Shown here piece by piece: positions 1 through 64,000 of a DNA stretch of 64,000 nucleotides. Source of the DNA: Neptunicoccus cionae (GTDB lineage Bacteria; Pseudomonadota; Alphaproteobacteria; Rhodobacterales; Rhodobacteraceae); NCBI RefSeq assembly GCF_014643735.1, contig NZ_BMKA01000001.1:620001-684000 (forward strand). The letters run 5' to 3'. A model generated the notes under the pieces. That model did not search any database. It was not told the origin of the DNA and worked only from the letters and a program-made list of their open reading frames with translations. Each line of letters begins with the position of its first letter. Positions within the stretch are counted from its first letter, which is position 1. Position numbers and translations under genes: made by a program.

Positions 1-44
1 TGGCCTCCCGAGAAATGAAAACCAAGAGTTAAGGAGCACTCTCC

Positions 45-332
45 ATGGCACTCAAACCTTTGCACGACCGTGTACTGGTTCGCCGCCTTGAAGGCGACGA
101 AAAAACCGCAGGCGGTCTGATCATTCCGGATTCTGCAAAAGAGAAACCGGCTGAGGGCGAAATCATCGCTCTGGGCGAAGGCGCGCGCAAAGATAGCGGC
201 GAACTGATCCCAATGGCTGTTAGCGTTGGCGATAAAGTGTTGTTCGGTAAATGGTCCGGCACCGAAGTATCCGTTGATGGCGACGAGCTGTTGATGATGA
301 AAGAATCCGACATCCTCGGCATTCTTTCCTAA
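45..332 (+). CDS. groES: Co-chaperonin GroES (Hsp10)
   Basis: A 95-residue protein with the full GroES family pattern. It opens with a [10 protein letters not shown] strand, has the mobile-loop region around residues 18-32 ([16 protein letters not shown]), and ends with the GTEV..DG.ELL..KESDILG core. GroES forms the heptameric lid of the GroEL chamber in the cytosol. The start is supported by a strong AAGGAG Shine-Dalgarno about ten bases upstream. groEL follows 33 bp downstream on the same strand, the usual operon order. Any CIRCE or RpoH promoter would lie before the window start and cannot be seen. Confidence 0.98.
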
Positions 333-353
333 ACCGAACCGAAATACGAATAG

Positions 354-2015
<1,662 letters not shown>

Positions 2016-2120
2016 GAACCGGCTTTGGCCTTTGGGCCAAAACGGTTCCGCCTGTCAGGGTTTTGGCGATAACGCCAAGACCCGAACAGGCCAGCCCCAC
2101 TGACGTTTTAGTCAAAAAGA

Positions 2121-2158
2121 ACGGCCTCGCAGGTTCCTGCGGGGCCGTTTGCATTTTT
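2121..2158 (+). terminator. Terminator after groESL
   Basis: A 13-bp stem (ACGGCCTCGCAGG paired with CCTGCGGGGCCGT, one G-T pair) with a two-base loop is followed by TTTGCATTTTT. It fits a Rho-independent terminator for groESL. It lies just before the next, AT-rich gene. Confidence 0.8.
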
Positions 2159-2223
2159 GCGCGCTTGGATGCAATATAGCAAATTACGATAACATCATTA
2201 AAACTTTTTTTAAGGAGTTAGAA

Positions 2224-2664
2224 ATGGCGGAAGAAAATCAATCTCGAGATTTTCTTGAATTTCAAATGATTAATGAAAAGATAATTGAAATCGCCAATTC
2301 ATCTATCAAAACGCTTGTACTGATTAATGGCGCCGCAGCGGTTTCACTTCTTACGTTTATTTCGTCGCAGTTAAATTCTACCAACTATAATTCGAATTTG
2401 ATTACATTGGCGACTGAACCACTGACGATGTTCGCGCTTGGCGTGTTTTTCGCATGCCTTGGAATGCTTTTCAGCTACCTTACGCATTATGCCACTCTTG
2501 TTCGGATCAATAAACGAAAAGGTGAGGATAAGGGCGCGTGTATTTGGAGATGGGTCAAGCGTGTCGTGCATCTAGTTTCAGCGGTGGCGATTTCCGGTTC
2601 GTTGGCTAGTTTTCTTTTGGGTATTGTTCAATTCAGAGATGCAATAACTGTCGTTTTTTACTAA
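2224..2664 (+). CDS. Small AT-rich membrane protein of unknown function
   Basis: A 146-residue protein I do not recognise. The start at 2224 is chosen because AAGGAG lies just upstream; a longer reading frame from 2149 would run into the groESL terminator. The N-terminus is acidic and polar. Hydrophobic segments follow at roughly residues 30-50 (TLVLINGAAAVSLLTFIS), 65-90 (FALGVFFACLGMLFSYLTHYATL) and 115-140, with a basic cytoplasmic loop RINKRKGEDKG. The gene is visibly richer in A+T than its neighbours, which suggests horizontal acquisition. It stands alone between groEL and a DMT exporter. Confidence 0.7.
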   Translation: MAEENQSRDFLEFQMINEKIIEIANSSIKTLVLINGAAAVSLLTFISSQLNSTNYNSNLITLATEPLTMFALGVFFACLGMLFSYLTHYATLVRINKRKGEDKGACIWRWVKRVVHLVSAVAISGSLASFLLGIVQFRDAITVVFY

Positions 2665-2761
2665 GCTAGTGAAGCGCTGTACTACCCACTTCGCACTGAC
2701 GTTTTCGTCATAGCCAAATTTTGCGATTGCGCCGTGTGGCGCCGACTGCTTCAAACCTGTC

Positions 2762-3601
2762 ATGCAATTGATCCTACTGACCATCCTGACAATGATCGCC
2801 TTCGCGGCCAATTCGGTTTTGAACCGGATGGGATTGGCGGGTGGCCTGATTGATCCTGCCAGTTTCGCGCTGGTGCGTGTGGCGAGCGGGGCAGGGGTTC
2901 TGGTTCTGCTGGTGGTTTTGCGACAGGGGCGGTTGGCGGGATTCTTTGAACCGGCAAGGCCTTGGGCTGTGATCGGACTGGCGGCCTATATGCTGGGGTT
3001 TTCTTTTGCTTATGTAGCATTAGATGCGGGAACGGGCGCGTTGATCCTGTTTGGTGGCGTCCAGATTACCATGTTTGCGGGCGCGGTTCTGGCAGGCAAG
3101 GCGCCGGTGCCGCTGCAATGGCTTGGCGCGGGGATTGCTTTTGGTGGGCTCGCCTATCTGCTGGCACCCTCCGCCAGTGCGCCGGATTTGACGAGCGCGG
3201 GGCTGATGACGATCGCAGCTTTGGGGTGGGGTGTCTATTCGCTGATCGGTCAGAAAACGGCAGATCCACTGGGGGCAACGGCGGCAAATTTTGTGCTGGC
3301 CCTGCCGTTCGCACTGGTCGGGCTGCCGCTGGTTTCTGCGCTTCATCTGACACCGGCTGGTGTGATACTCGCCTTTTTGTCAGGCGCTGTAACTTCGGCC
3401 CTTGGCTATGCGCTGTGGTATTGGGTGTTGCCGCAACTGGCCACGGCCACTGCTGCGGTGGCACAGCTAAGCGTACCCATCATCGCAGCTTTTGGCGGGA
3501 CGGCGCTGTTGGGTGAACCAGTCAGCCTTGAATTTGTGATTTCTGCTGGGCTGGTGCTTGGGGGGATCGGGGTTTCGGTGTTCGCTACAAATCGCCAATA
3601 A
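2762..3601 (+). CDS. EamA/DMT-family exporter
   Basis: A 279-residue, very hydrophobic protein with about ten predicted transmembrane helices arranged as two EamA repeats, roughly residues 1-135 and 145-275. Signature-like stretches include NRMGLAGG near the N-terminus and GYALWYWVLPQL followed by LSVPIIAAFGGTALLGEPVS in the second half. EamA proteins of the drug/metabolite transporter superfamily export small metabolites across the inner membrane. The substrate cannot be read from sequence. The gene appears to be transcribed alone; a short spacer separates it from the next gene. Confidence 0.85.
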   Translation: MQLILLTILTMIAFAANSVLNRMGLAGGLIDPASFALVRVASGAGVLVLLVVLRQGRLAGFFEPARPWAVIGLAAYMLGFSFAYVALDAGTGALILFGGVQITMFAGAVLAGKAPVPLQWLGAGIAFGGLAYLLAPSASAPDLTSAGLMTIAALGWGVYSLIGQKTADPLGATAANFVLALPFALVGLPLVSALHLTPAGVILAFLSGAVTSALGYALWYWVLPQLATATAAVAQLSVPIIAAFGGTALLGEPVSLEFVISAGLVLGGIGVSVFATNRQ

Positions 3602-3650
3602 GGTGGCCTCTTTCTTGACAATTCCGGTGCCGCCACCTTTATGCTAGACC

Positions 3651-4367
3651 ATGAAAGCAACCCTGTTCACAGTCTGGATACTTGGAATGGTCACATTCAT
3701 CGCCCCCGCCGCCCGTGCCGGCGAATGTGTGATCCTGTTGCACGGTCTGGCCCGCAGCGCCACGTCGATGTTGCTGATGGAATGGCGGTTGAAGCGGGCG
3801 GGCTACCACGTTGTAAACCTTGATTATCCCAGCAAGGACGCCACGATTGAAGAACTGGCCAACAGCGCTGTTCCTGCCGCCTTGCACAAATGCCGATCCG
3901 CCAAAAAGGTGCATTTCGTAACCCATTCAATGGGTGGAATTCTTCTGCGCTATTACATGGGAAATGTGTCCCAGCCCCCCGCGCGGCTGGGCCGTTCCGT
4001 GATGCTGGCACCGCCCAATAAGGGCACAGAGGTTGTGGATCAGATGACCGATGTGCCGGGGTTCGAATTTTGGAACGGGATCGCAGGCATGCAGCTTGGC
4101 ACGGGACCTGACAGCCTGCCTGCGAAGTTGGGGCCGGTGCGCTTTCCTGTGGGTGTGATTGCGGGGGATCAGACGATGAATCCGCTGCTTTCCTCGCTGA
4201 TCGACGGGCCAAACGACGGTAAAGTCAGCGTCGAAAGCACCAAGGTCGAGGGGATGGCGGATCACATCGTTCTCCATGTGACCCACACATTTATGATGAA
4301 CAACCCGAAGGTCTATGAACAGGTAGAGTATTTCCTGAAATTCGGCGCGTTCAAGCGGGACCCGTGA
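3651..4367 (+). CDS. Exported alpha/beta hydrolase (lipase-like)
   Basis: A 238-residue protein with a signal peptide (hydrophobic core about residues 5-20, cleavage probably after ARA at 21-23). The alpha/beta-hydrolase fold is shown by the oxyanion segment ILLHGLARS and by the nucleophile elbow THSMGG with Ser93. Candidate acid and base lie in DGPNDGKV and in the HVTHTF segment. Such enzymes are probably periplasmic esterases or lipases; the substrate is unknown. The 3' end overlaps the convergent purK gene by 17 bp. Confidence 0.8.
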
Positions 4368-5424
4368 TCTTGTTCACATGGCCCATCTTGCGGCCCGGTT
4401 TTGCCTCGGCCTTACCGTAAAGATGCAGTCCCACGCTTGAGTCCTGCGACAGGGTCGCAACGTCGTTCACTTCTTCACCGATCAGATTTGTCATCACCAC
4501 ATTGGAGTGCCGTTTCCCGTCCCCCAAAGGCCAACCCGCAACCGCGCGGATGTGCTGTTCGAACTGGTCGATGACACAGCCGTTTTGCGTCCAGTGACCG
4601 GAGTTGTGCACCCGCGGTGCGATCTCGTTCACAATCAGACCATGCGGTGTCACGAACAGTTCCACACCCATGACGCCGACATAATCCAGCGCGTTGAGGA
4701 TTTGCCCCGTCAGGATAATCGCATCTGTGTGCTGGCTGCGGTTCAGCTTGGCGGGCAGGGTGGTGGTGTGGAGGATCCCGTCACGGTGGACGTTTTCACC
4801 GGGATCAAAACAGGTCACGGCGCCGTCCTGCGCCCGTGCGCCAATGACCGAGACTTCGTGGGTGAAATCAATGAAACCTTCAAGAACACAAGGGGTTTCG
4901 CCCAGTTCCTGCCATGCGGATGTTGGATTTGTGCTGTCTTTCAGGCGCACCTGACCCTTGCCGTCATACCCGAACCGGCGGGTTTTCAGGATCGAAGGCA
5001 CGCCGACTTTCTCTACTGCTGCGGTGAGATCCTCGGCGGTTTCTACGTTGGCATAGGGCGCGCATTTCAGGCCTAGCGAGGTCAGGAACTCTTTCTCGAC
5101 AATCCGGTCCTGAGAGGTTGCCAGTGCGCGTCTGTTGGGCAGCACGGGCCGGATGGTTTCGATCAGGTCCAGCGCCTCTGCGGGGATGTTCTCAAACTCG
5201 TAGGTGATGACATCTACTGACTGAGCAAAGCTGCGCAAGGCGTCTGCGTCCTCGTAAGGGGCGGTGGTCACACGATCGGCCACGTGTCCGGCCGGGGGAT
5301 TGGCGCCCGGTTCGAAAATGTGGGTTTTGAACCCCAAACGGGAAGCGGCAACTGACAGCATTCGCCCCAATTGTCCGCCGCCCAGAATTCCGATGGTCGC
5401 GCCGGTTTGCAAAGGATCAGTCAT
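4351..5424 (-). CDS. purK: 5-(carboxyamino)imidazole ribonucleotide synthase PurK
   Basis: A 357-residue ATP-grasp enzyme that carboxylates aminoimidazole ribonucleotide with bicarbonate in purine synthesis. The N-terminus shows the PurK glycine-rich motif [14 protein letters not shown]. The ATP-grasp core includes [14 protein letters not shown], and a catalytic segment reads [14 protein letters not shown]. The ATG at 5424 is preferred over a TTG one codon upstream. The start overlaps the end of purE by 8 bp, so translation is coupled. PurE converts the product to CAIR. Confidence 0.97.
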
Positions 5425-5905
5425 CAACAGGTTCTTCCGGAATAGAGGCGCTGAGAGCTGCGCGCCAGTCTTCGAGTTTTTCAGCTAGTTCCGCGTCGGA
5501 ATTGGCCAGAATCGCCGCTGCCATAAGGCCGGCATTGGCAGCACCCGCAGGGCCGATGGCCATTGTGCCAACGGGGAAGCCTTTGGGCATCTGAACGATG
5601 GAATAAAGGCTGTCCACACCCGAAAGCGCCTTGGTTTGCACCGGCACACCCAGCACGGGAACGCGGGTTTTGGAAGATACCATGCCGGGCAGATGGGCCG
5701 CCCCGCCAGCACCGGCGATTATCACCTGTAATCCCCGTTCGGCCGCGGTTTTTCCATAGGTCCAGAGACGGTCGGGGGTGCGGTGGGCCGAGACGATCTT
5801 GCTTTCGTAAGCAACGCCCAATTCATCCAGAATATCAGCTGCATGTTTCATTGTGGGCCAGTCCGACTGGCTGCCCATGATGATCCCGACTTTAACCTGT
5901 GTCAT
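5417..5905 (-). CDS. purE: N5-carboxyaminoimidazole ribonucleotide mutase PurE
   Basis: A 162-residue class I PurE. The family motifs are complete: [10 protein letters not shown] at the N-terminus, SAHRTPDR with the catalytic His, [14 protein letters not shown], and PVLGVPVQ. It interconverts N5-CAIR and CAIR and acts directly after PurK. The start at 5905 ([10 protein letters not shown]) gives a normal length; the frame stays open twelve codons further upstream, but that extension is not expected. It lies 54 bp downstream of the small YdcH-like gene and upstream of purK, all on one strand. Confidence 0.97.
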
Positions 5906-5959
5906 CCGGTAATTCCGCCTGTTTGATAATGAAGGCCGCACTATAGGTAATATGTGAAT

Positions 5960-6178
5960 TTAGGCAATAATGTCGGGCGTGATTTCATCTTCCAGGCGGC
6001 GGATTTGATCCTTGATCGCCAGTTTCTGACGCTTCAACCGTTGCAGGGTCAGCGCATCGGCGTGGCCCTTGTCGTGCAGGGCGTGAATGGCTTCGTCCAG
6101 ATCCCTATGCTCCTGCCGTCGGGTTTCCAATTTGACGCGAAGCACCTCTGTGCGATCCATCTGCGGTGAAGCTGTCAT
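5960..6178 (-). CDS. YdcH/DUF465-family small protein
   Basis: A 72-residue charged, helical protein matching the DUF465 (YdcH) pattern. The core resembles RVKLETRRQEHRDLDEAIHAL followed by LKRQKLAIKDQIRRLEDEI, which should form a short coiled-coil hairpin. The molecular role of the family is not established. It precedes purE-purK on the same strand with a 54-bp gap, so it may be the first gene of that transcript. A downstream ATG at codon 7 is an alternative start. Confidence 0.8.
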   Translation of the reverse strand: MTASPQMDRTEVLRVKLETRRQEHRDLDEAIHALHDKGHADALTLQRLKRQKLAIKDQIRRLEDEITPDIIA

Positions 6179-6257
6179 GGCAGTCCTGAAAATAAGTCTC
6201 CTGTCATCATCTTAACGTGATCTGAAACGGCTTAACAACCAATCGTTTCAATAAGTT

Positions 6258-6286
6258 CTTGAGAATCCGGCAGGGCCACCCCATAT
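6258..6286 (+). promoter_or_regulatory. RpoH (sigma-32) type heat-shock promoter for hsp20
   Basis: CTTGAG at 6258-6263 is separated by 15 bp from CCCCATAT at 6279-6286. This matches the sigma-32 consensus (CTTGAA, 13-17 bp, CCCCATnT) nearly perfectly. The start of transcription would be about 6293, giving a leader of about 57 nt for the small heat-shock protein gene at 6350. Confidence 0.75.
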
Positions 6287-6349
6287 TCCTTACAGGGTCG
6301 CCGCTTTTGGGGCCTAGCTAAAGTCGCTTAACCGTAAAGGGCTTACTGT

Positions 6350-6763
6350 ATGACAAAAATATCCTTTGCCTCGCATCCGTTTTTGCTCGGGTTCGAACAA
6401 CTCGACCGTTTGGTCGAGCGGACCGCGAAATCGGGGAACGAAGGTTACCCCCCTTATAATATCGAACAAAGTGCTGATGATTCCTATCGCATCACGCTTG
6501 CGGTTGCCGGTTTCCGCGAGGAAGATTTGGCAATCACGCTGGAGAACGCCCAGTTGGTCATCCGCGGGCGTCAAGTGGACGACAGCGATGGGCGCGTCTT
6601 CCTGCACCGTGGGATCGCCGCCCGCCAGTTCCAGCGCTCTTTCGTGCTGGCCGAAGGCGTAGAGGTTGCTGGCGCTTCAATGGAGAACGGGTTGCTGCAC
6701 GTGGACTTGCGCCGCTCTGTTCCCGAGACGGTGGTTCAGACCATCGAAATTAATAACAAGTAG
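6350..6763 (+). CDS. Small heat-shock protein, Hsp20/IbpA type
   Basis: A 137-residue alpha-crystallin-family chaperone. The N-terminus (FASHPFLLGFEQLDRLVER) and the start of the alpha-crystallin domain (YPPYNIEQSADDSYRITLAVAGF) are typical of the proteobacterial IbpA/HspA group. The domain closes with SMENGLLHVDLRRSVPE, carrying the conserved G-L-L motif. It holds unfolded proteins in the cytosol under heat stress. An RpoH-type promoter lies about 60 bp upstream, and a DUF1150 gene follows 11 bp downstream, probably in the same operon. Confidence 0.93.
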   Translation: MTKISFASHPFLLGFEQLDRLVERTAKSGNEGYPPYNIEQSADDSYRITLAVAGFREEDLAITLENAQLVIRGRQVDDSDGRVFLHRGIAARQFQRSFVLAEGVEVAGASMENGLLHVDLRRSVPETVVQTIEINNK

Positions 6764-6774
6764 GAGGCACGATT

Positions 6775-7002
6775 ATGGACGTTAAGTTTAATTTTCCCTT
6801 TAAATTCGATGATCGCACGGTTTATGTGCGGCCGGTTGAGTTTTCGGATCTTCCCGAGGATCTGCGAGAGCAGCTTCAAGGAGATGAACATATCTATGCC
6901 ATCCACTCTGAGAACGGGGAGCGATTGGCGCTGGCCAAAGATCGCGACATCGCTTTTGCGCTGGCCCGAACAAACGAGTTTGAACCCGTAAGTGTTCACT
7001 AA
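6775..7002 (+). CDS. DUF1150-family protein
   Basis: A 75-residue protein matching the alphaproteobacterial DUF1150 pattern: YVRPVEFSDLPEDLREQLQGDEHIYAIHSENGERLALAKDRDIAFALARTNEFEPVSVH. The function is unknown. It follows hsp20 after 11 bp with a good AGGAGG site at the end of that gene, so both are probably heat-induced from the 6258-6286 promoter. A perfect hairpin terminator lies 37 bp downstream. Confidence 0.9.
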   Translation: MDVKFNFPFKFDDRTVYVRPVEFSDLPEDLREQLQGDEHIYAIHSENGERLALAKDRDIAFALARTNEFEPVSVH

Positions 7003-7038
7003 AGCGAAACGCTTTAGAAAAGGTTAATATAAACGCTC

Positions 7039-7060
7039 AAAGCGGGTTTCGACCCGCTTT
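7039..7060 (+). terminator. Terminator after hsp20-DUF1150
   Basis: A perfect 9-bp stem, AAAGCGGGT paired with ACCCGCTTT, encloses a TTCG tetraloop. A-rich on the left and T-rich on the right, it could end transcripts from both sides, including the small minus-strand gene at 7063-7380. Confidence 0.7.
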
Positions 7061-7062
7061 GG

Positions 7063-7380
7063 TCACTCCGATCTGGTCCGCAAAGCGCGCGCCTGAATGG
7101 ATCGGGCCTGAAAAGGCCCTGCCGCATTCCCGAAATATTGGCTTTCAGAGCGTCCCTCTATCGTTCTTGCGCTTTCAGGCTGGAACGGGGCGGATGTTGG
7201 GACGCCGGTTAATAATTGGTGGACGTATGCCTTGAAACAGCTGAACCGCTGTATCCAAGTCCGCTTTTGCTTGGGCTCAAGCTCCGGTTTTGGAAATTCC
7301 TTCCGCACGGGTTGAAAGGCGGGACGGCTTTTTGATTCTCTGGGCGCAGGGGCTTCGGTCTGGCCAATTGGAACTGGCAT
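7063..7380 (-). CDS. Small basic hypothetical protein
   Basis: A 105-residue protein with no family I recognise. The start at 7380 (MPVPIGQTEAP) is chosen because GGAG lies nine bases upstream; the frame stays open seven codons further. The N-terminal third is rich in Pro, Lys and Glu and looks disordered. A short WIQRFSCFKAYVHQLL segment could form an amphipathic helix. An inverted repeat lies 26 bp upstream of the start. The gene is isolated between two terminators. It is probably real, but codon-use statistics and homology were not available. Confidence 0.5.
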   Translation of the reverse strand: MPVPIGQTEAPAPRESKSRPAFQPVRKEFPKPELEPKQKRTWIQRFSCFKAYVHQLLTGVPTSAPFQPESARTIEGRSESQYFGNAAGPFQARSIQARALRTRSE

Positions 7381-7405
7381 ACTCTTTACTCCGATATTCA
7401 AACTT

Positions 7406-7424
7406 AGGGACGGTACTAGTCCCT
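7406..7424. promoter_or_regulatory. Inverted repeat upstream of the 7063-7380 gene
   Basis: AGGGAC and GTCCCT arms separated by seven bases form a perfect dyad just upstream of the small gene's ribosome-binding site. It could be an operator or a leader hairpin; no regulator can be assigned. Confidence 0.4.
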
Positions 7425-7511
7425 GACTTAACGGAAAGCTACGAGCCGAATGTGTCGAAAATTTGAATAAATCGGTCAGGTTTTAAGGAATTGGCAGTCA
7501 CCCAATTCATG

Positions 7512-7539
7512 CAAAAACCCGGCGCGATGGCCGGGTTTT
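7512..7539 (-). terminator. Terminator after the sulfate-activation gene
   Basis: On the minus strand a GAAAACCCGGCC / GCCGGGTTTTT-type hairpin with a short loop ends in a T run, 24 bp after the stop codon of the Sat-CysC gene. Confidence 0.75.
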
Positions 7540-7562
7540 CACTGGTTTCAAAGGATCGCAGA

Positions 7563-9632
7563 TCAGGCAGCGATCAGACCCATGCTTTCCAGCTTTAGCA
7601 GAACCTGATGGGCGCAGTTGTCCACATCTGTGTTCTCTGTTTCGATCCGCAGTTCAGGGTGTTCTGGAACGTCATAGGGGTCTGAAATCCCTGTGAATTC
7701 CTTGATTTTGCCTTCGCGGGCCAGTTTGTACAGGCCTTTGCGGTCACGCCGTTCACACTCTTCAATAGAGGTGGCAACGTGGACTTCAAGGAAGGCACCA
7801 AACTGTTCGATATCTTCGCGCACAGCCCGACGAGTGGTCGCATAGGGCGCGATCGGCGCACAGATAGCGATACCGCCGTTTTTGGTGATCTCGGACGCCA
7901 CATATCCGATGCGACGGATGTTCAGATCGCGGTGCTCTTTAGAGAAGCCCAGTTCCGAAGACAGGTTCTTGCGCACCAGATCACCGTCCAGCAGGGTTGT
8001 CGGACGACCACCCATTTCCATCAGTTTCACCATCAAAGCATTGGCGATAGTGGATTTGCCAGAGCCGGAGAAACCGGTGAAAAACACAGTAAAGCCTTGC
8101 TGTGCCCGTGGTGGACGGGTGCGGCGCAATTCTGTCACAACGGCAGGGAAGGAGAACCATTCAGGGATTTCCAGGCCTTCAGACAGCCGGCGACGCAATT
8201 CTGTGCCGGAGATGTTCAGGATGGTCACGTCATCCTTATCTTCGATTTCGTCCGCTGGTTCGTATTGTGCGCGGTCTTGCACGTAAACCATGTGTTTGAA
8301 ATCGACCATTTTGATGCCCATTTCTTCTTCGTGGGCACGGAACAGGTCTTGCGCGTCGTAAGGACCGTAGAAATCTTCGCCTTGGCTGTTGTTGCCGGGG
8401 CCAGCGTGATCGCGGCCAACGATGAAGTGGGTGCAGCCGTGGTTTTTACGGATCAGACCGTGCCAGACAGCCTCACGCGGGCCAGCCATACGCATGGCAA
8501 GGTTCAGCAGGGACATGGATGTTGTCGATGCAGGGTACTGGTCCAGAACAGCCTCGTAGCAGCGCACGCGGGTGAAGTGATCGATGTCACCCGGTTTGGT
8601 CAGGCCAACAACCGGATGGATCAGCAGGTTGGCTTGCGCTTCTTTTGCGGCGCGGAAGGTCAGTTCCTGATGGGCGCGGTGCAGCGGGTTACGGGTTTGG
8701 AACGCAACCACTTTGCGCCAGCCCATTTTGCGGAAGTAAGCACGCAGTTCGTTTGGCGTGTTGCGACGGGCGCGGAAATCATAGTGCATCGGTTGCTGGA
8801 TGCCGATGATCGGCCCGCCAAGGTAAACTTCGCCAGCAGTGTTGTGCAAATAGTTCACGGCAGGGTGGGCCAGATCGTCTGCGCCAAAAACCTTTTCAGC
8901 CTCAAGCGCTTTGTTCGGGGTCCAGTTGTCTGTCACAGACATAACTGCAAGAATAACACCTTCAGGATCGCGCAGTGCGATATCCTGACCGATTTCAACA
9001 GACTCGGCGAATTTTTTTGGCACGTCGAGTGTGATGGGCATCGGCCACAGTGCGCCGTCTGCCATACGCATGTTTTCAACAACACCGTCGTAATCGGCTT
9101 CTGACATGAAACCTTTCAGCGGGTTGAAGCCACCGTTCATCAGCAGTTCGAGGTCGCAAACCTGACGGGCTGTCAGATCCCAAGACGGCAGCTGTGCCGC
9201 TTCGAATTTCATCTTTTCGGCACTGTCGTGTGAAACGTAGAGCTCCGAAATAGGGGCGAGATTGTTTTCCATCATTATAGTCCTGTGTTTAAGTGGAACC
9301 AGATTGGACGTGGTCCCGGTCAATTCAGCATGCAGCGCGTCATATTCCGCGAATTTACGTGCCAGAAAACTGTCGGTGAGCCGGATTTTCTCCGCCTCAC
9401 CCCGTGAGGTAAGCGTATAGGTGAACCGCTGGCGTTTATCCGGTCCGTTGCGGTCGCTGATCCTGACCAGCTTGGCCTCGGTTGCGGATTTCAGCAGGGC
9501 ATTGAGGCGACCCAACGACACCCCGATCGCAGCGGCAAGCGCGCGCTGCGAGGCATCTGAAGCACGATCAATCTGGCGGAGGAGCCGGAAGAGCTGATCT
9601 TCTTCATCGTTATTGGGTTTTGCGCTCTGCAA
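7563..9632 (-). CDS. Sulfate adenylyltransferase / APS kinase with in-frame MarR-like N-terminus
   Basis: A 689-codon frame. Residues 120-689 form a complete bifunctional enzyme: ATP sulfurylase with QTRNPLHRAHQ and GRDHAGPG, then APS kinase with the P-loop GFSGSGKST. It makes PAPS from sulfate in the cytosol. Residues 1-118 form a winged-helix domain resembling MarR-family EPS-associated regulators: RALAAAIGVSLGRLNALLKS, then a wing and FLARKFAEYDALHAEL. No stop separates the two. An internal ATG-ATG at 9275/9272, preceded by CAGGAC, matches the usual start of stand-alone Sat-CysC. So the frame could be a true fusion, or two overlapping products could be made. A terminator follows at 7512-7539. 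Confidence 0.9.
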   Translation of the reverse strand: MQSAKPNNDEEDQLFRLLRQIDRASDASQRALAAAIGVSLGRLNALLKSATEAKLVRISDRNGPDKRQRFTYTLTSRGEAEKIRLTDSFLARKFAEYDALHAELTGTTSNLVPLKHRTIMMENNLAPISELYVSHDSAEKMKFEAAQLPSWDLTARQVCDLELLMNGGFNPLKGFMSEADYDGVVENMRMADGALWPMPITLDVPKKFAESVEIGQDIALRDPEGVILAVMSVTDNWTPNKALEAEKVFGADDLAHPAVNYLHNTAGEVYLGGPIIGIQQPMHYDFRARRNTPNELRAYFRKMGWRKVVAFQTRNPLHRAHQELTFRAAKEAQANLLIHPVVGLTKPGDIDHFTRVRCYEAVLDQYPASTTSMSLLNLAMRMAGPREAVWHGLIRKNHGCTHFIVGRDHAGPGNNSQGEDFYGPYDAQDLFRAHEEEMGIKMVDFKHMVYVQDRAQYEPADEIEDKDDVTILNISGTELRRRLSEGLEIPEWFSFPAVVTELRRTRPPRAQQGFTVFFTGFSGSGKSTIANALMVKLMEMGGRPTTLLDGDLVRKNLSSELGFSKEHRDLNIRRIGYVASEITKNGGIAICAPIAPYATTRRAVREDIEQFGAFLEVHVATSIEECERRDRKGLYKLAREGKIKEFTGISDPYDVPEHPELRIETENTDVDNCAHQVLLKLESMGLIAA

Positions 9633-9770
9633 TGTCCATACCTGCGAATCAAAGTTTGTTCACGCGTGAACACATAGGCTGGAACGCGCCGTGGGCAAAG
9701 TGTTTTCTGTGGTATTGGCAGGAAAGGGCCGGATGTGACTCCGGAGCCACAGGGATGAAGGACAAAACGC

Positions 9771-9801
9771 AAAAGCCCCGACGGTTCGCATCGGGGCTTT
9801 T
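9771..9801 (-). terminator. Terminator after trxB
   Basis: A perfect 11-bp stem (AAAAGCCCCGA with TCGGGGCTTTT) and a nine-base loop lie 25 bp past the trxB stop. T runs flank it on both strands, so it may be bidirectional. Confidence 0.8.
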
Positions 9802-9825
9802 CCAATCTCACAGCTGAAAGCCGCT

Positions 9826-10800
<975 letters not shown>

Positions 10801-10892
10801 TTATATAAGGACGCAAAGGTCTAAGGGAAAGCAGAGGATTGTCACGCTGTTGCGATTGCCCAAAGACTGGGGTAGGTGGCGGCCACGGAAAT

Positions 10893-10916
10893 AATATTGC
10901 GCAGCTGCGAAATATT
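10893..10916. promoter_or_regulatory. 24-bp near-perfect palindrome, probable Lrp-type operator
   Basis: Arms of AATATT flank a CGCAGCTGCG centre, and only one symmetric pair of the 24 bp is mismatched. A further half copy (ATTATTGCGCAGC) continues to about 10927. It sits 54 bp before the Lrp-family start, in the trxB/lrp divergent spacer, where autoregulation is expected. Confidence 0.6.
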
Positions 10917-10969
10917 ATTGCGCAGCAGATGCGTTCTGCGTAATTTGCCGCGACGGCTGTGGAGATATT

Positions 10970-11467
10970 ATGCCTACAATCAAACTAGATCCCATTGATC
11001 GCAAAATTCTGGCCGAGTTGCAAAACGACGGGCGCATGACGAATGTGGAACTGGCCAAACGGGTCGGCATTTCCGCGCCCCCCTGTCTTCGCCGTGTGCG
11101 CACGTTGGAAGAAAGCGGCTTTATTCGCGGGTACCACGCCGAAGTGGACGAACGGGTGCTGGGGTTTGAAGTTAAGGTCTTCGCTATGGTCGGTCTGCAT
11201 TCCCAAGCAGAAGCCGATCTAAGCGCGTTTGAAGCCCAGTGCCGCGAATGGCCGTTGGTGCGGGAATGTCATATGTTGAACGGGGAAACGGATTTTGTTC
11301 TGAAATGCATGGCGCCGGATCTGACGACGTTTCAGACTTTTTTAACTAACCATCTGACGGCTGCTGAAAATGTGGCGAGCGTGAAGACTTCGCTGGTGAT
11401 CCGGGGGGCCAAGGATGAGCCCGGCGTGCCGTTCAGCATTCTGGAAGCACGCTCGGTCGACGACTAA
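10970..11467 (+). CDS. Lrp/AsnC-family transcriptional regulator
   Basis: A 165-residue regulator. The N-terminal winged helix-turn-helix (LDPIDRKILAELQNDGRMTNVELAKRVGISAPPCLRRVRTLEESGFI, about residues 4-52) is typical of Lrp. The C-terminal half is an AsnC/RAM ligand-binding domain (VMCHMLNGETDF-like region, about 75-155). Lrp proteins are oligomers that sense amino acids. The start has a GGAG site. The regulator is divergent from trxB and has a 24-bp palindrome upstream that is a likely autoregulatory site. Its effector cannot be inferred. Confidence 0.93.
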   Translation: MPTIKLDPIDRKILAELQNDGRMTNVELAKRVGISAPPCLRRVRTLEESGFIRGYHAEVDERVLGFEVKVFAMVGLHSQAEADLSAFEAQCREWPLVRECHMLNGETDFVLKCMAPDLTTFQTFLTNHLTAAENVASVKTSLVIRGAKDEPGVPFSILEARSVDD

Positions 11468-11500
11468 GCCGCGTTTGCGGGACATTCGAACAGTTTTATA

Positions 11501-11530
11501 AAAAAAAGCCCCCGCCACTAGGGCAGGGGT
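11501..11530 (-). terminator. Terminator of a minus-strand small transcript
   Basis: Read on the minus strand, CCCCTGCC and GGCGGGG pair with one bulged base around a CTAGT loop and are followed directly by eight T residues. That polarity ends a minus-strand transcript, and the only candidate is the 28-codon ORF at 11590-11676. Confidence 0.65.
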
Positions 11531-11589
11531 AGCTTTCAGGTGGACGTGCACCGTCGTCCTGAGGGAATGCTGCTGCGGTTCACCCGCGT

Positions 11590-11676
11590 TTAGCTGGCTG
11601 CTTTCAGCTTTTCTTTCTGGGACATTTCGGCTGATTCTTTGAGAACCCATTTCATCCAGCGATTGTTCTTTTTCAT
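11590..11676 (-). CDS. 28-residue basic peptide ORF
   Basis: A short frame encoding a peptide that begins MKKNNRWMKWVLKES and ends KEKLKAAS. A TTGGAG ribosome-binding site lies about nine bases before the ATG. A minus-strand terminator lies 60 bp past the stop. The peptide is rich in Lys and could form an amphipathic helix with the Trp residues on one face. There is no competing gene in the 450-bp space between the Lrp gene and pgeF. A TTGACT element upstream may be a -35 box. I cannot assign a function. Confidence 0.5.
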   Translation of the reverse strand: MKKNNRWMKWVLKESAEMSQKEKLKAAS

Positions 11677-11917
11677 CTGTCTTACTCCAAGAGAGTTTCT
11701 GTTCCGTTAAGACAGTTTTACCGGTGGATTGCGCCGTAAACTGTGCTGGAAAAAGGTGCTTTTGTGGAGATTGCCCCAAATAGACTAAAGAATGTGGCAA
11801 GCTTGCGGTATCGTTCAGTCAATTGAAATAGTTTGATTTTTTACGATTTCCCATCGCATGGGGCGCTTCAAATGTGACGAAATACGACCCCGATCAGACA
11901 CATTTTCTGATGTTTCG

Positions 11918-12676
11918 CTACAATATGATGGTTGAAATCAAGCGCCCGTAATCCGCTTCTTTGCGGTGGGTGGCGCGGCGGTAGGAATAAAAGCGATTCT
12001 CGTCGAGATAGGTACAGTGCCCGATCCAATGGGCCTCGGCCAATCCGGTTGCGCGCAGTTGATGCAGGCAAAAGCCGGGTAGATCGAACAAATAGCGATC
12101 CTCGGTGCCGTTGGTGAAAAAACGGGTGAACTCTGGGTCTTCGTCCATGAACTGTTCAAAGAACTCCGGTCCGACCTCATAACTGCGCTGGCTGATGCAG
12201 GGGCCGATGCTGGCCTTGATGTCTTCGCGCCGCGCGCCAAGGTTGACCATTGCGTCCACGGTGCCAGAGATCACGCCCCCGATGGCGCCTTTCCATCCGG
12301 AATGGGCCGCGCCGATCACACCTGCATTTGCATCGGCAAACAGGATTGGCGCACAGTCTGCGGCCAGCACGGACAGGCCAATATCTTTACAATTTGTTAC
12401 CAGCGCATCGGCTTCCGGACGCTCCGCCGCGGTGCCTTCTGTCACCACATGCACCCTGTCGGAGTGGATCTGGTGAACGCCCGCCAGCAAATCGTTCGTC
12501 GTGCCCATCGCCTTGGCCACCATTTTGCGGTTCAAAGTAACCACTTCGCGTTGGTCACTGGACCCGAGCCCGCAGTTCAGGCCGCTGAAAACACCCGAAG
12601 ACGCCCCGCCGCGACGGGTGAAAAAGCCGTGGCGTACGGGGGCGAGGGTATCAGAAGTCAGAATTTCCAATGTCAT
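11918..12676 (-). CDS. pgeF: Peptidoglycan editing factor PgeF (YfiH family)
   Basis: A 252-residue multicopper-oxidase-like (laccase-domain) protein of the YfiH/PgeF family. The hallmarks are HGFFTRRGGASSGVFSGLNCG at the start, VHQIHSDRVHVV, ADCAPILFADANAGVIGAAHSGWKG with the metal-binding Cys and His, and SIGPCISQRSYEVG. PgeF removes wrongly incorporated amino acids from peptidoglycan precursors; some members deaminate purine nucleosides. It is the last gene of a tight lgt-midA-pgeF operon, with two bases between midA and pgeF. Confidence 0.9.
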   Translation of the reverse strand: MTLEILTSDTLAPVRHGFFTRRGGASSGVFSGLNCGLGSSDQREVVTLNRKMVAKAMGTTNDLLAGVHQIHSDRVHVVTEGTAAERPEADALVTNCKDIGLSVLAADCAPILFADANAGVIGAAHSGWKGAIGGVISGTVDAMVNLGARREDIKASIGPCISQRSYEVGPEFFEQFMDEDPEFTRFFTNGTEDRYLFDLPGFCLHQLRATGLAEAHWIGHCTYLDENRFYSYRRATHRKEADYGRLISTIIL

Positions 12677-12678
12677 GC

Positions 12679-13728
12679 TTAAAACCCCGCCGGTGTTGGC
12701 CCGCCCGTCGGCAGGATTGCCATTACCTTGAATAACTCGCCCATTTCATCGGGATGCGTCAAGCGGTGATGGGCGGCGATGTGGTTTTCCAGTTTTTCAC
12801 CGCTCATTTTCTGTGCCAGTGCCTGCGCGCGCGTGGTTATGCCTAGGCGTTCCAAAAACGCGCCTTGCGGGACGGGGCCGCAAATATCTGCCGTGCGGAT
12901 CGACTCTTGCAAGGCGGCAAAATTCACATGGGCTGTCAGATCCGCCTGACCGGGCGTGCTAAGAGGATCGACTTTTTCATGTCCCCGCAGCGCCTGCAAA
13001 GTGTCGCCGCCCCCCGATCCGCCGTAATCGACAACCAGCGCACAGCCGCCGTGCCGCACGATGACGCTTGCGATGTCCTGCACAACGGCATTCGCGGCGG
13101 GGCAAAGCTCTAGTATTGTGCCTTCGGGCGCGTCTTGGGGCAGTTCGCTTTTCACCGCTCCGGCGGGGCGGCGGCCAAAGCATAATTGCCCGTCCTGATT
13201 GCCAACCACCTGTTCGTCCCAGCCGGTTTTCGTGGCAATGAACTGGTTAATGGGCAGACAATCGAGAAACTCGTTCGCGATAAGAAACAAGGGCAGGGCG
13301 GGCAGATCGGTGGTGCTGTTGATCCATTGCGGATCGTGGGTTGCCAGACGCTCCGCCTGTTGCGTTTTAAGGTGGGGGTTAACCTCACACAGGTGCAACT
13401 GCGCGGCTTGGTGAAACCCCGGAACAGATTGCGTTGCCCGCAGGATGTCCTCCATCAGCTGTCCCGATCCGGGGCCAAGCTCGGCGAGACAAAACGGGTC
13501 AGGCGCCCCCTGATCAAGCCAGTTTTGCGCCAGACACAGACCAATCATTTCACCAAACATCTGGCTGATTTCAGGGGCGGTGACGAAATCTCCGTCACGC
13601 CCCAGCGGTTTGGCCTGTGTGTAATAGCCGTGGTCGGGGTGATAAAGACACTGGGTCATAAACTCGGAAATGCTAAGCGTGCCGAGCCGCCCGATCTGGC
13701 GCAGCAGGATGTCGTTCAGTGCAGTCAT
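12679..13728 (-). CDS. SAM-dependent methyltransferase, MidA/NDUFAF7 (DUF185) family
   Basis: A 349-residue protein matching the DUF185/MidA family. It shows SISEFMTQCLYHPDHGYYT near the N-terminus, the SAM-binding ELGPGSGQLMEDILR, and LFLIANEFLDCLPINQF with the conserved NEFxD motif. The mitochondrial homologue NDUFAF7 methylates an arginine of complex I subunit NDUFS2, so a role in respiratory complex I assembly is likely. The gene overlaps lgt by four bases (ATGA) and is followed by pgeF after two bases. Confidence 0.88.
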   Translation of the reverse strand: MTALNDILLRQIGRLGTLSISEFMTQCLYHPDHGYYTQAKPLGRDGDFVTAPEISQMFGEMIGLCLAQNWLDQGAPDPFCLAELGPGSGQLMEDILRATQSVPGFHQAAQLHLCEVNPHLKTQQAERLATHDPQWINSTTDLPALPLFLIANEFLDCLPINQFIATKTGWDEQVVGNQDGQLCFGRRPAGAVKSELPQDAPEGTILELCPAANAVVQDIASVIVRHGGCALVVDYGGSGGGDTLQALRGHEKVDPLSTPGQADLTAHVNFAALQESIRTADICGPVPQGAFLERLGITTRAQALAQKMSGEKLENHIAAHHRLTHPDEMGELFKVMAILPTGGPTPAGF

Positions 13729-14618
13729 TTGCGGCGTACATAAATCAGAAGGGCGAGACCAAAAGCAACCATCGGCAGGGACAAAAGCTGCCCCATTGTC
13801 AGGCCAAAGCTGTCAGGGTTTTCCCCAAATCGCAGCACATGCCCCCACGGGTTTGAGAAATCGGTGAACTGGGAATCGCCCTGCCGGAAGAACTCCACCA
13901 CAAAACGCGAGAGACCGTACCCCATGAAAAACAGCGCGGTCAAAGCGCCGGGCGTTTTCAGCCAACCACGACGGTAGGCAAGATAGCCGAGCAGTAGGAA
14001 AAGCACGACGCCTTCCAGTATCGCCTCGTACAATTGGGAAGGGTGGCGCGCGCAGACTGCTTCGGCCCAGCCGACGGGACAGTCCGGTGTATTTGGAAAG
14101 ACCACGCCCCAAGGCGCTGTTGTCGGGCGGCCCCAAAGTTCACCGTTGATAAAGTTGGCAACCCGCCCGAGGCCAAGCCCGATAGGCACCCCGATAGCCA
14201 GAATATCCCCTAAGGAAAACACTGAAATCAGATGCTTGCGGGCGTAAAGTAAAGTCGCCACCACAACGCCGGCAAAGCCGCCGTGAAAGGACATGCCGCC
14301 TTCCCAGACGCGCAGCACCATCATCGGATCATCCAGATAGGCTCCTTTGGAGTAGAACAGCACATAGCCCAACCGCCCGCCGAGTATCACGCCGATGATC
14401 GCCCAAGTCAGGAAATCTTCGGTATGTTTCGGGGTCATCGGCGGGGTGTTATCCTGCCAAAGATGCTCTCGCCGCAGAGCGCGGTTGGCCCAGCCCCACG
14501 CCAGCAGAAAGCCTGCGATATAGGCCAGCGCATACCAGCGGATCGCAAGGGTGAAGCCCATAATATCAAAAGAGATCAGAACCGGATCGATGTCGGGGAA
14601 GGGTAGTGCTGCTATCAT
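13725..14618 (-). CDS. lgt: Phosphatidylglycerol-prolipoprotein diacylglyceryl transferase
   Basis: A 297-residue integral membrane enzyme that attaches diacylglycerol to the lipobox Cys of prolipoproteins. Several membrane helices surround the motifs FHGGFAG and GLGRVANFINGELWGRPT; the second contains the conserved Lgt signature. The start at 14618 (MIAALPFPDIDPV) is chosen because an AAAAGG site precedes it and the length is then normal; the frame runs open another 73 codons with low-quality sequence. It is the first gene of lgt-midA-pgeF. Confidence 0.95.
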   Translation of the reverse strand: MIAALPFPDIDPVLISFDIMGFTLAIRWYALAYIAGFLLAWGWANRALRREHLWQDNTPPMTPKHTEDFLTWAIIGVILGGRLGYVLFYSKGAYLDDPMMVLRVWEGGMSFHGGFAGVVVATLLYARKHLISVFSLGDILAIGVPIGLGLGRVANFINGELWGRPTTAPWGVVFPNTPDCPVGWAEAVCARHPSQLYEAILEGVVLFLLLGYLAYRRGWLKTPGALTALFFMGYGLSRFVVEFFRQGDSQFTDFSNPWGHVLRFGENPDSFGLTMGQLLSLPMVAFGLALLIYVRRK

Positions 14619-14739
14619 CGGAATGCCTTTTTTCCGGCCCGCAATCGGGGCGAAGGGTCGCGTTACGCTTTTGGGGCTTTGCTTTTGCCCGTTTCGACCC
14701 CATATAACGATGAAACACAGCAATGATAAGGGGGCCGCC

Positions 14740-15021
14740 ATGCAGACCCGTAACAAACTGTTCGAAGATCTGAGCCAAGTGATGACAAACGCGATGGGCG
14801 TGGCCCAAGGCGCGCGCACCGAGGCGGAAACTGCCATGAAAAGCTGGATGGACCGCTGGCTGGCCGATCGCGATTTTGTGAGCCGTGAAGAGTTCGACGC
14901 CGTGCGTCTGATGGCCCAGAAAGCGCGTGAGGAAAACGCTGCTTTGTCCGCCCGTCTGGACGCGCTGGAAGGTAAGGCTGATAAAAAGCCTGCCGCAAAG
15001 AAAACTACTGCTAAGAAGTAA
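14740..15021 (+). CDS. UbiK/BMFP-family accessory protein
   Basis: A 93-residue protein of the DUF526 (BMFP/UbiK) group. It starts MQTRNKLFEDLSQVM, and a REEFDAVRLMAQKAREENAALSARL coiled coil precedes a Lys/Ala-rich tail. In enterobacteria UbiK assists aerobic ubiquinone biosynthesis; BMFP proteins can fuse membranes in vitro. The start at 14740 with GGGGG upstream fits the family N-terminus better than the in-frame ATG ten codons earlier. The lysine- and alanine-rich end (KPAAKKTTAKK) is unusual in sequence but common in alphaproteobacterial members. Confidence 0.85.
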   Translation: MQTRNKLFEDLSQVMTNAMGVAQGARTEAETAMKSWMDRWLADRDFVSREEFDAVRLMAQKAREENAALSARLDALEGKADKKPAAKKTTAKK

Positions 15022-15139
15022 GGTAGTTTCGGGCTAATTGCTCCGGTCTGCCGTCATTTGCGGCGGCACATGTTTGCGATTGGCTCTCGACCTATCCGCA
15101 GGGGCGTGGTTTTTAGGATCAAAGCGAAAGACTTGATCT

Positions 15140-16045
15140 ATGGACCTCTGGATTCCCATCAGCATCGGCGCAGCGTTCAGTCAGAACCTGCGCTTTATGC
15201 TGCAAAAACATCTCAAAGCCACAGGGCTGAGCACGGCAGGCGCAACATTCGCGCGGTTCCTGTTTGCCGCCCCGCTTGCCGCTGCCTTGTTGTGGGTGCT
15301 GGTCCGCGCAAACGGCTGGAGCCTACCTGCGCTGTCTCCCCGTTTCTTTCTGTTTGCGGGCATCGGCGGGTTGGCGCAAATTCTGGCAACGATGTGCGTG
15401 GTTGCGCTGTTTTCCCGCCGCAACTTTGCCGTTGGTATCACCTTCAAGAAAACCGAAACGATTCAGACCGCATTGATCGGTGTCATCGTGCTGGGGGAGG
15501 GGATTTCCGGCTATGGGCTATTGGCCATTCTGATCGGGCTGGTTGGTGTGATCCTGCTGTCCGACCCGCCAGAGCGGCAGGGACGCGGCGGGTGGCGGCG
15601 ATATTTTAACGGTGCTGCGGGGCTGGGACTGGCTTCTGGCGCGCTGTTTGGTGTTTCTGCCATCGGGTATCGTGGTGCTTCCCTGTCGCTGGGGGAGGCG
15701 CATTTCCTGTTGCGTTCGGTCTTTACGCTGATGTGTGTGACCACCTTCCAAACCGTGATCATGGCGGTTTGGCTTTCCCTTCGCGAAAAGGGAGAGATTG
15801 CCAAAGTCCTGCATCACTGGCGGATTACAGCACTTGTAGGACTGTCCGGCATGATCGGATCGCTTGGCTGGTTCACCGCCTTCACGTTGCAAAATGCGGC
15901 CTATGTAAAGGCGCTGGGGCAGGTGGAGTTGATCTTTTCCTTCCTTGCCTCTGCGCTATTCTTCAAAGAGACGACGACCTTGCGGGAATTATCCGGCATC
16001 GGATTTGTCGTGTTGTCGATCCTTGTGCTCGTCTTGTTCCTGTAA
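15140..16045 (+). CDS. EamA/DMT-family exporter
   Basis: A 301-residue membrane protein with about ten hydrophobic helices in two EamA halves. Characteristic stretches are WIPISIGAAFSQNLRFMLQKHLK at the start and AAYVKALGQVELIFSFLASALFFKETTTLRELSGI near the end. It is only distantly similar to the other DMT protein at 2762-3601. Substrate unknown; family members export amino acids and other metabolites. It stands alone and converges on the LytTR gene with an 11-bp gap. Confidence 0.85.
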   Translation: MDLWIPISIGAAFSQNLRFMLQKHLKATGLSTAGATFARFLFAAPLAAALLWVLVRANGWSLPALSPRFFLFAGIGGLAQILATMCVVALFSRRNFAVGITFKKTETIQTALIGVIVLGEGISGYGLLAILIGLVGVILLSDPPERQGRGGWRRYFNGAAGLGLASGALFGVSAIGYRGASLSLGEAHFLLRSVFTLMCVTTFQTVIMAVWLSLREKGEIAKVLHHWRITALVGLSGMIGSLGWFTAFTLQNAAYVKALGQVELIFSFLASALFFKETTTLRELSGIGFVVLSILVLVLFL

Positions 16046-16056
16046 CGGCACGGCCG

Positions 16057-16848
16057 CTAGATCATCCCCACGGCCCGCAGTTCGGGGCGATAGCTGCGGG
16101 ACACCGGCACATCGGCCCCGTCTGACATGCGCAACCAAACCTTACGGTCCCGCTTGATCACGCCGGTGACTTCGTTGAAATTCACCCAGTGAGAGCGATG
16201 AACCTGCGAGCCGTCAAAGCTCTCTAGCATTTGGGTTGCATCGGACAGGCGCATCAGCAGCAGCTTTGGCCCTTTCTCGGTATGCACCTCAACGTAGTGG
16301 TCGGCACTTTGCATCCGCACCAGTTTGCTGCCTGCGTCCGGTCCCAGCTTGCGCAGGATCAATCGCGCGGCCTGTGCGCTGCTTCCGTGGCTGAATTGAT
16401 CGCGTACGATATTACTGCCGCGAATGATGAAGAAAAACACCGGCATCAGGAAGATGCCCACCATCATATTTAACATATACCAGCGCAGATCCGCACGAGA
16501 CAGCACAGATCCCGAAATATCCACCGCAATCAACGCCAGCCCAAGGCTCAACGCGCCGACAACAACACAGATCAGCGAAAGCGCCGCGATTCGCTTAACG
16601 ACCGGGCTGTCGGGATAGATCCGCGTCAGTGTCAGAAAACCCAGTCGATACAATGGGTAAACGATCAAAATGCACATCAGGATCACAGCGATATTTTTAA
16701 GGGACACCGGTGATTGCGACGTCAGCATCGGGGGCAGGGCGTTCAATACAATCAACACAGTATAGAGACAGCTTGCCAACCACATGACAGCGGGTAGCGC
16801 ATGCAGCACATTTCTGTCCCGACCGGAAAAAATGATGTGAATATTCAT
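16057..16848 (-). CDS. Membrane-anchored LytTR-domain regulator
   Basis: A 263-residue protein with four predicted membrane helices (about residues 18-38, 50-75, 85-110 and 122-142) and a C-terminal LytTR DNA-binding domain (about 165-262). The LytTR signature is visible in LVRMQSADHYVEVHTEKGPKLLLMRLSDATQML and QVHRSHWVNFNEVTGV. The regulator has no receiver domain, so a membrane or quorum-type signal is likely. Three direct repeats about 150-225 bp upstream of its start have the spacing expected for LytTR sites. It is convergent with the DMT gene. Confidence 0.85.
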   Translation of the reverse strand: MNIHIIFSGRDRNVLHALPAVMWLASCLYTVLIVLNALPPMLTSQSPVSLKNIAVILMCILIVYPLYRLGFLTLTRIYPDSPVVKRIAALSLICVVVGALSLGLALIAVDISGSVLSRADLRWYMLNMMVGIFLMPVFFFIIRGSNIVRDQFSHGSSAQAARLILRKLGPDAGSKLVRMQSADHYVEVHTEKGPKLLLMRLSDATQMLESFDGSQVHRSHWVNFNEVTGVIKRDRKVWLRMSDGADVPVSRSYRPELRAVGMI

Positions 16849-16993
16849 GGATCTGCCCGTTTTATTGGGATTTTCGTGGATTGCACCATGATGAGAGAGG
16901 AATCAGGCGGAAATGTGTCAGGCGCGGGGCGGTGCTGTGTTCAGTCCGTGTCTGTCATTAGACGCTTCGTGAATGGTGCAGGGTCAAAGTTGG

Positions 16994-17072
16994 GTGTACA
17001 TTTCGCGAAGCGCCAATTTGAATTTTAAAAAGTGGTGTGCATTTGGCGAATAATATGTGTCATTTCGCGAAT
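16994..17072 (+). promoter_or_regulatory. Three helically phased direct repeats, candidate LytTR binding sites
   Basis: GTGTACATTTCGCGAAG (16994-17010), GTGTGCATTTGGCGAAT (17035-17051) and a TGTCATTTCGCGAAT copy (17058-17072) share the core CATTTcGCGAA. The cores start at 16999, 17040 and 17061, giving spacings of 41 and 21 bp, about four and two helical turns. Known LytTR regulators bind paired direct repeats with a period near 21 bp. The membrane LytTR gene starts 146 bp to the left. Confidence 0.6.
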
Positions 17073-17113
17073 AGGGGCTGGAAAACAAGGGGTTTTGAAG
17101 CGATAAACATTCT

Positions 17114-17311
17114 CGACTTCAGGGCGCAAGCCGCCCACCTCCAGGTCAGTCAGGTGCACCGCACCGGTTGTGATAAAAAGGCCCCGTTTCACTGACAGCG
17201 GCCACATTGCCACAACGCGCATCGCTAAGGCAGCACGCTCGTCCCGTGCATCCCCTGCGATACTGACGAAAAAAGACGCTCCCGGACATTGCCTCCTGGG
17301 AGCGTTTTTTT
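17114..17311 (+). ncRNA. Candidate small RNA of about 200 nt
   Basis: A promoter-like pair (TGGAAA at 17079-17084, 17 bp, GATAAA at 17102-17107) sits just after the LytTR-type repeats. A strong intrinsic terminator ends at 17311. No reading frame with a ribosome-binding site fits between. The combination suggests a regulated non-coding RNA. Both ends are inferred from sequence only; a read-through role for the terminator from the soe operon is the main alternative. Confidence 0.35.
17276..17311 (+). terminator. Strong intrinsic terminator (bidirectional)
   Basis: A perfect 8-bp stem (ACGCTCCC with GGGAGCGT) and 14-base loop is followed by seven T on the plus strand and preceded by an A run, giving a T run on the minus strand too. 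The soe operon already has its own closer terminator at 17382-17417, so the plus-strand use is the more interesting one. Confidence 0.75.
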
Positions 17312-17381
17312 ATGCCTGATAGCGATCGGATTGCATTCCGCTGTGGCAGCGGCATAGCACGCGGCCAGCGGCGCTGTGGGC

Positions 17382-17417
17382 AAAGAAAAGGCCCGGGGCG
17401 ACGTTCGCCTCCGGGCC
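17382..17417 (-). terminator. Terminator of the pta-soe operon
   Basis: On the minus strand a GGCCCGGAGGCGA / TCGCCCCGGGCC hairpin with a minimal loop is followed by TTTTCTTT, 28 bp after the soeC stop codon. Confidence 0.75.
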
Positions 17418-17444
17418 GGTGTTTCGCGCCGCTGTAGGTGTGGT

Positions 17445-18329
17445 TCAGGCGGCTCTGTGACGGTCGTAATAGAGCGCTTGTACATGCTCTGCCTCGGCGA
17501 AGAACAGCCAGCGGGCGGCAAAGACCCCCACCAGATGCAGGACGATGGCGAGAAGGGCGCTCAGGTGGCCGGGGGCGGTCAGCAGTAGCAGGGCGCAGGG
17601 CAGGACGCCAAGGCACAACAGCGCGATCACACGCAGCTTCAACGCATGTTTACGCCCGACTTCATGGGCCATCTCGCGCAGCAGATAATTGGTGCCGCTG
17701 TGCGGGCTTTCCAACAGGCGGACCTTGCCAAGATGGCCAAGCCCTGTCGCAGCCTCAATGGTACCACCAGCGGCCTTCAGACGGCCATCGCCGATGGTCC
17801 AGTGTGCGTATTGCAGGATTGCAAGGATCACCATCAGACCAGCGGCGAGATAAACCTGACCGGACAGCAGCGCGCCGCCAGTAAGGGCGTAGACCAGAAA
17901 CAGAACAGGCGTGAGCGGCTGGTTCCAGCGGGGCACCGTCTTTAACTGTCCGTAAATCATTGAGGTGCAATATACCGATATCAGGCTGAGAATCGAACCG
18001 ATGATCCCGACAACAGGCAAGCGGAGGTCCAGAAAAATCAGACAGGCGGCATAGATGCCCATGACGCATAGCGACAGAACCGCGAACACGCCTTCACGGG
18101 AGAGCCAGCTGGTGCGCCACTGGGTGAATGCTTTGAGTGCGCGTTGCGGATTTCCAAGGTGGAAGGTGGACGCGATCAACCCGCCTACGGCCAGTGCATA
18201 GGCGATGAAGAAGAAGATGAAGGCGGTCATGCCGGTTACGTCGGGGACGTTTACCCCCAAAAAGGCGAGCAATCCAAAGCCAAGCCCTGAAAGCGCGGTG
18301 AAGACAATAACGGATGGTGCGGGATGCAT
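17445..18329 (-). CDS. soeC: DmsC/SoeC-type membrane anchor of the molybdoenzyme
   Basis: A 294-residue protein with eight predicted membrane helices. The DmsC-family loop HLGNPQRALKAFTQWRTSWLSREG (about residues 57-80) is complete. It should anchor the SoeA/SoeB complex to the cytoplasmic membrane and exchange electrons with quinone. Its start codon overlaps the soeB stop (TGATG), so translation is coupled. The SoeC name rests on context with sulfonate genes; DmsC of a DMSO reductase is the alternative. Confidence 0.82.
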   Translation of the reverse strand: MHPAPSVIVFTALSGLGFGLLAFLGVNVPDVTGMTAFIFFFIAYALAVGGLIASTFHLGNPQRALKAFTQWRTSWLSREGVFAVLSLCVMGIYAACLIFLDLRLPVVGIIGSILSLISVYCTSMIYGQLKTVPRWNQPLTPVLFLVYALTGGALLSGQVYLAAGLMVILAILQYAHWTIGDGRLKAAGGTIEAATGLGHLGKVRLLESPHSGTNYLLREMAHEVGRKHALKLRVIALLCLGVLPCALLLLTAPGHLSALLAIVLHLVGVFAARWLFFAEAEHVQALYYDRHRAA

Positions 18330-19120
18330 CAGATAGCCTCCAGTGCTTTGTCGAGCCAGCCCAAAAGGCCCTTGGCAGAAGTCGAAGTGGATCCTGTGGA
18401 AGAACCGGATTTTCCGGCACTTCCGGTATCAAGGAATGGTGCGAGAATATCGATGTCTCCGTCTGTCTGGATATCTGCCTTCGGACGGGGCGGCAGGTAG
18501 CGGTTCACAGGATTGGTGCCCTGTTCGGGGAACAAGGGAACTGCGCCCCGTTCTGCGGACATGCGGGATACGTTGCTGTCGGGATCGGCAAAATCGCCAA
18601 AGTGACGGGCGTTTGCGGGGCATGTACGCACGCAGGCCGGTTCGCGGTCCACTTCGGGCAGGTTTTCGTTATAGATGCGGTCGACACAAAGGGTGCATTT
18701 CTTCATTACCCCTTCAGCGGCATCCAACTCCCGCGCGCCGTACGGGCAGGCCCAGGCACACAGGCCACAGCCGATGCAGTCGGACTCGTTCACCAGAACG
18801 ATCCCGTCGTCCACGCGCTTGTAACTCGCACCGGTTGGGCAAACAGTGACACAAGGCGCATCATCGCAGTGCAGGCAGGATTTAGGAAAGTGAACGGTTT
18901 GGGCCGGCTTGTCGGCGGCTTTTACCTCAAACGTATGAATGCGGTTCAGAAATGTTCCGACCGGCTCTGCGCCATAGGCATCCTGATCTGACAGGGGCGC
19001 ACCATAGTTGGAGGTGTTCCATTCCTTGCAGTTGATCACGCAGGCATGGCAGCCAACGCAAATGTCCAGATCAATGGCAAGGCCCAGTTTCTTGTGGGTG
19101 GATTGGGGTAGGGTGGTCAT
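18329..19120 (-). CDS. soeB: Four-cluster iron-sulfur subunit SoeB (DmsB-like)
   Basis: A 263-residue ferredoxin-type subunit. Four cysteine clusters are visible: DICVGCHACVINCKEWN, CLHCDDAPCVTVCPTG, CIGCGLCAWACPYG, and KKCTLCVDRI...ACVRTCPANA. It passes electrons between the molybdenum subunit and the membrane anchor. The last 50 residues are a low-complexity Ser/Thr/Gly linker (GSAGKSGSSTGSTSTSAKG) ending in a short helix, an unusual tail for the family. It overlaps the hydrolase gene upstream by four bases and soeC downstream by one. Confidence 0.88.
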   Translation of the reverse strand: MTTLPQSTHKKLGLAIDLDICVGCHACVINCKEWNTSNYGAPLSDQDAYGAEPVGTFLNRIHTFEVKAADKPAQTVHFPKSCLHCDDAPCVTVCPTGASYKRVDDGIVLVNESDCIGCGLCAWACPYGARELDAAEGVMKKCTLCVDRIYNENLPEVDREPACVRTCPANARHFGDFADPDSNVSRMSAERGAVPLFPEQGTNPVNRYLPPRPKADIQTDGDIDILAPFLDTGSAGKSGSSTGSTSTSAKGLLGWLDKALEAI

Positions 19121-19950
19121 TGTGAAACTCCAAGGGCGTTTGCTGCAAAGGCGGCAATCTCGTCGTTGAAACGGGCCGGATGTTCGGCAAAGGGCGCGTG
19201 TCCGGTTTCGGCATAAAATGTTTGGGTGCAGTTTGGCAGTGCCTCAACCGCGGCTTCCCCAACGGCGGGCAAAACGATGTCGTCCTCTTCGCCGTGAATC
19301 ACGAGCGAGGGTTTTGTAAAGGCCTGCCAGCTTGGCCGGCAGTCCCAATCGCCCGCAAATAGAGCGCGGCGCACCATCGCGGGCACCAGCATATTGGCCG
19401 CAACCAGCGTCGCATAACTTGCCCGATCAAGCGGTCTGAATGTGCATTGTTCGACGAATTTAACAGTCGCGGGGATAAGGCGGTTCTGATCGGAGGTGTA
19501 AAGATCACGGTTCAACGCGGGGCTGCCGTCCCCCATCATCCACGGCTCTCGGTGTTTGCCGATGGCAATGATACCCCCCACAAGAACGATGCCGCCAATA
19601 GCGTACTGCCCGTATGTGGCAAGATACGAAGAGATCACCCGTGCACCATAGGACCAGCCGATCAGGATCGGGCTTTTGAGGCCAAGTTCGGTGATCACCG
19701 CATAGATGTCATTGGCCCAGAGCGTTTCGTCGGTGTAATCTTCGACCGCTGAAGGCGTATCCGATCCGCCGTGCCCCCGCAGGTCGAGCGCGACAACGCG
19801 GAATTTTTCAGCCAGGGGTGCTTGGGCCTGCCAGCAGACATTATGCTGTGCCCAACCGTGGATGAACAACAGGGCGGGCGCGTCCTCTGGCCCTTGGTCC
19901 GTCACATGAATTTTGCAGCCACCGCCGCCGGAGACATCGTGGGTGCGCAT
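19117..19950 (-). CDS. Alpha/beta hydrolase inside the soe operon
   Basis: A 277-residue alpha/beta-hydrolase without a signal peptide. It has the oxyanion motif LLFIHGWAQHN (about residues 27-37), the nucleophile elbow GWSYGAR with Ser100, the acidic segment VIHGEEDDIV, and the catalytic His in ETGHAPFAEHP. The gene abuts soeA at one base and overlaps soeB by four, so it is translated as part of the soe set. A direct catalytic part in sulfite oxidation is not known for this fold. It may act on an organosulfur ester or help cofactor or complex maturation; both ideas are inference. Confidence 0.85.
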   Translation of the reverse strand: MRTHDVSGGGGCKIHVTDQGPEDAPALLFIHGWAQHNVCWQAQAPLAEKFRVVALDLRGHGGSDTPSAVEDYTDETLWANDIYAVITELGLKSPILIGWSYGARVISSYLATYGQYAIGGIVLVGGIIAIGKHREPWMMGDGSPALNRDLYTSDQNRLIPATVKFVEQCTFRPLDRASYATLVAANMLVPAMVRRALFAGDWDCRPSWQAFTKPSLVIHGEEDDIVLPAVGEAAVEALPNCTQTFYAETGHAPFAEHPARFNDEIAAFAANALGVSQ

Positions 19951-22784
19951 CAGAAGTCTTTCCCGTAGCGGATGTTTTTCGGTCCTTGACCCACAGGAGA
20001 TTTCTGCGCCGGAACCTCTGGTTCGGATTGCAGGTTGTCCGGTGTCGGGGCCTTGCGAATATTAACGCGCAGGTCATACCACGCGGCCTGTCCTGTCACG
20101 GGATCAGAGTTTGACCAGCGCAGACCATCGCCTTTAGGTGGTAGAAGTTCGTGGATCAAGTGATTGAGCAAGAACCCTTTTTTCGTCTCAGGCGCATCTT
20201 CATCCAGCGCCCATGCACCTTTGCGTTTGCCAATGGCGTTCCATGTCCAGACGGTGTTGGGGTTCAGCGCATCCATACGCACCACGGGCACCTGAATTTC
20301 GCCGTGATGAGATTTGAGATAGGCCCAATCGCCTTCTTCGAACCCGTGCTCGGCCCAGATTTCACCGGACACATACAGAGGGTTGTGGCCGTGGATCTGA
20401 CGTAGCCACGCATTTTGCGAACCCCATGAATGGTACATGGCCGCAGGGCGTTGGGTCAGCGCGTGAAGGGGGTATTCTTCCCCGTCCACCAGCGCTTCCT
20501 CAAAGGGTTGCCACCATGTGGGCAGCGGGTCCATCGCCATTTTCAACTGTTCGCGCAGATGATCGGGTGGCTGCAATTCGCCTTTCCCTTCCGCTGCCAG
20601 ACGGAATTTCTGCATCTGCTCTACATAGATGTTGAACGTGTAGGGGGAGGGTTTGTCAAAAATGCCCCGCTCCACCGCCCAGTCCTGATAGGCTTTGTTC
20701 CACGGCTTGTAGAACAGCGCCTCTTCGGGGATGTGGTCCATATAAAAGCCGCCGTTTTCGATGTAGCGGTCGATTTGATCAGGATTTGGCGCACCCCGAC
20801 CGGAGCCTTTTTCATCTTCTCCCCGCCAACCTGCGAGCGGTCCGACACCGGGGCGGCGTTCATGGTTAACGATGTAATCGGCGTAATCCTGATATTTGGC
20901 GGAACCGTCCTCGTTTAAAAAACCGGGCAGTTTCATCTTGGCGCCAAGCTGGATCAGGGCGGATTGGAACCCGCGCACATCGCGGTCCGGTTCCACGACG
21001 GGCCAGCGGATGCTGTCGCACATGGCTTCAGCCTCTGATATCGGGCGGTCCAGCAGGGAAATACAATCGTGCCGTTCAAGGTAAGTGGTGTCCGGCAGGA
21101 TCAGATCGGAAAATGCCACCATTTCAGAGGAATAGGCGTCCGAATAAATAATCCGTGGAATGACGTATTCACCATCCTCGGTCTTATCCGTCAGCATATC
21201 CATCACACCACGAGAGTTCATGGAGGAATTCCACGACATGTTCGCCATATACATGAACAGCGTGTCGATCTTGTAGGGATCACCGGCATGGGCGTTAGAA
21301 ATCACCATGTGCATCATACCGTGGGCCGACATGGGGTTTTCCCACGTAAACGCTTTGTCAATCCGCGCCGGTGTGCCATTTGCCTTGATCGCAAGGTCTT
21401 CAGGGCCTTGCGGGAAGCCCAGATGCGGCCCGTTCAGCGGGCTGTTGGCCACGGGTTTGGCATGGGGGCGCGGGTGGCCCGTTACGGGTTTGGGGTAGGG
21501 TGGTTTAAAGCGAAAGCCGCCCGGAACCTCGACACTGCCTAGCAGGATTTGCAACACGTGCAGGGCGCGGCAAGTCTGGAAGCCGTTGGAATGGGCTGAA
21601 ATTCCGCGCATGGCGTGGAAGGCCACGGGGCGACCGATCATCTTGTCGTGTTTCTCGCCTCGGAAATCGGTCCACGGTTGGTTAATGACGATTTCTTCGT
21701 CAAATGCGGTGCGGGCCAGTTCGGCGGCCAGACGCCGGATAGTTTCGGGTTTGACGCCGGTACGTTCCGATACGTTTTCCGGCGCGTAATCATCCACCAG
21801 ATATTTTTCCGCCATCAACTGGAACGCGGGCCGATAAAGCGTGCCTTTATGGGTGTAATCCGTGGCGAGTTCCGGTTTCACCCCTTGCTGGTCAAAGGGC
21901 AATGGCTCGCCAGTGGCACGGTCGAGCACCTGCGGTTTGCCGTCGTTATCATAAAAGAACAGCCCGTGATCGTCCGATGCAGGGTCGCAATTCACCAGAT
22001 AGGGCGCGTTAGTGTAGCGGATCAAATAGTCCAGATCCACCTTACCAGCGGCCAGCAATTCGCGGATCAGGGACAGGATGAACAACCCGTCCGTGCCCGG
22101 TGTGATACCAACCCATTCATCCGCAATCGCGTTATAGCCTGAACGCACAGGGTTCACGCCGACAATTTTGGCGCCCCGTTCCTTCAGGCGGGAGAGGCCC
22201 AGTTTGATCGGGTTGGAATCGTGATCCTCGGCTACGCCGAAGATCATGAACATTTTGGCCCGTTCCCAATCGGGTTGGCCAAATTCCCAGAATGCACCGC
22301 CCATGGTGTAGATGCCAGCGGCGGCCATATTTACCGAGCAGAACCCGCCGTGGGCGGCGTAATTCGGGGTGCCGAACTGTTGCGCCCAAAAGGATGTGAG
22401 GGATTGGGACTGATCACGTCCGGTGAAAAACGCCAGCTTTTCAGGGTGTTTTTCCCGCAGTGGGGTCATCCAGTCGGATGCGATCTGGAAGGCTTCGTCC
22501 CAACTGATTTCCTCAAACTCGCCCGAACCGCGGGGGCCGACCCGTTTCATCGGCGCTTTCAGGCGGGCAGGGGAATAATGCTGCATGATCCCCGCAGAGC
22601 CTTTGGCGCAAAGCACACCGCGGTTGATCGGGTGATCGCGGTTGCCCTCGATGTATTTCACCTTGCCGTCCTGCATATGCACATTGATGCCGCAGCGACA
22701 GGCGCACATGTAACAGGTGGTTTTGCGGATTTCGTCAGAAACCTTGGGGGAGGTATCCAGATCGGGTTGGATGTGTTTGTTCAT
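19950..22784 (-). CDS. soeA: Molybdopterin oxidoreductase, sulfite dehydrogenase SoeA type
   Basis: A 944-residue member of the DMSO-reductase family. The N-terminal [4Fe-4S] site is formed by Cys24, Cys27, Cys31 and Cys59. The molybdopterin domains follow (EISWDEAFQIASDWM onwards), and AAHGGFCSVN carries Cys149, a candidate molybdenum ligand. No Tat signal is seen, so the complex should face the cytoplasm, as reported for SoeABC. SoeABC oxidises sulfite to sulfate and feeds quinone. Assignment is by length, subunit set and the neighbouring pta and tau genes. A polysulfide or thiosulfate reductase is the alternative. It follows pta after 72 bp. Confidence 0.8.
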   Translation of the reverse strand: MNKHIQPDLDTSPKVSDEIRKTTCYMCACRCGINVHMQDGKVKYIEGNRDHPINRGVLCAKGSAGIMQHYSPARLKAPMKRVGPRGSGEFEEISWDEAFQIASDWMTPLREKHPEKLAFFTGRDQSQSLTSFWAQQFGTPNYAAHGGFCSVNMAAAGIYTMGGAFWEFGQPDWERAKMFMIFGVAEDHDSNPIKLGLSRLKERGAKIVGVNPVRSGYNAIADEWVGITPGTDGLFILSLIRELLAAGKVDLDYLIRYTNAPYLVNCDPASDDHGLFFYDNDGKPQVLDRATGEPLPFDQQGVKPELATDYTHKGTLYRPAFQLMAEKYLVDDYAPENVSERTGVKPETIRRLAAELARTAFDEEIVINQPWTDFRGEKHDKMIGRPVAFHAMRGISAHSNGFQTCRALHVLQILLGSVEVPGGFRFKPPYPKPVTGHPRPHAKPVANSPLNGPHLGFPQGPEDLAIKANGTPARIDKAFTWENPMSAHGMMHMVISNAHAGDPYKIDTLFMYMANMSWNSSMNSRGVMDMLTDKTEDGEYVIPRIIYSDAYSSEMVAFSDLILPDTTYLERHDCISLLDRPISEAEAMCDSIRWPVVEPDRDVRGFQSALIQLGAKMKLPGFLNEDGSAKYQDYADYIVNHERRPGVGPLAGWRGEDEKGSGRGAPNPDQIDRYIENGGFYMDHIPEEALFYKPWNKAYQDWAVERGIFDKPSPYTFNIYVEQMQKFRLAAEGKGELQPPDHLREQLKMAMDPLPTWWQPFEEALVDGEEYPLHALTQRPAAMYHSWGSQNAWLRQIHGHNPLYVSGEIWAEHGFEEGDWAYLKSHHGEIQVPVVRMDALNPNTVWTWNAIGKRKGAWALDEDAPETKKGFLLNHLIHELLPPKGDGLRWSNSDPVTGQAAWYDLRVNIRKAPTPDNLQSEPEVPAQKSPVGQGPKNIRYGKDF

Positions 22785-22856
22785 TTTGTTCTCCGTTCCA
22801 AGTGTTATCCGGACTATTGTCCTAAAGTTCCACCGGTTATTTGGAATTTTGTTTCG

Positions 22857-23795
22857 TCAGGTGCGGGTCAGAATGGCCGCCAGCGCGGCAGAAGCCAGTC
22901 GAGCGGCAGGCGGATCGGCGCGGGATGTCAGCAGTACAGGCACTTTGGCGCCCATAACGACCCCCGCAGCGCAGCCACCGGACAAATAGACCAGCGATTT
23001 GAAAATTGCGTTGCCGGAAACAATATCGGGCACCACAAGGCAATCCGCCTGACCCGCCACGGGATCGTCGTCCAGTCCTTTGATTTCAGCAGCTTGAGGG
23101 GAGAGCACAAGATCCAGCGCCAGCGGGCCCGAAAAATCCGCGCCGCTGATTTCCTCTCTGGCCCAATCGCAAAGCTCAGCCGCTTCCATAGATGAGGGCA
23201 CAGAGGGAATGGCGCTTTCGGTGGCCGAAAGGAACGCCACCTTTGGCCGCTCTATGCCGCGCGCACGGGCAAGTTTTACCACGGCATGAACAGCCGACTG
23301 GCGAGTTTTTAAATCCGGTGTCACATTCACTGCGGCGTCTGAAATCAGCAGCGGTGTGTCATGGTTGGGTGGGGTGATGTGAAACACATGCACCAGACGA
23401 TCCGTGGTGCGCAGCCCGTTGTCCCGTGCCAGCACACCTTTCATAAACTGATCCGTATGAAGATGCCCCTTCATCAGAACATCTGCCTGACCTGACCCGC
23501 AGAGCGAAGCCGCTAGGGTCGCCGCCTCGGACTCTCCGCTGGTGTCGTGTAGAGCATACCCCGAGATGTCCCAGCCGAGTGTTTCGGCCTCTGCGCGAAT
23601 GGCATCAGCTTCTCCGACGAAGACCGGCGTCATGATGCCGGCCTCTGTTGCCTCTTTCGCGGCTTGCATCGGCAGGGGCGCACCGGCCCGGGCGATTGCC
23701 ACGCGGGGCGGGGTGCCTTGTGCGGCTTGTGCGATCAGGGTCGGGGGACAATCGGGCGCTGTGCTGGACAGAAATGCTGAACGTTTGCGGGTCAT
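22857..23795 (-). CDS. pta: Phosphate acetyltransferase (Pta/Ptb type)
   Basis: A 312-residue phosphate acyltransferase of the Pta/Ptb family, shorter than the DRTGG-type Pta. Recognisable stretches are DVLMKGHLHTDQFMKGVL, PLLISDAAVNVTPDL and the C-terminal DCLVVPDIVSGNAIFKSLVYLSGG. In sulfonate degradation it converts acetyl phosphate from Xsc into acetyl-CoA. It is the first gene of the operon that continues with soeA. A dyad (TAACT...AGTTA) lies just upstream of its start. Phosphate butyryltransferase activity is less likely in this context. Confidence 0.85.
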   Translation of the reverse strand: MTRKRSAFLSSTAPDCPPTLIAQAAQGTPPRVAIARAGAPLPMQAAKEATEAGIMTPVFVGEADAIRAEAETLGWDISGYALHDTSGESEAATLAASLCGSGQADVLMKGHLHTDQFMKGVLARDNGLRTTDRLVHVFHITPPNHDTPLLISDAAVNVTPDLKTRQSAVHAVVKLARARGIERPKVAFLSATESAIPSVPSSMEAAELCDWAREEISGADFSGPLALDLVLSPQAAEIKGLDDDPVAGQADCLVVPDIVSGNAIFKSLVYLSGGCAAGVVMGAKVPVLLTSRADPPAARLASAALAAILTRT

Positions 23796-23816
23796 CGGTT
23801 TCCTCGGAGCTTGGGG

Positions 23817-23831
23817 TAACTATATCAGTTA
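23817..23831. promoter_or_regulatory. Inverted repeat upstream of pta-soe
   Basis: TAACT and AGTTA flank five bases, 22 bp upstream of the pta start codon. The position suits an operator of the pta-soe operon. The regulator is unknown. Confidence 0.35.
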
Positions 23832-23883
23832 TAAACGGAAAATTGCTTAGGGCCAGATGTTCGCGCGGATAGGGCCAAAATGC

Positions 23884-23910
23884 GAAAGGCCCCGATTTCC
23901 GGGGCCTTTC
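23884..23910 (-). terminator. Terminator of the tau operon
   Basis: A perfect 11-bp stem (GAAAGGCCCCG with CGGGGCCTTTC) and five-base loop lie 26 bp after the tauC stop. It separates tauABC from the downstream pta-soe operon, which therefore needs its own promoter. Confidence 0.75.
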
Positions 23911-23935
23911 AAAGTCTTGCAATCAGGCGTCGGGG

Positions 23936-25264
23936 TTACCCGCGACCCTTCCACGGCACCAGTTTATTCTCTGCCATGCGCATCAGAACGTCGATGCCAT
24001 ACCCGATCACACCGATGATAATGATGCCGATAATCACGATATCCGTCAGCGAGAACTTCGATGCAGCGATGATCATCTTACCGGCGCCTTTTTCAGCGGC
24101 AACCAGTTCAGCAGCAACAACCGTACCCCAACAAACCCCCATCGCAACCCGTGCGCCGGTAAAGATTTCAGGCAGGGAGTTGGGCAGGATCACCTTGCTC
24201 AACAACTGTCGGCGCGTTGCACCAAGGGAATAGGCGGCATGAACCTTGGAGATGTTCACCCCAGACACACCCGCGCGGGCGGCGATGGTCATAATCCAAA
24301 GCGCGGCGAGGAACAGCAGAGAGATTTTACCCTGTTCACCGATACCGAACCAGATAATAACCAGCGGGATCAGTGCAAGCGGAGGCACCGGACGCATGAA
24401 CTCCACGATTGGATCAAACCAGCCGCGCAGCCATGAATTCAGCCCCATAGCAAAGCCGAGCGGGATGCCGAAAAGACAGCCAAGCGAGAAACCAATCACA
24501 ACGCGGATCAGTGACCAGAACACGTTCTCCCAAAGACCAACGCCCTGATAGCCCTCTTTGTTAAGCGTGATGAACGACGACCAAACCTTTTCCGGCGGCG
24601 GCAGGTAAAGTGCCTCCATGGTTAATCCGGTGGAAGGGCGCACGGACAGCGATCCCTGTTTGGTCATGTAGATCTCACCCTTGCCAAAGGGTACTGTCTC
24701 TTCGCGGGTCACGGGGGTGCCGTTGATTTCGATGACTTCGTAACCGTCTTCTTTGCCACCTTCATCATTGTTCTGCGCCTTTAGAACCTTGGTGCGGCGT
24801 TCCACGATCTGAACGTAGTCGTTCTTGGCAAACCCTTCGCCGAGAGGCATTGATTCAGGTTTGTCGGGGCGTTCCGCATCCGATCCGTAGACCTGCACAA
24901 AGACAGTCGCTGTATCAGTGTCACCCTGTGCGTTGCGGGCGGTGTATTCAAACTCGGTCTCGCCCACAAAGGGAGGGGGCAGGACGGTCGGGATCAGCGA
25001 CGATCCGGTGGCGATGCACCACAACAGAAAGATCGTCACAATCGCTGCGACAGACGCGAATCTGTTTGCGGTGACAGCGCTTTCATCCCCGAAGGTCACG
25101 GTTTTCAGGCTGGTATAGCCCTTGGCCGCGCCACGGCCGCGTGCATAGAGCCCGTGAAGATAGGATAAGCCCATGCTGACCAGAAGGAACACTGCCATGA
25201 TGATAGTGATCCCCACCACCATGCGCAGGGTCGTTACGATAACGTCAAAAACTTCCTGTAGCAT
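23936..25264 (-). CDS. tauC: Taurine ABC transporter permease TauC, long form with periplasmic insertion
   Basis: A 442-residue permease, much longer than the usual 250-280. The start at 25264 overlaps the tauB stop by one base. Two membrane helices come first (about residues 14-35 and 70-88). A soluble segment of about 120 residues follows, between two LPPP motifs (residues 95-98 and 221-224). It includes FEYTARNAQGDTDTATV, which resembles a bacterial Ig/cadherin-like strand pair. The normal TauC core begins at LPPPEKVWSSF and carries the EAA-type loop AAYSLGATRRQLLSKVILP. Together with TauA and TauB it imports taurine or a related sulfonate. Confidence 0.88.
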   Translation of the reverse strand: MLQEVFDVIVTTLRMVVGITIIMAVFLLVSMGLSYLHGLYARGRGAAKGYTSLKTVTFGDESAVTANRFASVAAIVTIFLLWCIATGSSLIPTVLPPPFVGETEFEYTARNAQGDTDTATVFVQVYGSDAERPDKPESMPLGEGFAKNDYVQIVERRTKVLKAQNNDEGGKEDGYEVIEINGTPVTREETVPFGKGEIYMTKQGSLSVRPSTGLTMEALYLPPPEKVWSSFITLNKEGYQGVGLWENVFWSLIRVVIGFSLGCLFGIPLGFAMGLNSWLRGWFDPIVEFMRPVPPLALIPLVIIWFGIGEQGKISLLFLAALWIMTIAARAGVSGVNISKVHAAYSLGATRRQLLSKVILPNSLPEIFTGARVAMGVCWGTVVAAELVAAEKGAGKMIIAASKFSLTDIVIIGIIIIGVIGYGIDVLMRMAENKLVPWKGRG

Positions 25265-26067
25265 TATGCAGACTCCGTCCGGCCCATGATTTCTTCTTCC
25301 ATGTCCCAAATCATGGACAGGATCTCATCCCGTTTCGGTCCGAAATCAGGATGGCGTTTGACCTCTCGCAGGTCGGCACCAACGCCCATTTCAGCGAAGG
25401 GCAGGTTGTATTCCTTATGAACCCGTCCCGGACGCGGCGCCATAACCAGCAGGCGTTCGCCCAGCAGCAGGGCTTCTTCAACGGAGTGGGTGATCAGGAT
25501 AATGGTCTTGCCGGTCTTCTTCCAGATATCCAGAACAAGGCTTTGCATCTTCTCCCGTGTCAGCGCATCAAGCGCGCCAAGGGGTTCATCCATAAGGATA
25601 ATATCGGGATCATTAGCAAGGCAACGGGCAAGGGCCACGCGTTGTTGCATGCCGCCGGACATCTCGTAGATCATCTTTTCTGCAAAATCCTGCAAACCGA
25701 CAATGCCGAGCAATTCGGTCACTTTGGCGTCGATCTCTGCCTGCGGCGTGCCTTTCATCTTTGGTCCGAAGCCGATGTTTTTGGCAACATTCATCCATTC
25801 AAACAGCGCACCTTGCTGGAACACCATGCCTCTTTCGCTGTGGGGGCCGGTGATTGCGTGCCCGTTCATGGACATTGTGCCATCTGTGGGGGCTAGAAAA
25901 CCTGCAAGGATGTTGAGGAGGGTGGTTTTGCCACAGCCCGAAGGCCCGAGCACAGAGAGAAGTTCGCCTTCGTTAATCTGTAAATTGATGTTCTTAAGCG
26001 CTTCGACATTGCCGCCGTTGGGCAATTCAAAGGTCATAGAAACGTCGTCGATGACCAGACCTGTCAT
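25264..26067 (-). CDS. tauB: Taurine ABC transporter ATPase TauB
   Basis: A 267-residue ABC ATPase. Walker A is GPSGCGKTT, the Q-loop lies in MVFQQGALF, the signature is MSGGMQQR, Walker B is IILMDEPLGALD, and the H-loop is ITHSVEEA. The sequence fits the nitrate/sulfonate/taurine importer class. A C-terminal extension (REVKRHPDFGPKRDEILSMIWDMEEEI) is common in this group. It follows tauA after a 101-bp spacer with a strong hairpin and overlaps tauC. Confidence 0.93.
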   Translation of the reverse strand: MTGLVIDDVSMTFELPNGGNVEALKNINLQINEGELLSVLGPSGCGKTTLLNILAGFLAPTDGTMSMNGHAITGPHSERGMVFQQGALFEWMNVAKNIGFGPKMKGTPQAEIDAKVTELLGIVGLQDFAEKMIYEMSGGMQQRVALARCLANDPDIILMDEPLGALDALTREKMQSLVLDIWKKTGKTIILITHSVEEALLLGERLLVMAPRPGRVHKEYNLPFAEMGVGADLREVKRHPDFGPKRDEILSMIWDMEEEIMGRTESA

Positions 26068-26107
26068 TTAAATTCCATTCGTGAACAGAGATGTGGGTAG
26101 CGGAATA

Positions 26108-26138
26108 GAACCGCGGCTTGAAACAGGTGCCGCGGTTC
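26108..26138 (-). repeat. tauA-tauB intercistronic hairpin
   Basis: A perfect 10-bp GC-rich stem (GAACCGCGGC with GCCGCGGTTC) and 11-base loop stand between tauA and tauB. There is no T run, so it more probably stabilises the tauA 3' end or attenuates transcription. That would give more binding protein than transporter, a known pattern for ABC operons. Confidence 0.5.
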
Positions 26139-26168
26139 CTTTTACCATCTAATTGACGAAATCTTCAA

Positions 26169-27176
26169 TTATTTCATCATCATCTTTTTGGCTGCTTCCA
26201 GATAGCTGGTGTTCACAACAGCGGAGTAGTCGCTTAACGCTTTGATTTTCCCGCCTTCTTCCAGCGCAGCTGCGGAGTCTGTCAGGTATTCGGTGACAAA
26301 GCCGCCCATCCATTCTTCGGACAGTTGCTCATCGATGGTCGGGAAGGCGAAGACGTCAATGACGGCTGTTGTGCCTTCCATGTCCATACCGGCCTCTTTC
26401 TGGATCGCTTCCATCATCGGTGCGCGGTCATCGGCGTATTTTGCGTTCATTTCCGCAGTGATGGCCAGAAATTGTGCCAGAATGTCCGGATTTTCTTCGC
26501 CAAAAGCAGTCGGGATTGATGTCAGGTCAAAGACTTTGCCGACAACTTTCTCTTTTTCAGCGCCGGAAATGATGGTGTTGCCGTATTCTTTCATCGCCCG
26601 TAAGGAACCACCCCAGCCACAGGCCATTGCCAGATCGGTGTTTGGTTGGCTGAAGGCTGCAGCGGAATCAGACGGGGCCATATCGACGATGGTCAGGTCG
26701 GATTCGGCAATGCCCAGATATTTGATCTGTGCAAGAAAACCGGAATGCGCGGCTGTGCCCAGCGGAACGGCAACTTTTTTGCCTTTCAGCTCTTCAGCGG
26801 CGTTGTCCTTAGTGATTTCCAGCTCGGAACGCACAACGCAGTTGTCGTTGTCAGAATAGGACACAGCAATATCAACTGCTTGCAGGTCCTGACCGGCAGC
26901 AGTGGCAACCAGAAACGGTGTCACGCCTTGGGAATAGGAAATATGAACATCGCCCGAAGCCATTGCAGCGGACATGGCGGTGCCGGCATCAAATGCCACC
27001 CATTTAACAGGAATGCCCATTTTTTCAGAGTAAAGCTTGTTGTGCTGTGCGAACTGGTTCGGCGTCGGCCATTCCAGAAAATAGGCAACAACCAGTTCGT
27101 CCAGCGCATAAGCTGCGGAACCTGATGTGGCGGCCAGTGCAACAGCCATCGCAGTCAAAGTTTTAGTGAATTTCAT
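26169..27176 (-). CDS. tauA: Taurine ABC transporter substrate-binding protein TauA
   Basis: A 335-residue periplasmic binding protein. The signal peptide ends near ATSGSAAYA (residues 17-25). The mature protein begins LDELVVAYFLEWPTPNQFAQ, like TauA/SsuA-type proteins, and continues with VKWVAFDAGTAMSAAMASGDVHISYSQG. It captures taurine for TauBC. It is the first gene of tauABC, and two palindromes lie within its 183-bp upstream spacer. Other small sulfonates are possible ligands. Confidence 0.9.
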   Translation of the reverse strand: MKFTKTLTAMAVALAATSGSAAYALDELVVAYFLEWPTPNQFAQHNKLYSEKMGIPVKWVAFDAGTAMSAAMASGDVHISYSQGVTPFLVATAAGQDLQAVDIAVSYSDNDNCVVRSELEITKDNAAEELKGKKVAVPLGTAAHSGFLAQIKYLGIAESDLTIVDMAPSDSAAAFSQPNTDLAMACGWGGSLRAMKEYGNTIISGAEKEKVVGKVFDLTSIPTAFGEENPDILAQFLAITAEMNAKYADDRAPMMEAIQKEAGMDMEGTTAVIDVFAFPTIDEQLSEEWMGGFVTEYLTDSAAALEEGGKIKALSDYSAVVNTSYLEAAKKMMMK

Positions 27177-27282
27177 AGATAGTCTCCCTGAGTGGCGGAA
27201 CCTTCATAGAGATCCCGCTCCGTTAGTTTTCGGCTCAACCGCGTATCAGCGCAGACAGAACTGCTGACAGGTGGTCGAAATT

Positions 27283-27328
27283 TCCTAAATTAGGATAGCG
27301 CCAGTTGGCCTATTGGATGATTCCAATA
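27283..27328. promoter_or_regulatory. Two palindromes in the tauA promoter region
   Basis: TCCTAAATTAGGA (27283-27295) and TATTGGA-TGAT-TCCAATA (27311-27328) are perfect dyads 28 bp apart, 107-152 bp before the tauA start. Their sequences differ, so two regulators or a promoter plus operator may be involved. Neither matches the CTGGACTTA repeats found before tauR. Confidence 0.45.
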
Positions 27329-27359
27329 AGTGAAGTGTCTCAAAACTGGGCAAAACTAC

Positions 27360-28820
27360 CTAGAAGTTTCTTATTGTTTTCGAAATGATGGAAATCCCTT
27401 TTGGGATCATGCGGCTGTCGATTGAGGAATAGGCCAGCCGGTAGTGGTTTCTCGGGCCGTCCGGGCCTTCAAAAAAAGGTGCGCCGGGCTCTATCAACAC
27501 GCCTTCAGCCTTCAGAGAGCGGGCCAGATCAATGGTATCTACGTGATCGGGCGCGCGCATCCAGAACGATGAACCACCAAAAGAGGCACTGCCAGCGACT
27601 GTCAGCTCGTGTTCTTCCAGCGCTTTGGCCATGACTTGGCGCCGCTCAAAATAGGCGTCCTTCATGCGCCGGATCAGCGCATCGTAGTGTCCAAGCGCAA
27701 GGAAATTGGCCGTGGTGCGCTGCATATGGCCGGGGGGATGCCGCAGAACGGTGGTGCGCAGGGCGCGGGCTTGCCGGATCAGGGGTTCAGAGCCCACCAG
27801 ATACCCGAGACGCAACCCCGGAAACAGGGACTTTGAGAAGCTGCCCACATAAATCACCCGCCCCTCGGTATCGAGCGACTTAAGTGCTGGGGAAGGGGCA
27901 TTCAGGAAGGACATCTCAAATTCATAGTCGTCCTCTACCACGATCATATCCTGCGCGCTGGCCAGCTCCAGCAGTGCGTGACGACGGGCCATTGGCATGG
28001 TGGCTGCGGTCGGGGCGTGATGGCTCGGCGTGGTGAAAACAACGTCTGTATCGAGGGGAACGAGATCGGGGATCATACCGTTTTCATCAATATCTACAGG
28101 CGCCAGCGCGCAATCCGTGTGGCGCAAAATATCCCGCACGCCCGGATAACCGGGGTTTTCAAAGGCAGCCTTACGCCCCTTGCCTAGCAGCAATTGGCCG
28201 ACCATCCACAAAGCATTTTGCGCGCCCACCGTTAGCAATATCTGGTCTCGGTTCGCTTGAATCCCGCGCCTTGTGAGGGTATGACGCGCAATGAAATCAA
28301 TCAGTTGGGCGTCGTCTTCTTCGGCGTAGTCCGATGTCAGGCTGTCGAACTCTTTCTTGCCCAAAGCCTGATGAGCACACAGCCGCCAGTTGGAATGGCT
28401 GAACAATTGCGGGTCGGCCTGACCGTAAATGAACGGGTAGGGGTAAGACTGCCAGTTGAAACTTTTGGCCACCATCGGTGCGCCAGTGTAGCGGCGTTGC
28501 AGGGCGGTGGACCAGTCGACCTTGTCGGTGCGATCCGCGGTCGTGCCGTCAAAGGTAGAGGTCGGCGCATCATCAGCCACAAAATACCCCGATCGGGACC
28601 GTGTCGCAAGATACCCGTCCGCAACAAGTTCCTGATAGGACAGTGTGACGGTGATCCTCGAAATACCCAGATGCTTGGCCAGTTTGCGGGACGACGGCAG
28701 GCGTTCGCCCGGCAGGAAACGGCGCGACAGGATGGCCGAAGCCACGATCTGCCGGATCTGGCTTTGCAAACTGCCTTCAAAGGCAGGGTCGAGAAAGAAA
28801 AGGTCTTCGGATAGGGCCAT
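27360..28820 (-). CDS. tauR: TauR, MocR-type GntR/aminotransferase regulator
   Basis: A 486-residue MocR-family regulator. Residues 15-80 are a GntR winged helix (LQSQIRQIVASAILSRRFLPGERLPSSRKLAKHLGISRITVTLSYQEL). The rest is an aminotransferase class I-like domain with VVEDDYEFEM and a PLP-lysine segment YVGSFSKSLFPGLRLGY. TauR activates taurine-use genes in Rhodobacter capsulatus. Here it lies directly upstream of tauABC on the same strand. Two CTGGACTTA-like repeats sit just before its own start, which suggests autoregulation. Confidence 0.9.
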   Translation of the reverse strand: MALSEDLFFLDPAFEGSLQSQIRQIVASAILSRRFLPGERLPSSRKLAKHLGISRITVTLSYQELVADGYLATRSRSGYFVADDAPTSTFDGTTADRTDKVDWSTALQRRYTGAPMVAKSFNWQSYPYPFIYGQADPQLFSHSNWRLCAHQALGKKEFDSLTSDYAEEDDAQLIDFIARHTLTRRGIQANRDQILLTVGAQNALWMVGQLLLGKGRKAAFENPGYPGVRDILRHTDCALAPVDIDENGMIPDLVPLDTDVVFTTPSHHAPTAATMPMARRHALLELASAQDMIVVEDDYEFEMSFLNAPSPALKSLDTEGRVIYVGSFSKSLFPGLRLGYLVGSEPLIRQARALRTTVLRHPPGHMQRTTANFLALGHYDALIRRMKDAYFERRQVMAKALEEHELTVAGSASFGGSSFWMRAPDHVDTIDLARSLKAEGVLIEPGAPFFEGPDGPRNHYRLAYSSIDSRMIPKGISIISKTIRNF

Positions 28821-28832
28821 AACGCATGCTTA

Positions 28833-28865
28833 GCTGGACTTAGGCGCGCGGTAAAGTGGACTTAT
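28833..28865 (+). promoter_or_regulatory. Direct repeats resembling TauR sites, tauR promoter
   Basis: CTGGACTTAG (28833-28842) and GTGGACTTAT (28856-28865) are direct repeats 23 bp apart. As I recall, the reported TauR target in R. capsulatus is direct repeats of CTGGACYTAA. The repeats lie 13-45 bp before tauR, in the spacer after the Nudix gene, so they point to autoregulation. Confidence 0.6.
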
Positions 28866-28874
28866 CGTGTGAGG

Positions 28875-29555
28875 CTATAGTTTCAGAAACTGAGAGCGTT
28901 CCCCGTCATGGCTGAAGAAAGGCACCGGATGCTCTCCGTCGGGCTGGTTCAGTCGGTTCTGCACCTCTGCCAGCACCACTTCGGTGATGAAAGGAAGATC
29001 GAAATCCCGCGACTTGGCAAGTGGAATCCATTGCAGATGGGATAATTCATCCTGCGCACGGCCAAAATCGTCCGGATCGTCCTGAATAAGCTCTGCGCGG
29101 CCCAGAAAAAAGCGCGCATCAAAGCGGCGGGGGCGGCCCGGAGGCGTGATCGCGCGGAAAATGAACTCTAGCCCGGTCGGATCGGGCAGACAGCCAGACA
29201 GAAAAAAGCTTTGCCAGTTGTCCGGTTGGGTGTGCGCCATTTCCGGTGCCTTATCAGAGCACTGGCCGATACGCTGGCCGGTTTCTTCCCACATCTCGCG
29301 GATCGCAGCTGCCAGAAGGGAGGGACCAAGTGACGGATCCGATTGTACCTTCAGACGCTCCATACAGGCGTTTTGCGCTGTATTGGACAGGGTGACTTCG
29401 GCATCGGTGGGATCAACCGCACCACCTGGAAAAACGAATTTATTGGGCATGAACACAGCGGCTTTGCCCCGCTGCCCCATCAGAACCTGCGGTCCCTCGT
29501 CGCTGTCGCGCACCAGAATTACCGTTGCTGCGTTCTTGATGGGAATGTCATTCAT
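28875..29555 (-). CDS. Nudix hydrolase
   Basis: A 226-residue protein with a Nudix domain. KFVFPGGAVDP and the REMWEETG half of the Nudix box are clear, separated by a longer insertion than usual (about 45 residues). Members of this long group often act on CoA or nucleotide diphosphates, but the substrate is not predictable here. The start at 29555 (MNDIPIKNAATV) avoids overlap with the DUF983 gene upstream. It is 61 bp downstream of DUF983, probably co-transcribed. Confidence 0.85.
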   Translation of the reverse strand: MNDIPIKNAATVILVRDSDEGPQVLMGQRGKAAVFMPNKFVFPGGAVDPTDAEVTLSNTAQNACMERLKVQSDPSLGPSLLAAAIREMWEETGQRIGQCSDKAPEMAHTQPDNWQSFFLSGCLPDPTGLEFIFRAITPPGRPRRFDARFFLGRAELIQDDPDDFGRAQDELSHLQWIPLAKSRDFDLPFITEVVLAEVQNRLNQPDGEHPVPFFSHDGERSQFLKL

Positions 29556-29616
29556 GTTCTGCGCCTGCCTTAATTGCTTGCGCACATATAAATCCCCAGC
29601 CCGCGGCCTTGTCCAG

Positions 29617-30036
29617 CTATTCCGCCGCGACTGGCGCAACGTCGCGGCCAAAACCGTGCATCCGCTTTGCCCATTGCAATCCAACAAAAACGCCTTTGAT
29701 CCGCGGCAGCATATAAAGGGCCAAGGCTACAAACGCGACCATGAAGCCGACCGTCAGCACCAGCGCATTGGGGCGGAAGGTTTCAAACACAAACATTATC
29801 AAAGGGGCAAGCAAGTGGCCGCAAATCAGGATGGTGACATAGGCTGGTCCGTCATCTGCACGGTGGTGGTACAGCTCCTCAGAGCAGACCTCGCAGGTGT
29901 CACGCACAGTCAGATAGCCCTTCAACAACGGACCGGTGCCGCAGTTGGGGCATTTGCGCCGCCACCCGCGCAACATGGCAGGCTTTGCCTCGCGCTCTGC
30001 TACGTTCGGGTCAATGATGTGGTCGTTGTTTTCCAT
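29617..30036 (-). CDS. DUF983-family membrane protein
   Basis: A 139-residue protein. A zinc-ribbon-like N-terminal part (CPNCGTGPLLKGYLTVRDTCEVCSEEL) is followed by HHRADDGPAYVTILICGHLLAPLIMF and two membrane helices, the DUF983 pattern. The function is unknown. The start at 30036 (MENNDHIID) follows an AAAGG site; the longer open frame upstream is poor. It lies upstream of the Nudix gene and divergent from the EF-hand gene. Confidence 0.85.
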   Translation of the reverse strand: MENNDHIIDPNVAEREAKPAMLRGWRRKCPNCGTGPLLKGYLTVRDTCEVCSEELYHHRADDGPAYVTILICGHLLAPLIMFVFETFRPNALVLTVGFMVAFVALALYMLPRIKGVFVGLQWAKRMHGFGRDVAPVAAE

Positions 30037-30254
30037 CGGATACCTTTGGATCAATACTATGATCATAATTTTCCATACGGTCAATTTAGAGCCATCATTT
30101 CCAAAAAGAACTGGGACAAGCTGTCTTGCGGCGGGATGTCGCAAATTTCGGGTGCGAGATATTTTTTAGAATATTGCGACGGAACCGGCGGCGTCTGTGC
30201 GTATCAAACCCGACACAACACGGTCACACTGAAAACTTAACGAAGGAAAACACG

Positions 30255-30884
30255 ATGAAAAATTCTGTAAGATTTGGCCTCATGGGCGCTACAGCCTTGA
30301 TGATCGCGCTTTCGGCAACAACACCGACTATGGCGAAACCCCGCGGCGGCATGCAGTTTGAGAGGCTGGATCTAAACAGCGACGGGTTCGTTGACAGGGC
30401 GGAATTGATCGCAGCCCGCGACGCCCGCTTTGATGCAATGGACGCCGATAAAGACGGCGCTGTTACCAAGGAAGAAGCCCAAGCACACCGCAAAGCGATG
30501 CGCGCCGAGATGAAGGCCGAACGTACCGAATCCGGTAAGGACAAAAAGGAAGGCAAAGAAGGTCGTAAGGACTGGGGCGAAAAACGCGCTGATCGCGGCC
30601 AGATGTTCGACAAGCTGGACACGGACAACAACGGCTCTTTGTCAAAAGAAGAGTTTGAAGCCGCCCAAATGCATCACGGCAAGAGAGACGGGCGCAAAGC
30701 CCACCGCGGTGATCGCATGATGGCAAAGATGGATGCCAACAAAGATGGCAAAATCACCCGTGACGAGCTGGGCACCAAAATGGCTGACCGTATGATCAAG
30801 CATCTGGACACAGATGGCGACGGCAAAATCTCCAAAGCCGAAGCAGAAGCCGGTCACGGTAAAAAGCACGGTCGCGGCGAATAA
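30255..30884 (+). CDS. Exported EF-hand calcium-binding protein
   Basis: A 209-residue secreted protein. The signal peptide (hydrophobic about residues 8-22) should be cut after TMA near 27. Five canonical 12-residue EF-hand loops are visible: 39-50 (DLNSDGFVDRAE), 63-74, 122-133, 160-171 and 185-196 (DTDGDGKISKAE). A Lys/Glu-rich linker separates loops 2 and 3. It should bind calcium, or another divalent metal, in the periplasm. It precedes an ECF sigma set with a metal-resistance-type protein, which suggests a shared envelope or metal response. Confidence 0.9.
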   Translation: MKNSVRFGLMGATALMIALSATTPTMAKPRGGMQFERLDLNSDGFVDRAELIAARDARFDAMDADKDGAVTKEEAQAHRKAMRAEMKAERTESGKDKKEGKEGRKDWGEKRADRGQMFDKLDTDNNGSLSKEEFEAAQMHHGKRDGRKAHRGDRMMAKMDANKDGKITRDELGTKMADRMIKHLDTDGDGKISKAEAEAGHGKKHGRGE

Positions 30885-30896
30885 GCCACACCAACG

Positions 30897-30925
30897 CAAT
30901 GTCCGGGCCTTTGGTCCGGGCATTG
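30897..30925 (+). terminator. Hairpin after the EF-hand gene
   Basis: A 13-bp stem with two G-T pairs (CAATGTCCGGGCC with GGTCCGGGCATTG) and a three-base loop lie 12 bp past the stop. There is no T run, so it may be a weak or Rho-dependent terminator or a stability element. Confidence 0.5.
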
Positions 30926-30960
30926 TGCCATTGCAGCGATAAAGGGTATGCCCGTGCACG

Positions 30961-31551
30961 ATGATGCCACTTGATACCAACGACGATATCAACGACGACG
31001 CGCTTATGGTTCTGTTTGCCAATGGTGACGGGCAGGCGGCTTCTGTGCTGGCTTACCGCCACACCGGACGGGTGCTTGCGCTTGCCTTGCGGATGCTGGG
31101 CGATCAGGCAGAAGCGGAGGATGTGGCGCAGGAAGCCTTGATGCGCTTGTGGAAGATTGCTCCGGACTGGCGACAGGGGGAGGCAAAGGTTTCGACCTGG
31201 CTCTACCGCGTGGCCAGTAATCTTTGCACAGACAGGTTGCGTAAACATGCGGGCAAACGGGCGACGGAGGACATTGATAATGTTCCCGAACCCAAAGATG
31301 ACACCCCCTCTATTGAGGCGGATCTGATCGCGCGGGATCGGGCAGATGCTTTGCAAGCCGCACTTCGAACCTTGCCGACGCGCCAGCGCAAAGCAGTAAG
31401 TTTGCGGTTCCTTCAGGAGTTGGCGAACCCCGAAGTGGCCGAAATAATGGAAATCTCTGTCGAAGCGGTGGAAAGTCTGCTGTCGCGGGGGAAACGCGGG
31501 CTGGCACAGGCGCTGGAGGCGCAGAGAATGGAACTGGGATTGGATACATAG
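30961..31551 (+). CDS. ECF RNA polymerase sigma factor
   Basis: A 196-residue sigma-70 family protein of the ECF type. Region 2 is visible as VLALALRMLGDQAEAEDVAQEALMRLWKIAPDWRQGEAKVSTWLYRVASNLCTDRLRK. Region 4 is LPTRQRKAVSLRFLQELANPEVAEIMEISVEAVESLLSRGKRGL. It is followed immediately by a membrane protein that fits an anti-sigma factor and by a Spy/CnrR-type periplasmic protein. The stop codon TAG abuts the next ATG. This looks like an envelope-signal ECF system. Confidence 0.92.
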   Translation: MMPLDTNDDINDDALMVLFANGDGQAASVLAYRHTGRVLALALRMLGDQAEAEDVAQEALMRLWKIAPDWRQGEAKVSTWLYRVASNLCTDRLRKHAGKRATEDIDNVPEPKDDTPSIEADLIARDRADALQAALRTLPTRQRKAVSLRFLQELANPEVAEIMEISVEAVESLLSRGKRGLAQALEAQRMELGLDT

Positions 31552-31947
31552 ATGGCACATTCAGATAAAGGCCAGGACGAAGAGATGTTGGATATGTTCT
31601 TTGATGCCGCAAAGGCGCAAGAGCCTGTGCCCGGTTCAGACCTGATGGCACGGATACTGGCCGATGCGTCGCAAGTTCAGTCCGGTTTCCAAACCGTACC
31701 TGACGCAAAACCTGTGCCCACGCCTGCACGAACGACACAAAGTATCCTGACACGAATTTTTGCAGTATTGGGCGGCTGGGCCGGTGCGTCGGCGCTGACA
31801 GCATCAATCTGCATTGGTGTGCTTTATGGGGCCACAGCCCCCGATACGGTCCGCAGCTATCTGCCCTCCTTGAACGAACAAACAGCGGAACTGGACTTTA
31901 GCTACTTGGGACTTCTGGACGAAACCGTCGCAGATCTGGAAGGGTGA
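31552..31947 (+). CDS. Small single-pass membrane protein, candidate anti-sigma factor
   Basis: A 131-residue protein. The acidic N-terminal half (EEMLDMFFDAAKAQEPVPGSDLMARILADA) resembles the sigma-binding helices of short anti-sigma factors. One membrane helix follows (about residues 71-95, AVLGGWAGASALTASICIGVLYGA), with a short periplasmic tail. I recognise no domain by motif alone. Position between the sigma gene and the metal-sensor-like gene, with abutting or overlapping ends, supports an anti-sigma role. Confidence 0.7.
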   Translation: MAHSDKGQDEEMLDMFFDAAKAQEPVPGSDLMARILADASQVQSGFQTVPDAKPVPTPARTTQSILTRIFAVLGGWAGASALTASICIGVLYGATAPDTVRSYLPSLNEQTAELDFSYLGLLDETVADLEG

Positions 31948-32435
31948 ACAGAATGACACAAACGACCGAGATCAAGAAAACCCGCAATTGGGGCAAAATC
32001 GCCCTGATTGGTTCGCTTGCCCTGAACCTGCTGGTGGTCGGGCTGGTGGTGGGGGCTTTTGCCCGCTTTGACGGCCCTCCGCTCGGGCGGGCGGGCATGG
32101 GATTGGGGGTATTTATCAAATCCTTACCCGAAGCCGAACAGGATATGGTGCGCGCCGCTTCCGGATTGCGCCCCGAGGATCGTACAGAAACCATGAAGGC
32201 GTTTAGAGCTTCAAAGGATGCGCTGGGCCGCGCCTTGCTGGCGCAACCATTTTCGGAAGAAACGGCCCGTGCTGCAATCCAAGCGCATCACAGTATCTCG
32301 CTTAGACACGCAGAACGGTTGCAGGACGCATTGGTCAAAGCTGTCGCAGATATGACCCCGCAAGAGCATGACGCCTATGTGGAACGGGTGCGACAAGAAC
32401 AGGAAAAACGGCGCAAGCGTAAGAAAAGCCGCTAA
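31944..32435 (+). CDS. Periplasmic Spy/CnrR-like (metal-resistance) protein
   Basis: A 163-residue protein with an N-terminal membrane helix (about residues 18-40) and a helical periplasmic domain rich in Arg, Glu and Gln (PEAEQDMVRAASGLRPEDRTETMKAFRAS...). It resembles the Metal_resist/CnrR/ZraP group. The reported frame begins with GTG at 31944, overlapping the previous gene by four bases; an ATG at 31953 is also possible. Members sense metal or misfolded proteins and relay to ECF sigma systems. Confidence 0.75.
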   Translation: MNRMTQTTEIKKTRNWGKIALIGSLALNLLVVGLVVGAFARFDGPPLGRAGMGLGVFIKSLPEAEQDMVRAASGLRPEDRTETMKAFRASKDALGRALLAQPFSEETARAAIQAHHSISLRHAERLQDALVKAVADMTPQEHDAYVERVRQEQEKRRKRKKSR

Positions 32436-32459
32436 TTTTCCCATTGGTTCGGGGCTGGG

Positions 32460-33836
32460 TCAGGCGGCCTGATCCCCGAATATTACGCGGTTGCGCCCTG
32501 AATCTTTTGCGCGATACAGCGCACGATCGGCAAATTCGAGCACTTCCATCGCTTCGCCGCCCCCAAACCCCGCACTGGTACTGACCCCGATACTGGCAGA
32601 CACAGTAATCCGGTTGCCGCTTTCGTCGAGAAACGGACTGTGGCAGATGGCACGGCGCAGGCGGTCGGCGATCTCTTGCAGGGTCTCAAGCGGGGTGTCC
32701 CTTAGAATCACTAAAAACTCTTCCCCCCCGTAGCGACACAGCAGATCGGCACCACGAATGTTGCGCAACAGGCGTTTGGCGGCCTCTTTTAACACACGAT
32801 CCCCTGTAAGATGACCATAGGAATCGTTAACGCTTTTGAAACGATCAAGGTCCAATATCATCGCCGTGACCGAGGTTTGCGGGCGGGCAAGCTGCTGGTC
32901 AAGATATTGCAACCCGTAGCGCCTGTTGTAGAGGCCGGTTAACGGATCGGTGAGGGCAGATTTCAGATGGTTCGCCACGGCCCGTTCGGTCCGGTAGGAC
33001 ATTTGTTTCTGCCAGATCATCCGGCGCAAGGTTGTGGCAAAACGGGACGGGCTTGCGCTGGCGGAAATGAATTCCTGCGCACCCAATTCCAGGGATCGGG
33101 CTGCGTTCGGGCTGCTGGTGTCGCAGGCATATAGGATCGGAGTTTCCCTGTCGGGATTACGCTTGCGCAGATCGCAGATGGTCTGAAACGCTGCTGTTCG
33201 CCCGAGACTAGCTTCATCCACCAGTGAAATATCGGCAGGGGGGCGCTCTGCGCTGTCTTGTGGCGTGCGAAACATCTTAAGGAGAGGAAAATCACGACTT
33301 AGAAGGGTTGCGACACTTTCCTGAAAAGTGGTGTTGAAAATCGAAAGGGCACATGAAAAATCGAGAGCGACAGCTTTGGAAAATGGTGGAGGATAAAAGA
33401 CCGACGGCTCTGCAAATCCCATCTGGGTGATCGTAGACTGGCGGGCCATCAACGCATCGAGCTTTTCCTTACCGCGGATCAACATGTTAATCCGTGCCGC
33501 CATCAACCAGCGTTGCGTGGTATAGGCCATAACATCATCCGCCAAACAGTCGTGGGCCGCATCCCAAACCGTCGTATCCGCGCTGTCATGCAGGAAGATC
33601 ACCGGAATATGCGCCGTATCCTGAGACTGCGTCAGGCGATTGATATTGGCGAAACCGGCGATCCGTTCGGCCGCGTAAGACAGTATCACCAGATCAGGCG
33701 GGGCGAACCGAAGGCTTTGTGCCAGCTCGGTCCCGTCCGATGCCAGCGCTACGTCAAAGAAATCCCGTGTCAGCTGGGACTTCATCATCATCCGGTTGGT
33801 GACCTGTGGGTCAAGAAGCAGTATTCGTCCAGGCAT
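32460..33836 (-). CDS. PleD-like diguanylate cyclase (REC-REC-GGDEF)
   Basis: A 458-residue protein with two receiver-like domains and a GGDEF domain. The first receiver (about 1-125) has Ser53 where the phosphorylated Asp normally sits (PDLVILSYAAE), so it is probably not phosphorylated. The second (about 155-275) keeps a candidate Asp207 (ADISLVDEAS). The catalytic motif is GGEEF at 370-374, and the product-inhibition site is Arg361/Asp364 (RGAD). It should make c-di-GMP in the cytosol. It is a single gene, facing away from DUF3572. Confidence 0.9.
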   Translation of the reverse strand: MPGRILLLDPQVTNRMMMKSQLTRDFFDVALASDGTELAQSLRFAPPDLVILSYAAERIAGFANINRLTQSQDTAHIPVIFLHDSADTTVWDAAHDCLADDVMAYTTQRWLMAARINMLIRGKEKLDALMARQSTITQMGFAEPSVFYPPPFSKAVALDFSCALSIFNTTFQESVATLLSRDFPLLKMFRTPQDSAERPPADISLVDEASLGRTAAFQTICDLRKRNPDRETPILYACDTSSPNAARSLELGAQEFISASASPSRFATTLRRMIWQKQMSYRTERAVANHLKSALTDPLTGLYNRRYGLQYLDQQLARPQTSVTAMILDLDRFKSVNDSYGHLTGDRVLKEAAKRLLRNIRGADLLCRYGGEEFLVILRDTPLETLQEIADRLRRAICHSPFLDESGNRITVSASIGVSTSAGFGGGEAMEVLEFADRALYRAKDSGRNRVIFGDQAA

Positions 33837-33983
33837 AAGTGCAGTCCTGCGGGTGGTTCCATAAATATGGTACGGTCTAGGATTTCAAACACGACGCGAG
33901 CAGCGGTGTTGCTGACAGTTAATCTTAATAGTGTTAACGAAACCTTTCTGAACTTGGAAAAATTTGAATCGGATTGAAGCGGG

Positions 33984-34262
33984 ATGAAGCAAGAGCAAGC
34001 GGAAATTATTGCATTACAAGCACTTGCTTGGGTTGTGGCAGAAGATGACCTGCGGGATGTGTTCTTAGGCGCGAGTGGTGCGAGCGTTGAAGACCTGCGC
34101 ACCCGCGCCGCTGATCCTGATTTTCAAGGTGCGGTCCTTGGCTTTTTGTTAATGGATGATGCTTGGGTCACGGGGTTTTGCGACGCCCATGGCCTGTCCT
34201 ATGAAACCCCATACGAGGCGCAACAATCCCTGCCGGGGCAGGGGGAAGTACACTGGACCTGA
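33984..34262 (+). CDS. DUF3572-family protein
   Basis: A 92-residue protein matching the alphaproteobacterial DUF3572 pattern: EIIALQALAWVVAEDDLRDVFLGASGASVEDLRTRAADPDFQGAVLGFLLMDDAWVTGFCDAHGL. The function is unknown. It is divergent from the diguanylate cyclase and converges on the dehalogenase gene with an 8-bp gap. Confidence 0.85.
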   Translation: MKQEQAEIIALQALAWVVAEDDLRDVFLGASGASVEDLRTRAADPDFQGAVLGFLLMDDAWVTGFCDAHGLSYETPYEAQQSLPGQGEVHWT

Positions 34263-34270
34263 CTTTGGAT

Positions 34271-37200
34271 TCAAAGGTCGATTTCCAGCACGCCCCCCGG
34301 TTTGGCGGCGCGGGACTGGCACAGGATCAGGGCGTTCTCGCGCTGGGCATTAGACAGAACAAAATCGCGATGCTCTACTTCGCCTGAAACGATCCCGCAT
34401 TTGCAGACGCCGCAAATCCCGTCCGAACATTTCACATCAATGTTCACGCCAGCTTCCAACAGAACATCGGTCGGGCTGCGGTCTGCCGGAATTTCAAAGC
34501 TGCGGCCCGATTTCGCCAGTTTCAGAGTGAAGTCATGGTTTTCATATTCAGGCGTTTCGGGAACCGAGAAATACTCCAAGTGGCGGTTGTCTTCGGGAAA
34601 GCCGTTCGCTTCGGCCGTGTCCATGACCGATTGCATGTAAACGTCAGGCCCGCAGGTGTAGACATGGGCGTCCTTTGCATAGGTCAAGATGGCGGAGAGA
34701 TCGGCGCGGCTGCCTTTGTTGGAATAGTGACAGGAAACTTTGTCAAACCACGGTTGTTCCGCCAGTATTTGTGCGAAAGCTGCATCTTCTTCGCGCGAGC
34801 AAGAGTAATGCAAGGCAAAGTTTCGCCCCAAAGCATGCAGTCTGTGGGCCATTGCGATCATCGGGGTGATGCCGATTCCGCCGCCCATCAGATAGGTCAT
34901 GCTGGCGTCTTCGACCAAAGGGAAATGGTTGATGGGTTTGGAGATAAACACCATGCGGCCCTGTTCGAAAATCCGCGACATCAGCTTGGAACCGCCGCGG
35001 CCCTGATCTTCGCGCAGCACTGCGATCTGGTATTTGCTGCGGTCTGCGGGGTCATGTGACATGGAATATTGCCGGAAAAACTCTGGCGCGACCACCACGT
35101 CGATATGCGCACCGGCGGTGGTTTCGGGCATTGGGCTGCCGTCCGGATTCGAAAACTCGTAAAGCGTCACGCTGTCGGTCAGATGCTCCACCTTGGACAG
35201 TTGCACGCGCATCACGGGGGCGTCGTCGGGGTTGCTGTTTAAATAGGTATGTTCTGTCGGCAGGCCCGCAGCACGGCGGCGTTTATGTTCTGCCGCTGGT
35301 ATCATGTCCTGATAGGCTTGGATTGCGGCTTCGCGGTCCATCGGGAAAGGCCACGGATAGGGCGGTGGCAGCAGATTGGCAGGATAAACCGCGAGCGTCT
35401 GATCTTCGTATTTCAGGTCCAGATCGGTCGAAAGCCCGCGCAGGTTGGTTTCCTTAACAGGTGTGGTATAGGGGCCTTCATCCGTCATTTCCAGATCCCA
35501 CCACCAGCGTTTTGTGGCGTTGATCTGTCCGTTTCCAGCCAGATCATCCAGCTTTGCCAGTGCCTTAGCCGCCTTGGGCAGTTTCATCGCGGCCCAGCGG
35601 AACGGGGCTTCTGCAAACAGGCCTTCAAGGTTCCACGGGCAGGTTTTCATGCAGCGCCCGCACATGGCCCCGCCTGCGGTGGTGATACGGTAGGTGGTGC
35701 ATTTCTGGCTGTCGGATTTCCAGATTTCATAGCCGTTGAACATCAGTTTCGGTCCGGCTGTGATTGCGCCCGACGGACACTCGCGGGCGCATTTGTTACA
35801 GCTCTCGCAGAAGTTTTGCAGGCCAAAATCAATCGGTTTGTCATGGGTCATCGGCATGTTGGTTGTGACCGTGCCGGATTTCAGACGCGGACCAAGGAAG
35901 GGGTTCAGGATCACCTCGCCAATGCGGGACACCTCGCCCAGACCGGAGAGCAGCATCAGTGGGGGTTGCACCACTTCAGAGCCCATCACCGTATGAACGT
36001 TGGCGGTATAGCCAAGGTTGCGAATTTGCTGACCCAAGACACCACCAAGCAGGGAAAACCGCAGATAGGCACGCATGGACTGGGCGCAGGCGATCCAGTC
36101 GTCCCCCGAAGCGCCTTCCATTGTTTCATGACCCTGATCGATCACCACGGATATGGCGTTGGAGTGATAGGGCGTCAGCTCTGCGCCCGTTGCGTCATGG
36201 GAATAATAGCACCAGTCCGGACAGGCAGACAGGCCGACTGCGTCGCAGCCAAGGAAATATGCGGTGGCTTTCAGGTTGGCTGCATTTCTGTCGGGGTCAG
36301 ACACGCTCGGGTGGATCTGGTCGGCTTTGCCGCCGTCTTGCAGCAGAACAAAGGCACCGAGGGCTGGGCGGAAGGCAAAGGCGGACGCGGATTTACGCAC
36401 GTAATTCCCGTTCTTCGCCGCCTCTTGCGTGTTCGGGCCAAGGTCTCCGAACAGGGTGCGGGCGAACATATCGGCCCGTTTGGGCACGCGGGCCACATTA
36501 GGCGCGTCGATGTAGGTGGTGGGGTCATCAACCCGTTTAAGCTTTTCGTAAGGATGGGGGCCGTCCGCGAAGTTGCGCTTGGCAAAAGGATCGCGGGTGC
36601 GTTCGGATTTGGCGTGTTTACCGGTGCCAAACTTATAGGAATAGAGCGGTGGTTGGACGTCTGACAGCGGTTGATCCGGCGCCAGTTCAAGCGTGGTAGT
36701 CACCACAGCCAGCCCATAGCGGGTGCCAAGGATCGGGTTGCAGGCCACTCCGTCCTGAATGGTGGCCAGCCCGCCCGCAACTGCGGCGCGGGACAGGTCC
36801 AGATCAGCGGCGGAACCGGAATGGGCGCGGGCGTCATAGCCAAGCGTGCGGATATAAGATGCCAGCACGGATGCGGTTTCCGAAGCGCGCAAAGCTGCGC
36901 GGTGGGTTTGCGCGTCTTTGATCCAGTCGCTGCCCGGTTCATCCGGTTTGGGATCGCGTGGGTATTCAAACAGAAAGGTGATGGCATGCTTGTGATGGGT
37001 GCAGGTGGTCGGCGGCGCTTTCATGGACTCGCGCAATCCGGCGAGGATCATGTCGATACCTGATGCCAGCGTTTTCACCTGTTTCGTGCGCAGGGTTTCG
37101 GCCAGACGGTCCACATCCGGATTGCTAAACGGGGTGTCCAGCCACATATCCGGCGCGATAAGGCTGGTGCCCACCATAGACGCATCGCAGTAATACCCGA

Positions 37201-37468
37201 ATGCTTTCAGGTGGTTGGCCCGTTCCTGCAGATCATCGGGAATAGTGGCGATTTCCTTTTTCACCATCCCTTCGCGGATCGCATCCATCATCGCCTGATA
37301 CTCCCCCATCGCGTTGATGACAGAGGTTGGATCGGGATTGTGGAACAGCACCTGTGGGGTTGGCGTCAGGCGGGTCAGGTCCGGTTGGTCGGCCCTGCGG
37401 CTCAGGCGCTCCAGCGGATAAGGGCCTAGGTGAACGGGGCGGTCTTTGTAGGAGAAAAGTTTCGTCAT
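34271..37468 (-). CDS. Self-sufficient reductive dehalogenase (RdhA-FNR-ferredoxin fusion)
   Basis: A 1065-residue fusion like the non-respiratory dehalogenases BhbA and NpRdhA. Residues about 85-275 and 395-545 are two copies of one cobalamin-binding fold; their HKHAITFLFEYP/HSNAISVVIDQG and CNPILGTRYGLAVVTTTL/LNPFLGPRLKSGTVTTNM segments align. Two [4Fe-4S] motifs follow (Cys554-Cys564 and Cys590-Cys610). A phthalate-dioxygenase-reductase-type part comes next: FMN/NAD domain about 750-965 (RQYSMSHDP, GGGIGITPM) and [2Fe-2S] with Cys1014, 1019, 1022 and 1050. No Tat signal and no RdhB partner are present. It should use NAD(P)H to remove halogens from aromatics in the cytosol. A MarR gene precedes it by 3 bp. 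Confidence 0.9.
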   Translation of the reverse strand: MTKLFSYKDRPVHLGPYPLERLSRRADQPDLTRLTPTPQVLFHNPDPTSVINAMGEYQAMMDAIREGMVKKEIATIPDDLQERANHLKAFGYYCDASMVGTSLIAPDMWLDTPFSNPDVDRLAETLRTKQVKTLASGIDMILAGLRESMKAPPTTCTHHKHAITFLFEYPRDPKPDEPGSDWIKDAQTHRAALRASETASVLASYIRTLGYDARAHSGSAADLDLSRAAVAGGLATIQDGVACNPILGTRYGLAVVTTTLELAPDQPLSDVQPPLYSYKFGTGKHAKSERTRDPFAKRNFADGPHPYEKLKRVDDPTTYIDAPNVARVPKRADMFARTLFGDLGPNTQEAAKNGNYVRKSASAFAFRPALGAFVLLQDGGKADQIHPSVSDPDRNAANLKATAYFLGCDAVGLSACPDWCYYSHDATGAELTPYHSNAISVVIDQGHETMEGASGDDWIACAQSMRAYLRFSLLGGVLGQQIRNLGYTANVHTVMGSEVVQPPLMLLSGLGEVSRIGEVILNPFLGPRLKSGTVTTNMPMTHDKPIDFGLQNFCESCNKCARECPSGAITAGPKLMFNGYEIWKSDSQKCTTYRITTAGGAMCGRCMKTCPWNLEGLFAEAPFRWAAMKLPKAAKALAKLDDLAGNGQINATKRWWWDLEMTDEGPYTTPVKETNLRGLSTDLDLKYEDQTLAVYPANLLPPPYPWPFPMDREAAIQAYQDMIPAAEHKRRRAAGLPTEHTYLNSNPDDAPVMRVQLSKVEHLTDSVTLYEFSNPDGSPMPETTAGAHIDVVVAPEFFRQYSMSHDPADRSKYQIAVLREDQGRGGSKLMSRIFEQGRMVFISKPINHFPLVEDASMTYLMGGGIGITPMIAMAHRLHALGRNFALHYSCSREEDAAFAQILAEQPWFDKVSCHYSNKGSRADLSAILTYAKDAHVYTCGPDVYMQSVMDTAEANGFPEDNRHLEYFSVPETPEYENHDFTLKLAKSGRSFEIPADRSPTDVLLEAGVNIDVKCSDGICGVCKCGIVSGEVEHRDFVLSNAQRENALILCQSRAAKPGGVLEIDL

Positions 37469-37471
37469 GGA

Positions 37472-37921
37472 TTAAACCCCTGAAGCGGTGGAAGCTGCGG
37501 AAGCGGTCAGTTTTTCCAGCAGTTCTGTGAGAGTGGCCTGTTCCTGCGGAGACAGGGTTTTGTCTAAATGGGCGCGCAGGTCATAGGCCAGTGGCAAAGA
37601 GCGGGACAGCTTTGCCTCGCCTTCAGTCGTGAGCTCTACAGTGGTGGTGCGCTTGTCTTGGGTGCCGGATACACGCCAGAGCAGCCCGTTTTTCTCCATC
37701 TGTTTTAGCGTGCGCGATGCCGCTGGTCGGATGATCCCGATATAATCGGCAATCCCCGACGGCGTTGTGATGCCCTGTTCCCCGACCGCGACCAACACGC
37801 ACCACATTTGGCGGGTGAGCCCCAGATCAGAGAGATCAGAATCAAAGGCAGCGTTGTTGCTGCGCGCGGCAATGGTCAGGCGGTAGCCAAGACCGTCATG
37901 GAGGTCGAATGGATGTGACAT
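37472..37921 (-). CDS. MarR-family regulator of the dehalogenase
   Basis: A 149-residue MarR regulator. The winged helix is GITTPSGIADYIGIIRPAASRTLKQMEKNGLLWRVSGTQDKRTTTVELT (about residues 53-103), flanked by dimerisation helices. MarR proteins usually release DNA when they bind phenolic or aromatic ligands. The gene lies 3 bp upstream of the dehalogenase on the same strand. No ribosome-binding site precedes the ATG; a perfect palindrome touches it instead, and a TTGACA box lies 31 bp away, so the mRNA may be leaderless. Confidence 0.9.
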   Translation of the reverse strand: MSHPFDLHDGLGYRLTIAARSNNAAFDSDLSDLGLTRQMWCVLVAVGEQGITTPSGIADYIGIIRPAASRTLKQMEKNGLLWRVSGTQDKRTTTVELTTEGEAKLSRSLPLAYDLRAHLDKTLSPQEQATLTELLEKLTASAASTASGV

Positions 37922-37923
37922 GG

Positions 37924-37957
37924 TTAACGGTGTTAATCATTTTGCTGCCAATGTCAA
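37924..37957 (-). promoter_or_regulatory. Promoter and operator of the marR-dehalogenase operon
   Basis: On the minus strand TTGACA (complement of 37952-37957) is followed after 16 bp by TAACAC. The perfect dyad TTAACGGTGTTAA (37924-37936) overlaps that -10 region and ends three bases before the MarR start codon. Autorepression and a leaderless message are both implied. Confidence 0.55.
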
Positions 37958-38041
37958 TCTGAAACAATTCTTGGCTGGATCGCCCCCGCCGGAGCCTTTA
38001 GGGCTGGCGGGGACAGGTAAAGCACACAAAGGCGGCAGGGT

Positions 38042-38731
38042 ATGACGATCAAGGGTTTGGTTTTTGACAAGGACGGCACGCTGTTTCACTACGGCGCAAC
38101 GTGGTTAATCTGGTGCGATCTGGTGCTGGAGGATCTGTCACAGGGCGATCCGGAAAAGAAAAAAGAGCTCGCCGATGCGGTCGGTTTTGATCTGGAAAAT
38201 AACAGCTTCCTGCCCGGCAGTCTGATCGTTAACGCTTCCGCTGGGGAGATTAACGGTGTGTGGGCCAGCCTCTTGCCAGATTTTAGCGATTCGGATGTGG
38301 ATGCCGTGGCCGTGAAGCACCTTGGCAGCCTTCCATCCGTTCCCGTCTGTGATCTGAAAGAGCTGTTTTCAGCATTGCGGGGGCAGGGTTACGCGCTTGG
38401 CCTTGTGACCAATGACTATGAAGAGGGCGCTTACCAGCAGTTAAAGCAGGAAGGTATTGCGGATCTGTTCGATTTTGTTGCCGGTTTTGACAGCGGGCAC
38501 GGGGTGAAGCCTGGGGCGGGTCCTTTGTTGGCGTTCGGGGCGGCAACGGGCCTGACGATGGCGCAGGTCGCTATGGTCGGGGATTCCACCCATGATCTGG
38601 GCGCGGGCCGTGCTGCTAAAGTGGCGATGAATATCGGTGTTTTAACCGGGCCTGCGGAAACTGATGACATCGCTCATCTGGCGGATGTGGTGTTGCAAGA
38701 CATCTCAGGCATCGCAGCAGTCCTGCGTTAG
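38042..38731 (+). CDS. HAD-family phosphatase (phosphoglycolate phosphatase-like)
   Basis: A 229-residue HAD hydrolase. Motif I is VFDKDGTLF (nucleophile Asp in the DxD pair), motif II LVTNDY, the conserved lysine lies in GHGVKPGAG, and motif IV is MVGDSTHDLGAGRAA. A helical cap follows motif I. Such proteins hydrolyse small phosphate esters; the substrate cannot be told from sequence. It is divergent from the MarR gene. A strong hairpin (CCCCGCC...GGCGGGG, about 37984-38012) lies in its leader region. Confidence 0.88.
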   Translation: MTIKGLVFDKDGTLFHYGATWLIWCDLVLEDLSQGDPEKKKELADAVGFDLENNSFLPGSLIVNASAGEINGVWASLLPDFSDSDVDAVAVKHLGSLPSVPVCDLKELFSALRGQGYALGLVTNDYEEGAYQQLKQEGIADLFDFVAGFDSGHGVKPGAGPLLAFGAATGLTMAQVAMVGDSTHDLGAGRAAKVAMNIGVLTGPAETDDIAHLADVVLQDISGIAAVLR

Positions 38732-39723
38732 CTGCTCTGGGTGGTCATCAGCGAAACCTGACCTTTCCGGTCCACTGAAGGTTTCAAACCGAACTCCGCC
38801 TGATACAGCCGCGACAGATGGGAGGGGCTTGGAAAGCCGGTCATCAGTGCGATTTCAAGGATCGACAAGTTTGTGTGCCACAGCAACTGGCGCACTTTTT
38901 CCAGACGCAGTTTGCGATAATACCGCGCCGGAGAGGTGTCGAGATGGCGCACGAACATGCGCTCGAGCGAGCGTACGGTCTTGCCCGCAGCCTTGGCCAC
39001 GATGGGAATCGGAAGGGTGGATTCCATATTGGCAATCATCGCCGCAATCGCCTGCTGCATCGGCTTTGGCAGCGTATCATATTGATGCAACGAATAGGGC
39101 CGCTGCCCGACGGAGGCCCCTCTGATCCGGTCGATCTGGTATTGATTGCCCACTGCATTTGCCACGGCAGCCCCGCTGTAGCTGGCGATGATGTGAAGAG
39201 CGATATCCATCGACGACAACCCGCCTGATCCGGTCCAACGATCCCGATCCATCACATACAAGTTGGGGGAGACTTCCAGTTCGGGGAATTCCTCGGCAAA
39301 GGCGGGCTGGTTTTCCCAGTGCAGTGTGAACTGGTACCCGTCCAGAAAACCGGCCCGTGCAAGCATAAAGCTGCCAATGCACAAAGCGCCAAACACCTCG
39401 GACTGTCGGGAAAACCGTTGCAGTGCCGTGTTCAATGCGGCGCGTTGGGGCGGATTTGACTCCATGCCAGCGCAGACAAAGAAATAGTCAAACCGCGCCG
39501 TGCTCTTGATGGATTGGGTCGGCATCACCGCGAGCCCGTCAGAAGCCGTGACAGGTGCGTCATCAACCGACAGAAACTCCCAAACAAAATTTTCCCGCCC
39601 AAGTTCACGATTGGCAGAGCGGAAGGGACCGGTCATCGCGGTGATACACAGCGAAGAAAACTGGTCAATCAGGAGCAGGCCGATACGGATTCGATCCGTT
39701 TGTGTGGGCAAAGTGTCAGGCAT
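38728..39723 (-). CDS. GlxA/CdhR-type AraC-family regulator
   Basis: A 331-residue regulator with a DJ-1/PfpI-like N-terminal domain (about 12-180, including FGALCIGSFMLARAGFLDGYQFTLHWE) and a C-terminal AraC helix-turn-helix pair (about 225-320). This is the GlxA family that controls carnitine, glycine betaine and sarcosine use in pseudomonads. The start at 39723 (MPDTLPTQTDRIRIG) gives the family length; the open frame extends 52 codons upstream over an inverted repeat that is more likely an operator. It is divergent from the MttB-family gene. Confidence 0.85.
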   Translation of the reverse strand: MPDTLPTQTDRIRIGLLLIDQFSSLCITAMTGPFRSANRELGRENFVWEFLSVDDAPVTASDGLAVMPTQSIKSTARFDYFFVCAGMESNPPQRAALNTALQRFSRQSEVFGALCIGSFMLARAGFLDGYQFTLHWENQPAFAEEFPELEVSPNLYVMDRDRWTGSGGLSSMDIALHIIASYSGAAVANAVGNQYQIDRIRGASVGQRPYSLHQYDTLPKPMQQAIAAMIANMESTLPIPIVAKAAGKTVRSLERMFVRHLDTSPARYYRKLRLEKVRQLLWHTNLSILEIALMTGFPSPSHLSRLYQAEFGLKPSVDRKGQVSLMTTQSS

Positions 39724-39789
39724 GAACACATATTCCAGCTTGGATTCGTCCCATCTAAGGCCAGATTTCGACGAATGTCTCGCCGGATT

Positions 39790-39804
39790 CGACAGCAAAT
39801 GTCG
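39790..39804. promoter_or_regulatory. Inverted repeat between the GlxA-type regulator and the MttB-family gene
   Basis: CGACA and TGTCG arms with a five-base spacer lie midway in the divergent spacer; a related half-site (TTCGACGAATGTC) is about 20 bp to the left. It is a plausible binding site for the GlxA-type regulator. Confidence 0.5.
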
Positions 39805-39890
39805 TATTCCTGACGCTGAAACCGACATCCTGCTGCCAGTCTGAGCCGTGTCAGACCCAATTTCGGGCCGACCGAGCACCGGAGACCATC

Positions 39891-41435
39891 ATGGCAGCAC
39901 GCACCAGAAGCGGAGGACGCGCGGGCAACACGCGCCGGACCTCCCCTCATGCGATTGAGCAGATGCCCTGGCGCATTGTGCGCAACCGTGACCGCCCGAC
40001 CGAACCTTTGGACGCAGCGGGTGTGGAGGCTATCCACAACGGGGCCATGCATATCCTGTCGCGGATCGGGATCAAAATGCTGAACCCCGAAGCGCTTGAG
40101 ATCCTGTCACGGGCAGGGTGCAGGGTTGACGGGCAAACGGTGTTTATGGACGAAGATTTCGTGATGGCGCAGGTCGCGCTTGCGCCGTCTAAATTCACCA
40201 TCACCCCGCGCAATCCGGACCGCAAGGTAGAGATCGGCGGCAATTGCCTGACCTTTGTGAACGTCTCTTCCCCGCCGAACTATTGGGATCTTGAGACTGG
40301 TAAGAAAACCGGTGATTTCAGTAGCTTCCGGAATTTAATGAAACTAACTGGGTATTTTAATTGCATCCATGTGGCCGGGGGCTATCCGGTTGAAGCTGTG
40401 GATATTCACGCCTCTGTCCGGCACTTGGATTGCGTGCAGGAAAAGCTGCTGCTGACCGATAAAGTCGTGCACGCCTATTCGCTTGGCAAGGAACGTGTTG
40501 AGGACGTGATGGAGATGGTGCGGATCGCGGGCGGGCTGAGCCACGAAGAATTTGACGCCGCGCCGCGCATGTATACCAACATCAATTCGGTTTCGCCTCT
40601 GGTGCATGATTTTCCGATGCTGGACGGCGCAATGCGCATGGCACGGCGGGGGCAGCCGGTGGTGGTGACGCCTTTCACGCTGGCAGGCGCGATGGCCCCT
40701 GTAACCATGTCAGGCGCAGTGGCGCTCAGCATTGCGGAAGGGCTGGCGGCAATCGTGTTGTTGCAGCTTATCAACCCCGGAACGCCGGTGGCGATCGGGA
40801 CGTTTACATCAAATGTGGATATGAAATCGGGCGCACCGGCCTTTGGGACGCCGGAATACATGCGGGCCACCCAGATGACCGGCCAGATGGGGCGGTTTTA
40901 TGGGTTGCCGATCCGTTCCAGCGGCGTTTGCACTGCCAATGTGCCGGACGGGCAGGCGATGTGGGAAACGTCGAACAGCCTGTGGGCTGCGGTTCAGTCA
41001 GGGTCAAATTTCGTATACCACGCAGCGGGTTGGCTGGAGGGCGGGCTGATCGCAAGCCCTGAGAAATTCATCATGGATTGCGAAGTTCTTCAAATGATCC
41101 AGCGTTATATGGAGCCCGTTATCACCAATACCACCCCCGAGGATATCGCGCTCGACGCGATTGCTGAAGTCGGGCCGCAGGGACATTATTTCGGGGTGCA
41201 GCACACGCAGGACCGCTATGAAACCGCGTTCTACAGTCCCATTGTAAGCGATTGGCGTAATTATGAGGCTTGGTCGCTGGCCGGGGAAGAATGGACAGTG
41301 GCGCGCGCGCACCGGATTTATAAGGACATCTTAAAGGAATACACGCCGCCGCCGATAGATGCTGCGATCAAGTCCGAGCTGGCAGCTTTCGTTGCGCGCA
41401 GGAAGGAAGAAGGCGGCGCGCCAACGGATTTTTGA
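39891..41435 (+). CDS. Trimethylamine methyltransferase (MttB) family protein, non-pyrrolysine
   Basis: A 514-residue MttB-superfamily protein, seen in the N-terminal GVEAIHNGAMHILSRIGIKMLNPEALEIL, in the NVSSPPNYWDLETGKK segment and in the C-terminal EWTVARAHRIYKDILKEY. The frame has no in-frame UAG, so it belongs to the non-pyrrolysine branch, some of whose members demethylate glycine betaine or other quaternary amines with a corrinoid protein. No corrinoid protein gene is present nearby. The divergent GlxA-type regulator supports a role with betaine-like compounds. Confidence 0.85.
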   Translation: MAARTRSGGRAGNTRRTSPHAIEQMPWRIVRNRDRPTEPLDAAGVEAIHNGAMHILSRIGIKMLNPEALEILSRAGCRVDGQTVFMDEDFVMAQVALAPSKFTITPRNPDRKVEIGGNCLTFVNVSSPPNYWDLETGKKTGDFSSFRNLMKLTGYFNCIHVAGGYPVEAVDIHASVRHLDCVQEKLLLTDKVVHAYSLGKERVEDVMEMVRIAGGLSHEEFDAAPRMYTNINSVSPLVHDFPMLDGAMRMARRGQPVVVTPFTLAGAMAPVTMSGAVALSIAEGLAAIVLLQLINPGTPVAIGTFTSNVDMKSGAPAFGTPEYMRATQMTGQMGRFYGLPIRSSGVCTANVPDGQAMWETSNSLWAAVQSGSNFVYHAAGWLEGGLIASPEKFIMDCEVLQMIQRYMEPVITNTTPEDIALDAIAEVGPQGHYFGVQHTQDRYETAFYSPIVSDWRNYEAWSLAGEEWTVARAHRIYKDILKEYTPPPIDAAIKSELAAFVARRKEEGGAPTDF

Positions 41436-41544
41436 AGAGTTGAATAAAATCCGTTTTACTACTCCCCGTGATCTGCGCGAGAAACTAGGGATTTGTTAAC
41501 GCCTGTACCGTCATTTTCGGTCTAATACAAAAGCGGGTGTAACA

Positions 41545-42138
41545 ATGCATGGCACAATAAACTGCGGTTTGCAGATCTATGTTTGCGAGATTTTTGGCGC
41601 GGATATGTGGGAAGAATCCTGCACCCACGCGGGGCTGTCCGGTTTCAGCTTTGAAACCATGCTCTCCTATGAAGATAGCCTGACAGAGCGGCTTTTGAGC
41701 GCGCTTACGCACGTTCTTGGCCGTGACCGCGCCGACCTTCTGGAAGATTTCGGCACGTTTGTCGTTTCCGAAGAACGCCTGAAACCCGTCCGCAAGTTGT
41801 TGCGCTTCGGAGGGGAAAGCTACGTCGAGTTCTTACAATCCCTTGAAGATGTACATGACCGCGCAAAAATCGCCCTGCCGGATCTGGATGTGCCTCGGTT
41901 CGAACTGGAAAACCACGGTGGGGACAGGTTCACAGTACACTATAGTTTCGAAAAACTTGGGTTTGGCGCGGTGTTTTTGGGCCTGTTGCGCGGGATGGCA
42001 GATGATTACGGCGCGCTGATCCTGATCGATCATATTCCGGCGAAAGGACATGAATGCGATAAAGACAGGTTTGAAATATCACTCATGCAACTGACGGTGC
42101 CTGATGCGTTGCAAAAACCGACGGCACTGTGCTTATGA
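41545..42138 (+). CDS. H-NOX (heme NO-binding) protein with degenerate YxSxR motif
   Basis: A 197-residue H-NOX domain. The N-terminus MHGTINCGLQIYVCEIFGADMWEE and the GAVFLGLLRGMADDYG helix are typical. His104 in EDVHDRAK is the expected heme ligand. The YxSxR motif that holds the heme propionates reads His132-Tyr-Ser134-Phe-Glu136 (HxSxE). Tyr and Arg are replaced, so heme binding may be altered or lost. Its stop overlaps the next start by four bases (ATGA), coupling it to an HNOBA-GGDEF protein. It probably senses NO or redox state and controls c-di-GMP. Confidence 0.85.
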   Translation: MHGTINCGLQIYVCEIFGADMWEESCTHAGLSGFSFETMLSYEDSLTERLLSALTHVLGRDRADLLEDFGTFVVSEERLKPVRKLLRFGGESYVEFLQSLEDVHDRAKIALPDLDVPRFELENHGGDRFTVHYSFEKLGFGAVFLGLLRGMADDYGALILIDHIPAKGHECDKDRFEISLMQLTVPDALQKPTALCL

Positions 42139-43157
42139 GCGTGGTGTCATTCCCTGAACTTTCTGTGGATACGGTTGCCAAGGCCATACCGGATATGATC
42201 CAACTTCGAACCGTGTTGAATACCGCGCTACCGTTTCACCTGATGATTGATCAAGGCGGGGGCATCACCCATGCCGGCCCGAGCTTTCAGAAACTATTTC
42301 CAGATGAGCAGATCATCGGTGCGCAGTTTTTTGATCTTTTAAAGGTCAGACGTCCCGCAGGAATAACCGACGCATCAGGGCTGCGGGCGATCAAGGGGGA
42401 ACGACTGATCCTATCGGCGCCGACCCTTGATTGCGCCAAGCTAAAGGCCGTCGCCATTCCATTGGGGCAGGGGGCGCTGCTGATTGATCTTTCCCTCGGG
42501 GCTGGCGTGCTTGATATTGTCAGCCGTTGTAACCTTAAGAACAAGGATTTCTCTCCGGCGGACCCAACCGTGGACATGATCTACATGATGGAGGTGCAAT
42601 CGTTCGTATACCAACAGCACAAAACCCAAAGCCAGAAACTGCAGGGAGCAAAGGTCCAGGCCGAAGAGAAGGCTTACACCGATGCGTTGACCGGACTTGC
42701 CAACCGCCGCGCGCTTGAAAGCCACATGAAACGGTTGTTGCGTCGCAGCAGGGGCAAGGGGTTCGCGCTGATGCAGATCGATCTGGATCACTTCAAAGCA
42801 GTAAATGATACGCAGGGTCATGCGGCAGGGGACAGAGTGTTGCATGAGACAGCATGCAGACTGCGCCGTCAGATGCGCGCGTCGGATTTAGTGGCGCGTG
42901 TGGGGGGAGACGAGTTCGTCATCATAATGTCAGATTACGGAACGGCCGAAACAGTCAGGGTCGTCGCAGAACGCCTGATTGACGATTTGCGGCAACCCTT
43001 CCAGTTCGGGGATGTGGCCTGCCGTATCGGTGCAAGTGTCGGGGCGACGATCGTTTCAGCTGGATCAAAGCGGTCTCCCGAAGAAATACTGGCGACTGCG
43101 GACCGCGCGCTCTACACGTCAAAAGACAAAGGTCGCGGGGTTTTCCACCTTATGTAG
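42135..43157 (+). CDS. HNOBA-GGDEF diguanylate cyclase, H-NOX partner
   Basis: A 340-residue protein. Residues about 25-165 resemble the HNOBA domain that follows H-NOX in soluble guanylyl cyclase: LPFHLMIDQGGGITHAGPSFQKLFP and FFDLLKVRRPAGI. A short coiled coil leads to a GGDEF domain with GGDEF at 257-261 and an I-site at Arg248/Asp251 (RASD). So it should be an active, product-inhibited c-di-GMP synthase controlled by H-NOX. The start at 42135 overlaps the H-NOX stop. Confidence 0.9.
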   Translation: MSVVSFPELSVDTVAKAIPDMIQLRTVLNTALPFHLMIDQGGGITHAGPSFQKLFPDEQIIGAQFFDLLKVRRPAGITDASGLRAIKGERLILSAPTLDCAKLKAVAIPLGQGALLIDLSLGAGVLDIVSRCNLKNKDFSPADPTVDMIYMMEVQSFVYQQHKTQSQKLQGAKVQAEEKAYTDALTGLANRRALESHMKRLLRRSRGKGFALMQIDLDHFKAVNDTQGHAAGDRVLHETACRLRRQMRASDLVARVGGDEFVIIMSDYGTAETVRVVAERLIDDLRQPFQFGDVACRIGASVGATIVSAGSKRSPEEILATADRALYTSKDKGRGVFHLM

Positions 43158-43680
43158 GAAGGTGCCTCATTCAGGTCACATTCCTTGGCATTTCTGCTGA
43201 GAATCGGGGGCGACGTAGGGGAAACCAGTGGGGATTTGGCCTAAAAACTGTCTGCTCCTGCACGAAATGCGGCTCAAATACGGCGAATGGGCCGCCCGAA
43301 ACGCAGTGTTTCCATAGGTTGCATAATCAGAATGAAGGTGCCAGATATCGGCTGCGCGGTGTTGTAATTTGCCAAGCTGTCGAAGGCTTTGTGCCTTTGG
43401 ATGATGCACAGACGACTGTCTCTTATTGGTTTGATTTGATTGTATACTTTGGGATATAAGGACATGGCATTGGCATAGGGTGACGTGATTAAAACCCGTG
43501 AAAGGCCCTTCAGCGGTAGCTCTGTTCAATAGCGCTGTGACGCCTCCAATTTTCCCTGATTTCGTCTAAAATCGCCCCATTTCACAGCCAAGTCGATGAA
43601 ATGTGGAAGAAATTTGTTCACCGGCTTCGGGATTTTTGGTAATTATAAGAAACCGCCACTGTGGCGCGTGTATGTAATTA

Positions 43681-43708
43681 GACGGTTCTCTGGTTCTTTC
43701 GAACCGTC
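43681..43708. promoter_or_regulatory. Inverted repeat upstream of a small ORF
   Basis: GACGGTTC and GAACCGTC arms enclose 12 bases that contain a further GGTTC copy, 24 bp before the 43732 start. It may be an operator or a leader hairpin. From 43158 to 43680 I see no convincing gene. Confidence 0.4.
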
Positions 43709-43731
43709 GCTTAAGAGAGTGTGAGAGTAAA

Positions 43732-43953
43732 ATGATGAAAGCTATCAAACCCAGTGCCATCTCGTCCGACCGCCGCTTCGTGCTGGCCGACAAATTGCGT
43801 CCGCAAGTTTGGCACGAACGTCAAAAAACCGAATCCGATTTTGGTGCGCCAACACCTGCAACACGCCGGTTCGATGGCCGTGATGAGGGGATGACTCCAG
43901 ATCCAGAACTGCAAGATGCTATCAAGGGTGTATTGGCCGGTCTTAACGCCTAA
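43732..43953 (+). CDS. Small hypothetical protein
   Basis: A 73-residue hydrophilic protein (MMKAIKPSAISSDRRFV... ending GVLAGLNA) that I do not recognise. A second ATG is the next codon. The ribosome-binding site is weak. It has mixed charge, a Pro/Thr-rich centre and no membrane segment. It follows an inverted repeat and stands alone in a loose region between the GGDEF gene and the response regulator, so reality rests mainly on length and composition. Confidence 0.4.
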   Translation: MMKAIKPSAISSDRRFVLADKLRPQVWHERQKTESDFGAPTPATRRFDGRDEGMTPDPELQDAIKGVLAGLNA

Positions 43954-44093
43954 CGCAGCAATCTGGTGACTTTGGACAATCGTTCAACGCCGAAAACCTA
44001 TCGATCAGACTCCGGGACGCGCGCAATCACACTCGCGCAGTAGTGCTGGGGTCTTTATTTGCGCAAGTTTGATACGTTGTACCGGCAGGCCGT

Positions 44094-44486
44094 TCAGGCG
44101 TTCCCTGTGGCGGCTTCCCAGATTGCGTTCAATTGGCTGGATAACGTCATAGGATTGAACGGTTTTGGAATAACGTCCAGAGCATCGGTTTTCTCCATCA
44201 ACTGGCTGGACGCTTCGCTGGACTGCGCTGTCATAAACACGGCAGGGGTATTGGCAAATTCGGGCATTTTACGGATGTGGGCCAAGACCTCATCGCCCGT
44301 CATCGTAGGCATCATCTGATCCAAAAGGATCAGGTCGGGGTTAAATTCCCTAATGCGTTCAAGGGCTTCGTGTCCGTCAAGATATTGAGCGAGTTCCATA
44401 CCACCAACGACCTCGAGAGCCATTTTGGTGATTTCCTGAATGTCCTCGTCATCTTCTACGTGCAAGACACGTTTTAATTTGGTCAT
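44094..44486 (-). CDS. Single-domain response regulator (CheY-like)
   Basis: A 130-residue receiver domain with no output domain. The acidic pocket is HVEDDEDI, the phosphorylated Asp lies in NPDLILLDQMMPTMTG (Asp56 from this start), and the conserved Thr and Lys are in VFMTAQS and VIPKPFNP. An alternative ATG four codons upstream exists. It is divergent from the CHASE-type kinase at 44673, a plausible partner. Confidence 0.9.
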   Translation of the reverse strand: MTKLKRVLHVEDDEDIQEITKMALEVVGGMELAQYLDGHEALERIREFNPDLILLDQMMPTMTGDEVLAHIRKMPEFANTPAVFMTAQSSEASSQLMEKTDALDVIPKPFNPMTLSSQLNAIWEAATGNA

Positions 44487-44672
44487 AACACTACCCATCT
44501 AAATTATTCTGATGCCGCGTTTCATTTTGAAATGCAAGCAGAAGTTGTGGATGTAGCATAATTGCAACCAATTCTGTGATTCATGCGCGGATTGGCAGGC
44601 TGCCGGAAAATAACCTTAGCGTGTAAAAGGTTTGAGCGTACATACATAAAGAAAAAATAGGCGCAAGTTTTC

Positions 44673-46733
44673 ATGATGGGTATGAAACATAGTGTCCGTG
44701 CAGTTAAAAAAGCGAGTTTGCTGCAGGCGGCAATTCTGTTGATCGGCTTTGGTGGTGTTATATATGCCAACGAAGTTTTCAATTTGCAAAAAGAGAAAGA
44801 GGAACTGCGCGCAGAGATGCGGGATATCGCAGAGTCCATGCGTGTTAAGGTCGAAACCGAGCTGAACCAAGTGGTGCTTTTGGCCAATGCGGTGGGGCTA
44901 GCGATCGAAATAGAGCCGGAAACATTCGATCAGGAACGTCTCTCAACTATCGCGAGGAAGCTGACAGACAGGGGTTCAAGCGTGATAAACGTCGCTGTAG
45001 CGCCCGACCTGATTGTCAAATACGTCCATCCTGTCGAGGAAAATGCGTCAGTGATCGGTTTAAATTACCGGCAGAATGGTGCGCAATATGCAGCGGCCCG
45101 ACGGGCGTTGGTGTCGCGTGAACCGATCTTGGACGGCCCTCTCGACCTTATTCAGGGTGGGCAGGGGTTTATCCTGAGAACCTCCATCGAAGTGCCAGGC
45201 GATGCGGGGGTGATCGCGACAAATTGGGGGATTATCTCGGTTGTGATGGATACGGCCAAATTTATTAGCCTTATCCACGAAACTCATTCCGGCACGACGA
45301 CACCTCACACAATGGCGATCCGCCGCGTCAGCGAAAATGCGAAAATTCAGTCAACTTATGATGCAATTGCAGGTGATCAGAGGTTGTTTGATCGCAACGC
45401 AGTTGTCCTGGATGTGCCCGTCCCGTCAGGTCTGTGGCAAATTGTGGTGCAGCCGCCAGAAGGATGGCCCATTGTTTCCCAGAAATTCGCGCGGAACCTG
45501 ATGTATTTCGGCGTGGCCTTTTGTGTAACTCTGGCACTGTTCCTTCTGATTGTCACGTTGCGTAGTGGGCGTAAGCTTGCCGAGGTGCGCATGCGCAATG
45601 CTTTGGAGGCCGGCGATCAGGGGTTTGCTTTATACGATCCGGAAGACCGGCTGATCCAGTGCAATTCCCGCTACATGAGCGACAACAACCTCACCCCTGA
45701 GATGTTGGCTCAAAAGCCGACTTTCGAACAGCTGGTGCGAATTGCGGTGGCCGAAAACCGGTTCACCGATGATGCTGTAAAGGACGAGGCGTGGATTCAG
45801 GAGCGGGTTAAGATGCGTCAGGAAACCACTGCGGTGCAGCATGCACGGTATCCGGGGGGGCGGTGGTTGAAAGTCTTTACCAAGCGGGTGGATGACGGAT
45901 GCCTTATCGTGTTTACGATGGATGTTACCGAAATTATCAAAGCGAAAGAGGCTGCCGAGGTTTCGGAAATTGCCAAGACGCGGTTTATGGATGCGGTTAG
46001 CCATGAACTGAAGACTCCGCTTAGCATCCTGCTGGGATACAACGCTTTTCTGGAAAACCCTATGCATTTAAAATCTGTCTCTGCATTGCAAGGGCAGGCG
46101 TCCCGAGAAGCATTATTGCAGGTTAATACGGTCACAGATGAAGTCAAATCCCATGCGCAGCGGATTTCTGCTGCGGGGGAGCATCTGCATACTCTGATCA
46201 ACAAATTGCTGGAGTTCACCCAGAAAAGCAGAGACGAATTTACCGGTGAGGGCAAAGATTTCCGTGCCGGTCAACTGGTTGGTCCGATTGCTGAACGGTT
46301 CCGGAGCGAGGCGTCAGGCAAGGGGCTGGAGTTTTCGGTTGTGATCGAAGAGACCAATATCCATGCCGATCCGGTTTATGTGGATCGCTCGCTCAGCCGG
46401 ATGGTCAAAAACGCCATTCAGACGACTGATAAAGGGGCTGTTAAGGTTTCTGTGTATCCCAAAGGGGATAAAGTTCTCATTGAGGTGCGTGACACAGGCA
46501 ATCAGGTGCTCACCAATCTGGACGGGACACCGTTGACCTCTAGTGATTTCCAATCGGATCTGGTGGATTTTATCAAAGCCGAAGATCCTGATTCTAACGT
46601 GCCAAATCCCCAGAGTATGGGGGCGGGGATTACGGTTGAAATAGATGGGGTTAGGGGGAAGCTGGTGACATTGGAGCTACCCCGCACAGCCCAGCAAAAA
46701 CAAGTCGCTGTGGAAGAAAGAAGGGTGGCCTGA
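44673..46733 (+). CDS. CHASE-domain histidine kinase with degenerate ATPase
   Basis: A 686-residue membrane sensor. A membrane helix (about 13-32), an extracytoplasmic CHASE domain (about 70-265, with VAVAPDLIVKYVHPVEENASVIGL) and a second helix (about 278-297) lead to a PAS-like part (about 300-425). The HisKA site is AVSHELKTPLS with His444. The HATPase domain keeps the N-box Asn (RMVKNAIQ) and DTG but lacks the usual GxGLGL box, reading NPQSMGAGITVEIDGVRGK instead. Kinase activity is therefore doubtful. It is divergent from the lone receiver and is followed by a second kinase. Confidence 0.88.
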   Translation: MMGMKHSVRAVKKASLLQAAILLIGFGGVIYANEVFNLQKEKEELRAEMRDIAESMRVKVETELNQVVLLANAVGLAIEIEPETFDQERLSTIARKLTDRGSSVINVAVAPDLIVKYVHPVEENASVIGLNYRQNGAQYAAARRALVSREPILDGPLDLIQGGQGFILRTSIEVPGDAGVIATNWGIISVVMDTAKFISLIHETHSGTTTPHTMAIRRVSENAKIQSTYDAIAGDQRLFDRNAVVLDVPVPSGLWQIVVQPPEGWPIVSQKFARNLMYFGVAFCVTLALFLLIVTLRSGRKLAEVRMRNALEAGDQGFALYDPEDRLIQCNSRYMSDNNLTPEMLAQKPTFEQLVRIAVAENRFTDDAVKDEAWIQERVKMRQETTAVQHARYPGGRWLKVFTKRVDDGCLIVFTMDVTEIIKAKEAAEVSEIAKTRFMDAVSHELKTPLSILLGYNAFLENPMHLKSVSALQGQASREALLQVNTVTDEVKSHAQRISAAGEHLHTLINKLLEFTQKSRDEFTGEGKDFRAGQLVGPIAERFRSEASGKGLEFSVVIEETNIHADPVYVDRSLSRMVKNAIQTTDKGAVKVSVYPKGDKVLIEVRDTGNQVLTNLDGTPLTSSDFQSDLVDFIKAEDPDSNVPNPQSMGAGITVEIDGVRGKLVTLELPRTAQQKQVAVEERRVA

Positions 46734-46886
46734 CGGAGCGGTGCGAAATTGCCACTAAAATTTTCAGTGTCACGCACCTGACCCCGATTGTTTCCCTAAT
46801 TATGACAATATCGCGAAGTAGTTTCTATTGTTAACAAGGCGCGTGTTCTCTTTAGGGGGTGAGAGCACGAAGGAGGGTGAAGCCGT

Positions 46887-48536
46887 ATGAGCGTTTCAGA
46901 GTACAATAAAAAGGCGAAAGCCGGTAATTTTGTAGTTGCTGTGGCCGTGCTGGTCTGTGGCATCGCTTTCGTGCTTTACCGTGTTGGATTGCTGTCCAAG
47001 ATGGTCTCGCTCAACGACATGGCGACCGCGCTTGGACTGGTTGCTGTGGTGTTGTTGTTTGGTTTGGTGATCGCCTATCAGTGGCACATCAACGCCCAAC
47101 GACGGCAGCTTATGGACCGTGATCGGGAGATTTCTTTCGTTCAGTCTGCGATGGATTTGCACAGCATTGTCACCGTAACCCAGCCGGATGCGACCATCCT
47201 GTCCGTTAACGATAAGTTCTTGAAAGAATTCGGGTTTACCAAATACGAGGCATTGGGGAAGAAGATGGATTTGATCCACGCCAATCTGGGCGATAAATCT
47301 GTCTTTGAGGATATCCTTAAGGCAACGTCCGAAGGGCGTAGCTGGGAAGGGCGTCACGCTGCGCGTACAAAATCAGGTGAGATCCGCTATTACCGCGCGA
47401 CCATCGTGCCACAGTTTGATGACAAGGGCACCCACATCGGCAATGTGTCGATCCGCCACGATATAACCGACCTGCGCAAGGCGGAAGAAACCAAGCGCAC
47501 CAACGCCATCCTTAGCAAGTTGCACGACGAAGTTTATATTTTCGATTCAGAGACCTTGGACATTGTCTACATGAACGAACGGGCGCTGGAGCGGTGTGAC
47601 TGGACCGCTGAAGAGAGCACGACAAAGCGTGTGATGGACACAGATGCAGGGTTTGACGAAATGGCTTTTCGTGCCCACACCCAGCCGCTGCTGGATGGGA
47701 GCAAGGGTTCGGTCGTGATCGCGGTGAAACAGACCAAGGGTTATGTCGAGGTTCACACCAGCCTGCTGGAACAACTTGACGGGTCCACCGTGTTCGTTTC
47801 AGTGGCGCGGGATATTACGGACCGGATGGCCATTGATAAGGCGAAGATGTCCTCTGTTTCGGTTGTCAGCCATGAACTCCGCACCCCGATCACTTCGATC
47901 AAAGGATCGTTGCAACTGCTTGAAGCGCAGGCTGCTGAATCGTTGAACGACAGTTCGAAATCACTGGTCGCCATAGCGCTGCGCAACTGTGACCGCCTGA
48001 TGTTCATCGTAAACGACATCCTTGATATGGAAAAAATCCATTCTGGAAAGATGGAGTATGATCGCAAAACCAACAGCCTGAATGCGCTGCTGGAAGAATC
48101 GATTGAGGTCAACAAAGGCTATGGGGACCAGCACGGCGTACGGTTCAATTATGTTCCCAACGGGGACGAGGCACTTGCCGTGTGTGATCGGGACAGGATG
48201 ATTCAGGTCATGTCGAATCTGATGTCCAATGCGGTGAAATTCTCTCCCAAAGGCAGCACGGTGGAGATTGCTTTGCATGATGATGTGAAGAATTGGTGTA
48301 TTTCTGTCGCAGACGTAGGACCGGGAATCAAACCCGAAGATCAGACGCGCCTGTTTGAAAGCTTTTCGCAGGCCAAGCCCGCAGATGGCAAGAAACGGGT
48401 TGGCACGGGGCTCGGGCTCGCGATTACAAAAAAGATTGTGCAGCATCACGGCGGGACATTGGGCCTGAAAAGCGAAGTCGGCACGGGGACGACGTTTTTC
48501 GTGTATCTCCCTAAACTTGAGCAAATGGCCGCGTGA
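46887..48536 (+). CDS. PAS-PAS histidine kinase
   Basis: A 549-residue kinase with two N-terminal membrane helices (about 13-32 and 48-68) and two PAS domains (about 85-200 and 205-315). A complete kinase core follows: HisKA VVSHELRTPITSIKG with His329, N-box MSNLMSNAVKFSPKG, G1 VADVGPGIKPEDQ and G2 GTGLGLAITKKIVQHHGG. It should be active, unlike the degenerate kinase upstream. The start has a strong AAGGAGG site. No cognate full regulator is adjacent; the single receiver at 44094-44486 is the nearest. Confidence 0.92.
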   Translation: MSVSEYNKKAKAGNFVVAVAVLVCGIAFVLYRVGLLSKMVSLNDMATALGLVAVVLLFGLVIAYQWHINAQRRQLMDRDREISFVQSAMDLHSIVTVTQPDATILSVNDKFLKEFGFTKYEALGKKMDLIHANLGDKSVFEDILKATSEGRSWEGRHAARTKSGEIRYYRATIVPQFDDKGTHIGNVSIRHDITDLRKAEETKRTNAILSKLHDEVYIFDSETLDIVYMNERALERCDWTAEESTTKRVMDTDAGFDEMAFRAHTQPLLDGSKGSVVIAVKQTKGYVEVHTSLLEQLDGSTVFVSVARDITDRMAIDKAKMSSVSVVSHELRTPITSIKGSLQLLEAQAAESLNDSSKSLVAIALRNCDRLMFIVNDILDMEKIHSGKMEYDRKTNSLNALLEESIEVNKGYGDQHGVRFNYVPNGDEALAVCDRDRMIQVMSNLMSNAVKFSPKGSTVEIALHDDVKNWCISVADVGPGIKPEDQTRLFESFSQAKPADGKKRVGTGLGLAITKKIVQHHGGTLGLKSEVGTGTTFFVYLPKLEQMAA

Positions 48537-48705
48537 CTGGGGCAGGGGCGCCTGTCTGGCGGGCCTTGCACCAGTGGAATTTATCCAACCGTTAACCCAA
48601 GCGCGATCTTGGTTGCCAGTCTGTCACGCCAGAAGGGCTGCGCGCCCAGATCTGTCGGGGGCTGGCTGCCGTTTCCCGCAGATTGATACAATAGAAGGGG
48701 GGATG

Positions 48706-48782
48706 GTACCAGCGCCCCGGCTCGAACGGGGGGCCTCTTGATCCACAATCAAGCGCTCTAACCTACTGAGCTACGCCGGCAC
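48706..48782 (-). tRNA. tRNA-His (GUG)
   Basis: A complete cloverleaf on the minus strand. The anticodon stem CTTGA/TCAAG encloses the loop TTGTGGA with anticodon GTG. The acceptor stem has eight pairs, including the extra G-1 opposite C73 that marks tRNA-His. D-loop (TAGCTCAGTAGG) and T-arm (GTTCGAGC) sequences are normal. CCA is not encoded. Confidence 0.95.
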
Positions 48783-48884
48783 TGGGGCTGCGTTTAAACT
48801 TAGCCCGAGGGAATTGCAAGACTGATCTGGCTTGAAAATGCATGGAATTTCAGATAGCGCCAGATCAATCATCAGGAGTGTGAC

Positions 48885-49073
48885 ATGGGTATCAATACAG
48901 AACGCGATTTAGAGGCCAATTTGCAGATCGGACCAACCACAGACGGTATGGTGCGCTTGTTCATCGAAGGCAACGGAGTAGAAATTCCGCTCGATTTCGA
49001 TCCGGACGAGGCGATGGAGATTGCCGAGGAAATTAAAGCGGCGGCGTCCCAAGCGGCTGCGGTTTCCAAATAA
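48885..49073 (+). CDS. Small conserved protein (DUF6324-like)
   Basis: A 62-residue acidic protein (NLQIGPTTDGMVRLFIEGNGVEIPLDFDPDEAMEIAEEIKAAASQAAA) with a short beta-like start and an amphipathic C-terminal helix. It resembles a small family seen in Rhodobacterales, annotated DUF6324 as far as I recall. Function unknown. A CAGGAG site lies upstream and a strong terminator begins five bases after the stop, so it is a monocistronic, expressed gene. Confidence 0.8.
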   Translation: MGINTERDLEANLQIGPTTDGMVRLFIEGNGVEIPLDFDPDEAMEIAEEIKAAASQAAAVSK

Positions 49074-49077
49074 CAGA

Positions 49078-49110
49078 ATCGGGGCGGGCGCTGGTCCGCC
49101 CCGATCTTTT
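49078..49110 (+). terminator. Terminator after the small conserved protein
   Basis: A perfect 10-bp stem (ATCGGGGCGG with CCGCCCCGAT) and eight-base loop, followed by CTTTT. Confidence 0.85.
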
Positions 49111-49158
49111 CAATCCACAGATTGACAGTTCACGGGCAAGCGGATCAAACTCCGCGGG

Positions 49159-50019
49159 ATGAAATATCCCGCACAACACCCCGCCCCCGATGATGCCGAC
49201 GACCGGCGCGCAATCCCCCCCACCGTCTGCTACCCGATCGACAGTCTGCCGCGCCCCGATATGGCGCTGTACACGGCTGCAAGAGAGGGCATGGAGAAAG
49301 TAGACGAGCTGTTGGTCCCCGCACGCGATGCCCGCTGCTGGAGCCTGCCAGCGAGTCACTTCTGCCGAATCGTCAGCGTTGAGGGTCCACAGGTCGGGGA
49401 TCTGAACCTCTGGCATCGTGACGATCTGTCAGAACGGTTTTATTCTGGCAAAACCCGTGCCTTACACGGAACCCATGTTTCGACAGGGGATCGGCTCTGG
49501 TCCACGATTCCAACCGTGCGGCCACTGGCAACTGTGACGGACGACACGCTCGACTGGTACGGCTGGGACGAATACGGCGGGTCGGTGCATGATGTGATTG
49601 GCACCCGCTGCGATCCCTACACGAACCACATCCTGAACGGGGTGGATTATCATTATTGTTGCCATTCCAACCTAAGCCGCGCGCTGGCAGATTTTACAGC
49701 GCTTCCTGTGCAAGAGGCTGAGCTGCTGGTGCATGATGTGTGCAACGTGTTCATGGCTACAGGGTTCATGCCGGACACCAAGCAGTATTTCATGAAGGCC
49801 AGTCCGGTGCGCCCTGGCGACTATTTCGAATTCTTTGCGGAAACCGATTTGATTGGTGGTTTGTCTGCCTGTCCGGGCGGGGATTGTTCCGCCCAGCATT
49901 CCAGCGACACGGCCGCCTGCTATCCATTAAAGGTGCAGGTGTTCAGGCCAGCCGAAGGGACGCTTGAGGGGTGGAAACCCGCGCCGCGCAATGGCTATTC
50001 CCGCACGCACGGGCGCTAG
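49159..50019 (+). CDS. DUF1989 / urea carboxylase-associated family protein
   Basis: A 286-residue protein of the DUF1989 (urea carboxylase-associated, UcaA-like) family. It shows VEGPQVGDLNLWHRDDLSERF, DRLWSTIPTVRPLATVTDDTLDWYG, HDVIGTRCDPYTN and the Cys-rich end LSACPGGDCSAQHSSDTAACYPLKVQVF. The family often lies near amine or urea metabolism, and its exact reaction is not settled. No urea carboxylase is nearby. A hairpin terminator follows about 10 bp after the stop. Confidence 0.85.
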   Translation: MKYPAQHPAPDDADDRRAIPPTVCYPIDSLPRPDMALYTAAREGMEKVDELLVPARDARCWSLPASHFCRIVSVEGPQVGDLNLWHRDDLSERFYSGKTRALHGTHVSTGDRLWSTIPTVRPLATVTDDTLDWYGWDEYGGSVHDVIGTRCDPYTNHILNGVDYHYCCHSNLSRALADFTALPVQEAELLVHDVCNVFMATGFMPDTKQYFMKASPVRPGDYFEFFAETDLIGGLSACPGGDCSAQHSSDTAACYPLKVQVFRPAEGTLEGWKPAPRNGYSRTHGR

Positions 50020-50029
50020 AATCGGCAAA

Positions 50030-50052
50030 GGCCTTTTCGGTTGGAAGGGCCT
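50030..50052 (+). terminator. Terminator-like hairpin after the DUF1989 gene
   Basis: GGCCTTTTC and GGAAGGGCC pair (with a G-T pair and a mismatch) around a short loop just after the stop codon at 50019. Confidence 0.5.
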
Positions 50053-50248
50053 ATAGCGGACATGTCGTTAAGGTCTCATGACTAATTTTCGGGGGGATTG
50101 CTTTAATTCTTGAGGTAACACCGTTCAAACTATTCTCCTGCGCGATCAGCTTGAAAAGTGACCCAAGGTCTTTCCTGCATTGGAATTGCCAAACGTTGAT
50201 TGCGTCGCGATGCTGCTTTTCGACAGATTCCAAAATACTTGGTTAGAC

Positions 50249-51823
50249 ATGATACCGATAAATCCCCCAGCGGTTCTGAACCCTCAAAGCGAGACTGTTG
50301 TTTCGCGTATCCGCGCCAATGCCAAAGCACATCCGGATCGGTTGGCCTTAGTCTGTGAAGGGTCGCAATTGGATTGGGGTGCATTCGATACGCGGATCAA
50401 TCGCGTTGCGAACCTATTGGGGAATCTGGGGCTGGGGAAAGGCGATCATATTGCGATCATCTCTCCCAACTCCATACCTTATGCAGAGCTGTTTATGGGT
50501 GTTCTGCGGGCAGGGGCGTGCTTTACGCCGTTGTCTTCGATGGCCTCGCCCGAGGCCTTGCAAAAGATGCTCTCGGATTGCGGGGCATCTGCGATATTTG
50601 TGGCATCGCAATACCTGCATCTAGTGGCGGATTTTGTCACGGAACTGCCGATCAAGCGCTTTGCGATTGATTTCGAGCATGCAGATTTCGAAAGCTACGA
50701 AACGGCTATGGCGCAGGCTGCAACGACGGACCCGATGGTTCCGATTAAGATGAGCGACCCGTTCAACCTGATCTATTCTTCCGGGACCACAGGAACACCC
50801 AAAGGTATCATCCACAACCACCAAATGCGCGCCGCGCAGATGGATCGGGTGTCGCCCAATGGCTATGATGATAATGCGCGTACGTTGATCTCGACTCCGC
50901 TTTATTCCAACACCACGATTGTGTCCTTTGTTCCGACGCTTTTTGGGGGCTCAACCGTTTATCTTATGCCCAAATTTGATGCGCGGGGTTATCTGCAAAT
51001 TGCAGAGCGCGAGAAGATCACCCATACGATATTGGTGCCTGTTCAATACAAGCGCATCATGGATGTTCCCGATTTTGAGAGTTTCGATTTGAACTCTATG
51101 CGGATCAAATTCTCGACCTCTGCCCCCCTTCGCGCGGATGTAAAACAAGACGTGCTGGACCGTTTTCCTGGCAAGCTGATCGAATACTACGGTCTGACAG
51201 AAGGCGGCGGTGTGACTGTATTGGTGGCCGATGATCATCCAGACAAGCTGCACACTGTTGGCCAGTTGGCGCCTGGAAATGACATCCGCCTGATCGACAC
51301 GGATGGTCAGGAAGTTCCCCAAGGCACTGTTGGCGAGATCTGCGGGCGTGGGCCGACCATGATGTCAGGATATTATGGCCGCGACGATCTAACGGCAGAC
51401 TATATTTGGCGCAATTCGCAGGATGACATCTATTTTCGATCTGGTGACATGGGGTGGTTTGACGAGGACGGGTTTTTAGTGCTTTCGGATCGTAAGAAAG
51501 ACATGATCATCTCTGGCGGGCTTAACATCTACGCCAATGACCTCGAGTTGGTGTTGCTGGGCAATCGGGATGTCATAGATGCTGCGGTCATTGGTGTGCC
51601 TTCGGACAATTGGGGGGAAACCCCATTGGGCCTCGTGGTTCTGCGTGAAGGGTCTATCGAAACGAGCGAAACCTTGTTGGAAAATGCAAACCGAAGACTT
51701 GGCAAAAGCCAACGCCTCTCGGCAATCGAGATACGAGACAGTTTGCCCCGCAGTAGCATTGGCAAAATCCTTAAAAAGGAACTGCGTATTCCTTATTGGG
51801 ACATCGAAAAGGAAAACACATGA
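50249..51823 (+). CDS. AMP-forming acyl-CoA synthetase 1
   Basis: A 524-residue class I adenylate-forming enzyme. The P-loop-like A3 motif is YSSGTTGTPKG, the A5 motif YYGLTEGGG, and the hinge DRKKDMIISGGLNIY. The C-terminal catalytic lysine lies in SSIGKILKKEL. It activates a carboxylic acid as its CoA thioester via an acyl-AMP. The start at 50249 (MIPINPPAVLN) is chosen; the open frame extends 23 codons earlier. Its stop overlaps the next start (ATGA). The acid substrate is unknown. Confidence 0.88.
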   Translation: MIPINPPAVLNPQSETVVSRIRANAKAHPDRLALVCEGSQLDWGAFDTRINRVANLLGNLGLGKGDHIAIISPNSIPYAELFMGVLRAGACFTPLSSMASPEALQKMLSDCGASAIFVASQYLHLVADFVTELPIKRFAIDFEHADFESYETAMAQAATTDPMVPIKMSDPFNLIYSSGTTGTPKGIIHNHQMRAAQMDRVSPNGYDDNARTLISTPLYSNTTIVSFVPTLFGGSTVYLMPKFDARGYLQIAEREKITHTILVPVQYKRIMDVPDFESFDLNSMRIKFSTSAPLRADVKQDVLDRFPGKLIEYYGLTEGGGVTVLVADDHPDKLHTVGQLAPGNDIRLIDTDGQEVPQGTVGEICGRGPTMMSGYYGRDDLTADYIWRNSQDDIYFRSGDMGWFDEDGFLVLSDRKKDMIISGGLNIYANDLELVLLGNRDVIDAAVIGVPSDNWGETPLGLVVLREGSIETSETLLENANRRLGKSQRLSAIEIRDSLPRSSIGKILKKELRIPYWDIEKENT

Positions 51824-53379
51824 GTGATACTGAAATGAACGGCGCCGAAAGCCTTGTGCACACATTGCTCGAAAACGGGGTTGAGGTTTGCTTTACCAAC
51901 CCCGGCACGTCAGAGATGCATTTTGTGGCCGCTCTTGATCATATTCCCGGCATGCGCTCGGTCTTGGTGTTGCAAGAAAGTGTCGCGACAGGGGCGGCTG
52001 ATGGGTATTACCGGATGTCAGGAAAACCCGCTTCGACTTTACTCCATCTCGGCCCTGGTTTGGCAAATGGGGTGTCAAATCTACACAACGCCAAAAAGGC
52101 GGGATCTGGCGTGGTAAACATTGTGGGCGAACATGCCTCGACACATATCGCGCTGGATGCACCGCTTACTTCTGATATCGAAGGGATCGCGCGACCGGTA
52201 TCGCATTGGGTGCGCACCACTAAAGGTGCTCCGACGGTTGGCAAAGATGCAGCAGAGGCTGTGCAGGCCGCACGTGTCGCACCTGGCCAAGTCGCCACGT
52301 TGGTTCTGCCGAGTGACACGGCTTGGGATGAAGGCGGCGTAACACATGCTGCCCATGAACCTGCAATGCCAGCGCCTTTCGACAGCGGCATGCTGGCCGA
52401 CGCTGCAGAGGCGTTGGATGGTCCAGAATGTCTGCTGCTGCTTGGCGGTGCAGCCCTGAGCGAAAGCAATTTGGAGATGGCCGGTCGTATCGCCGCAAAG
52501 ACCGGATGCCATTTGCTTTCGGAATGGTCAAACGCGCGTCTTGAGCGCGGCGCGGGCCGCGTCTCGGTTGGCCGTGTGCCTTACCCGATCGACATCGCGC
52601 TAGAAGTGCTGGAACCCTATAAACGCATCGTGTTGATTGGGGCCCGTGCGCCCATCGGCTTTTTTGCTTATCCGGGCAAGCCAGCAATACTCACCCGTGA
52701 AGGGGCGGACATCATCACGCTTGCAAAGGCCGATGCGGACCTCACGTCAGCCCTTGAAGCCCTATGCGAAACAACGGGCGCTACAGCGACACAACCCGCA
52801 CATGTCGCCACACCAGACGTTCCACAGCCCCAGCACGGGCCTATCAATCTGGAAAACCTTGCCGCTGTCATCGCCCGAACGATCCCCGAAGACGCCATTG
52901 TGGTCGATGAATCCGTAACGACCGGACGCGCCTTTTCGCCTGCCACAAAGGGTGCTGCCAAACATACTTGGCTTAACAATTGTGGCGGCTCGATTGGATA
53001 TTGTCTGCCTGTTGCCGTCGGAGCCGCTGTTGCTTGCCCGGATCGAAAGGTCATGGCTTTGACTGGGGACGGTTCGGCCATGTACACGATCCAAGCACTT
53101 TGGAGCATGGCGCGCGAAAACCTTGATGTCACGATCCTGATCTTTGCCAACCGCAGCTATAGGATTCTGCGCGGTGAACTGACGAACGTGGGTGTGCAAA
53201 ATCCGGGTCCCCGTGCAATTGATATGCTGTCCTTGGATCGTCCCGATTTGCAGTGGGTAGAGATGGCGAAATCAATGGGGGTCGAGGCCTGCCGCGTGAC
53301 CGATTGTGAAACGCTTGAAGCGGCCATAGAGACAGGTCTGGCGATGCCGTCGCCCTACTTAATCCAAGTAGACTTATGA
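51820..53379 (+). CDS. ThDP-dependent decarboxylase (acetolactate synthase/benzoylformate decarboxylase-like)
   Basis: A 519-residue thiamine-diphosphate enzyme. The catalytic Glu lies in LVLQESVATGAADGYYR, and the ThDP/Mg motif is LTGDGSAMYTIQALWSMARENLDVTILIFANRSY. The order of domains (PYR, central, PP) matches large-subunit acetolactate synthase-like and benzoylformate decarboxylase-like proteins of catabolic operons. It overlaps the CoA ligase gene by four bases. The substrate is probably a 2-keto acid handled with the neighbouring ligases, but this is inference. Confidence 0.87.
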   Translation: MSDTEMNGAESLVHTLLENGVEVCFTNPGTSEMHFVAALDHIPGMRSVLVLQESVATGAADGYYRMSGKPASTLLHLGPGLANGVSNLHNAKKAGSGVVNIVGEHASTHIALDAPLTSDIEGIARPVSHWVRTTKGAPTVGKDAAEAVQAARVAPGQVATLVLPSDTAWDEGGVTHAAHEPAMPAPFDSGMLADAAEALDGPECLLLLGGAALSESNLEMAGRIAAKTGCHLLSEWSNARLERGAGRVSVGRVPYPIDIALEVLEPYKRIVLIGARAPIGFFAYPGKPAILTREGADIITLAKADADLTSALEALCETTGATATQPAHVATPDVPQPQHGPINLENLAAVIARTIPEDAIVVDESVTTGRAFSPATKGAAKHTWLNNCGGSIGYCLPVAVGAAVACPDRKVMALTGDGSAMYTIQALWSMARENLDVTILIFANRSYRILRGELTNVGVQNPGPRAIDMLSLDRPDLQWVEMAKSMGVEACRVTDCETLEAAIETGLAMPSPYLIQVDL

Positions 53380-53485
53380 CATCGCCGATATTTCCCGTTT
53401 AAGGTTAATCATGAAACTGCACCCGACCAAACGCGCAACCTGAACGACTACATCAGTAAGGCAGTGTTCCGGTTCTGCGTTTGAT

Positions 53486-55492
53486 TTAAGCGATCGTTGC
53501 CTCTTGTTCATCTTTTTGTACCTGCCCAGCACGCCAGGAGGCGATCAGCGGAGGCAATGCGATGGCGAAACCTACGACTGTTAAGGCCGCATGGCTTAGC
53601 CCAAAAACGCCACCAACAGGGGCCGCTACCAGCAGGCCTGCGACGAACAATGCCACGCGCATCGCAGCAGAAACAGAGCTGGAGTTTAGAGGGCCCACAA
53701 AACTGACGAACCCTTGCAAGGCGGCGGAAATAAACCACACACCGATCAATGCACAGACCAGAACGATTACGACCTCTAGGGGGGGACCTTGGCCGATTAG
53801 TGCTGGATTGAGGACAAAGAAGAACGGGATCACGTATATCACACCGCCCAGTTTCATTGCTTCAAAACCCGTTTTGAAAGGGTTTGCCTTAGCCATAGAG
53901 GCGGCAGCGAATGCACCCAAGGCAACGGGAGGCGTGATAAAACTGACCATGCCCCAATACAAGATGAACAGGTGCACAGCCAGTTCATTGAGCCCCGCCT
54001 GCACAAGAGCCGGAGCCAGCACCACAGCCAGAAAGATATAGCAGGCCGTGACGGTCATCCCCATGCCAAAGATAAAGGAGGTCACGGCCCCCATCAACAG
54101 CAGCATCGGCAAAGAGTTACCCGCCATATGTACCAGTTCATTGGCAAGTGGCCCCGTCAGACCAGTCGCCTGAAACGCGCCCACAATCATTCCGATGCCC
54201 AACAATACAGCGACAAGTTCGGACAATGTGCGCCCGACAGACACGATAATGTTCAGAAATCCCTGCCACGATACACGGTCGTTTTTGTTGAACTGGTTGA
54301 CCAACAGCAGCAATGTGACCGCGTAAAACGGGGCAGTCTTCTCCCAACGGAACGCCACCATTAGGAAAATCAACAGCCCGAACACTGCGATATAAAGCCA
54401 GCCCTCGCGAAGCGTCTTCATCACGGCGGGCCGGTCTACTTTTGCCAAGCCCTTGAGGCCGCGTCGCGCAGAATACGCATCGACCTGCACAAACAGCCCG
54501 AAGAAATACAGCAACGACGGTATCGCAGCAGCAAGCATGATTTCCACATACGGACGACTGAGCCATGACGCGATAACAAAGGCTGTGGCCCCCATGATGG
54601 GTGGCATCAAAACCCCACCCGTGGACGCGCAGGCTTCGGTTGCAGCGGCATAGCGCGCGGAGAAACCTGTCTTTTTCATTGCGGGGATAGACACTGCGCC
54701 AGTGGTCAGCACATTTGATATGACCGATCCGGACATCGACCCCATGAAACCCGATGCAAAGATCGAAACTTTGGCCGCCCCACCGCGGTATCCACCAACA
54801 AGAGCCATTGCAAGATTATTGAAGAACTTGCCACCACCGGTGAATTGTAACACCGCGCCAAATAGGATGAACCCGATCACAAGGTTCCCAAAGGCACGCA
54901 TCGGGATCCCGAACGATGCCTCAGATGAAATCATGAAGTATGGGACAACATCCGTGAAAGGTTGGGTAAAGCCGTTTAAGGGATCAGGGACATGTTCTGC
55001 GAACGTCGGGTACAGCGAAAACACAAATACGATGGCAAACAAGACCAGTCCGCCTGCGCGCCGTGTTCCCTCTAGGATCAAGACATAAAGCGCAATCGAT
55101 GCCCAGACAGCCATAGGAGGCGCTGCATATTCCCAACCGCCATCAAGGCTGTCTCCGGCCGTCACCGCAAAGAACCCGACCACCACAAGTGTTGCGATAG
55201 CCAAAAGCCAATCATACCACGGTACATGAGCAGAGGGAGGCCCCTTTGCACGAAAGGTAATGAAGGTGAGGCTCAGGAAAAGCCCTGCCAGAACATATAG
55301 ATACATCCCTTCAAGCAGAGAATACCCGCCAAGTCGTAAATTGAATAGCTGGTTGATGGCAACGCCGATGGCGACCAATGTAAAGACAATGATCATCCAG
55401 CGTGCAGGACCATCAAAAGTCAGTCGCTCCGATTTGCGTTCAGCCTCAATTGCAGAATTGCCACGATCATTCGTGTTGTTTTGCTCTGTCAT
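53486..55492 (-). CDS. TRAP transporter fused permease (4TM/12TM)
   Basis: A 668-residue membrane protein with about 16-19 helices. It is a fused DctQ-like plus DctM-like TRAP permease, seen in ASTGGVLMPPIMGATAFVIASWL and VSFITPPVALGAFAAASMAKANPFKTGFEAMKLGGVIYVIPF. It pairs with TAXI-type binding proteins. Together with the binding protein encoded upstream it should import an organic acid driven by an ion gradient. The gene is convergent with the decarboxylase and 103 bp downstream of the TAXI gene. Confidence 0.92.
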   Translation of the reverse strand: MTEQNNTNDRGNSAIEAERKSERLTFDGPARWMIIVFTLVAIGVAINQLFNLRLGGYSLLEGMYLYVLAGLFLSLTFITFRAKGPPSAHVPWYDWLLAIATLVVVGFFAVTAGDSLDGGWEYAAPPMAVWASIALYVLILEGTRRAGGLVLFAIVFVFSLYPTFAEHVPDPLNGFTQPFTDVVPYFMISSEASFGIPMRAFGNLVIGFILFGAVLQFTGGGKFFNNLAMALVGGYRGGAAKVSIFASGFMGSMSGSVISNVLTTGAVSIPAMKKTGFSARYAAATEACASTGGVLMPPIMGATAFVIASWLSRPYVEIMLAAAIPSLLYFFGLFVQVDAYSARRGLKGLAKVDRPAVMKTLREGWLYIAVFGLLIFLMVAFRWEKTAPFYAVTLLLLVNQFNKNDRVSWQGFLNIIVSVGRTLSELVAVLLGIGMIVGAFQATGLTGPLANELVHMAGNSLPMLLLMGAVTSFIFGMGMTVTACYIFLAVVLAPALVQAGLNELAVHLFILYWGMVSFITPPVALGAFAAASMAKANPFKTGFEAMKLGGVIYVIPFFFVLNPALIGQGPPLEVVIVLVCALIGVWFISAALQGFVSFVGPLNSSSVSAAMRVALFVAGLLVAAPVGGVFGLSHAALTVVGFAIALPPLIASWRAGQVQKDEQEATIA

Positions 55493-55595
55493 TTTGTTCT
55501 CGTTGTTTTTGGCTCTATCCCGCGGTCTTGGCCTAGGATCGGGCGAACGGATGCAGGTAGGCGCGAACGCCTACCTGTCTTGCAGATTGTCCGGT

Positions 55596-56756
55596 TCAAA
55601 AGACGACGGCAAAACCACCTGCTTCAAGTGCAGAACGGCGTTTTTCTTCCCAGGCTTTTTCCCAATTGTCAGGTGCTTCAGCCTTGAGTTCTTCCCAAGC
55701 AGCCATCAGGGCCGCCTGACGCGCGATCAGGTTGTCGTTGTGCGCCTGTGCCGCGTCACTCCAGACACCAATCTCGGTGTAATAACGGATCGCACCTTCA
55801 TGGTAGGGTGCAACCCACAGGAAGTTCTGCTTATCACGCGCCCAACCGTTTATGCCTGGTGCGTTGCCTTTGTAGTCGTCAAAAAAGACGTCCATAGCTT
55901 TGGTCATGTTATAGGTCAGGTCTTCGTCTTGGACCGCGTAGGTCATCAAAACCGGATACGCATAACCAGCCGTCGGCGAACCATCCGTACCATCAATCGT
56001 TGCTCCGACTTTTGCCATCATCGGTGTGAAAAACGGAGCAATCGCTTGCATGCGAGCGATGCCTTCGGCGTTGTTGGCGTCAATCGGTGGCCAATAGACA
56101 CCGCGCGGACTAGAGGCCGCTTCATACGCACGTCCCGAATTGGTTGACGCAAACGCGGCATCTACGCTGCCGTCGATCATACCGGCCCAGCTGTCACCGA
56201 ACCCACCGAACTCAACCTTTTCCACATCGTCCCAAGTTAACCCGCCATAGGCAAGATATGCGCCATTGTTCACGTTCAACGCGGGTGCACCTTTTACCCA
56301 GGCGACACGCATGCCTTTAAGGTCGGCATAGGTAAATCCTTCGCAGCCGGGTTTACCTGCTTTTTCGCATGCTTCGGCTGCAACCGCCAAAGACAGTCCC
56401 ACTGTACCGCCATTGTTGGCGGCGAGAACGCGCACAGGCTGTGGCCCCCAGTTTTTAGCACCGAATTGGAACACACCTTCCTGCGCCATAAACGAGCCTC
56501 CCACCCCGTTTGCCGAAAACTGTACTTTGCCTTGGCGTAATGGTTCCGTTCGGGCGATGTCATTCTTGCCTGGCAACACACGCAAATTCACGCCATTGGC
56601 TTCTTGCAATGCAGCACCAATCGCGACGGACTGGTTGTATCCAGCTGATCCAGTTCCATAAGCGGTCCAAGTTAATTGTTTAGGCAGATCCGCTTCTTGC
56701 GCGACCAATGGCCCTGAAGAAAGGCAGACGGCTGTCGCCAATAGAATTAAACGCAT
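55596..56756 (-). CDS. TAXI-family TRAP solute-binding protein
   Basis: A 386-residue periplasmic protein. The signal peptide (hydrophobic about 3-16) is cut near VAQ/EAD at residues 18-22. TAXI features include TWTAYGTGSAGYNQSVAIGAALQEANGVNLRVLPGKNDIART and GVGGSFMAQEGVFQFG. It delivers substrate to the fused TRAP permease. It is divergent from the second acyl-CoA ligase, with a spacer of about 200 bp that should hold two promoters. The shared context suggests the ligand is the acid later activated by the ligases. Confidence 0.9.
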   Translation of the reverse strand: MRLILLATAVCLSSGPLVAQEADLPKQLTWTAYGTGSAGYNQSVAIGAALQEANGVNLRVLPGKNDIARTEPLRQGKVQFSANGVGGSFMAQEGVFQFGAKNWGPQPVRVLAANNGGTVGLSLAVAAEACEKAGKPGCEGFTYADLKGMRVAWVKGAPALNVNNGAYLAYGGLTWDDVEKVEFGGFGDSWAGMIDGSVDAAFASTNSGRAYEAASSPRGVYWPPIDANNAEGIARMQAIAPFFTPMMAKVGATIDGTDGSPTAGYAYPVLMTYAVQDEDLTYNMTKAMDVFFDDYKGNAPGINGWARDKQNFLWVAPYHEGAIRYYTEIGVWSDAAQAHNDNLIARQAALMAAWEELKAEAPDNWEKAWEEKRRSALEAGGFAVVF

Positions 56757-56953
56757 TTAAATTCCTCCCTGTTGAAAGTTGGTTTCGTCTTCTGGCAAAT
56801 CCAACAATGACTTTAAGCTGACGATAGCAGCAGGCTTAGAGTCAATGAGCAGGTGCTGCCGACTCGGTTTACGTGGCGTAATATTGCCTAACTCTATCGC
56901 GGTGGTCGGCGGCGTCCTACAAAACCTTCCAGCAAGCAAGCGAGGGCAGGGCC

Positions 56954-58489
56954 ATGACAAACACCAAGGTCGCAGACTTTGACGCACAAATCTCGCGTCA
57001 TGAATTGGAGTCAAACGCCGCCAAAGGGGCCAGCGCCCTGTGCGCAATCGGAGGCGGGAAAGATGTGCCTGTTGCCGTCATCATGCGCAATGATTTGACC
57101 CATCTTGAAATCATGCGTTCTGCCGCACAAGCCGGAACGGTCATTGTCGCGCTGAACTGGCACGCAGCAGCACAAGAGGTCGCCGCGATTTGCGACGACA
57201 GTGGTGCAGATATTGTCGTCATTCATCGCGATCTGATTGAGGCGCTGAAACCTGCCCTTGTTGGACGCAAGGTGATCGGGGTCACCCCCGGTGCTGCAAT
57301 GTGCAAGGCTTACGACATTAGTCCCGGGGCAGCACAGGCGAGTCCTGAAATCCCGGAATGGGGCGATCTGGTGCTTGCGCAGGACCCATTGAGCCAGCGC
57401 GAATTGATGCGCCCGTTGCTGCGTTATACGTCTGGCTCGACTGGGGCCCCTAAAGGGGTGCGTCGGCTTGGGGGCGGCCCGACGTCAAATTTTGAAGATG
57501 TTCTCGCCCGCGTTGGCAAAGAAATGATGCGCTTCAAACCGGGCGCGCGCTATTTCACGGCGGCACCCATTTATCACTCGGCGCCTTCCACGCTCACAAA
57601 CGCAGCCCTAGTGTCGAAAGGCGTGTCGACCTTTGTAGCGCCAAAGTTCGAACCAGAGACATTCTTGGCAACAATCCAAGCGCAAAAGATATCACACATC
57701 TATTTGGTCCCCACAATGATGAGCCGATTATTGAAACTGCCCGAGGACGTGAAGGCTCGCTACGATGTGTCCTCGGTCGAATTCTGCGTCTCAACCGGAT
57801 CACCGTGGCCCAATGATTTGAAGATGGCTTTGATTGATTGGTGGGGGCCTGTTTTTTGGGAAAGTTACGGCGCCACAGAGATCGGTTTTATGACAATGGC
57901 ATCGTCCAAGGACGCGCTTGCAAAGCCCGGTACAGTCGGAAAGCCGCAGATGGGGTGTAGTGTCCTTATCCTCGATGAAGTCGGTGAAAAACTGCCAGCA
58001 GGCGAAGTGGGCGAAATCCATGCGAGAATGGATGCCTTTGGCGACTTTAACTATTCCAATGACTCCAAAAGCCGACAAGCGTCTGAAAAGCATGGTCACT
58101 TTTCAGTAGGGGACTTGGGGTGGTTGGACGAAGATGGTTATTTATTCATAACGGATCGAAAGAAAGACATGATCATTTCGGGGGGTGCCAACATCTTCCC
58201 CGCCGAGATCGAGGCGATCTTGATGCGCGCACCGTTCATTCGTGACGTTGCAGTCTTTGGCGCACCAGACGCTGAATTTGGCGAACGGGTCGTGGCCGCC
58301 GTGGAAGTATCCGAGGGCAGTAATCCCACTACGCAAGATGTTCTCAGCTTTCTGGAGGGCAAACTCGCCCGCTTCAAACACCCCCATACCATCGATTTTC
58401 ACACGGCTCTCCCACGGGAGGACAGCGGCAAGATTTTCAAGCCAAGATTGCGCGCGCCCTATTGGGAAAACGCCGGTCGAAAGATCTAA
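56954..58489 (+). CDS. AMP-forming acyl-CoA synthetase 2
   Basis: A 511-residue adenylate-forming enzyme. Motifs are YTSGSTGAPKGVRR, YGATEIGF, DRKKDMIISGGANIF and EDSGKIFKPRLR. It differs enough from the ligase at 50249-51823 to have another substrate. Residues 1-40 are shorter than in typical ligases, so the N-terminal part of the acyl-binding domain may be reduced. It is divergent from the TAXI gene, facing a stretch with insertion-sequence debris. Confidence 0.87.
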   Translation: MTNTKVADFDAQISRHELESNAAKGASALCAIGGGKDVPVAVIMRNDLTHLEIMRSAAQAGTVIVALNWHAAAQEVAAICDDSGADIVVIHRDLIEALKPALVGRKVIGVTPGAAMCKAYDISPGAAQASPEIPEWGDLVLAQDPLSQRELMRPLLRYTSGSTGAPKGVRRLGGGPTSNFEDVLARVGKEMMRFKPGARYFTAAPIYHSAPSTLTNAALVSKGVSTFVAPKFEPETFLATIQAQKISHIYLVPTMMSRLLKLPEDVKARYDVSSVEFCVSTGSPWPNDLKMALIDWWGPVFWESYGATEIGFMTMASSKDALAKPGTVGKPQMGCSVLILDEVGEKLPAGEVGEIHARMDAFGDFNYSNDSKSRQASEKHGHFSVGDLGWLDEDGYLFITDRKKDMIISGGANIFPAEIEAILMRAPFIRDVAVFGAPDAEFGERVVAAVEVSEGSNPTTQDVLSFLEGKLARFKHPHTIDFHTALPREDSGKIFKPRLRAPYWENAGRKI

Positions 58490-58787
58490 TTGCCAAAACA
58501 AGCCAGCTTGTGGTCACTTCTGCCTTGTCGCATTAGCGTCGTTAAGAAAACCTAATCAGAAGTTTCCGTGACTGCCGCTCATCGTCCTTTTCAACCTATC
58601 GAACTGCGTCGCCTTAAGGCTTACAACCACGTCGTGATTTCACCGATGTGTCGATATTCGGCTCAATAGGGACCTTGGTGCAATCCACATCGAATGGCGG
58701 CAACGATTCCTAACATGCAACGAGGGAGCAGGTCACCTTGAGCTTTTCAAGTAAATTTGCTCCATTGGCGTCGGAGGAAAGTTCATA

Positions 58788-59144
58788 ATGAAAGAAGACC
58801 TAACAGCACATTCTAGACATGACAGATCACGAATTGAGAAAATCGCGCGAAGAAATATCAGTTCAGAATGCACATTGATCTTAACTGGAGGATTTGCAGT
58901 TCTGACGGTTACATTGCTATTTGTCGCCAATCACATTTTTCTGCCAATCTCCATAGAGTTAGGAATGAGACCTACAGCTGTCTGCATCATTCTTTCGCTT
59001 GGTATGTCCATCTGCTGGGCGGTACTGCACTATTTCTATTTCCGCCCCAAAATTAACAATGCACGCATGCTAAGCTCCAAGTTCTTGTATGAGTATCAAG
59101 AAAAAAAGCGGCTTGAAAACGAAGCAAAAATTCAGAATTTATAA
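58788..59144 (+). CDS. Small AT-rich two-helix membrane protein
   Basis: A 118-residue protein I do not recognise. A basic N-terminus (HDRSRIEKIARRN) is followed by two membrane helices (about 31-53 and 60-83), then by a charged C-terminal helix (YEYQEKKRLENEAKIQNL). GGAGGAAAG upstream of the ATG is an excellent ribosome-binding site. The low G+C content stands out from its surroundings. It lies among transposase debris, which suggests recent acquisition. The stretch 58490-58787 shows no convincing gene. Confidence 0.65.
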   Translation: MKEDLTAHSRHDRSRIEKIARRNISSECTLILTGGFAVLTVTLLFVANHIFLPISIELGMRPTAVCIILSLGMSICWAVLHYFYFRPKINNARMLSSKFLYEYQEKKRLENEAKIQNL

Positions 59145-59735
59145 AGTAGGCAACAACAGTGGGAAGAAGCCGCTGATTGAACAAATTCAGTGGCTAAGTC
59201 CCGCTGCGCCGATCCTAGATGCTGCACGATAGACGAACGTACGGTCTGGAGAAGTGGCCCAGACAGGCCTGAGCCACCTCCCGTCCGTGCTTTTGTCAGA
59301 GCGATTGGACGGAAGGATGTTTCGCCTCCGGCGGTCATATCGTCAAAGCCATAATGCATAACATTAGTTAGTCGGAATGCATCAGATACAAAAAGCATCT
59401 ACAAATTTATCTTACATTGCACGGGTGAAGAATTGCTTCGCATTGGAGTCGGCAACTCATACACATCGCTTCTCGGACGGCCTTCCTCATGCATTGGCGG
59501 AAATGGTATTTTTAGGTGTCTCACGGTGTAGTCCGACACCACTTGGCGGCGAACCGACTTTCGTTGCGACCAGAATGAATGGCAGTTGTGCGAAGGAAGT
59601 GGAGTTTGTAGTGTTTCGCGAACGGCCCGATGTATGAACTGGCTGCTGTTCGCAAATGATTTCTGGCATATTCTCGGAAGTCGCTCATATGTATCCGGCC
59701 TGTTGATCGACACGCGGGTCGTGGCCTTGTTGGGG
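59145..59735. other. Gene-poor stretch next to transposase debris
   Basis: No gene with a ribosome-binding site is seen. Short frames in both directions overlap and have atypical composition. The stretch may be degraded insertion-sequence or other mobile DNA. Confidence 0.4.
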
Positions 59736-60131
59736 TTACGCACGCGCAGTTTTATGTCTCAAAATGCTCCAGTCCATGCGCGCCAGTTTATTTGCGAGGG
59801 CGATGGCTGCCTTTTTTCGATGTATGCGTTCTGACGCACTTATTAGCCACTGGCCAAAGCTAAAGTCGGGCCATCGATGTGGCCGCATCATGATGACTTT
59901 TGCTGCTTGGGCGAAAAGCATCCGTAGATATCGACTTCCTCGTTTTGAGATCCGCCCCAAGATCGTTCGTCCACCGGTGCTGTATTGTCGGGGAACGAGG
60001 CCGACCCAGGCTTCAAAGTCACAACCTCGATCGAAGGCCTCGCCTTCACCTACGGCCGCGACTATCGCCGTGGAAATCATCGGCCAATACCAGGGACCGT
60101 CATGACATTTTGGCAGTTCTCCTCGGTACAT
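59736..60131 (-). pseudogene. IS110-family transposase remnant, frameshifted
   Basis: Only the C-terminal part of an IS110/IS116-type transposase is left: AWVGLVPRQYSTGGRTILGRISKRGSRYLRMLF and NKLARMDWSILRH. The upstream PGIG motif (MTVPGIG) lies in another frame, because one base is missing near 60081-60085. The N-terminal DEDD domain is absent. The element is dead and truncated. It borders the metal-handling module. Confidence 0.8.
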
Positions 60132-60267
60132 CCCAATAGCGGCCGTTGACGCAGACTGCAGCTAATATCCGGTTAAAACCCGTGTTGTCCAATGCCGCAC
60201 GGCGCACGAATATCCGTTTGAACGCCGCCAGAACTGTCAGCGGTCCGTCGTAGGGTCGTTCGCCGTT

Positions 60268-61587
60268 TCAGAAATGAGTAGCCCAGCGGGGATGGCTCTC
60301 GTCAATGATCAGGGCGTGGCTATGCCTGCGATGCCCTCGCAGATGGGGATGATCAAGCGGCAGGTTGTCGTGAGTATGCTCTGTTTCCACAGGGTCGTTC
60401 GCGGGCCAGATATGCAAGGCAAGGAGCACTCCGCTGATTGCGAGAGACACCAGTCCGATCAGCGCCGGAAAAATGCCGTAGACCGTCAGCAGCCAGCCGG
60501 ACAGCGGATAAGTCACCAACCAACAGGCGTGGGACAGCGCGAACTGTGCCGCGAACAGCGCGGGGCGGTCCCCTGCATGGGCGGAACGGCGCAGTAACCG
60601 GCCCGAAGGCGTCAAGACGGCGGAATACCCCAGCCCTACCAGCAGCCAAGCCAAAAGCAGAACGGTCCAACCAAGTCCCGCCACCATGACCGACACCCCC
60701 AGCCCCAGCAGAGACGCCACCATCAACAACGCACCGGCGAGCATTACGGGCCGGTTAGGCAGTTTATCCAGCACGAGCGGGAGCGCCAGCGCTGCCATCA
60801 TGGAGCCCGCGCCGAAAGCAAACATGGTCCAGGCCAGCGCACTCTCGGACAAACCGAGCTCTCCGCGCACCAAAACAACCGTATTGACCAGCACCATCGC
60901 ACCTGCGGCAGCCGCAGCGAGGTTCAGTGCCAGAAGTCCTCGCAGGCGTGGGGTCGCCAAAAAGATGCGGATCCCGCGCGTTGAGCGATCATAGACACCA
61001 CGCGGCCCGGATGGGCGGGGGGCGGGCAGCAGCACCGAGACAACCAGGAGCGCCGAGACGGCAAAACCAGCTACTGTGCCAAAGAACAGCGCGTCGTAGG
61101 ACATCACTGCCAACAAGAGCGCGGCGAGGGTCGGGCTGACGATATTTTCCAGATCATAGGCAAGCCGGGACAGCGATAGCGCGCGGGTATACTGCGCCTC
61201 GTCGGGCAAAACGTCAGGAATCGTTGCCTGAAATGTCGGCGTAAATGCAGCAGAGGCCGACTGCAGCAGGAAGATCAGGACATAGACTTGCCAGACCTCG
61301 GTCACGAAGGGCAATGCCAGCGCAACACCCGCGCGCACCAGATCAAGCGCCACCAGCAGCGCGCGGCGCGGCACCCTGTCCGCGAAGGCCCCGGCAACGG
61401 GAGCGATGCCCACATAGGCTATCATCTTGATTGTGAAAATGGTGCCCAGCACCATTGCAGCACCGCCGCCCGCAAGATCAAAGGCCAGAAGCCCGAGTGC
61501 TACAGTCGCGAGCCCGGTTCCCAGAAGAGTGACGACCTGAGCCAGAAACAGATGGCGGTAAGTGCGGTCGGATAGAATTTCGAGCAT
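60268..61587 (-). CDS. MFS exporter with His-rich tail (NreB-like metal efflux)
   Basis: A 439-residue major-facilitator protein with about 12 helices. MFS loop motifs include AFADRVPRRALLV. The last 40 residues are histidine-rich (TEHTHDNLPLDHPHLRGHRRHSHA). NreB and related nickel exporters share this design. Start at 61587 (MLEILSDRTYRHLF) is chosen; the frame runs open 54 codons more across the regulator gene. It lies 8 bp downstream of the CsoR/RcnR-type repressor, in one operon. Nickel or cobalt is the most likely substrate, by inference. Confidence 0.82.
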   Translation of the reverse strand: MLEILSDRTYRHLFLAQVVTLLGTGLATVALGLLAFDLAGGGAAMVLGTIFTIKMIAYVGIAPVAGAFADRVPRRALLVALDLVRAGVALALPFVTEVWQVYVLIFLLQSASAAFTPTFQATIPDVLPDEAQYTRALSLSRLAYDLENIVSPTLAALLLAVMSYDALFFGTVAGFAVSALLVVSVLLPAPRPSGPRGVYDRSTRGIRIFLATPRLRGLLALNLAAAAAGAMVLVNTVVLVRGELGLSESALAWTMFAFGAGSMMAALALPLVLDKLPNRPVMLAGALLMVASLLGLGVSVMVAGLGWTVLLLAWLLVGLGYSAVLTPSGRLLRRSAHAGDRPALFAAQFALSHACWLVTYPLSGWLLTVYGIFPALIGLVSLAISGVLLALHIWPANDPVETEHTHDNLPLDHPHLRGHRRHSHALIIDESHPRWATHF

Positions 61588-61595
61588 AGCGAACC

Positions 61596-61856
61596 TCAGA
61601 GATAGCGGGCGATGGCACGCAGTTCCTCGCGATCTGTTGCTGGGTCTTCCGTGTCTAGGCAGTGATCCATATGGTCGTGAATCAACGCTCGTTTTGCGTT
61701 GGTGATGGCCTTTTCGACCGCCTGCATCTGCTGGACAATTTCCAGGCATGGCCTGCCCGCCTCGATCATCCCGATCACGGCGCGCAGATGGCCGTCAGCA
61801 CGTTTCAGCCGGGTGATCAGGGCGGGGTGGGTTGCATGAACATGGGAATCTGACAT
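61596..61856 (-). CDS. CsoR/RcnR-family metal-responsive repressor
   Basis: An 86-residue, all-helical repressor of the CsoR/RcnR/FrmR family. Candidate metal ligands are the N-terminal His5/His7/His10, Cys37 (GRPCLEI), His60, His62 and His65. Cys at 37 with His near 60-64 matches the RcnR-type nickel/cobalt set better than the copper set. It represses DNA until metal binds. A G-tract operator lies directly before the start, in the spacer shared with the divergent His-rich gene. The MFS exporter follows after 8 bp. Confidence 0.88.
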   Translation of the reverse strand: MSDSHVHATHPALITRLKRADGHLRAVIGMIEAGRPCLEIVQQMQAVEKAITNAKRALIHDHMDHCLDTEDPATDREELRAIARYL

Positions 61857-61865
61857 ATGAATGAT

Positions 61866-61888
61866 TTATCCTCCCTGGGGGGATATAA
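61866..61888. promoter_or_regulatory. G-tract operator for the CsoR/RcnR-type repressor
   Basis: TTATCC, then TCCC and TGGGGGG, then GATATAA: a G/C run flanked by A/T-rich inverted arms. This is the layout of RcnR/FrmR-type operators. It lies between the divergent repressor and the His-rich gene and would control both. Confidence 0.6.
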
Positions 61889-61892
61889 CAAG

Positions 61893-62297
61893 ATGATGTT
61901 TCTTCACACTCCAAGAGCGACGAGCAGACAGGCAGAACTAATGGTAACCTTGCGGACAACCGGAACAGCCGTCATCGCGACGCTTCTCTGTGCGGCTGTT
62001 TTCGTCTGGTCCGTGATGCCCACCACCTCTCATGCACCAGCGATCCTCGAGGTGCTTCAAGAGTACGCGGAAAAGGTTTTCGATCATGGTCATTCGCACG
62101 GTCTGGAAGAAGATTTGGCTTGGGCCGCACACGGTCACAATCACGATAGTGTAGACCACGATCACAGTCAGGCGGTCGTCGTTGGCAACAATCTGTCGCC
62201 GCAGCCGCTAGATATCTATAAAACTGCATGGCGGCTGAGTTCGACGACAGCGGACACGTTAAAGAGATACCAGATCGAAAGACCTCCGCGCGTCTGA
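61893..62297 (+). CDS. His-rich single-pass membrane protein
   Basis: A 134-residue protein from the ATG at 61893; another ATG lies at 61941. The longer frame from 61857 would overlap the operator, so it is not used. One membrane helix or signal anchor (TGTAVIATLLCAAVFVWSVM) precedes a His/Asp-rich periplasmic stretch (HGHSHGLEEDLAWAAHGHNHDSVDHDHS). The histidines should bind a transition metal. It precedes the HupE-like gene and is divergent from the repressor, so it should be derepressed by the same metal. Confidence 0.72.
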   Translation: MMFLHTPRATSRQAELMVTLRTTGTAVIATLLCAAVFVWSVMPTTSHAPAILEVLQEYAEKVFDHGHSHGLEEDLAWAAHGHNHDSVDHDHSQAVVVGNNLSPQPLDIYKTAWRLSSTTADTLKRYQIERPPRV

Positions 62298-62357
62298 TCG
62301 ACGGCGCGTCATTGGCGCGTTTCATTCGATCTTCAATACTCATGCGGAGTTTATTCT

Positions 62358-63086
62358 ATGACTGCAGTCCAACGTGGCTGGACCGATCCCGGCATACGCC
62401 GGAGAGCGTTTCTGCCTTTCCTTACACTATCTGTGCTCTTTCTGGGCGCGGACAACGCGCTCGCCCATAATGTCACCGAAGGAGACGCGGGCTATATTCA
62501 GGAAATCTGGGGCGTAAATATCGTTCCCTTCATGTATCTCGGTGCCAAACATATGGTGACCGGCTACGATCACGTCCTGTTTCTGTTCGGCGTCGTCTTT
62601 TTCCTTTACCGGATGAAGGACGTCGCTATCTATGTCAGCCTTTTCGCCTTAGGCCATTCAACCACGATGCTTCTCGGGGTCTGGTTTGGCTGGGGCATCA
62701 ACGCCTACATCATCGATGCCATCATCGGCCTCTCGGTCGTCTACAAGGCGCTCGACAATCTTGGCGCTTACCAGCGATGGTTCGGTTTCCAACCCGACAC
62801 CAAGGCCGCGACGCTGATCTTCGGATTTTTCCACGGCACCGGCCTTGCTACCAAGATCCTCGACTACGAGATCGCTTCGGACGGGCTGCTTGCCAACCTG
62901 CTGGCGTTCAATGTCGGCGTCGAGCTCGGCCAGATCATGGCGCTTGCCGTGATCCTCATCGTTATGGGCTTCTGGCGGAAGTCCCCGAACTTCTTTCGCC
63001 AGGCCTACACCGCCAACGTCATCATGATGTCCTTGGGATTTATCCTTATGGGCGTACAAATCACCGGCTACTTCGTAGCCACCTGA
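62358..63086 (+). CDS. HupE/UreJ-family membrane transporter
   Basis: A 242-residue membrane protein of the HupE/UreJ_2 type. A signal-like N-terminus precedes HNVTEGDAGYIQEIWG, GAKHMVTGYDHVLFLFGVVFF (the HxxxGxDH family motif) and LFALGHSTTMLL. Seven or so helices follow. HupE/UreJ proteins are nickel or cobalt permeases in hydrogenase and urease operons. In a repressor-controlled set with an exporter it could move metal outward or work with the His-rich protein. Direction is not decided by sequence. Confidence 0.82.
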   Translation: MTAVQRGWTDPGIRRRAFLPFLTLSVLFLGADNALAHNVTEGDAGYIQEIWGVNIVPFMYLGAKHMVTGYDHVLFLFGVVFFLYRMKDVAIYVSLFALGHSTTMLLGVWFGWGINAYIIDAIIGLSVVYKALDNLGAYQRWFGFQPDTKAATLIFGFFHGTGLATKILDYEIASDGLLANLLAFNVGVELGQIMALAVILIVMGFWRKSPNFFRQAYTANVIMMSLGFILMGVQITGYFVAT

Positions 63087-63102
63087 GAAATTGGAGATAG
63101 AT

Positions 63103-63726
63103 ATGTTCAACACACAAAAACCAAGCCTTGAAGAGTTGCCAAGCTCTGCCCAGCTTATCCGCTCTACGGGCATCGCTGCGGCCAGCGCCGTAGCAATCCT
63201 CGTTACCGTCGTTCTGCCGGCCGAATACAACATCGACCCGACCGGGATCGGCGGCGTGATCGGACTGACGGAGATGGGGGAGATTAAAGCCCAGCTTGCG
63301 GAAGAGGCAGAGGCCGACCGGCTGATGGAGTTGGAGGCAGGGAAGCAGTCGAACCTGATGAACGATATCTTCGGGCTCTTCGTCGGCACGGCACAAGCGC
63401 AGGACGCCGAAGTCTGGCGCGACGAGACCACCTTCACTCTGGCTCCCGGTGAAAGTGCCGAATGGAAACTGGTCATGGAAGAAGGCCAGACTGCGCAATA
63501 CCGGATGCACGTTGACGGCGGTCGCGTAAATTTCGACCTGCACGGTCATGGCGGCGGTCAGTCTGTGACCTATGAGAAGGGCCGCGGGTCCACCGGAAAT
63601 GAAGGAGAGATCGTGGCCGCGTTCGACGGCGAGCATGGCTGGTTCTGGCGTAATCGCGATAGCTCGGACGTGACTGTGACCGTGCAGCTGCGCGGCGAAT
63701 ATGCGGAATTCAAAGACGCCAGCTAA
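63103..63726 (+). CDS. Transmembrane anchor protein of the metal module
   Basis: A 207-residue protein. A helix at about residues 25-45 (GIAAASAVAILVTVVLPAEY) anchors it, with an acidic coiled stretch (EIKAQLAEEAEADRLMELEAG). A second short hydrophobic segment ends in AQAQDAEV. A beta-rich periplasmic domain follows (FTLAPGESAEWKLVMEEGQTAQYRMHVDGGRVNFDLHGHGGG). Similar proteins follow HupE genes under the name transmembrane anchor protein. GGAG precedes the 63103 start; the frame opens at a TTG four codons earlier. Function unknown; metal link from context. Confidence 0.72.
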   Translation: MFNTQKPSLEELPSSAQLIRSTGIAAASAVAILVTVVLPAEYNIDPTGIGGVIGLTEMGEIKAQLAEEAEADRLMELEAGKQSNLMNDIFGLFVGTAQAQDAEVWRDETTFTLAPGESAEWKLVMEEGQTAQYRMHVDGGRVNFDLHGHGGGQSVTYEKGRGSTGNEGEIVAAFDGEHGWFWRNRDSSDVTVTVQLRGEYAEFKDAS

Positions 63727-63879
63727 TGATCGGGGCTGCCATTGTTGCGCAACGTAGGACTGGCAGCCCTATGCAACCTCCTTCAAGGTGATCGACTTCG
63801 CCGATTGTGTTGAAGAACTATTCCTTGATCGTAGCACAGGCTGCTGATTCAATCTGTTTATTGATTGGGGGATATGGCG

Positions 63880-64000
63880 ATGATGGGACCAGGGCAGGAG
63901 GCGCAGGCAGCACTGTTTTATGAGTTTTCACGGAAGATCATGTTCCCCAAGACCACCCGTTGCGTTCGATTGATCGGTTCGTTGACCTGAGTAGTATTCG
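63880..64000 (+). pseudogene. Frameshifted 5' end of an IS1182-like transposase (runs off the window)
   Basis: The frame opens MMGPGQEAQAALFYEFS, matching my memory of IS5/IS1182-type transposases. The next conserved part, EDHVPQDHPLRSIDRFVDLSS, is in another frame: one base is missing near 63931-63932. So the gene is disrupted close to its start. The rest is beyond the window end. From 63727 to 63879 no gene is seen. Confidence 0.7.

Follow-up and report, generated by a model that had tools for sequence, protein, structure and literature searches.

A membrane LytTR regulator and a divergent structured RNA as a candidate signalling module in Neptunicoccus cionae and its relatives

What is controlled by the phased repeats that lie ahead of a membrane LytTR regulator gene in Neptunicoccus cionae? 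In the 64,000-nucleotide stretch of DNA analysed here (the window), a 596-bp intergenic region between lytTR and the convergent end of a molybdopterin oxidoreductase operon holds both the LytTR-type sites and a candidate noncoding RNA (Table 1). An earlier reading of the sequence alone (the sequence-only reading) had proposed that the RNA is LytTR-controlled. There is precedent for such an arrangement: most LytTR regulators bind upstream of the -35 element and activate (PMC11347149), and the Firmicutes RNAs RNAIII, VR-RNA, VirT, VirU and SpoZ are driven by LytTR-type regulators (PMC10602386). Conserved sites, covarying stems and linkage to lytTR in related genomes support the proposal, and from the arrangement of these elements we infer transcription of the RNA, its strand and its start. 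Taken as a whole, the regulator and the divergent RNA probably form a two-gene signalling module in which LytTR activates the RNA.

Table 1 Features of the lytTR–RNA intergenic region and its flanks in the window
Feature	Position	Strand	Description
lytTR	16057..16848	minus	263-aa regulator with four predicted membrane helices and a LytTR domain; divergent from the RNA
R1	16963..16976	not set	Weaker LytTR-type site, partly palindromic; score at least 8/11 in 12/12 sequences
R2	16994..17009	plus	LytTR-type site, core CATTTCGCGAA, centre -106; same position in 12/12, score 11/11
R3	17035..17050	plus	LytTR-type site, centre -65; same position in 12/12, core score 8-11 of 11
R4	17057..17071	plus	LytTR-type site, centre -44, 21 bp from R3; same position in 12/12, score 10-11
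Putative -35	17079..17084	plus	TGGAAA; CTRGAAA in 11/12 sequences
Putative -10	17102..17107	plus	GATAAA or GATAAC; GATAA in 12/12
Candidate noncoding RNA	17113..17311	plus	About 200 nt; start placed from the -10, end from the terminator
5' domain	17115..17147	plus	GAC/GUC closing pairs, H1 (GGGCG/CGCCC, 17122-17136), unpaired CCUCCA (17138-17143)
H2 hairpin	17153..17165	plus	GGUGC/GCACC; compensatory changes in relatives
H3 hairpin	17233..17249	plus	Loop CUCGUCC in 12/12; clean covarying stem in 11/12, imperfect in G031
Intrinsic terminator	17270..17311	plus	16-bp stem and 7 T, by folding
DmsC-type anchor gene	17445..18329	minus	End of the oxidoreductase operon; by Pfam

The Pfam search listed LytTR as the sole domain of the lytTR product (PF04397, E 3.9e-15, residues 178-259), in agreement with the earlier placement of a LytTR regulator 146 bp from the first repeat. 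It returned neither a receiver domain, the mark of a two-component response regulator, nor an MHYT sensor domain of the CoxC kind. An AlphaFold model of low confidence (mean pLDDT 55.6) predicts helices at residues 9-34, 50-77, 83-112 and 118-155 and a C-terminal part with strands, so that the modelled protein shows a HigX-like layout of four membrane helices followed by a LytTR domain. Counterparts at 95-96% identity come from Amylibacter cionae, Neptunicoccus sediminis and one Rhodobacteraceae MAG; N. cionae and N. sediminis belong to the same genus in the taxonomy listing. The neighbouring operon had been called soe. What could be confirmed are the Pfam families (molybdopterin oxidoreductase, Fe-S subunit and DmsC anchor); no NCBIfam model scored above its cut-off among the matches listed. 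Within the operon, an alpha/beta hydrolase gene (PF00561; window positions 19117-19950, minus strand) lies between the genes for the catalytic and Fe-S subunits; by eye, G008 has a similar-looking frame at this position, and in G013 (L020) the two subunit genes are adjacent. The sole tRNA of the window is tRNA-His, at 48704-48780. When positions 15000-20000 were searched against plasmids, none of the 20 matches listed covered the intergenic region.

Three repeats spaced 41 and 21 bp apart had been reported, and they are present, with core centres at 17004, 17045 and 17066. The consensus given for them fits R2 exactly and R3 with one mismatch, but R4 lacks its 'n' base, so that a pattern search returns R2 and R3 only; the count of three also overlooked a fourth, weaker site, R1. 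Allowing up to 3 mismatches, the 16-mer matches 3 times in the window, where 2.73 matches are expected. Because this is not above chance, the locus was assessed by genome comparison. A contig scan with the LytTR protein yielded 5 loci, to which searches around these added more. RNA loci were located by GATAA and TTCTCGAC, which are present in all 12 sequences (the window and 11 relatives), and site centres were counted from TTCTCGAC, the conserved motif at the RNA start. The core centres of R2, R3 and R4 show no spacing change in any of the 12 sequences. The R1 centre falls between -140 and -142 in the plus reading (12/12), and in several relatives its minus strand scores best. Identity between the sites is lower in five far relatives (0.26 in the R2-R3 spacer, 0.71 between R3 and R4). 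R3 and R4 thus appear in all 12 sequences as a direct-repeat pair 21 bp, or two helical turns, apart upstream of the -35 element.

Like sites also mark other LytTR genes. Pairs spaced by 21 bp occur in 13 of 27 non-orthologous LytTR loci (11 loci after merging overlaps). Over the 27 loci, the 21-bp spacing had 15 pair counts, 20 bp had 1 and 22 bp had 0; no other spacing in the range 12-59 exceeded 3, and a reversed-pattern control gave 0 pairs. The 15 counts include two repeats from overlapping loci (L062/L075 and L063/L076) and one L077 pair read on the other strand, which leaves 12 site pairs. One locus, L072, has a pair at 20 bp only, and 13 of the 27 have no such pair, namely all ten most distant ones (L099-L108) together with L061, L064 and L068. 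Judged from match positions, with gene starts approximate, most pairs lie at or no more than about 60 bp upstream of a LytTR gene start. In L067, L071, L073 and L074 (G008, G002, G001 and G003) the pair precedes a LytTR paralog by about 260-290 bp, much as at the RNA locus, and in L069 it lies about 700 bp upstream of the LytTR gene start. Across 11 whole genomes the strict pair pattern has 13 matches, 8 of them at the RNA, 3 at a paralogous LytTR gene and 2 elsewhere, with 0 in the reversed control; the RNA loci of G004, G014 and G018 miss this strict pattern. The significance of the sites comes only from comparison, that is, from centres fixed in 12/12 sequences and from the 21-bp pairs at other LytTR loci; on these grounds the repeats are very probably LytTR operators.

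Several of these loci carry further features. In L083, L084 and L090 (G021, G031 and G018), a second, paralogous LytTR gene has its own 21-bp pair at or just upstream of its start and is likely an autoregulated second system with a like operator; a PqiA-like gene follows it in all three (PF04403, tested in G018 only). By eye, an acyl-CoA dehydrogenase-like frame immediately precedes a 20-bp-spaced pair at about 1501-1531 of L086 (G018:C7:56380-56410). No LytTR gene was noticed next to this pair, which is possibly a further regulon member or a chance match.

Past R4, the promoter-like pair TGGAAA and GATAAA, 17 bp apart, is present as had been stated, and is a weak sigma-70 match; a promoter scan of the window does not list it. 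The terminator expected about 200 bp farther on is also there: folding shows the hairpin, which a terminator scan of the window does not list. A terminator-like hairpin and T run close the block in all 12 sequences, 196-204 nt after TTCTCGAC, with pairs of the terminator region changed on both sides among 10 sequences. The earlier argument that the operon has its own nearer terminator stands in part. A separate hairpin is visible by eye at about 17387-17420 on the minus strand, but the argument is weakened by several relatives in which a single hairpin lies between operon and RNA.

Conservation delimits the same unit. Mean identity to the window in three close and three mid relatives is 0.98 and 0.92 in the 5' domain and 0.98 and 0.81 in the terminator, and just past the terminator it is 0.43 and 0.25; the fall from 0.98 to 0.43 in the close relatives indicates that the conserved unit ends at the terminator. 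Within the unit, stems change sequence but keep pairing, which marks the block as an RNA gene. With RNAalifold on a MAFFT alignment, two-sided changes appeared in only 6 of 29 pairs, five belonging to the terminator and one to H2. H1 is one base out of register between lineages in that alignment, and the helices were therefore read sequence by sequence. Read in this way, six sequences have GGGCG/CGCCC as H1, four have GGAGC/GCUCC, G002 has GGGCG/UGCCC (with one G-U) and G014 has yet another version; the GAC/GUC closing pairs do not vary. For H3, the finder chose a wrong register in G031, and with that entry excluded 11 of 12 sequences were usable. CCUCCA and the CUCGUCC loop are predicted to be exposed, with unpaired probabilities of 0.60-0.98 and 0.69-1.00, respectively, versus 0.35-0.41 for the whole RNA. 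The middle of the RNA (about 17172-17236) holds a small GUUUC/GAAAC-type hairpin in several relatives (e.g., G004, G005, G008, G014 and G021), which does not occur in this form in the window's group.

Against shuffled sequences, the full-length fold has z scores of -2.65 to -6.40 in 12/12, much of which is due to the terminator. For the body without the terminator, z is a modest -0.28 to -3.29 for the plus strand, against +0.63 to -2.78 for the minus strand; in G004 and G008 it is the minus strand that scores lower. Pairs of H1-H3 number 189 on the plus strand, with 7 wobbles, and 192 on the minus strand, with 18, a count that does not separate the strands. In 7/12 sequences the plus strand has the longer terminator stem, in 2/12 the two strands are equal, and in 3/12 the minus strand has the longer one (G002 and G021 by one pair, G031 by ten). 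The plus strand is nevertheless favoured, chiefly because operators and -10 element precede the 5' domain at a fixed distance and because of the terminator in the window itself. The earlier reading saw no frame with a ribosome-binding site between promoter and terminator. The window has a 49-codon GTG frame in the RNA, but no frame is conserved, none being common to lineages across the 12 sequences, and G021 is without any frame of at least 12 codons. No Rfam family matches the locus, whether in the window or in the 6 loci of relatives that were searched; with a threshold of E<=10, the strongest of 6 matches in 16850-17440 has E 0.43 and lies far below its curated score. By its covarying stems and terminator, the block looks like a discrete structured RNA with its own terminator, and the comparisons make it very probably a real noncoding RNA.

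RNA and regulator occur together in the genomes compared. The lytTR protein has matches at E<=1e-20 in 16 of 101 relatives, of which 11 are orthologs and the other 5 are at 32-47% identity. Ten of the orthologs reach 60% identity or more over most of their length (59-96% in an alignment of ten), and in G031 the gene falls on separate contigs. With a DNA query, the RNA block was recovered in 9 of the 101 relatives. A covariance model of the 5' domain, built from 10 sequences (nine relatives and the window; G014 and G021 were left out), recovered all 11 ortholog-bearing genomes among 293 relatives at E 2.6e-22 to 2.2e-7. Weak matches followed in 15 other genomes at E 0.096-0.95, with second matches in G014 (0.012) and G021 (0.73); none of the 15 genomes rises above chance level. 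Because 12-16 candidates per genome were scored with strict filters, weak relatives of the RNA could be missed. In each of the 11 ortholog-bearing relatives, the RNA lies just upstream of lytTR and divergent from it. In a family sample of 394 genomes, the RNA model matches G001 only. In a family sample of equal size searched with the protein, 163 genomes have a match at E<=1e-15, and G001 alone has an ortholog, the best match elsewhere being at E 1.6e-26 and 32% identity. With the protein searched in the 101 relatives and this family sample of 394, neither an ortholog without the RNA nor the RNA without an ortholog was found. A LytTR-domain regulator is thus linked to this RNA in the window and 11 relatives. 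A search for the repeats beside LytTR homologues, which the sequence-only reading had named as a check, therefore came out in its favour: sites and RNA occur together in all 12.

Based on these data, we propose a plausible mechanism for the locus. One gene encodes a one-component membrane regulator, with four predicted membrane helices and a LytTR domain; the other, in divergent orientation, would yield a dedicated noncoding RNA about 200 nt long. The LytTR domain would most likely bind the in-phase direct repeats R3 and R4, 21 bp apart and just upstream of the -35 element, aided by R2 and R1. Such binding would activate the RNA promoter, and the RNA would end at its own terminator. R4 and R3 lie about 48 and 69 bp before the putative RNA start. 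Since 21-bp direct repeats that end upstream of the -35 element resemble activating LytTR promoters and that of SpoZ, whereas the CoxC repressor overlaps the -35 element, activation is favoured. We infer activation over repression, the adjacent LytTR protein as binder and the pairing mechanism described below. LytTR paralogs with like sites occur in the same genomes and weigh against assigning the binding to the adjacent LytTR protein; we consider it reasonably probable that the adjacent regulator activates the RNA.

The RNA itself probably acts in trans, in that CCUCCA, between H1 and H2, and CUCGUCC, in the H3 loop, would pair with the ribosome-binding regions of target mRNAs. This role is suggested by the two invariant, exposed C-rich motifs, and we lean slightly towards pairing with mRNAs as the mode of action. 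A search for long complements of the CCUCCA region before ATG gave 8 matches, which include the RNA locus and come from 5 of the 11 genomes, against 1 in the control, with no shared target. The same search brought up GACCTGGAGGGGCTCGATG, common to three mid relatives (L095, L096 and L094; G004, G005 and G008), which could be coding or a target site. Alphaproteobacteria also possess C-rich anti-Shine-Dalgarno sRNAs, CcsR and the cuckoo RNAs, which expose CCUCC-type motifs. Their architecture and length differ from those of the present RNA, which has no Rfam match.

The repeats might instead serve only as an operator for autoregulation of lytTR, the RNA being real but independently driven, or repressed by LytTR. 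Autoregulation is likely in this family, since other LytTR genes have like 21-bp pairs at their starts or up to about 300 bp before them; R1, the site nearest lytTR, scores best towards lytTR in several relatives; and CoxC, an alphaproteobacterial membrane LytTR protein, is a repressor (PMC11347149). Against this stand the exact distance of R2-R4 to the -10 of the RNA in 12/12 sequences (R1 varies by 2 bp) and the position of R4, which ends upstream of the -35 element, whereas the CoxC operator overlaps it (PMC11347149). We therefore regard autoregulation alone, or repression, as unlikely. That repeats, hairpin and spacing are all chance features is a reading we give practically no weight: the 16-mer is not above expectation in the window alone, but fixed spacing and covariation over 12 sequences and the co-occurrence of lytTR and RNA speak against it.

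Two other readings concern what lies downstream. Action mainly in cis, on the molybdopterin oxidoreductase operon through 3' overlap of the convergent transcripts, would fit the constant neighbourhood and the single hairpin between RNA and operon in several relatives. The RNA is conserved, however, in G004 and G005, where another gene intervenes, and in the window and close relatives, where the operon has its own terminator-like hairpin, which leaves this reading rather improbable. In G004, the gene between operon and RNA terminator is a LysR gene (L004 2521-3501), and in G005 it is a 550-aa frame without Pfam match (L005 1816-3465). This last frame runs in the same direction as the RNA and, with the 49-codon GTG frame of the window, is what might speak for a small-peptide gene or for a leader or attenuator transcribed ahead of a downstream gene. 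Yet the next gene is convergent in the window and in the other loci viewed (the oxidoreductase anchor gene, or the LysR gene in G004), the frames are not shared between lineages, and the terminator-like hairpin and T run are universal among the 12 sequences, all of which makes a leader or peptide gene very improbable. An RNA activated by LytTR and acting in trans thus remains the preferred reading.

VirR and RgaR both carry LytTR domains. The closest parallel is SpoZ of Clostridioides difficile, an sRNA activated by the VirR-like RgaR via two direct repeats, with critical G residues at -51 and -72 (PMC10602386); R4 and R3 occupy almost these positions in the present locus. It differs in that RgaR, a response regulator, has a partner histidine kinase, the phylum is another and the present RNA has no Rfam family. 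RNAIII (under AgrA) and VR-RNA, VirT and VirU (under VirR) likewise have a LytTR-type regulator with a regulatory RNA as key output, as proposed here (PMC10602386, PMC3673130). In contrast, these RNAs belong to two-component systems of Firmicutes, RNAIII also encodes a peptide (hld), and none has an Rfam match to the present RNA. The agr locus has a divergent promoter pair, of which one side drives RNAIII. On the regulator side, HigX of Caulobacter crescentus is likewise a LytTR protein of an alphaproteobacterium; its N-terminal part is predicted to form four membrane helices, and it lacks a periplasmic domain. It is reported to control protein genes, and its motif is the inverted repeat ATGTTASC/GSTACCAT rather than direct repeats (PMC13384398). 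The word sRNA is absent from the text of that paper. CoxC of Afipia carboxidovorans and RcoM resemble the present system in that a LytTR domain acts on three direct repeats about two helical turns apart, and CoxC is membrane-bound; they differ in having an MHYT or heme sensor and cox genes as targets, and CoxC represses from an operator over the -35 element (PMC11347149).

The RNA had been put forward as not described. It is absent from Rfam and undescribed in the literature matches listed, as far as their titles and abstract openings go, but noncoding RNAs driven by LytTR-type regulators are known (RNAIII, VR-RNA, VirT, VirU and SpoZ; PMC10602386). A search, with subscription journals mostly outside its range, found no paper on LytTR and a small RNA in Rhodobacter, and the available part of a Ruegeria small RNA paper contains no LytTR (PMC4809877). 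The novelty therefore apparently lies only in this RNA family, in its lineage and in the use of a one-component membrane regulator.

For a membrane LytTR protein, the locus supplies an operator and an output that can both be tested, together with an RNA family whose pairing motifs are conserved, and since like operators mark paralogous LytTR genes too, their regulons can be searched. More broadly, it may represent a class of membrane-to-RNA modules, in which an integral-membrane one-component LytTR protein has a single co-inherited, structured antisense-type RNA as its dedicated output, a generalisation that we offer tentatively and hold to be somewhat less probable than not. If it is true, an activator held in the membrane would bring the active RNA promoter there, the RNA would arise at the places where membrane-protein mRNAs are translated, and membrane state would be coupled directly to post-transcriptional control without a kinase, a diffusible regulator or a protein effector. 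With the finding, the regulator-to-RNA circuit known from Firmicutes (RNAIII, VR-RNA, SpoZ) would have a counterpart in marine Rhodobacterales, run by a one-component membrane regulator, and the arrangement suggests that these bacteria use an RNA to relay a cell-membrane signal.
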